A DNA stretch of 21,925 nt. It comes from a virus. The notes beneath the pieces are model-generated. The model saw only the letters and a list, made by a program, of their open reading frames with translations. It was not told where the DNA came from and made no database searches. The DNA is taken from IMG/VR virus record IMGVR_UViG_3300025889_001076, positions 1 through 21,925 of that record. One strand, written 5' to 3'. Of this stretch, positions 1 to 21,925 are shown piece by piece; the first letter of the stretch is position 1, and the number at the start of each line of letters is the position of its first letter. Both the position numbers and the translations under genes were made by a program.

Positions 1-362
1 GGCGCCTCGCCCTGCATCTTCTTTTCTACGTCGTCGGCGAACGCTTGCGCAGCCTCGGGACTGTCGAACTTACCGAAGTGTTCCCCCGTCTTACGGTAAT
101 GCTCTATCGCCTGCTGCGCGGTGAGGCGCTTGCCGCCAACCATGGACGGAAGAAGCACCTCCTTACCGTCGATGTTGGTCGAGAACGTCACCACATTAGA
201 AAACGACCCGTCCGGGTTCTTCACCTTCGGGTACTTGCTGTAGTCGAACGGATTCTGCGTGCCGGGCTCCACCATACCGGTAGGAAACGCCGACGCCAAA
301 GGCTTCGCCGAGCTAGGATCGAACCCACCAACCGGCTTCGCAGAAGAAGGATCGAAAGCCAT
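1..362 (-). CDS. Large virion/ejection protein, N-terminal part (cut by left edge)
   Basis: Only the first 120 or so residues are present; the reading frame runs off base 1 with no stop. The ATG at 362-360 overlaps the stop of the preceding gene as TAATG, so the two are translationally coupled. Residues 3-21 hold a tandem repeat of the motif FDPSSAKP, which I know from the N-termini of large phage virion proteins. Residues 38-118 form a motif set (YPKVKNPDGS, then TNIDGKEVLLPS, then QAIEHYRKTGEHFGKFDSP) that recurs in phage structural proteins, often next to lytic or large polyvalent domains. The position matches the gp16 slot of P22, the last of the three ejected proteins, so a role in DNA ejection is inferred. 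The catalytic content downstream of the window cannot be seen. Confidence 0.75.
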   Translation of the reverse strand, partial: MAFDPSSAKPVGGFDPSSAKPLASAFPTGMVEPGTQNPFDYSKYPKVKNPDGSFSNVVTFSTNIDGKEVLLPSMVGGKRLTAQQAIEHYRKTGEHFGKFDSPEAAQAFADDVEKKMQGEA

Positions 363-1738
363 TACTCTACCGTCTCCCACCCACCGTTATTGAAGCGTGC
401 ACGGTTGCCGTTCGCGTCCTCGTAAATTTTACCGTTCTCGAACTGTTGCGCGCCTTGTCCGCGCTCAGAATAGTCAGGAAGCATATCCTTCATATCTGGG
501 TTGCGCTTCAAGAACCGCTCGCGCCCCTCCCTGTAGCGGCGAATAACTCCTTGCGCCGCCTTGCGGTTAATCGCCAGAATACGGCGCAGCGCATCCGGGC
601 TGGCCTGAATGTCCCCCCCGGCCATGCGCTCCGCGAACTCCCTGTCGGCGTCTGACAAACCTGTACCGGCGCCGAAGGCACGAATGTTCTGAGCAACCTG
701 TCCGCCGATAGTGGCGAGGTAAACGTCAGTGTTCTCCGTCTGCGGAGACGGTTTTCCGGTCAACGTGGTGAAAGCGCGCCCGATTAAATTCCGGGTCTGT
801 GGGGAGAAGCCCGTCGTAATGCCTGCCGTGAGAGCTTTCTCTGCTTCATCGAGCGCCGCAAGCCCCACCTGCGCAGATTCGGCTTCTGTACGCTGCTTGT
901 CCACAGCTTCAAAGAAACCTTTGCCTGCCGCCGTACCCGTAGCCGCCGACTCGGCAAGTCTCCGTTTCGCTTCGGCTTCAGCATCGACGGTGGATAGCGG
1001 CGTCACGCCTGGCCCGCCACGCCCTGCCGGTTGCGGGGAGCCCCCTCCTTGGTAGGGTTGCGCTCTTGGCGCTGGCACTGGCGCCGCGCCGCCAGACGGA
1101 ACCCCCGGCTGCACAACTGTTGGGACTCCATTGACATCCACCACGCGCCACTGCTGCCCGCGGTTCATGTTGTCGTAGAGTTCACGTTGCTGTGGGCTGA
1201 GTTTACTGTACGCCTCCCACTCTTGGAGTTTAGCTGGTGTGTTAGCTTTCGCCCTGGCGTCGTTGCCAAGCAGCATCGCCACAGTATCCCGCGCGGAATT
1301 AGGGTCAGATGCAAGCGCGTCCCGCGTTTGCTGAATCTCCTCCTCGGACATCCCAAGGTTGGGCGCGACGCGGTTAAACGCGACGATCGCCGCATCCATG
1401 ATCGAGCCTTCGCTGGCCCCGGCGTCTTTTGCGCGGTCCATCGCACTGACGACATACTGCGCGCCGTTCAGAAGCGCGGTGCGGCGGCGCTGCGTAGCGG
1501 CGTCTGCCTCTGCCTGCCTGCCTTGGCCAATCTGCTGCCGCCCAATCTCAAGAGCCTGCTGCTGCGCCTCCCACTCGCCGGGCGCGATGCGCTCGCGCTC
1601 GCCGTATCGCTGCAATTCGCGCGCCGTCTCCGGATCGCCCGCGATGTCGCCATAGACGGAGCGGAGAGCTTCGTAGGCGCGGTCCTTGCGCCCCCTGTCA
1701 ATGACCGCGTTGTAGTTATCGTAAAAAGGACTCGCCAT
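362..1738 (-). CDS. Ejection/internal virion protein, gp20-like by position
   Basis: This 458-residue protein (P22 gp20 is about 470) is mostly helical and charged at residues 1-200, has a Pro/Gly-rich linker at about 210-247, and a second helical part at 250-420. Residues 355-376 (FGAGTGLSDADREFAERMAG) and the C-terminal block QQFENGKIYEDANGNRARF near 431-449 are motifs I recognise from phage ejection or internal virion proteins. No signal peptide or membrane segment is evident. The start is supported by GGAGG about nine bases upstream. It lies 15 nt after the gp7-like gene and overlaps the next gene as TAATG, so the three form one ejection cassette. The family call rests on motifs and gene order; the exact role (channel across the periplasm, DNA pilot) is inferred from P22. 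Confidence 0.68.
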   Translation of the reverse strand: MASPFYDNYNAVIDRGRKDRAYEALRSVYGDIAGDPETARELQRYGERERIAPGEWEAQQQALEIGRQQIGQGRQAEADAATQRRRTALLNGAQYVVSAMDRAKDAGASEGSIMDAAIVAFNRVAPNLGMSEEEIQQTRDALASDPNSARDTVAMLLGNDARAKANTPAKLQEWEAYSKLSPQQRELYDNMNRGQQWRVVDVNGVPTVVQPGVPSGGAAPVPAPRAQPYQGGGSPQPAGRGGPGVTPLSTVDAEAEAKRRLAESAATGTAAGKGFFEAVDKQRTEAESAQVGLAALDEAEKALTAGITTGFSPQTRNLIGRAFTTLTGKPSPQTENTDVYLATIGGQVAQNIRAFGAGTGLSDADREFAERMAGGDIQASPDALRRILAINRKAAQGVIRRYREGRERFLKRNPDMKDMLPDYSERGQGAQQFENGKIYEDANGNRARFNNGGWETVE

Positions 1739-1753
1739 TAGAGTAAGCCTCCG

Positions 1754-2308
1754 TCAGAGCCCAAGCATATTACCGAAGCCGCCAAACATATCGCTAAAGA
1801 TACTGCTGGCGTTGGATCCGCTCTTTGGGTCTGCCATGATCCTAGCCTGCCCGATGCCTCCAACCGTACCCGCTTGCCCGATCATCCCGGCGCCCTGTAA
1901 GCCGCGCGAGGAGAGTCCGCCGAGTTGCGTCAGGTAGTTGTTGAACGTCGTCGCGGCGAGGTCTTGCCCGTAGCGCGTAAGTGCCTTAGCCGTCGCCCCG
2001 CTGTTAAGGAGCCCTTTTGCGGCGTTGCTCGATGCAATCGCATTCTGCCCCTGCCCGAGTTGGAAGTTGTAGCCTGTCGAACCGAGGTAATTGTCGAAAG
2101 CCGCCTTGGCCCTGGTGGGGTCGCCCCCGACTCCGAGAAGGTCGGAGATTGCGGTGTTCGCAGCCGCGCCCTGGGGAACGTATTGCTGCCCCACTTGGTT
2201 GTCGGCGAGGTAGTTGAACCCCGCCATAGCTTGCTTCGCGTCTTGTCGCGAAGAACTGCCGCCAATAAGCGACCCGATGAACGGAAGTGCTGCGGCCCAA
2301 AAAGCCAT
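1754..2308 (-). CDS. DNA transfer/ejection protein, gp7-like
   Basis: The 184-residue protein begins with a hydrophobic Gly/Ala stretch (residues 3-20). It then carries the pattern GYNFQLGQGQNAIASSNAAK (79-98), GLLNSGATAKAL and TRYGQDLAATTFNNYLTQL (111-129). This pattern is typical of phage DNA-transfer (injection) proteins of the P22 gp7 type. The C-terminus is Gly/Ser-rich and ends in a short hydrophobic GFGNMLGL. P22 gp7 is about 230 residues, so this is slightly short. The start has GAGGA about nine bases upstream. The gene opens the ejection cassette and is preceded by a 122-nt gap holding a candidate promoter and a hairpin. The protein is expected to be packaged in the capsid and to leave with the DNA. 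Confidence 0.75.
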   Translation of the reverse strand: MAFWAAALPFIGSLIGGSSSRQDAKQAMAGFNYLADNQVGQQYVPQGAAANTAISDLLGVGGDPTRAKAAFDNYLGSTGYNFQLGQGQNAIASSNAAKGLLNSGATAKALTRYGQDLAATTFNNYLTQLGGLSSRGLQGAGMIGQAGTVGGIGQARIMADPKSGSNASSIFSDMFGGFGNMLGL

Positions 2309-2348
2309 GGGTATATGTCCTCGTCGCGCGTGGATGAGCAGGGCCAGG

Positions 2349-2364
2349 AGCGCCTAGTGGCGCT
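2349..2364 (-). other. 6-bp hairpin in leader of ejection cassette
   Basis: On the minus strand AGCGCC-ACTA-GGCGCT forms a perfect six-base-pair stem with a four-base loop. It lies downstream of the candidate promoter at 2391-2419 and about 40 bases upstream of the gp7-like start. No U-tract follows, so it is unlikely to be an intrinsic terminator. It may stabilise the leader. Confidence 0.4.
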
Positions 2365-2390
2365 GCGCGATAAACGCGGGGCACAGGGAT

Positions 2391-2419
2391 ATGGTACTAC
2401 GTCACTTCAGGGGTGTAAA
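2391..2419 (-). promoter_or_regulatory. Candidate sigma70-type promoter for ejection cassette
   Basis: Reading the minus strand, TTTACA (plus 2414-2419, 5/6 match to the -35 box) is separated by exactly 17 bases from TACCAT (plus 2391-2396, 4/6 match to the -10 box). It sits in the 122-nt gap between the fibre-type gene and the gp7-like gene, one of the longest gaps in the window. The match is moderate and untested. Confidence 0.4.
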
Positions 2420-2430
2420 GGGCTCCCCGT

Positions 2431-3582
2431 CTAGGCAAACCCATAGGAGGTCTGTCCACCGCCTGCGGACACGCCATCGTCAAAGGCGGAAACCACCAGT
2501 CCGATAGGGAACCTGTCCTTGCTGCTGTTTTGAGCAGCAAAAGCGCCGGACGACCTGTTGACGGCGTAGCAGGCAGTCCCAAGAGACTCCCCGGCCTGAT
2601 GCGCCGAGGCGTTCAAAGTCTTGTAAAGCGCCGACAAGTTCGTAGTGGTCGAGGGCTTGAATATGACCGCTACGGGGGTGCTGGCAGCCAAGTCGTAGGT
2701 GTTGCCAAACGGTATTGTATAGCAAGAATGGCTCGCGCCTATGCCGACAGCGTTCAGGTCCACAGATACCGTTTCCTCTGCTGCTGGCGTCCCCAGCGGG
2801 TCGCTGTAGAGAACAACGTCGAGATTGCCCGATACCAGGGCGCCAAACGTCACCCCGTATATCCTCACAGGGAACGGGAACTGCATAACATTCCCGTACT
2901 CGTTCGGAGATGAGCTGCTGTTCCACGTCTGCGTTGTTATCGTTGTGAAGTTACACGCCCCGTAGAAAAAGCCGAGCGTCCCATCAGACGCGGTAATTAC
3001 GCAGTTCGGAAGCCCGCTGACTGCTCCCCAGCTCCCAACAGACGTGTTTGCCACGAGAACCGGAAGCCCTGGAATGGTCGATGACGCATTGGCTTGATAT
3101 GATACTTGAAACGTGTCGGACCCTGCCCGCGTCGTAAACTGAACCGAGAACGCGATTAAATCTCCGTGCGCCATCGTCTTCGTGCCGGTATCGGGGACGT
3201 GCGTCTGCCAGGCGTTCGCCGTTACCCCGCCCCCGCCCCCCGTCATGGTTTTAGAAACGTCGAAGTTAACGACGCCGGCGGTATTAGCGGGTCTTGCCGG
3301 TGGACCGTTTGACAGATCGACGGCTGCCAGCCCAACCTTTATGGCAGACCCCGCGTTTGAAAATGTGACTGACCCAGACCGCCACTCCAGCGCAGATGAC
3401 CCGGATGTATCAACCGTATGCGACCCGCCGTCTGCCCAGTAAATATGCCCGATGTACGACTCCCCGCTGTCAGCCGCAGACACCCCTGTAGATGAGGCTG
3501 TAGCTATTACAGGATACCCCATCCTGTTAGCCGTACCAAACGCGCTGAGGAGTGGAAGCCCTGTTACGTTTGCAAACGCCAT
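2431..3582 (-). CDS. Beta-rich virion/tail fibre-type protein, 383 aa
   Basis: The protein is rich in Ser, Thr, Gly and alternating hydrophobics, as in beta-sandwich virion proteins. A Gly run at residues 115-119 may separate an N-terminal sandwich (1-110) from a larger C-terminal part. Residues 368-377 (DDGVSAGGGQ) are a tail that I have seen end similar phage structural proteins. I recognise no enzymatic motif. It follows the 179-residue fibre protein with one base between stop and ATG, with GAGGT upstream, and so is coupled to it. The position between the tail plug genes and the ejection genes is where P22 keeps its needle and accessory tail proteins. A tail-surface or receptor-facing role is inferred only. 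Base composition looks lower in GC than the coat and terminase genes. Confidence 0.6.
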   Translation of the reverse strand: MAFANVTGLPLLSAFGTANRMGYPVIATASSTGVSAADSGESYIGHIYWADGGSHTVDTSGSSALEWRSGSVTFSNAGSAIKVGLAAVDLSNGPPARPANTAGVVNFDVSKTMTGGGGGVTANAWQTHVPDTGTKTMAHGDLIAFSVQFTTRAGSDTFQVSYQANASSTIPGLPVLVANTSVGSWGAVSGLPNCVITASDGTLGFFYGACNFTTITTQTWNSSSSPNEYGNVMQFPFPVRIYGVTFGALVSGNLDVVLYSDPLGTPAAEETVSVDLNAVGIGASHSCYTIPFGNTYDLAASTPVAVIFKPSTTTNLSALYKTLNASAHQAGESLGTACYAVNRSSGAFAAQNSSKDRFPIGLVVSAFDDGVSAGGGQTSYGFA

Positions 3583-3583
3583 T

Positions 3584-4123
3584 CTATGACCTCGTAATGG
3601 TGAGCGTGATTGTCACTGCTTCGATGGTGTCGCAGCTATCTACGTTGGGTCGAATGATGTCCCCAGCACTGATACTGGTTGTCCAGCCTGTCAGAGTGCT
3701 GTCTTGAGACTTTACCGCGCTCGATATGGTCGGAGGAGCCGCCGCCGTAATGGAGTCAGCGTCGGTCGGCGGGTAGTTGGCATAAGTGTCTTTCCACAGA
3801 TCGACAGTGATGTTGCCCGTCTGGTCCGCAAGCATCGTCACGGCGGTTATTGTGCCGGAATACGGAATGTAAACGTCTCGCTGTACCCCTGTGGTTATCG
3901 CACTCCCGCCGCCATCTATTACGAATGTGACAGCTTGCGAAAAGCTCGTTATTCCTCCAAGCGTAACATCCTGCCATGCCGTATCGTTCCAGTCGTAGAA
4001 CGAAAGAACTTCGGTATCCGTGGCGAAGTAAAAGGACAGCGTTCCTGTCGCAGCGGTGGGTGCAGCCGGGCGAGACGCCGCAGTGCCCTGCGCAAGGTAA
4101 TTGCCAACGAGTGAGCCCGCCAT
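3584..4123 (-). CDS. Fibre-type protein with shared C-terminal beta domain, 179 aa
   Basis: Residues 1-58 resemble a common phage fibre N-terminal module (the pattern RPAAPTAATGTLSFYFATDT, then WNDTAWQDV). Residues 64-179 form a beta domain with the core LADQTGNITVDLWKD and YANYPPTDADSIT. The same domain, with almost the same core, ends the collagen-like protein at 20782-21642. The family recurs in phage structural proteins and contains no catalytic residues I can identify. The start has GGAGAT seven bases upstream, and its ATG directly abuts the stop of the preceding gene. It is probably an accessory tail or capsid-surface protein; trimer formation is likely but not shown by the sequence. 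Confidence 0.65.
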   Translation of the reverse strand: MAGSLVGNYLAQGTAASRPAAPTAATGTLSFYFATDTEVLSFYDWNDTAWQDVTLGGITSFSQAVTFVIDGGGSAITTGVQRDVYIPYSGTITAVTMLADQTGNITVDLWKDTYANYPPTDADSITAAAPPTISSAVKSQDSTLTGWTTSISAGDIIRPNVDSCDTIEAVTITLTITRS

Positions 4124-4534
4124 TTACGTTATCTCCGCCATAATACACTCCCCAGCCTCAGTGACCACAAACTCAGGATCGGTGCCTCCTACAAGTTCAC
4201 CTGTTGTCAGCGGTGCGAAGATCGCGGCGGCGTCTCCCGTAACAGACACCACAAGCGTACTCCCTGCCCCGTTATCTTGCAGAGAAATGCCGTCCCCGGC
4301 CGTCAGCACACGCTCGTTCGTCAACGTAGCATCAACCGCGAGCGTGACATACTGCGGCGTCTCCAAAGCATCGGCGTTAGCCTGCGCGGCGGCGGCGTTT
4401 GTCAGAGCCTCTTGGACGCTCAATACAAGTTTGATGAGGTTCTGCCATTGCCGAATGAAGAAGGGCGTCGGAGCGCCGTTGCTCTGCGCGACGGGCACGT
4501 TGTTGGTAAGGGGATCGACCGGACTAACGGGCAT
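4124..4534 (-). CDS. Short tail needle/fibre-like protein, 136 aa
   Basis: I place the start at the ATG at 4534, overlapping the end of the gp10-like gene by 11 nt, because GGAG lies seven bases upstream. The longer in-frame extension to 4633 would lie wholly inside the upstream gene. Residues 20-36 (PTPFFIRQWQNLIKLVL) begin an amphipathic helix that continues through an Ala-rich stretch to about residue 55. Residues 60-90 hold YVTLAVDATLTNERVLTAGD followed by GISLQDNGAG, a motif widespread in phage fibres. It occupies the slot of the P22 needle gene gp26, so a plug or needle role is possible. It is much shorter than gp26 (233 residues) and lacks its long coiled coil, so this remains a positional guess. 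Confidence 0.55.
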   Translation of the reverse strand: MPVSPVDPLTNNVPVAQSNGAPTPFFIRQWQNLIKLVLSVQEALTNAAAAQANADALETPQYVTLAVDATLTNERVLTAGDGISLQDNGAGSTLVVSVTGDAAAIFAPLTTGELVGGTDPEFVVTEAGECIMAEIT

Positions 4535-6371
4535 TGTCGATCTCCGGTATCTCCACGTCGCAGCCGTCGATGCGCTTCGGCCCGCCGACATCCGTAATAC
4601 GGAAGATGCGGCCCGGCGCGGCAAAGGAACCAAGCGCGCGGTAAGCTACCTCTGCGTCATACTCGCCCTCTGTAAGCGCCACGGAGAACGGCCCAGTCCA
4701 GGTGCTGCCCCCGTCGTCGCTGAAATACAGGCTCATAGTCGCCGTCGTGCCGGAAGTAAGCTGCCCCGGCGAAACGGAAGCGCGCAACGCACCTACCGTG
4801 AGCTTGTTGCGGCTGCGGTGCGGGATAACCCCGGTCGCTGTATGCGTAACCGCAAGAGCGTCGTTGTCCTGTGCGGCAGCGGCAGAGCACTCCCAAACGT
4901 CGTTCGTGGTGCGGTCGCCGGCGACGATGCGTTTATCCCACATCACCCCTGCGACCATGTCCCAGTTAGCGAAGCCGGATGTTATGAACTCGCACCATTG
5001 TCCTGTCGTCACATCGTAGAGCCAGTTACCCTCGCTGCCGAGGTCTAGCACATAGAACGTATGCCCGTCATGCGTGAACGTCCACGCGCGTTGGCGACTA
5101 AGCGCGCTAGACGCCTCTTCTTCCGTCAGAACAGGCGTGGTGTCTTCGCCGAGATACCAGTACCTCCCCGAGCCAACAATGGCGTAAATGACTTGGCTGG
5201 CTCCTAAACGCTGGAAAAAAGCAGTCTCCTTCACAGGCGTAACGCCGGTAACGGTTTTCTCGAAAGTATCAACGTAGGTGATTGTATCGGTCGCCGTCGT
5301 GTAGATGTAACGGCGAAACCTGATTATCGTCGGCTGATCCGAGAAAAGCCGTGCAAAGGTGATTTCGTACCCGCCGGTGATCGCGCGAATATCGGGTCCG
5401 CCATAACAGTCTCGTGCGTTGGCGCTCGCTGCCCCTGCGTAGGTTGTAGCTTCGTCGTCCCATGGTTGCCCGAACCACGAACGCGCATCGCCTTTAGCGA
5501 CGTTGACTGTGCTCGTGGACTGGTTGATGTTCCAATACTCGGAACCGCTCGTGGTGATGTCAACTAACGAGGCGACCTCGTTATCCACCGAGTAGTCCGT
5601 CACATAGCTTATTACGTCATACGTTCCATCAGCGCGTGGGAGGATGCCTGCGGTATTGCCAACGGTTCGGCCCTGCGCAATGACGCTCGACCAGAAGTAA
5701 ATCCATCCCGCATTGTGTGCGCCCGTAAGCCGTGTAAAGTAAGGCGTCCACGACCCGGTTGACGTGTCCTGCGTCGTTCCCGACGTAGGCAGCTTAAGCA
5801 AGTACCCTGTGTCATAAGTCCCCGCAAAAAGCGTAAAGCCGCACCAACAGAGCGCGACCACATCCGTATCCGTGGCACTTGGGATGGCAGCAAAGCACCA
5901 AGATGGTCCCGGCGTGCCGTAGAACGCCGTCGGAGCGTTGTCTGTTTTCCGCAAGAACCCGCCGACAACCTCAACCGCGCTAGATGCGTTAACCCTGTAG
6001 ATGACGCCAACGGCGTAGGCGTACCCGTATCCAAGCGAACTGGTGTACCCCCCTGTCCCTCCATACTGCACTCCAAGTACAATGAACTTAGATGTCCCTG
6101 GAACATGGATTGGGGCTTGGCACATGGTAAAGGTGTCAGTTTCGACTACAGCCGTCAGCGTACCGGCAAGGCCCTGCAAGTCGTCTCGCCAAGAAGTGCT
6201 GGTTATGGTCTGTACAGACTTATCCTCTAACTGCCCTATCGTGATGTAACTGGTGGCTCCGGTCTGTCCGGCAACAACGTAATGGTTGCCGTCTTCCCCC
6301 AGCAAAGACAGGGAGTTCGAGCCATAAGAGCCCATAGTGGCGCCAAGATCAAGCGTGCCGCTAATAGGCAT
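4524..6371 (-). CDS. Tail plug protein, C-terminal half of gp10-like, with ~420-residue N-terminal addition
   Basis: Of 615 residues, the last 195 (421-615) follow the pattern of the second half of P22 gp10, the packaged-DNA stabilisation protein. They show a blade ending NWLYDVTTGQWCEF, then MWDKRIVAGDRTTNDVWEC, then SLYFSDDGGSTWTG, and finally IFRITDVGGPKRIDGCDVEI, which matches the gp10 ending in layout. Residues 1-420 have no counterpart in P22 gp10. They look like further beta-propeller or fibre-like blades with many Trp, Tyr and Gly. The start has AGGAGG six bases upstream, so this is a true separate gene and not an internal fragment. The preceding gene carries the first half of gp10. 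Together they would form the hub that seals the neck; the added part may reach the tail surface. Confidence 0.65.
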   Translation of the reverse strand: MPISGTLDLGATMGSYGSNSLSLLGEDGNHYVVAGQTGATSYITIGQLEDKSVQTITSTSWRDDLQGLAGTLTAVVETDTFTMCQAPIHVPGTSKFIVLGVQYGGTGGYTSSLGYGYAYAVGVIYRVNASSAVEVVGGFLRKTDNAPTAFYGTPGPSWCFAAIPSATDTDVVALCWCGFTLFAGTYDTGYLLKLPTSGTTQDTSTGSWTPYFTRLTGAHNAGWIYFWSSVIAQGRTVGNTAGILPRADGTYDVISYVTDYSVDNEVASLVDITTSGSEYWNINQSTSTVNVAKGDARSWFGQPWDDEATTYAGAASANARDCYGGPDIRAITGGYEITFARLFSDQPTIIRFRRYIYTTATDTITYVDTFEKTVTGVTPVKETAFFQRLGASQVIYAIVGSGRYWYLGEDTTPVLTEEEASSALSRQRAWTFTHDGHTFYVLDLGSEGNWLYDVTTGQWCEFITSGFANWDMVAGVMWDKRIVAGDRTTNDVWECSAAAAQDNDALAVTHTATGVIPHRSRNKLTVGALRASVSPGQLTSGTTATMSLYFSDDGGSTWTGPFSVALTEGEYDAEVAYRALGSFAAPGRIFRITDVGGPKRIDGCDVEIPEIDNAR

Positions 6372-6395
6372 GGCGCCCTCCTGCGTTGCGTCCGC

Positions 6396-7247
6396 TCACG
6401 GCAGCCCCTGCTCGAAGCGCAGGCGCGTGCGGATACGCTCCTCGATGCCGTTCGTGCTGATCTGACGAACGCCGGCGCCGACTTCGTACACCACGCCATC
6501 GTTGCCGACGACGATGACGCTTTCGCGCACGACGACAGGAGTTCCGTCCACGACACCGCGCGCAAACGCAAGGCCGGCCGTTGGGGCGAGCGGCGCATCT
6601 ACGTCCCCCGTCGCATACCAACTCTCCGTAGAGCCAGCGCCCATGACAAGCGCACGATCGCCGACGGTAAGCAGGTCGTTGACCGGATCCGGATTAGACT
6701 CTTTCGATAAGAAGTCGAGAGCGGCGATCGTGATTTCGCCGGGGCGTATGAAGTAAACCTTCTGCGTGTCGAGCACAGACACAAGGACGAAGCCGTTGAG
6801 GTTGGTGAGCGCCTTCGCAGTCTCGTTCATGTCCGGCATATCGACCGCACCGAGCGAATCTCCGCCTGCGTCGTAGTATTGCAGGTCCGTGCCGTCGGCG
6901 ATGAAAAGGTACTCATAGCCGATGCCCTTCATCCATGTAACATAAGGGTTTCCAGAGCCCGGCAATGTCCCTGTGATCGCTGTCGTAGTCGTGCCGTCAT
7001 AGCGGAATAGCGTATCCCCTGACACTACAAACAAGTCGCCGCCGAACAGACCATCCTTGTAGTAGCAGCCGCGGATAGGCCCCGCGCCGAACTGCTCAAG
7101 CGATGTCGTCCCAGGCCGCGCGATAAGGCGAATGCTCTCGATGAGATTTGTCGGCGCCTTCTCAACGTAGCGGTTTACAAGCTCAATCTCCGGCGCGGCG
7201 GGGAAGTCGCGCTTATAAGCGTGGATGCCGAGTGGGAGAGTGACCAT
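6396..7247 (-). CDS. Tail plug protein, N-terminal half of gp10-like
   Basis: The 283-residue protein matches the first half of P22 gp10 in order of elements. RLIARPGTTS near residue 50 corresponds to the P22 segment with a Pro-Gly loop. GCYYKDGLFGGDLFVVSGDT and LFRYDG make the first blade. NDLLTVGDRALVMGAGSTES and WYATGD fit the P22 segment ending in a Glu-Tyr-Phe. VVRESVIVVGNDGVVYEVGA and IEERIRTRL close it. The protein then stops, where P22 gp10 (472 residues) continues. The next gene resumes after 24 nt with its own strong ribosome-binding site. It sits directly after the gp4-like adaptor, as in P22. The start codon follows three bases after the adaptor stop, with only a weak Shine-Dalgarno, suggesting coupled translation. 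Confidence 0.65.
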   Translation of the reverse strand: MVTLPLGIHAYKRDFPAAPEIELVNRYVEKAPTNLIESIRLIARPGTTSLEQFGAGPIRGCYYKDGLFGGDLFVVSGDTLFRYDGTTTTAITGTLPGSGNPYVTWMKGIGYEYLFIADGTDLQYYDAGGDSLGAVDMPDMNETAKALTNLNGFVLVSVLDTQKVYFIRPGEITIAALDFLSKESNPDPVNDLLTVGDRALVMGAGSTESWYATGDVDAPLAPTAGLAFARGVVDGTPVVVRESVIVVGNDGVVYEVGAGVRQISTNGIEERIRTRLRFEQGLP

Positions 7248-7250
7248 GCG

Positions 7251-8018
7251 TCACGTCTCAAACGGGTTAAACGCGCCCGCCAGAGAGCCATCGTAACTCT
7301 GCACCGAGCGCGGAGTATCGGCAGCGCCGCCGACTTGGGGCGCGATTTGACGGTAGCGTTGCTTGATGCGCGCAAGCTCTCTATCGCGCGTCTCGATCGT
7401 TTCAGGGGCGCTGGTCTTGCCGTTACGGGGAGCTAGAGCCATGCTAAGCTGACAGACGAAGTAATCGTCATGCTCCGAGGGGAGAGGCATCTCATCGCCG
7501 GCAATCAGGTCCGTGTCGAGCAGCGTCCACTCGCCTGTGTCGTCGCGGTAGAAGTACGTCGCAACGGTGTCTGTACCTTGCGTGAACGTGTCGGTCGTCG
7601 AGCCTGCGATCTTCCGCCCGTTGCCGTCCAGTGTCAGTACAACCGTGTTGCCCATGCCTACGTCAGCAACGCCTATAAGCGCACCGTCACAGGGCTCGTG
7701 CGGCATGTAAACCGTGGCCGCCGAAGTAATCGAGCACATCAACCGTGAGTTGATAGGCGGGTACGGGTACGCGCTAGACGGTAAATCTTCCTTGGGTGCG
7801 AGGAAAGGGTAATCCGCCTTTACCGGCGCCGTGCGCTGCGGCGGAGGGACCGGCCACGGGTACAGCTTCTCGCCAAGCTCGTAGCCAAAGAGGCGCTTGA
7901 CGATGCGGTTAAGCAGCGCCAAGCCCTCCGTGGTTTCGGCGGCGATTGGCTCACTCCCAACGGGGATGAGGTTCCCCTGCCGGTAAGCGTCCGTGACGAT
8001 CGTTCCCGCCGTGGTCAT
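7251..8018 (-). CDS. Head-tail adaptor, gp4-like, with beta insertion
   Basis: Residues 1-48 form helices of the type that open P22 gp4-like neck adaptors (TIVTDAYRQGNLIPVGSEPI, then GLALLNRIVKRLF). Residues 183-225 (DYFVCQLSMALAPRNG and RELARIKQRYRQIAP) fit the closing helices of gp4. Between them, residues 92-168 are beta-rich (NTVVLTLDGNGRKI, then YRDDTGEWTLLDTD), which P22 gp4 (166 residues) lacks and which explains the length of 255. The protein should assemble as a dodecamer under the portal; the hydrolase activity reported for gp4 cannot be judged here. The start overlaps the upstream stop as ATGA. The next gene is the gp10-like N-terminal half, as expected for the neck order. Confidence 0.65.
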   Translation of the reverse strand: MTTAGTIVTDAYRQGNLIPVGSEPIAAETTEGLALLNRIVKRLFGYELGEKLYPWPVPPPQRTAPVKADYPFLAPKEDLPSSAYPYPPINSRLMCSITSAATVYMPHEPCDGALIGVADVGMGNTVVLTLDGNGRKIAGSTTDTFTQGTDTVATYFYRDDTGEWTLLDTDLIAGDEMPLPSEHDDYFVCQLSMALAPRNGKTSAPETIETRDRELARIKQRYRQIAPQVGGAADTPRSVQSYDGSLAGAFNPFET

Positions 8019-8317
8019 GCCTCAGACGCCTCCGGTGGCTCTGCGAACACGCCGGCAGGCTTCGGAGCAGGCTGCATCCTGCGCGGCGCGGCCTTGGGTT
8101 TCGGAATCTCCACGCCGGCGGGAAGGATGATCTGCGTCGTCTTAGGAATTAATTCCTGTTTGGCGCGGTAGAGCGCGCTCTTTTTCGGGTCGTCCACCCA
8201 GCCGGGAGGAACGTCAAGAGAACGTTGGAAGATGGCGCCGACGCCTGTTTCAGGGTGATACCTCCAAGACGGCCAGCCTTTACCGACGGTGTGGCCTGGA
8301 GGGGCGTTCACTGCCAT
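8015..8317 (-). CDS. Small conserved virion-gene-block protein, 100 aa
   Basis: I take the ATG at 8317, which has AAGGAG seven bases upstream; an extension to 8365 would enter the hairpin and lack this signal. Residues 14-42 carry the pattern W-x-x-W-RYHP-x-x-G-x-G-x-IF followed by VPPGWVDDP. I know this pattern from small proteins beside coat genes in diverse phages, but I cannot name a function for it. The C-terminal third is Pro/Lys/Ala-rich and looks disordered. It lies between coat and adaptor and overlaps the adaptor start by 4 nt. A head-completion or capsid-associated role is inferred from position alone. Confidence 0.6.
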   Translation of the reverse strand: MAVNAPPGHTVGKGWPSWRYHPETGVGAIFQRSLDVPPGWVDDPKKSALYRAKQELIPKTTQIILPAGVEIPKPKAAPRRMQPAPKPAGVFAEPPEASEA

Positions 8318-8342
8318 GTCAAACTCCTTGTGCAAATGGAAA

Positions 8343-8365
8343 GTGGCGCAGCACCATAGCGCCAC
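8343..8365 (-). terminator. Hairpin after coat gene, possible weak terminator
   Basis: On the minus strand GTGGCGC and GCGCCAC form a perfect seven-base-pair stem around a nine-base loop, followed by TTTCCATTT. It lies 28 nt after the coat stop. The following tract is only partly T-rich, so it may attenuate read-through or protect the 3' end of coat message instead of stopping transcription fully. Confidence 0.4.
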
Positions 8366-8382
8366 GCCACTCTCTTAGTCAA
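8353..8382 (-). promoter_or_regulatory. Weak candidate promoter after coat gene
   Basis: The minus strand reads TTGACT (plus 8377-8382, 5/6) with an 18-base spacer to TATGGT (plus 8353-8358, 4/6). It overlaps the hairpin at 8343-8365, so at most one of the two readings may matter. It would serve the neck and tail genes. Confidence 0.25.
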
Positions 8383-8392
8383 CCCAAGGCGG

Positions 8393-9709
8393 TTATGAGC
8401 CGATGATGCGCGTACCCATCTCGCAGTCCGTCACCGAGGCACCGTACACGCAATCCCAACGATGGATGTGCGCGCCGGTCGAGATGTCGGACCCGCGCCA
8501 GTAGCGGATCGAGATGCCCGTCTCCGGGTCGGTGGCGAAGCTGGACTCGCCGGTGAACGGCGTTTCGAGCTTGGCCGACACCATGGCGATAGCGTTCTTC
8601 CGCCAAGCTGCGCGCACGGTGTACGCCGTGGACGCCGCGCCGACGAAGTTGACGTTGGCTCCGTCAACCGCCGCCGCGCTCACAGTCGCGAACGCGGTGT
8701 TAGCGTTGGTGTCCACGCCGTCGCTCGTGCCGGGAACGATGAGCGGAGGCGTGATAACCAGGTCCGTCTCGTTGCTGGAGAACGTCGCGGCAGATACGAC
8801 GGTGAACTGCTTCAGCCACGGAAGGGCCTTGCCGTTGCGCCAGTCGTAATCGTACACGCCCGCGATGGTCAGCACTTCGCCCGCCGTGATCGTGGTAGCG
8901 TCGGTCGTCGCGCCGTCGATGTGAATGGTCTGAGTGTAAGACCCAGCGTTCTTCACGTCGCGGTAGTTGACCGAAAGCGTACCGTTGTCGATCTGGCAAT
9001 CGTCGGCCGTCGCAACGCGCGAGCCGGTCGTCAACGTGGCGCATTGCTGCGTCTGGTAGAAGTTGACTTCCGAGATCATCGGGATACGGGCACGCTTCAA
9101 AGCGTCGGCGTTCTCGCTCTGGATATTGGACGACGCGATGTTGCCCATGATGAGTTCGCCGTCGGCCGGGTCGATGGTGGCGTTGAGCCCTTCCGTCGGC
9201 ACGCCGAGCTTGGCAAGGCGGGTGTAAGCCGCACGGGCCTGCACAGCCGATGCGATCGGGCTGGCAGCGGTTGCCGTGAGAGCGTTCACCGAGCCGGTAG
9301 CGGCGCCGGAAACCCAATTGTTGAAGCCCAGCACCTTCGACTGAAGGAACTTGTCGATTTGGTGCGAGAGCGTCTGCGCGGCGGACTTCATCGACTCGCT
9401 GCGCATAAGCTGGTTCCAACTCGTGATCGACTCAATGTCGCCGATCGACAAGTGGACCTTCGCGTACTGGTTGACGGCGATGTTGATGCTGCCGGTCACA
9501 ACGTCCTGCGTCGCGAGCGCGGCGCTGTACGCCGACGCGTCATTCGGAGCGAAGCGCGGGGGACGCTTGACGCTGATGGTCAGGCCATTCTGGTCGGTGA
9601 CTTCGTTGCGGTGGCGGCCGTCAACGAGCTTGCCCGTGACGAGGTTGTTCTTCGCCAGCAAGAGCATGACGTTCGCGTATTCGGTAGCATTGAGAAATGC
9701 GTTAGCCAT
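8393..9709 (-). CDS. Major capsid (coat) protein, P22 gp5-like
   Basis: The length (438 residues; P22 coat is 430) and element order fit the P22 branch of the HK97 fold. An N-terminal arm is followed by the P-loop region with SIGDIESITSW (88-98), a long spine helix (about 105-125, MKSAAQTLSHQIDKFLQSKV), and the segment LNATIDPADGELIMGN (175-190). Residues 224-330 fit the inserted I-domain, with QIDNGTLSVNY, then TAGEVLTIAGVYDYDW, then TDLVITPP. The last part, TGISIRYWRGSDISTGAHIH and RWDCVYGA, matches the closing beta strands. It follows the scaffold gene by 38 nt. A perfect hairpin (9713-9736) overlaps its ribosome-binding site, which may tune expression of this most abundant protein. Confidence 0.85.
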   Translation of the reverse strand: MANAFLNATEYANVMLLLAKNNLVTGKLVDGRHRNEVTDQNGLTISVKRPPRFAPNDASAYSAALATQDVVTGSINIAVNQYAKVHLSIGDIESITSWNQLMRSESMKSAAQTLSHQIDKFLQSKVLGFNNWVSGAATGSVNALTATAASPIASAVQARAAYTRLAKLGVPTEGLNATIDPADGELIMGNIASSNIQSENADALKRARIPMISEVNFYQTQQCATLTTGSRVATADDCQIDNGTLSVNYRDVKNAGSYTQTIHIDGATTDATTITAGEVLTIAGVYDYDWRNGKALPWLKQFTVVSAATFSSNETDLVITPPLIVPGTSDGVDTNANTAFATVSAAAVDGANVNFVGAASTAYTVRAAWRKNAIAMVSAKLETPFTGESSFATDPETGISIRYWRGSDISTGAHIHRWDCVYGASVTDCEMGTRIIGS

Positions 9710-9712
9710 TTT

Positions 9713-9736
9713 CCTAGCTCACTTGCGCGAGCTAGG
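9713..9736 (-). promoter_or_regulatory. Hairpin overlapping coat ribosome-binding site
   Basis: On the minus strand CCTAGCTC and GAGCTAGG form a perfect eight-base-pair stem with an eight-base loop. The AGGA of the coat Shine-Dalgarno is the 3' base of the stem, four bases before the ATG at 9709. The A-run that follows excludes an intrinsic terminator. Control of coat translation or 5'-end stabilisation after processing are the likely roles. Confidence 0.55.
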
Positions 9737-9747
9737 GCGTTGTCGGC

Positions 9748-10746
9748 CTAACTGCGCTGGTTTGTGGTCGCCATAGCCTCGAACGCCGAAAAATCGTTGG
9801 TGTCGGGGCCTACGGAGAACCTGCCTCCTGCTCCTCTCGGCTGCTTAGGCGCGGGCTGGAGCTTCAGCGGTTGCGTGGGTGTCGTGGGTTTTAGTTCTTC
9901 TGGCTTTGCAGCCGCGAACCGCGCCTCTAGGCGACCGAACGCAGCGGCCTGCTTATGAAGCGGGGCGCTGAGAACCTTACGACCCTCGGTGTCGGTCATA
10001 AGGTGGTAGAGAATCTTCTCGCCTACCTCCGAGCTGAGCACCATGTCGAAAAGCACGTCCGGTATGGAGACTTGCCCTTTGACAACCGGCTCGATGACCT
10101 TCTCGCGAAAATCCTCGAACTCGACTTCTCCGCGCTCGCACACGGCCTTCGTAGTAGTTGCGCGTTCTTGAGCTTCACGCTCAGCGGCCTCGCGCTGCCG
10201 AATATTCCTGTGCGCCTGCTCCGCGTGGTACGCGGTAACGTCGGCGATGTAGCGTTCGTCAAGCTGCCCGAACTCGTACTTATCCGGGTCAGGCTTTCCG
10301 TCCGCGTTAGGAATATTGTCCTGTTTTTTCGGATGTGTCAAGTCGCCCCTGCGAGGCACTGCTTCGCCGCGTTCTAAGGCGGCAAGGCGTTCCTCCAGAG
10401 CGGCCCTCTGGCGGCGTTCCTCGGCGACCTGACGCTCCGCCTCACGGCGGGCGTGCGTCAGTTCACCGATGCGCTCTTGGACCGTCTTTTTGGGTTTTTC
10501 CTTGGGCTTTTCTTGTTCTTCAGGCGCGTCGCCTCCTTCTCCAGACGCATCAGCGTCGGAGGATTCTTCAGACGCGACCGCAGATTCTTCGTCTTTGGCG
10601 GGCTCAGCGTCTCCGCTCCCAGCCGATCCATCGTCTTTTGCACCTGCGTCGGCGTCGGCCACGGGTTGAACCAAGACGCCATCCCGGTAAGAATCGCTGA
10701 CAAACCCCTCGAAAGCATTTTCACTCTCCTTGTTTGGACTCGGCAC
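9748..10746 (-). CDS. Scaffolding protein
   Basis: The 332-residue protein (P22 scaffold is 303) has an acidic, low-complexity stretch rich in Asp, Glu, Ala and Ser at 31-78. A Lys/Pro hinge follows at 79-88, then a strongly charged coiled-coil region at 88-128 (VQERIGELTHARREAERQVA). A mixed helical part runs to about 275, then a Pro/Lys/Gln-rich tail. This layout and the position between portal and coat are those of a capsid scaffold. It should direct coat assembly and then leave the prohead. The start is a GTG at 10746, backed by AAGGAG nine bases upstream, inside the portal gene; the overlap is 26 nt. There is little sequence motif to match, so the call relies on composition and synteny. 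Confidence 0.8.
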   Translation of the reverse strand: MPSPNKESENAFEGFVSDSYRDGVLVQPVADADAGAKDDGSAGSGDAEPAKDEESAVASEESSDADASGEGGDAPEEQEKPKEKPKKTVQERIGELTHARREAERQVAEERRQRAALEERLAALERGEAVPRRGDLTHPKKQDNIPNADGKPDPDKYEFGQLDERYIADVTAYHAEQAHRNIRQREAAEREAQERATTTKAVCERGEVEFEDFREKVIEPVVKGQVSIPDVLFDMVLSSEVGEKILYHLMTDTEGRKVLSAPLHKQAAAFGRLEARFAAAKPEELKPTTPTQPLKLQPAPKQPRGAGGRFSVGPDTNDFSAFEAMATTNQRS

Positions 10747-12772
10747 GCTTTTCTTCTCCTTCGTGGGCGACGCTGATCGCGTCTAGGTGATCGTGCAGCA
10801 TAGTGCTGCGCGCCTTCGTCTCCTCGGACGCGGCTTTGATCCGGGTATTGTCGGGCACCGCCGCTGCCTGCTCACGCAACAACGCAGCACGGGCGCGCTT
10901 CTCCTCGATAGTAGCCAACTTCTCAGCAATCTCGGTCTGCGCCATCTTCATATCGACTTCTGACTTGAGAGCGGCTGCTCTGGCTGCGCCTTCTTGTGCC
11001 GCTTGCTCCTCCGGGGTTTCCGGTTCGACGAGACCCGGCGGTAACATTTTACGCGCACGTTCCGCCATTTTGTCGGAGCCTGGGAAGTCAAAAGCCTCGA
11101 ACCACAAGTCAAGCATAGGCTGCATCGCCTGCGGAGCAGCGTTGAACACCGTCTCCATGCTTTGCCTCTGCTCCAGGCGCTTCGTGACGTAGCTCGGGCC
11201 GGTTGTGACCGTGACAGTGTACTTGCCTCCCGTGATGTCGATGCCGCCCGCTTGGTTGAGGGCTTGGAGCGAAACCTTGTCGTCTGGACCAAGAACTTTC
11301 TCGATGCGCGGCCCCGAGTAAACGTAACGGATGAGCTGGTTGGCAACGCGGCCGCACTCCTCGATCGCCATGTTTTCGTTGTCAATAAACACCACGGAGC
11401 CAAGCTCACCGACGCGCTGCCGCGCCACAATCGCGCGCCCGCTTACCTCGTTCGACTGTTGCCCGAGTGCCGCCTCGTGGATGTTGGAAATGTCTTTGAG
11501 GACCTGCTTATTGCGGTCCACTTCCTCGCTGATGGCGGGCTCAAGCTGCGCGGGCGGAACCTGCGTCGGCATTTGCCCCGCTTCGCCGTTGAAAATCAGC
11601 AAAGGGTCGTCGCTGATATGCGCGTCACGCCACTCTTTCTCGCGCCCTTGCACAGCCTCCGCGGAAGCGATGAACTTCGCCTTGGGGGTCTGGAGCAGCT
11701 TCTCGGCGCGCACGGAGCGCCAGTAGTTCAAATACCGCTGCGGATCCTTGAGGAACCGGACAATGCCCCAGCGGTGCCATTTGCCGTCCGCGAAAATCTC
11801 CCAGCCGGGAACGCGGAACACAGGCACGCGGTAAATCGGAAGGTCGTATGGCCCGGCCAATAGGTCCGTTCCCGTTACAATGTAGAGTTGAGCATACGGG
11901 CACAGCGCATCTTCTCGGATCATCGGCGCCCCCGTCGTGGGGTCAACCGCGATCATGGCCGGGTCAACCGGCCCCTCGTCGAGCCAATGGATAGCGCCGT
12001 TCGTCAGCATCGCGACAGGCCGAATACGCTTGCGCATACGCCAGAACGAAGCCACGCGCACCGTGTCTTGGTCCAGCCACCCGTTCGCAAGCAGCGATGG
12101 GTCGGTCAACACATCTGCGGCCGTCGCCCACGGGTACTCCCGCTGAAAGTCCTTTTTCGACATGCGATCGGAGATCGTGACGTGCCGCGCGTCGCGCCCT
12201 GTCGGATCGGTACGCATCCGGTCCCACAGCACCGACAGATGATCGGGGAAGCCCTCAATCACCATGTCCTGCTTGAACACGTCGTCATAGGCTTCTTCGA
12301 GCTTAAGCTGGAAGTTGCCGATGCCGCAGACGATCTGCGTCTCGCTCGCCGCGTCGAAAGCAACCTTGGCGCGCGATGTCTTCTGCATGTTGCGCAAAAG
12401 CCCTTCGCGCACGGTCGCCTCTGCCTTGTTGCCGCCGCCGTCGGGAAGAACCTTAATCGCAACCTCGTTGAGCCGCCTGTTGCCCGTCACCTGCCCGACA
12501 AATGCCGGCATGTAGTTTTCGGTCATTACAGGCTTCTTTTTGCGCGCCCTGCGCGCCTTTACGGCAGTATCCCACTGATCTCCGACGAAAAACTGCATGT
12601 CCTCAGTGGCGGCGTCGCGGTTTTCCTTGTCCGCCGCCTCGTCGAGCGCAACCTCGTCGCGGATATACGCGAGAAATTCCTCTTTACTGGCGAAGTCGTC
12701 GGGTGGCTGGATCTCGGGAGCCTCCTGCGACTCCTTCTCTGCCACGTTCGCGGACGAGAGAGACTTCAGCAT
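10721..12772 (-). CDS. Portal protein, P22 gp1-like
   Basis: The 683-residue protein (P22 portal is 725) shows the family's N-terminal pattern: a charged helix, then FFVGDQWD at 61-68 and TENYMPAFVGQVTGNRRLNE at 84-103. Further on come SVLWDRMRTDPTGRDARH, DDPLLIFNGEAG and NIHEAALGQQSNEVSGRAIV, typical of the P22 portal core and crown side. The last 75 residues (from about 608) are a continuous charged helix, as in the P22 C-terminal barrel. It forms the dodecameric vertex through which DNA is packaged and ejected. The ATG at 12772 overlaps the end of the 73-residue gene by 7 nt; the ribosome-binding site is weak (GAAGG, about 12 bases away), so coupling is likely. Confidence 0.9.
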   Translation of the reverse strand: MLKSLSSANVAEKESQEAPEIQPPDDFASKEEFLAYIRDEVALDEAADKENRDAATEDMQFFVGDQWDTAVKARRARKKKPVMTENYMPAFVGQVTGNRRLNEVAIKVLPDGGGNKAEATVREGLLRNMQKTSRAKVAFDAASETQIVCGIGNFQLKLEEAYDDVFKQDMVIEGFPDHLSVLWDRMRTDPTGRDARHVTISDRMSKKDFQREYPWATAADVLTDPSLLANGWLDQDTVRVASFWRMRKRIRPVAMLTNGAIHWLDEGPVDPAMIAVDPTTGAPMIREDALCPYAQLYIVTGTDLLAGPYDLPIYRVPVFRVPGWEIFADGKWHRWGIVRFLKDPQRYLNYWRSVRAEKLLQTPKAKFIASAEAVQGREKEWRDAHISDDPLLIFNGEAGQMPTQVPPAQLEPAISEEVDRNKQVLKDISNIHEAALGQQSNEVSGRAIVARQRVGELGSVVFIDNENMAIEECGRVANQLIRYVYSGPRIEKVLGPDDKVSLQALNQAGGIDITGGKYTVTVTTGPSYVTKRLEQRQSMETVFNAAPQAMQPMLDLWFEAFDFPGSDKMAERARKMLPPGLVEPETPEEQAAQEGAARAAALKSEVDMKMAQTEIAEKLATIEEKRARAALLREQAAAVPDNTRIKAASEETKARSTMLHDHLDAISVAHEGEEKRAESKQGE

Positions 12773-12987
12773 TTTGCAGCCGACCTTCCCGCCATCTCCT
12801 TACACACGCGGAACTTTTCCGGAGGAGTGTAGCGCATTTGGTCAACGGTCAACCGGTCGAAAGTTATTGGGCGGTCCATACTCGCCGAATGAGTCAGGCG
12901 AACACCGCAGGGCATGTCCTTCTCCGCCGGGAAACCTTCCCAGCGCCGAATCGTGCCTGTGGCGGCCGCAAGTTCGACGAAAATCAT
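12766..12987 (-). CDS. Unknown small protein between terminase and portal, 73 aa
   Basis: I do not recognise this protein. It begins directly after the large terminase stop (TGA then ATG) and ends 7 nt inside the portal gene, filling a gap that would otherwise be 215 nt long in a tightly packed operon. That coupling is the main support for it being real. The sequence has two Cys residues (C27, C62) plus a C-terminal Cys, and a basic C-terminal third (YTPPEKFRVCKEMAGRSA). No membrane segment or known motif is seen. The Shine-Dalgarno is poor. It may be a DNA-binding or packaging accessory, but that is a guess from position. Confidence 0.5.
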   Translation of the reverse strand: MIFVELAAATGTIRRWEGFPAEKDMPCGVRLTHSASMDRPITFDRLTVDQMRYTPPEKFRVCKEMAGRSAAKC

Positions 12988-14613
12988 TCAGCCCATCCAC
13001 TCGTAAGCGGAGCCCTGAGAGGTGTCATCCTGCCATATCTCTACGCTACGATTGGCCGGACTGTCAACGTCCCCGAATTTAGGAACCGGCTTTGGCTCGC
13101 TGAACTTCGTTATGAACTCATTCTGAGCGAAAGTAAGCGCGATGGCGTCGGCTAGGTCCGGAGAACGCACACCCCTCCGCTTCATCTCGTCCTTGCTCTC
13201 AAGCAGAAAGTCGCCGCTGAGGCGCGGCTTCATCTTGGGCGCCGTCATGTCCGCCTGAAGCGCGTCAAGGTCGGGGATGGAAGGCCCCAAATCGTCCATG
13301 AGCCAGTCGCGAAGCCGCTGCCACATCTCCGCGCGGCGGTTCGCCGGGCCGGGCGCTTTGGGCTTGGCGAGCTTCTGCTCGGCCGTTCCGCCGAAGTTAA
13401 CGCCCCTCACCTTTTCGACATACTTGGGGCCGATATGCTTTAGCCCCGTCACAATGGCGTGGCCGATGCCACCGGCGTCCACGTTAACTCGCGCTGGGTC
13501 CATCTCGTCGATCAGCGAGCGCACCCACGCGATACCCTCCTGCGCGTCGATCTTGCTGCGGTGCTTGACCCACAAGACCTGCGGGCCGCGGCGCGCGGCT
13601 ACGCTGAAGCGGTCCCCGCCCATGCTTGCAGGGTCAACCCCCAGGATCATCGGGCCGTAGCCCTCCGTTGCGCGCTTACGAGCGCGTAAGACGTGCAAAG
13701 GTGCTATGAAGGGCTCATGCGCCGCCGTAACCCAAGCCTCGGCGGCTGTGGAGGGGTACTCCTGCCTGAAAAGGGATTCGGAGCGCAACTCCATGATCTT
13801 CGCGCGGCGCCACGCCATCTGCGCGAGTGAAAGGCCGAATGCCTCGGCATACTCGGCCTCGCTCATCGCGCCTTCTTCTGCGTCGCTCAGAAGCTCGAAA
13901 CCGGTCTCCGGCTCACGCGAATACTCAGGAGACACGAACCACGGCACGAAAATCGCGATGTAGTCCCCGCGCCCGGCCTCTGCGTCCTGCCACCGCTCGT
14001 AAAACTCTCCGCCTGGTCCGTTGGCGGTGGACTCAAGGATAACCTCGGTCCCTTCCAGCAACGGCACCGCCTGAACGGACGATGCGAAGTGATCCGCCGC
14101 GTTCGACCAGAACGCGACTTCGGAGCCGTGGAACAGTGAAATGGAACGCGATCGACCTCCGGCCTTCTGCCCTGCCGTCGCGACGACGTAGGACGAGTCC
14201 AACTTGTCGAACACAAGCTCTTTTACGTTGGAGGTGCCAATATGAGGAGCAACAGGGTTGTGTCGCTGATAGCGGTCAACGATCCCGAAGAGGTTGTCGG
14301 AAGCGGTCTGCTCATGGGCGAGGATGTAGGTGTTGGTGCCACCATAAAGACTAGTGCGGTGATAAAAGCGCCCAGCAACGTAAGTGGAAGCGCCCTGCTG
14401 GCGGCCCTTGAGAATAAGCGCCCTAACCCAGCCTTTTTCATCCTTCTGCTCCTCCAGCCGAGAATGGATAAGCCGCTGCGCCGTGTTAAGCGCAAGCGGC
14501 TCCGTCTTACCCCCCTTAGTGCGGATACTAAGGCACTGCGCCGCGAAGAGTGGGAAATCTTCGCGGTACAGCGCCAGTCGTTGAGCCAGCTTTAACCTGT
14601 CTTCAGGGCTCAC
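12988..14613 (-). CDS. terL: Terminase large subunit
   Basis: The packaging motor ATPase and nuclease, 541 residues. In the ATPase domain a deviant Walker A lies at 70-77 (GRQQGAST), a Walker B with hydrophobic strand and catalytic Glu at 158-164 (ISLFHGSE), and a coupling motif at 192-198 (ILESTAN). The RNase H-like nuclease domain has the three expected acidic residues: D327 in ILGVDPASMGGDRF, D379 in VNVDAGGIGHA and D489 in SPDLADAIALTFA. The start is a GTG at 14613, two bases after the stop of the second paralogue. No clear Shine-Dalgarno precedes it and no in-frame ATG is nearby, so coupled translation is likely. It works with the small terminase and docks on the portal encoded downstream. 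It is separated from the small subunit by four genes, which is unusual. Confidence 0.92.
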   Translation of the reverse strand: MSPEDRLKLAQRLALYREDFPLFAAQCLSIRTKGGKTEPLALNTAQRLIHSRLEEQKDEKGWVRALILKGRQQGASTYVAGRFYHRTSLYGGTNTYILAHEQTASDNLFGIVDRYQRHNPVAPHIGTSNVKELVFDKLDSSYVVATAGQKAGGRSRSISLFHGSEVAFWSNAADHFASSVQAVPLLEGTEVILESTANGPGGEFYERWQDAEAGRGDYIAIFVPWFVSPEYSREPETGFELLSDAEEGAMSEAEYAEAFGLSLAQMAWRRAKIMELRSESLFRQEYPSTAAEAWVTAAHEPFIAPLHVLRARKRATEGYGPMILGVDPASMGGDRFSVAARRGPQVLWVKHRSKIDAQEGIAWVRSLIDEMDPARVNVDAGGIGHAIVTGLKHIGPKYVEKVRGVNFGGTAEQKLAKPKAPGPANRRAEMWQRLRDWLMDDLGPSIPDLDALQADMTAPKMKPRLSGDFLLESKDEMKRRGVRSPDLADAIALTFAQNEFITKFSEPKPVPKFGDVDSPANRSVEIWQDDTSQGSAYEWMG

Positions 14614-14615
14614 GA

Positions 14616-15185
14616 TTACGAAGTGACGTTGCCAACCTCTGCAAGCCAGATGTCAACGGTGCCGTTGAACGTCAGCGTCCCATCTGCCGCGAGCCCGTCA
14701 TCGTCGCACGCGGCGTTGAGATAAATGTCGTTCGTAGCAGAGTCGATGATGGCTCCTGGGCTGTAGGAAGCCGTGTTGGAAGTAATGCGGGACGCCTCGA
14801 TGGAGAAGCCTGACGCCTGCGCGTCCTTGTCCTGCGCCCCGAGAATGTTGGCGTCGGCGCCGTCGAGAGCTTCAGAAGCGGCGGTAACGGATCCAACCGA
14901 GAACACGATGTCGTCGGCGGTGACAAAATCCCCCCCTTTAGTGACAACGAGATCGACCTCGGAGTTGAGAACAACGAAGTTCTTATCAGGGAGCCGCGCA
15001 ACTGCGGTCCCGCCGATCGACGTAGCTCCAGAGACTACGGTCACAACCACATTGGTAAGGGTAAGCGTAATGCGCTGAACCCTCGACTCGTTGCTTCTGG
15101 TATGCGCGACAACCGCGCCGTTAAGGAAAACCGCAGGGGTTACGGCAACAGGTTCGCCTATCTTCAGTTCAAGGGGCGTAGTCAT
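14616..15185 (-). CDS. Beta-rich phage protein, paralogue B of a tandem pair
   Basis: The 189-residue protein is nearly all alternating hydrophobic and small polar residues, suggesting a beta fold. It is a paralogue of the preceding gene. Both have an ITLTxxxVTV strand, a (F/V)xLPD(K/R)N(F/I) motif (here RLPDKNFVVLNSEVDLVV), an AADDI or TADDI segment, and end in GT(V/I)D(L/I)W followed by xxxVGNVTS. The start has GGAGGAT five to seven bases upstream. Placed just before the large terminase, it could be a capsid decoration or other virion protein, but I know no function for it. It lacks the 40-residue N-terminal extension of its partner. Confidence 0.6.
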   Translation of the reverse strand: MTTPLELKIGEPVAVTPAVFLNGAVVAHTRSNESRVQRITLTLTNVVVTVVSGATSIGGTAVARLPDKNFVVLNSEVDLVVTKGGDFVTADDIVFSVGSVTAASEALDGADANILGAQDKDAQASGFSIEASRITSNTASYSPGAIIDSATNDIYLNAACDDDGLAADGTLTFNGTVDIWLAEVGNVTS

Positions 15186-15215
15186 TTACAATCCTCCAAA
15201 AGGTTGAAGCCGTAA

Positions 15216-15242
15216 CCCAAGTGCTCGCGGCCGGAGCAGGGA
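15216..15242 (-). repeat. 27-nt direct repeat with hairpin, copy 1
   Basis: Identical over 27 bases to 15978-16004. It contains TGCTC-7 nt-GAGCA, a five-base-pair GC-rich hairpin, and lies in the leader of paralogue B, as copy 2 lies in the leader of paralogue A. The flanking bases toward higher coordinates remain similar, so it is part of the duplicated unit. Confidence 0.7.
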
Positions 15243-15274
15243 GAGAAGGACCTGCGCCTCTTCAAGGCTCACGG

Positions 15275-15958
15275 TTACGAGGTTACGTTACCTACGTCGT
15301 AGTACCAGAGGTCGATGGTGCCCGTGCAGGTGAGCGTGTCGTCAGCGTCCATCACGGCACCGACCGCCGTGGCGTTGAGGTAAAGCACGTTGTTGGCCGC
15401 GTCGGGAACCGCGATGTCCACCGCCGTCCCTACCGCCGAGAACTTACTCGCCGCGAACGTCACGGTGAGCGCGTCGGTGTCGATGGTCGTAACCGGGATG
15501 ATGTTCTGCATCGTGGTCGAAAGCGTGTTGTTGGACGCAACCGCCGTCCCGATGCCCATGGTGATGTCGTCAGCCGCTGCGATGCCGTCAGTGACATTGC
15601 CTTTGACCACCGATAAGTTGGCTTCGGCATTGACAATGATGATATTGCGATCCGGCAGGGTGACGAAAGCAGAGCCGCCATATTCCCCGTCGCTGTCGTC
15701 AACCGTAACGACAAAATCGGTAAGGGTAATGCGAACGTGGCGCAGCGCCTCGGGATAGTCGGAAGTAATCGCCGCGTTCGTAGCGGCTACGGGACCGGTG
15801 CCCGCGGTCGCGGGCGTGGTGGGGGCGGAATACTTGGCGCTTGGAAGGTTCTGATCGACCAGGTTAACGAGAGTTTCGTAAATACCGGGCTCAAGAACGG
15901 TCTGCTGGCCGAGTTCTCGGAGGCTAAGTCGGGTAGTCGTTTCGCCGTCACCTGCCAT
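15275..15958 (-). CDS. Beta-rich phage protein, paralogue A of a tandem pair
   Basis: I choose the ATG at 15958 (AAGGAAG six bases upstream) over an upstream TTG at 15982. The 227-residue product opens with a polar helix-prone segment (about residues 1-40, containing SLRELGQQTVLEPGIYETL) absent from its paralogue. It then shares the same beta body: RITLTDFVVTVDDSDG, VTLPDRNIIIVNAEANLSVV, AADDITMGIG, and the ending GTIDLWYYDVGNVTS. No catalytic motif or signal peptide is seen. It is the first gene after a good promoter (16076-16104), which suggests high expression and would suit a virion component such as a decoration protein. The function is unknown. Confidence 0.6.
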   Translation of the reverse strand: MAGDGETTTRLSLRELGQQTVLEPGIYETLVNLVDQNLPSAKYSAPTTPATAGTGPVAATNAAITSDYPEALRHVRITLTDFVVTVDDSDGEYGGSAFVTLPDRNIIIVNAEANLSVVKGNVTDGIAAADDITMGIGTAVASNNTLSTTMQNIIPVTTIDTDALTVTFAASKFSAVGTAVDIAVPDAANNVLYLNATAVGAVMDADDTLTCTGTIDLWYYDVGNVTS

Positions 15959-15977
15959 GGCTTCTTCCTTCTTAAGT

Positions 15978-16004
15978 CCCAAGTGCTCGCGGCCGGAGCA
16001 GGGA
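15978..16004 (-). repeat. 27-nt direct repeat with hairpin, copy 2
   Basis: Exact second copy of 15216-15242, in the leader of paralogue A between the promoter and the ATG at 15958. The TGCTC/GAGCA stem is preserved. Confidence 0.7.
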
Positions 16005-16075
16005 GGGGAGGGCCTGCGTCACGGCCGCAAGACTATGCCAGCGGCCCAAGGAGCGAGGCGCTATGGCGTGACGGC

Positions 16076-16104
16076 ACTATGCCGTAGGACTTTTTTCCTG
16101 TCAA
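16076..16104 (-). promoter_or_regulatory. Candidate sigma70-type promoter for paralogue pair and head genes
   Basis: The minus strand has a perfect -35 box TTGACA (plus 16099-16104), a 17-base spacer, and CATAGT (plus 16076-16081, 4/6) as the -10 box. It overlaps the stop of the 58-residue gene and faces a leader of about 110 nt. This is the best promoter match in the window. Confidence 0.55.
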
Positions 16105-16277
16105 GCGGACGGTTGGGAAGTCTCGCTGATAAGCGAAAGCTGCCCGTTCTCAATGATGGCGATGCGTTGCCGGATCGCTTCGCAGTTCTGCTTGTAGCCA
16201 GGCTTGCCGGTGCGCGCGGCCAAGAGGGCGCGGAGGCGGGCAAGTTCGGCGGAGTTGTCTTGGGGTTGGGGGGTCAC
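16101..16277 (-). CDS. Unknown small helical protein, 58 aa
   Basis: I place the start at a GTG at 16277, because AAGGAG lies eight bases upstream and the GTGA overlap with the preceding stop is typical of this operon. A longer GTG start at 16301 lacks such a signal. The product has a Leu/Arg/Ala-rich helix (residues 10-22, SAELARLRALLAA), a turn with GKPGYKQN, and a second helix (CEAIRQRIAIIE), then a polar tail. This looks like a small helical hairpin. I know no function. It is coupled to the Acb2/Tad1-like gene and ends on the next promoter, closing the small early-type module. Confidence 0.55.
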   Translation of the reverse strand: MTPQPQDNSAELARLRALLAARTGKPGYKQNCEAIRQRIAIIENGQLSLISETSQPSA

Positions 16278-16522
16278 GATGTAAGCTCCTTCACAACCCA
16301 CATGATGGACTGCTCAAGCGATGTAAGCGCAAGCGAGTTGTAGCGCCCCGGCTTGACCTTGCCGAACAGATCCTCAAGCTCCGCCGCCTTGGTCTTGATG
16401 GCGTCGTGAAGTGCCTTCTCGTCATCGGTGAGAGCGCGGTACGTCGGACGGAACCTGGAAACCTTGCGCGCTACATCGTCGCTCTGGCGGGAGTCAGGCT
16501 TTCCTTCAAACACGTTACTCAT
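16274..16522 (-). CDS. Acb2/Tad1-type hairpin protein, putative cyclic-nucleotide sponge
   Basis: I start this 82-residue protein at the ATG at 16522 (GAGG upstream, 8-nt overlap with the small terminase gene). The longer frame to 16609 lies inside that gene. Residues 24-31 (FRPTYRAL) lead into helix 1 (32-55, DDEKALHDAIKTKAAELEDL). Helix 2 follows (59-80) with GRYNSLALTSLEQSIMWVVK and ELT. The combination of an IKxKAxELE helix and an R-x-x-SLALTxLExxxMWxxKxxT helix is how I know the Acb2/Tad1 hairpin family of phage proteins. Characterised members sequester cyclic oligonucleotides or gcADPR-type signals and so block CBASS or Thoeris defence. A sponge role here is inferred from the motif; ligand and activity are unknown. 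An alternative is an uncharacterised structural relative with another ligand. The position between the terminase genes is notable. Confidence 0.68.
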   Translation of the reverse strand: MSNVFEGKPDSRQSDDVARKVSRFRPTYRALTDDEKALHDAIKTKAAELEDLFGKVKPGRYNSLALTSLEQSIMWVVKELTS

Positions 16523-16814
16523 CCTCAACCTCTTTTGGGGTAATGTCGATCGTCTTGGCGTCAAGCTGGCGCAGCAAGTCATCGACGGATTCACTAACCT
16601 GTACGTCATGCTCCCTCGGAATCATCCGAATCCAGCACTTCTCGTAAAACCACTTGGGGTCGCTGTCGGCGACATCCGAGAAACGCTGCTGCCCGCCGAT
16701 GTCCTCGAAAGCGGTTATCACCGCGCTCTTGGCGTATTTCGCATAGTGCGCAAGGACGTTGCCTTCCGCATCCGACTGGATGGGCTTCAAGCGGCGGAGA
16801 GCACTAACGGTCAT
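16515..16814 (-). CDS. Putative terminase small subunit
   Basis: The 99-residue protein has the pattern AVITAFEDIGGQQRFSDVAD at 31-50 followed by PKWFYEKCWIRMIPRE (53-68). This corresponds to the AFExIGG...WAxxxPxxFYxKxxxxxxPxE signature of small terminase-like phage proteins. An acidic C-terminal tail (70-99) ends in EVEDE. P22 gp3 is 162 residues, so this is short and probably a minimal form, with DNA binding in the N-terminal part. The start ATG overlaps the stop of the 32-residue microprotein as ATGA. It is separated from the large subunit by the sponge candidate, a 58-residue gene and the paralogue pair. It may instead be a related regulator, but the signature and position favour packaging. 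Confidence 0.6.
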   Translation of the reverse strand: MTVSALRRLKPIQSDAEGNVLAHYAKYAKSAVITAFEDIGGQQRFSDVADSDPKWFYEKCWIRMIPREHDVQVSESVDDLLRQLDAKTIDITPKEVEDE

Positions 16815-16909
16815 TCGAGATGCCTACTTATCCAAGCTGCGATGCCCATGGGGCCGGCGATCGCGCCGGCGACAAACCCGAAAACCAGTCCGACGAGGAA
16901 CGAGATCAT
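16811..16909 (-). CDS. Single-pass membrane microprotein, 32 aa
   Basis: This short frame starts at the ATG at 16909 with AAAAGG nine bases upstream and stops at TGA overlapping the small terminase ATG by four bases. Residues 2-26 are hydrophobic with several small-residue steps (FLVGLVFGFVAGAIAG), forming one transmembrane helix with GxxxG-like spacing. A charged end (SRHLE) follows. The ribosome-binding site, the ATGA overlap and its place as first gene after a candidate promoter support it as real. No function is known to me; a holin-like, superinfection or signalling role would be speculation. Confidence 0.55.
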   Translation of the reverse strand: MISFLVGLVFGFVAGAIAGPMGIAAWISRHLE

Positions 16910-16935
16910 GGGCTTTAACCTTTTAAGGTCGGTGT

Positions 16936-16965
16936 AGTTTAGTGCGCCGGATGCACCCCCGTCAA
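16936..16965 (-). promoter_or_regulatory. Candidate promoter for terminase/sponge module
   Basis: The minus strand reads TTGACG (plus 16960-16965, 5/6), an 18-base spacer and TAAACT (plus 16936-16941, 4/6). It begins just after the stop of the repeat protein gene. The 11-mer GTAGCTTGACG spanning its -35 box recurs at 21684-21694. The spacer contains a short GTGC/GCAC inverted repeat that could be an operator. Confidence 0.45.
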
Positions 16966-16966
16966 G

Positions 16967-18811
16967 CTACATCGAGATTATACGGAACGTGGATCCGCTG
17001 GCGGGGGCCGCGGAAACGGTTCCCGTGGCGCTCATCGCTATAGAAGGGAGAATCTGCGCTATCGAGCCGGTGAACGCCTCGCTTGCCATTGCGCTCTGTA
17101 TTATCGCGGAAAGCGTCTGCGCTGCTGCCCCTGTGTAAACCTGAGCCCCTGCGGCTGCCTGTGTTATACTTGGAAGGGTTTGGTCCGCCGTGCCGGTAGC
17201 GTTGTCGATATGCAGCCCAGCGGCGGCTTGGGCAATGGCCGGGAGCATCTGCGCTATCGCGCCAGCGAACGTCTCCGCGCCGGTTGCAGCTTGCGAAATG
17301 CTCGGTAGGGTTTGCGCCGCAGCGCCTGTGAACGTCTCAGTTCCGCTCGCGGCCTGTGCGATAGACGGCAAGGTTTGGGCTGCGGTGCCGGTGAACGTCT
17401 CGGTGCCGGACGCGGATTGTGCGATGGCGGGGAGTGTCTGGTCAGCCGCGCCAGTAACGTTGACGGTGTGCGTACCGCTCGCGGCCTGCGCTATGGACGG
17501 CAAGGTTTGAGCGGCGGCGCCTGTGAAAGTCTCGGTGCCGCTCGCCGCCTGCGTAACGGACGGTAGAGTTTGGGCAGCGGCGCCGGTGAACGTCTCAGTT
17601 CCGCTCGCGGCCTGTGCGATAGACGGCAAGGTTTGGGCTGCGGTGCCGGTGAACGTCTCGGTGCCGGACGCGGCTTGCGTAATAGACGGAAGGGTTTGAT
17701 CGGCGGCACCGGTGACGTTTACGGTATGTGTACCGCTCGCGGCCTGTGTGATCGACGGCAGAGTTTGGGCCGCGGAGCCGGTGAACGTCTCGGTGCCGCT
17801 CGCCGCCTGCGAGAGGCTTGGAAGCGTTTGAGCCGCCGTGCCGGTGAAAGTCTCGGTGCCGCTCGCCGCCTGGGCAATAGCCGGCAGGGTTTGGCTTGCC
17901 GCCCCCGTGAAGCTCTCTGTCCCAGCGGCAGCTTGCGACAAACTCGGGAGAGTTTGAGCAGCGGTGCCGGAAACTGCCTCGGCATGTATTCCGCTCGCGG
18001 CCTGGGCGAGCTTTGGAAGAGTTTGAGCCGCCGCGCCGGTGAACGTCTCGGTGCCGGACGCGGATTGTGTGATCTTCGGAAGTGTCTGCGCCGATGTGCC
18101 TGTTGCACCGCTCGCCTCAGAACGAAGAATGATATAGGTTCTGGCGCTGTCTCGGCCCGTCGCTGACGTACACGCCCAGTCTTGGTCGCCAGTGGCAGTG
18201 ACAGTTTTGTACTGCATCGACAGCGTCATGCACGAGTTATCCGCGCCACCATCGTTCAATACCGTGTCGATGGAGGACCAGTCGCCGTTTGTAGTGTCGC
18301 TGTCGCCAGTAATTGCATCGTCGGTCTCAATCGCCGCCGATGCAAAAATTGTATCTCCGCTCGTAACAGAGGCGGTGGGAGCTGAATAGGTTGTAGTGTT
18401 ACCAGTTTCGCCAGTTTCATCAGCGGAAACGAACGAGGCAGTCTCGCCAGTTCCAGGGCGGAACCTGATAAAGTGAACAGCTGCTTGACTAACGGCCGGG
18501 GAGAAGTTCACAAAAAGGCCTACCGTGGAATCGCTTACGGTTGGCTCAATAGTCACCTTTATAAGTTCTGCGCCAGCTCCGGCCGAACCTGGGTCATAAA
18601 GAATCTGCGCTCGGATGGTAGCTCCCGGAAAGCTATTCCAGCCGTTCCCGGTGACACTTGAGAAGCAAGACGCGCCGCCAGACCCGTCATTTGAGGCTGC
18701 TATTTCAACTAAGAAAAGATCCCCAGCGGCGCAATCATGGTTAGGATTAAGGATTACCTCATTGCCACCCGAGCCAGTTTTTGACTCTAATAGTGTAATT
18801 GTAGCGGCCAT
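16967..18811 (-). CDS. Repeat-bearing virion surface protein, 614 aa
   Basis: Residues 1-238 form a beta-rich head domain with no motif I can assign. It is Ser/Thr/Gly-rich and ends ARTYIILRSEASG. Residues 239-597 hold 17 degenerate repeats of 21 or 23 residues with the consensus TAAQTLPSIAQAASGTETFTG minus minor changes. The 23-residue form (ending GTHTVNVTG or a variant) is found at units 2, 6, 10 and 14, that is, every fourth unit. A short tail (TVSAAPASGSTFRIISM) follows. No signal peptide or catalytic motif is visible. Such regular Ala/Thr/Gly repeats suggest a long fibrous or solenoid stalk. The gene is preceded by the 90-residue gene, with GAGGG before the ATG. A fibre or decoration role on the virion is likely but not certain. 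Confidence 0.65.
   Translation of the reverse strand: MAATITLLESKTGSGGNEVILNPNHDCAAGDLFLVEIAASNDGSGGASCFSSVTGNGWNSFPGATIRAQILYDPGSAGAGAELIKVTIEPTVSDSTVGLFVNFSPAVSQAAVHFIRFRPGTGETASFVSADETGETGNTTTYSAPTASVTSGDTIFASAAIETDDAITGDSDTTNGDWSSIDTVLNDGGADNSCMTLSMQYKTVTATGDQDWACTSATGRDSARTYIILRSEASGATGTSAQTLPKITQSASGTETFTGAAAQTLPKLAQAASGIHAEAVSGTAAQTLPSLSQAAAGTESFTGAASQTLPAIAQAASGTETFTGTAAQTLPSLSQAASGTETFTGSAAQTLPSITQAASGTHTVNVTGAADQTLPSITQAASGTETFTGTAAQTLPSIAQAASGTETFTGAAAQTLPSVTQAASGTETFTGAAAQTLPSIAQAASGTHTVNVTGAADQTLPAIAQSASGTETFTGTAAQTLPSIAQAASGTETFTGAAAQTLPSISQAATGAETFAGAIAQMLPAIAQAAAGLHIDNATGTADQTLPSITQAAAGAQVYTGAAAQTLSAIIQSAMASEAFTGSIAQILPSIAMSATGTVSAAPASGSTFRIISM
17021..18097 (-). repeat. Coding tandem repeat, 17 units with 258-nt super-period
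   Basis: Seventeen consecutive coding units of 63 or 69 nt, with the last one truncated. The 69-nt units recur every fourth unit, giving a higher-order period of 258 nt (86 codons). An exact 88-nt match between 17328-17415 and 17586-17673, at an offset of exactly 258, confirms the super-period at DNA level. Confidence 0.85.
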
Positions 18812-18822
18812 TTACGAGGCCC

Positions 18823-19095
18823 TCAGAACTCTAACGACATTCTTGCCGCATCATAAAGCGGTATCTCCAATATGCTGACTTCAGCTATTTTACTTTCCTC
18901 GGCTGTCGCCGTCACATACTCGTATGGCGGTTTAGACCTATCGCTGAAAACCGCATCCTTTGCCCTGGAACGCACGATATTCTTGAAGCTCTGGATTGCG
19001 TGATCCTTGCTCTTGAAATACCTATCGTGTACAGACGTCTGTACGCCCGGCCCCCAAAACGTCATCTGGGCCTTGTAGAATGTCATTCCCGCCAT
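18823..19095 (-). CDS. Unknown protein, 90 aa
   Basis: I do not recognise this protein. It has an aromatic N-terminal segment (MTFYKAQMTFWGPG), a basic middle (DRYFKSKDHAIQSFKNIVRS) and an amphipathic C-terminus. The start could be the ATG at 19095 or the one at 19086; neither has a strong Shine-Dalgarno. It lies 15 nt after the RTX gene and 11 nt before the repeat protein gene, so it belongs to the same transcript. By hand count the gene is near 49% GC over the lines covering it, lower than the coat and terminase regions. A role as chaperone or partner of either neighbour is possible but unsupported. Confidence 0.5.
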   Translation of the reverse strand: MAGMTFYKAQMTFWGPGVQTSVHDRYFKSKDHAIQSFKNIVRSRAKDAVFSDRSKPPYEYVTATAEESKIAEVSILEIPLYDAARMSLEF

Positions 19096-19110
19096 CTGTG
19101 AGACCGTTTC

Positions 19111-19689
19111 TTAAAAGATAAAATCAGTTTCAACCGGCATAGTGCCGAGTACGTCGATGCCCAAATCCCATTGCGGATTGCCAGCAATTTGGTGGACCAC
19201 AACGCGGTATTCGCCAACGTCCAAGGTAAGCACTTCCACGTCAGCCCAAGTGATCGAATAGACTTCCGAAATGCCGTCCCCGTTCGTGTCGATGTATTTC
19301 AGAAGCTGATCGCCGGAGAAGTCGACCTTGTCCACGCCGCTCTCGAAGTCGGTAATGGTGTCGCGTTCGCCGTCTCGATTCGGAGACCAGTTCCACCCGT
19401 CGTTCAGTGGAACCCAAAACCCATCGTCGATCTTGAACGTGTCAGCACCAGCACCACCAGTGAGGGTATCTGCGCCCCACGTCCCGATCAGCACGTCGTC
19501 GCCGTCACCACCGATGAGAATGTCATCCCCGGTGCCACCGTGCAGGATGTCGTTTCCTTCGTCGCCGTATAGCGTATCATTGCCTTGCCCACCGAATATG
19601 ATGTCGTCCCCGCCGAGGCCGTGTGTCGTGTCCTTCTTATTGGTTCCGGCAATATGATCGTTTCCGGCGGTTCCATTAATTTTCGCCAT
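19111..19689 (-). CDS. RTX calcium-binding protein with type I secretion-like C-terminus
   Basis: Residues 24-86 contain about seven glycine-rich nonapeptides of the RTX type ([36 protein letters not shown] and so on), which bind calcium and fold into a parallel beta roll. They are followed by [20 protein letters not shown] (107-126), the capping motif seen after RTX repeats in serralysin-type proteins. DTNGDGISE (134-142) resembles an EF-hand loop. The chain ends DFIF, an acidic residue plus three hydrophobics, the form of C-terminal signal used by some type I secreted proteins. No enzymatic domain is present in 192 residues. The start has AGGAG eight bases upstream. In a virion gene block it may be a calcium-dependent surface protein, or a secreted cargo gene. 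Confidence 0.8.
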
Positions 19690-19734
19690 GTGCGAGTCTC
19701 CTGTTCGTTCGAGACGAGAAGGCGGACGCTAAAA

Positions 19735-20739
19735 TCAGCTTTCCGGCATCGTCACGGTCCACGACGAAATCGCCACGGTTGCTCCGCTGACGATGGACAC
19801 CGTGTTAAGCACCAAGTCGTGCGTCCCTGTGCCCACCGAGCCGTCGATATGGTCGTCGAGCGATGTCGCGCCGTCATTAGTAGCCGATGCACGGAACCAC
19901 GCCGCAGTGCCGGTGTTATCCGCGGATGTGTCGGAGGTAATCGCCGAAGCTGTCGCACGCCCGCCTGGATTGGCGTCCGAAGCCGCGCCGAAGGCGGGGT
20001 CGGAGCAAACGAGCGTCGCAAGCGTCACCTGAGCGCCAATGGCGGTGTCCGGGTCCGTCGCCTGTGTGCCATCGAGGATGCGGATAATGGCCGCTCCTGT
20101 ACCTTCGTCGAGCCTGTCAACGACGTAATCACAGGCTCCAAGCGCCGCCTCGTTGGAGATGCGCGTCGCAAGCGCCATCGAAGCTGGGTATTGCGACATT
20201 GGGAACACGACGAGCCCTTGGTCTGCGAACACAGCCTGCCCGCGCTCGATAGCCTGCTCCTCGCTCTCGCCGATAAGGCGCTCGATCGTGAGCACTTTGA
20301 CCTCTTGGCGCGTCGGCACTTTGACCTTGGCCCCGCCGATCCACTTGTAAACATGGTCGCGGTAGTACCAGCCGACCGCAACGGACCCAACCTTGACCGT
20401 CCCAACTGCGCCGGGGATCCGCTTCCCCTTCGCATCGAGCCCGAGCCGGGTCTTGAGGTTATGCTCGCTCTCGCCCGTATCGTAGGGCGTGATCGCCGAT
20501 GCGATTTCGTCGTCGAACTCCTTGAGCGCCTTGGGACCGAAGTACCCGCGCATCGCGTCCTTGATGTATTTGAACTCATCCTCGAAGTGGAAGTTATTCA
20601 TCGAGGTCAACACCCACCCGCGCCCGGCGACGGGGGCGAACAAGCTGTTGTGCCGGTTCCTGACCGTCGGCAGCATGAACTGCGCCGCGTAGTCGCGGGC
20701 GGCTACGTCAAGAACTTCTGTATTCAAATCGCGCGCCAT
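19735..20739 (-). CDS. Two-domain virion-type protein, 334 aa
   Basis: Residues 1-216 form an unrecognised mixed alpha/beta part containing FHFEDEFKYIKDAMRGYFGP and a charged helix ESEEQAIERGQAVFAD. Residues 217-334 form a beta domain with the pattern IIRILDGTQATDPDTAIGA, LVCSDPAFGAA, GTAAWFRASA, GTGTHDLVLNTVSIVSGATV and a final SSWTVTMPES. This pattern is common in phage structural proteins of unknown function. The start has AGGTGAG about eight bases upstream. It lies between the collagen-like fibre and the RTX gene. The protein looks like a fusion of a specific N-terminal module with a general virion beta domain. A surface or decoration role is inferred. Confidence 0.6.
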   Translation of the reverse strand: MARDLNTEVLDVAARDYAAQFMLPTVRNRHNSLFAPVAGRGWVLTSMNNFHFEDEFKYIKDAMRGYFGPKALKEFDDEIASAITPYDTGESEHNLKTRLGLDAKGKRIPGAVGTVKVGSVAVGWYYRDHVYKWIGGAKVKVPTRQEVKVLTIERLIGESEEQAIERGQAVFADQGLVVFPMSQYPASMALATRISNEAALGACDYVVDRLDEGTGAAIIRILDGTQATDPDTAIGAQVTLATLVCSDPAFGAASDANPGGRATASAITSDTSADNTGTAAWFRASATNDGATSLDDHIDGSVGTGTHDLVLNTVSIVSGATVAISSWTVTMPES

Positions 20740-20781
20740 GGGGTTCTCACCTGTTTGAAGCCTCTAGGAAATCCTTACCGC

Positions 20782-21642
20782 CTACACCCTGCGGTAATTC
20801 AACGTCACCGTGACTCTCTCAACGGTGGATGCAGACAAAACTTTGACCCGCAGCGACGTACCACGGGGAATAGCTCTTGTCCAGTTCAACAGCCCTGTAC
20901 CGTACCACGACGCGGCACTCGTCAGCGTCAGCGGGTTGCCTCCGGTAATCGAGTTCCCAGCCGTGGGCGGGAAGTTGTCCACCGTCTCGGCCCACAGGTC
21001 CACTTGGATGTCCCCGGCCTGGTCGGCGAGGAGCGCGGCGGACTCGATGTAAATGGGGGTGTTCCACGGCCCTAGATCGCCCTCCAGCCCTACGGCGACG
21101 GGCGACCCGTTACCCTCCAGCACGAAGCCGACCGTGCCCAGCGCGTCTTGGGGAGCGCCAGAGCCCATGACGATCGTTTCCCCCGGTGGACCTGCCGGCC
21201 CACGCTTGCCGTCTTTGCCATCCTTGCCGTCGCGGCCTGGGCGGCCGTCTTCGCCCCTCAGCCCCGGAGGGCCTTGCGGGCCTACGTCGCCCTTTGGGCC
21301 TTGCGGACCCGTAGCGCCTTGAGGGCCGGGCGGTCCCTGCGGGCCTTCCGGGCCTGTTTCACCTTGAGGGCCTTCCGGGCCTGTTTCACCTTGGGGACCA
21401 GCCTCACCTTGCGGTCCCTCAGCCCCGTCGAGGCCGCGGACGCGGGTGGACATGGTGTCGAAGAGTTGGGTGATCTGATCGACCGGAACGGAACTGTCCT
21501 TGCCGGGGTCGCCTTTCGGCCCCTTCAAAGCGCCGGACTGGATGAGATGCACAAGCCTGTCGATCGCGGAGCCAACATCGTTGGTCCCGAGCACGCGGTT
21601 GTAGTGCGGTACGTCGTAGGCTTCGGGCATCCTTGCGAGCAC
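20782..21642 (-). CDS. Collagen-like fibre protein with shared C-terminal beta domain
   Basis: Of 286 residues, 70-156 are 29 uninterrupted Gly-X-Y triplets with many Pro, Lys, Asp and Gln (for example [13 protein letters not shown], then [17 protein letters not shown]), which form a collagen-type triple helix. Three more triplets lie at 41-49. An N-terminal helix (22-66) may trimerise the chain. Residues 172-286 are the beta domain shared with the 179-residue protein at 3584-4123 (core [16 protein letters not shown] and [12 protein letters not shown]). The start is uncertain: a GTG at 21642 with GAG close upstream, or an ATG at 21630 with no usable Shine-Dalgarno. It is the first gene after the endonuclease, behind a candidate promoter. 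A trimeric fibre on the virion is likely. Confidence 0.8.
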
Positions 21643-21660
21643 TTTCTCGGCGGAGTTTGC

Positions 21661-21689
21661 TCTGTACCAGCAAGGGGATGTGGCGTCAA
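21661..21689 (-). promoter_or_regulatory. Candidate promoter for fibre/RTX/repeat gene group
   Basis: The minus strand reads TTGACG (plus 21684-21689, 5/6), a 17-base spacer and TACAGA (plus 21661-21666, 3/6). The -10 box is poor, but the sequence GTAGCTTGACG around the -35 box is identical to that of the promoter at 16936-16965. It sits in the gap before the collagen-like gene. Confidence 0.35.
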
Positions 21690-21710
21690 GCTACTGACGG
21701 ATGGTGAGCG

Positions 21711-21730
21711 GGGCTAGGATACCTCAGCCC
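21711..21730 (-). other. Imperfect hairpin after endonuclease gene
   Basis: GGGCT and AGCCC close a 20-base hairpin directly after the TAA of the endonuclease gene, with an imperfect inner stem. No U-tract follows, so it is not a standard intrinsic terminator. It may mark the 3' end of that message. Confidence 0.3.
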
Positions 21731-21925
21731 TTAAGGCGGGTGAAGCGGTTTGTTCGACTGCGCGTGCTTCGCTAGGTAGGCTGCCGCCGACAGAAGGCGC
21801 TCCCCGGAGTCTCTGAAGTGCCCGAGCCCTGTGTTGCACGGAGTACACAGGACGCCGCGGACTGCTCCCGTGGCGTGATCGTGGTCAACCTGTGGCCCGG
21901 TGTCGGGGGCCTCGCCGCAGATGGC
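21731..21925 (-). CDS. Endonuclease VII-type HNH nuclease, C-terminal part (cut by right edge)
   Basis: The last 64 residues are present; the start lies beyond the window. They open with ICGEAP, where the Cys is probably the second of a zinc CxxC pair. [20 protein letters not shown] follows, containing the HNH catalytic core (DHDH) and the second CxxC, then GLGHFRDS and [11 protein letters not shown]. This is the signature of recombination endonuclease VII-type proteins, which cleave branched DNA before or during packaging and recur in phages near packaging genes. The two visible Cys of the second zinc pair and the His residues are intact. The gene appears complete at its 3' end with a TAA stop followed by a hairpin. 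Confidence 0.85.

Follow-up and report, generated by a model that had tools for sequence, protein, structure and literature searches.

A candidate Acb2-like nucleotide sponge gene among the packaging genes of a viral contig with a P22-like head module

In phages T4 and PaMx33 the Acb2 sponges are encoded away from the virion genes, and a sponge gene located in a packaging operon looks mistimed. Such a location is seen for a small gene in an IMG/VR virus record, the 21,925 bases of which (hereafter the window) are a contig, that is a fragment, without attached host genome. The window contains a P22-like head module, and its annotated genes are on the minus strand:

16515..16814, minus strand, orf99 (99 aa), positional small-terminase candidate, with homologues upstream of the terminase large subunit gene in several relatives
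16274..16522, minus strand, acb2-like gene (82 aa), coding for a 27-residue N-terminal arm and an Acb2/Tad1 hairpin (Pfam match over residues 27-78)
16101..16277, minus strand, 58-aa ORF with a GTG start and a 4-nt overlap (GTGA) with the acb2-like stop codon; a homologue is found in loci L038 and L039
15275..15982, minus strand, phrog_11997 protein with no assigned function, between the acb2-like gene and TerL
14616..15185, minus strand, second phrog_11997 protein, paralogue of the preceding one, also between the acb2-like gene and TerL
12988..14613, minus strand, terminase large subunit (TerL; phrog_2, E 9.8e-30)
10721-12772, minus strand, portal of the P22-like head module
9748-10746, minus strand, scaffold of the P22-like head module
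8393-9709, minus strand, P22-type coat protein of the P22-like head module

The minus-strand interval 16274-16522 codes for the 82-aa product MSNVFEGKPDSRQSDDVARKVSRFRPTYRALTDDEKALHDAIKTKAAELEDLFGKVKPGRYNSLALTSLEQSIMWVVKELTS. The initial annotation had proposed this ORF and its 8-nt overlap with orf99 (16515-16814), and both held on closer analysis: the ATG is conserved and the sequence constrained across relatives, and the overlap is exactly 8 nt (ATGAGTAA). An alternative in-frame ATG at 16609 would yield a longer product of 111 aa. This start was ruled out, because the proteins of the relatives, compared in an alignment and profile of 32 sequences (A1), begin at a methionine aligned with the 82-aa start and because a purine-rich ribosome-binding stretch (AGAGG/GAGG) lies just upstream of that start. 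The gene had further been described as lying between the terminase genes. TerL is certain, whereas orf99 is called a small terminase by its position, as no TerS-family match for it or its homologues was found in Pfam, PHROGs or NCBIfam and its structure model was too poor for a structure search (pLDDT 53.6). Homologues of orf99 are found just before TerL in L044, L045 and L047, and a search of the viral contigs with orf99 alone found no relative. The acb2-like gene is not adjacent to TerL, since the 58-aa ORF and the two phrog_11997 genes intervene.

Membership in the Acb2/Tad1 hairpin family, known for sequestering the signal molecules by which bacteria kill infected cells, had first been suggested from a motif and was confirmed by profile search. 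The 82-aa protein matched Pfam PF24729.2 over profile positions 1-54 of 58 with an E-value of 1.6e-14 and 54.2 bits, twice the curated cut-off of 27 bits, and it also matched phrog_1454 (1.8e-7). When the A1 profile was compared to PDB chains, the two Acb2 crystal sequences ranked first and were collinear over both helices, albeit with weak E-values of 0.15 each, and hhalign aligned it to PaMx33 Acb2 over 54 columns with a probability of 87.6 and an E-value of 3.5e-6. Phmmer with the single 82-aa protein found nothing relevant in the PDB, so that the family profile was needed. Profile comparison did not recover T4 Vs.4 (probability 2.6), which is too distant for this test, and neither PADLOC nor NCBIfam gave a useful match for the 82-aa protein.

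The two-helix layout that had been proposed for the product was predicted confidently by AlphaFold2 on the A1 alignment, with helices at residues 33-53 and 60-81, a pLDDT that exceeds 90 in most of the hairpin and averages 83.5 overall. Foldseek against the PDB returned only Acb2, T4 Vs.4 or Tad1 chains at ranks 1 to 17, the best match being 8h2x_E (probability 0.98, rmsd 1.8); its E-values were weak (0.47 at best), as the fold is a small hairpin. Since hairpins are common and unrelated ones reach equal Z in VIA-align, Z alone does not separate them, and it is the sequence profiles that support assignment of the protein to the Acb2/Tad1 family. Within this family the modelled anatomy is Acb2-like. 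Tad1 of a Clostridium botulinum prophage (PDB 7UAV, 8KBF) shares the C-terminal PF24729 hairpin but carries an N-terminal domain with a four-strand beta-sheet and is 132 aa long (8kbb), compared to 82 aa here. Our model, in which approximately 30 residues precede the first helix, contains no strand as long as three residues, and membership in Tad1 was ruled out by the absence of the N-terminal beta domain.

Among the closest known systems, Acb2 of the Pseudomonas phages PaMx33 and PaP2 (PDB 8H2J, 8H2X, 8IXZ) has the same hairpin domain, both helices collinear with those of the 82-aa protein, the Tyr and Lys of the cyclic-dinucleotide site at the same distance of 15 residues, and an Arg67 for which the 82-aa protein has an equivalent. 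The corresponding codons in the window are:

16439..16441, minus strand, Tyr28, aligned with Y11 of PaMx33/PaP2 Acb2 and Y8 of T4 Acb2 (cyclic-dinucleotide site)
16394..16396, minus strand, Lys43, aligned with K26 of Acb2 and K23 of T4
16343..16345, minus strand, Arg60, aligned with R67 of PaMx33 Acb2, with no Arg at this position in T4

All three residues are invariant in A1. In PaMx33 Acb2, K26 contributes to the cyclic-dinucleotide pocket and R67 is part of the cyclic-trinucleotide site. T4 Vs.4 (Acb2, PDB 7UQ2) is a Foldseek match with the same helix pair, and its Tyr8 and Lys23 align with Tyr28 and Lys43. Within the 16-residue span that Tyr28 and Lys43 delimit, these two are the only residues identical in the window, PaMx33 and T4 proteins. 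The Y8A substitution in T4 Acb2 was reported to disrupt cyclic-dinucleotide binding (PMC12657218). Phe82 of T4 Acb2, which stacks on the ligand (PMC12657218), coincides with Thr81 of the window protein in the alignment of the window, PaMx33 and T4 sequences.

The protein also differs from PaMx33 Acb2, in which the stretch between the helices is 24 residues longer than the short turn found here and the DxRQ arm is lacking. Six positions of the 27-residue arm (D10, R12, Q13, F24, R25 and P26) are invariant in A1, and phages Aussie, SI2 and ctCJ8213 encode relatives that likewise have a D-x-R arm. In the AlphaFold2 model no helix was predicted for the arm, where the pLDDT is low (about 47-74), whereas Acb2 has a short N-terminal helix there. 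The pocket may therefore differ from that of Acb2, as the 24-residue turn insertion is missing and the arm replaces the short helix. A ligand other than the classical CBASS cyclic nucleotides, such as 3'cADPR or a different product of a TIR enzyme, whose specificity the arm would set, is an alternative that would refine the sponge reading and is compatible with it. The arm is conserved in this family and absent from both PaMx33 and T4 Acb2, and 'Acb2 homolog 43' (9ptq), a short-turn protein of 69 residues solved with 3'cADPR, aligns with the model over 57 residues (rmsd 2.1). However, the Z of 6.8 for 9ptq is middling and tied with unrelated hairpins, and the retained Arg60, at the position of R67 in Acb2, would fit cyclic trinucleotides. 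We regard such a ligand as a serious possibility, though one at somewhat worse than even odds.

The acb2-like gene was compared to 28 relatives, giving a median pS of 0.70, with synonymous sites near saturation, and a pN of 0.18. This indicates that the protein is under strong purifying selection and that the spread of the gene is not recent. No trace of recent import was seen in base composition, the GC and GC3 of acb2 being 0.57 and 0.72 compared to 0.61 and 0.74 for TerL. In contrast to the predicted sponge, the gene could in principle code for a degenerate, non-binding hairpin protein retained by chance. This is highly improbable given the strong purifying selection across unrelated genomes and the 28 invariant columns among the 32 sequences of A1.

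Relatives with 40-84% identity were found in 34 viral and 10 alphaproteobacterial loci. Those in the 34 viral contigs are 64-83% identical to the 82-aa protein, and those in the ten bacterial contigs 40-76%; as the latter are all from Alphaproteobacteria, an alphaproteobacterial host is suggested. Besides acb2, these viral contigs and the window have almost nothing in common. Among 990 pairs formed by 45 loci, only 105 have any flanking gene in common and only 16 have at least three, several of these being near-copies. The relatives are thus found in mostly unrelated contexts, and acb2 acts like a portable cassette, an accessory gene carried by many unrelated phages. Directly after acb2, many times with a 1-nt overlap, a gene of 73-98 aa that we named F1 family is often found (L005, L011, L012, L015, L016, L017 and L066). 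This gene occurs in a Bradyrhizobium-type phage group and is possibly a functional partner of acb2.

In seven relatives and the window, a terminase, capsid, connector or virion gene is no more than two genes away from acb2, loci being classified only where a large recognisable gene is near, so that the counts describe a non-random sample. The gene orders are acb2-TerS-TerL in L022, TerL-acb2 in L034, capsid-acb2 in L033 and head-tail adaptor-acb2 in L021, with a capsid gene two genes away in L014, a virion structural gene two genes away in L030, connectors on both sides in phage Aussie and the positional TerS (orf99) alongside in the window. The Aussie relative, AUSSIE_37 of this Sinorhizobium phage (WPJ67960.1, a hypothetical protein), is 45.8% identical and has the same type of D-x-R arm and a short turn; its gene stands between head-to-tail connector genes, whereas the head/tail module of Aussie is a long-tailed gene set, different from that of the window. 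In L004 and L032, tail or virion genes are four to five genes from acb2.

Such placement of relatives beside TerL, capsid and connector genes, together with the embedding of the gene in the packaging operon and its 8-nt overlap with orf99, would also fit a packaging or virion component (a connector, a scaffold helper or a partner of the small terminase) built on a common helical hairpin and without any signalling role. Close relatives, however, are also found near genes for recombination (an exonuclease, RecT), primase or integrase (L005, L006, L024, L029, L035, L066 and phage ctCJ8213). A single clade of virion-module copies was rejected (AU p 0.005), which indicates that placement in virion modules arose more than once. 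Parsimony gave six placement changes, of which at least two are forced by well-supported branches, on a tree of the 82-residue protein that is poorly resolved. Moreover, the gene has no history shared with the packaging genes, as L037 is the only one among 22 records carrying a related TerL to encode a PF24729 protein, and that of another subfamily. The pocket residues are also kept. A packaging role is therefore improbable, if less so than chance retention, and the sponge remains the preferred reading.

The L037 record has a TerL 77% identical to that of the window. Its PF24729 protein (1214-1423; 70 aa, 34.7 bits, above the cut-off) belongs to a subfamily different from that of the window protein, and its gene occupies the same slot, just after the orf99 homologue. 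In L044, L045 and L047, TerL directly follows the orf99 homologue with nothing in between. The interval between orf99 and TerL thus accepts cargo, and either it acquired sponge-type genes on two occasions or one such gene was exchanged for another. A broader proposal would be that phages put interchangeable sponges in packaging and capsid operons because the trigger is made there, that the P22-like orf99-terL slot took up two PF24729 subfamilies (window and L037), and that the armed subfamily has a ligand specificity of its own; we consider this extended form doubtful. In IMG/VR, the L037 subfamily (FEYLKPTDDQ...MWANVAITR) is represented by at least 156 close relatives, and across 80 loci (the L074-L153 set) Tyr8 and Arg23, which replaces the Lys, are nearly invariant.

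Given the family, the fold, the conservation of the pocket residues, the purifying selection, the mobility and the recurrent placement in late modules that were established here, we infer with a probability of roughly 0.8 that the gene codes for an Acb2-like nucleotide sponge that is oligomeric, binds cyclic nucleotides, is portable and is co-translated with late triggers. The hairpin would very probably oligomerise like Acb2, a compact homohexamer that binds cyclic di- or trinucleotides and releases them intact, and bind a cyclic nucleotide messenger, with Tyr28 and Lys43 lining the pockets. Candidate ligands are the cyclic oligonucleotides of CBASS and a cyclic ADP-ribose of the Thoeris type, and with the messenger bound, the host effector would stay off.

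That a sponge made late would be oddly timed, as the initial annotation had supposed, does not hold, since close relatives recur in virion modules and both CBASS and Thoeris have published triggers that are made late. A CBASS-activating RNA (cabRNA) is made from terS-terL in staphylococcal phages (PMC10686824), Thoeris senses the major capsid protein (PMC11312562), and a prohead protease was shown to interact with a CBASS sensor (PMC12409349). A sponge in a virion or packaging operon would be translated alongside late products that trigger CBASS or Thoeris and would thus appear together with the trigger. The Acb2 sponges of PaMx33 and T4 are placed otherwise: in PaMx33, acb2 closes the replication module, and the T4 Vs.4 gene lies in the vs/regB region, away from the packaging genes. 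No report of sponges in structural or packaging modules was found in the open-access literature. A promoter and terminator scan gave nothing convincing, with four promoter-like sites compared to 1.6 expected, one of them being TTGACG-18-TAAACT at 16965-16936, upstream of orf99 (9-of-12 match); late expression thus remains a prediction. That a single conserved and mobile family of sponges recurs next to the terminase, capsid and connector genes of unrelated phages suggests that such proteins are also deployed together with late products that trigger CBASS or Thoeris, and additional counter-defence genes may be sought in the intervals flanking terS, terL and the capsid gene.

Several other features of the window were observed. 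A 614-aa protein (16967-18811) contains many near-identical repeats (AAQTLPSITQAASGTETFTG) and has no family match. Two adjacent genes (4524-6371 and 6396-7247) match consecutive parts of phrog_578 (head closure Hc3; profile positions 4-279 and 285-453), as though they resulted from a split, and the second of them begins with about 420 additional residues. One C-terminal domain (phrog_35197) is present twice, in a short protein (3584-4123) and as the last part of a tail-fibre-like protein with collagen repeats (20782-21642). Finally, the product of 19111-19689, encoded between virion-protein and tail-fibre-like genes, carries RTX calcium-binding nonapeptide repeats (Pfam, E 4.9e-24) and is likely to be a virion surface protein.
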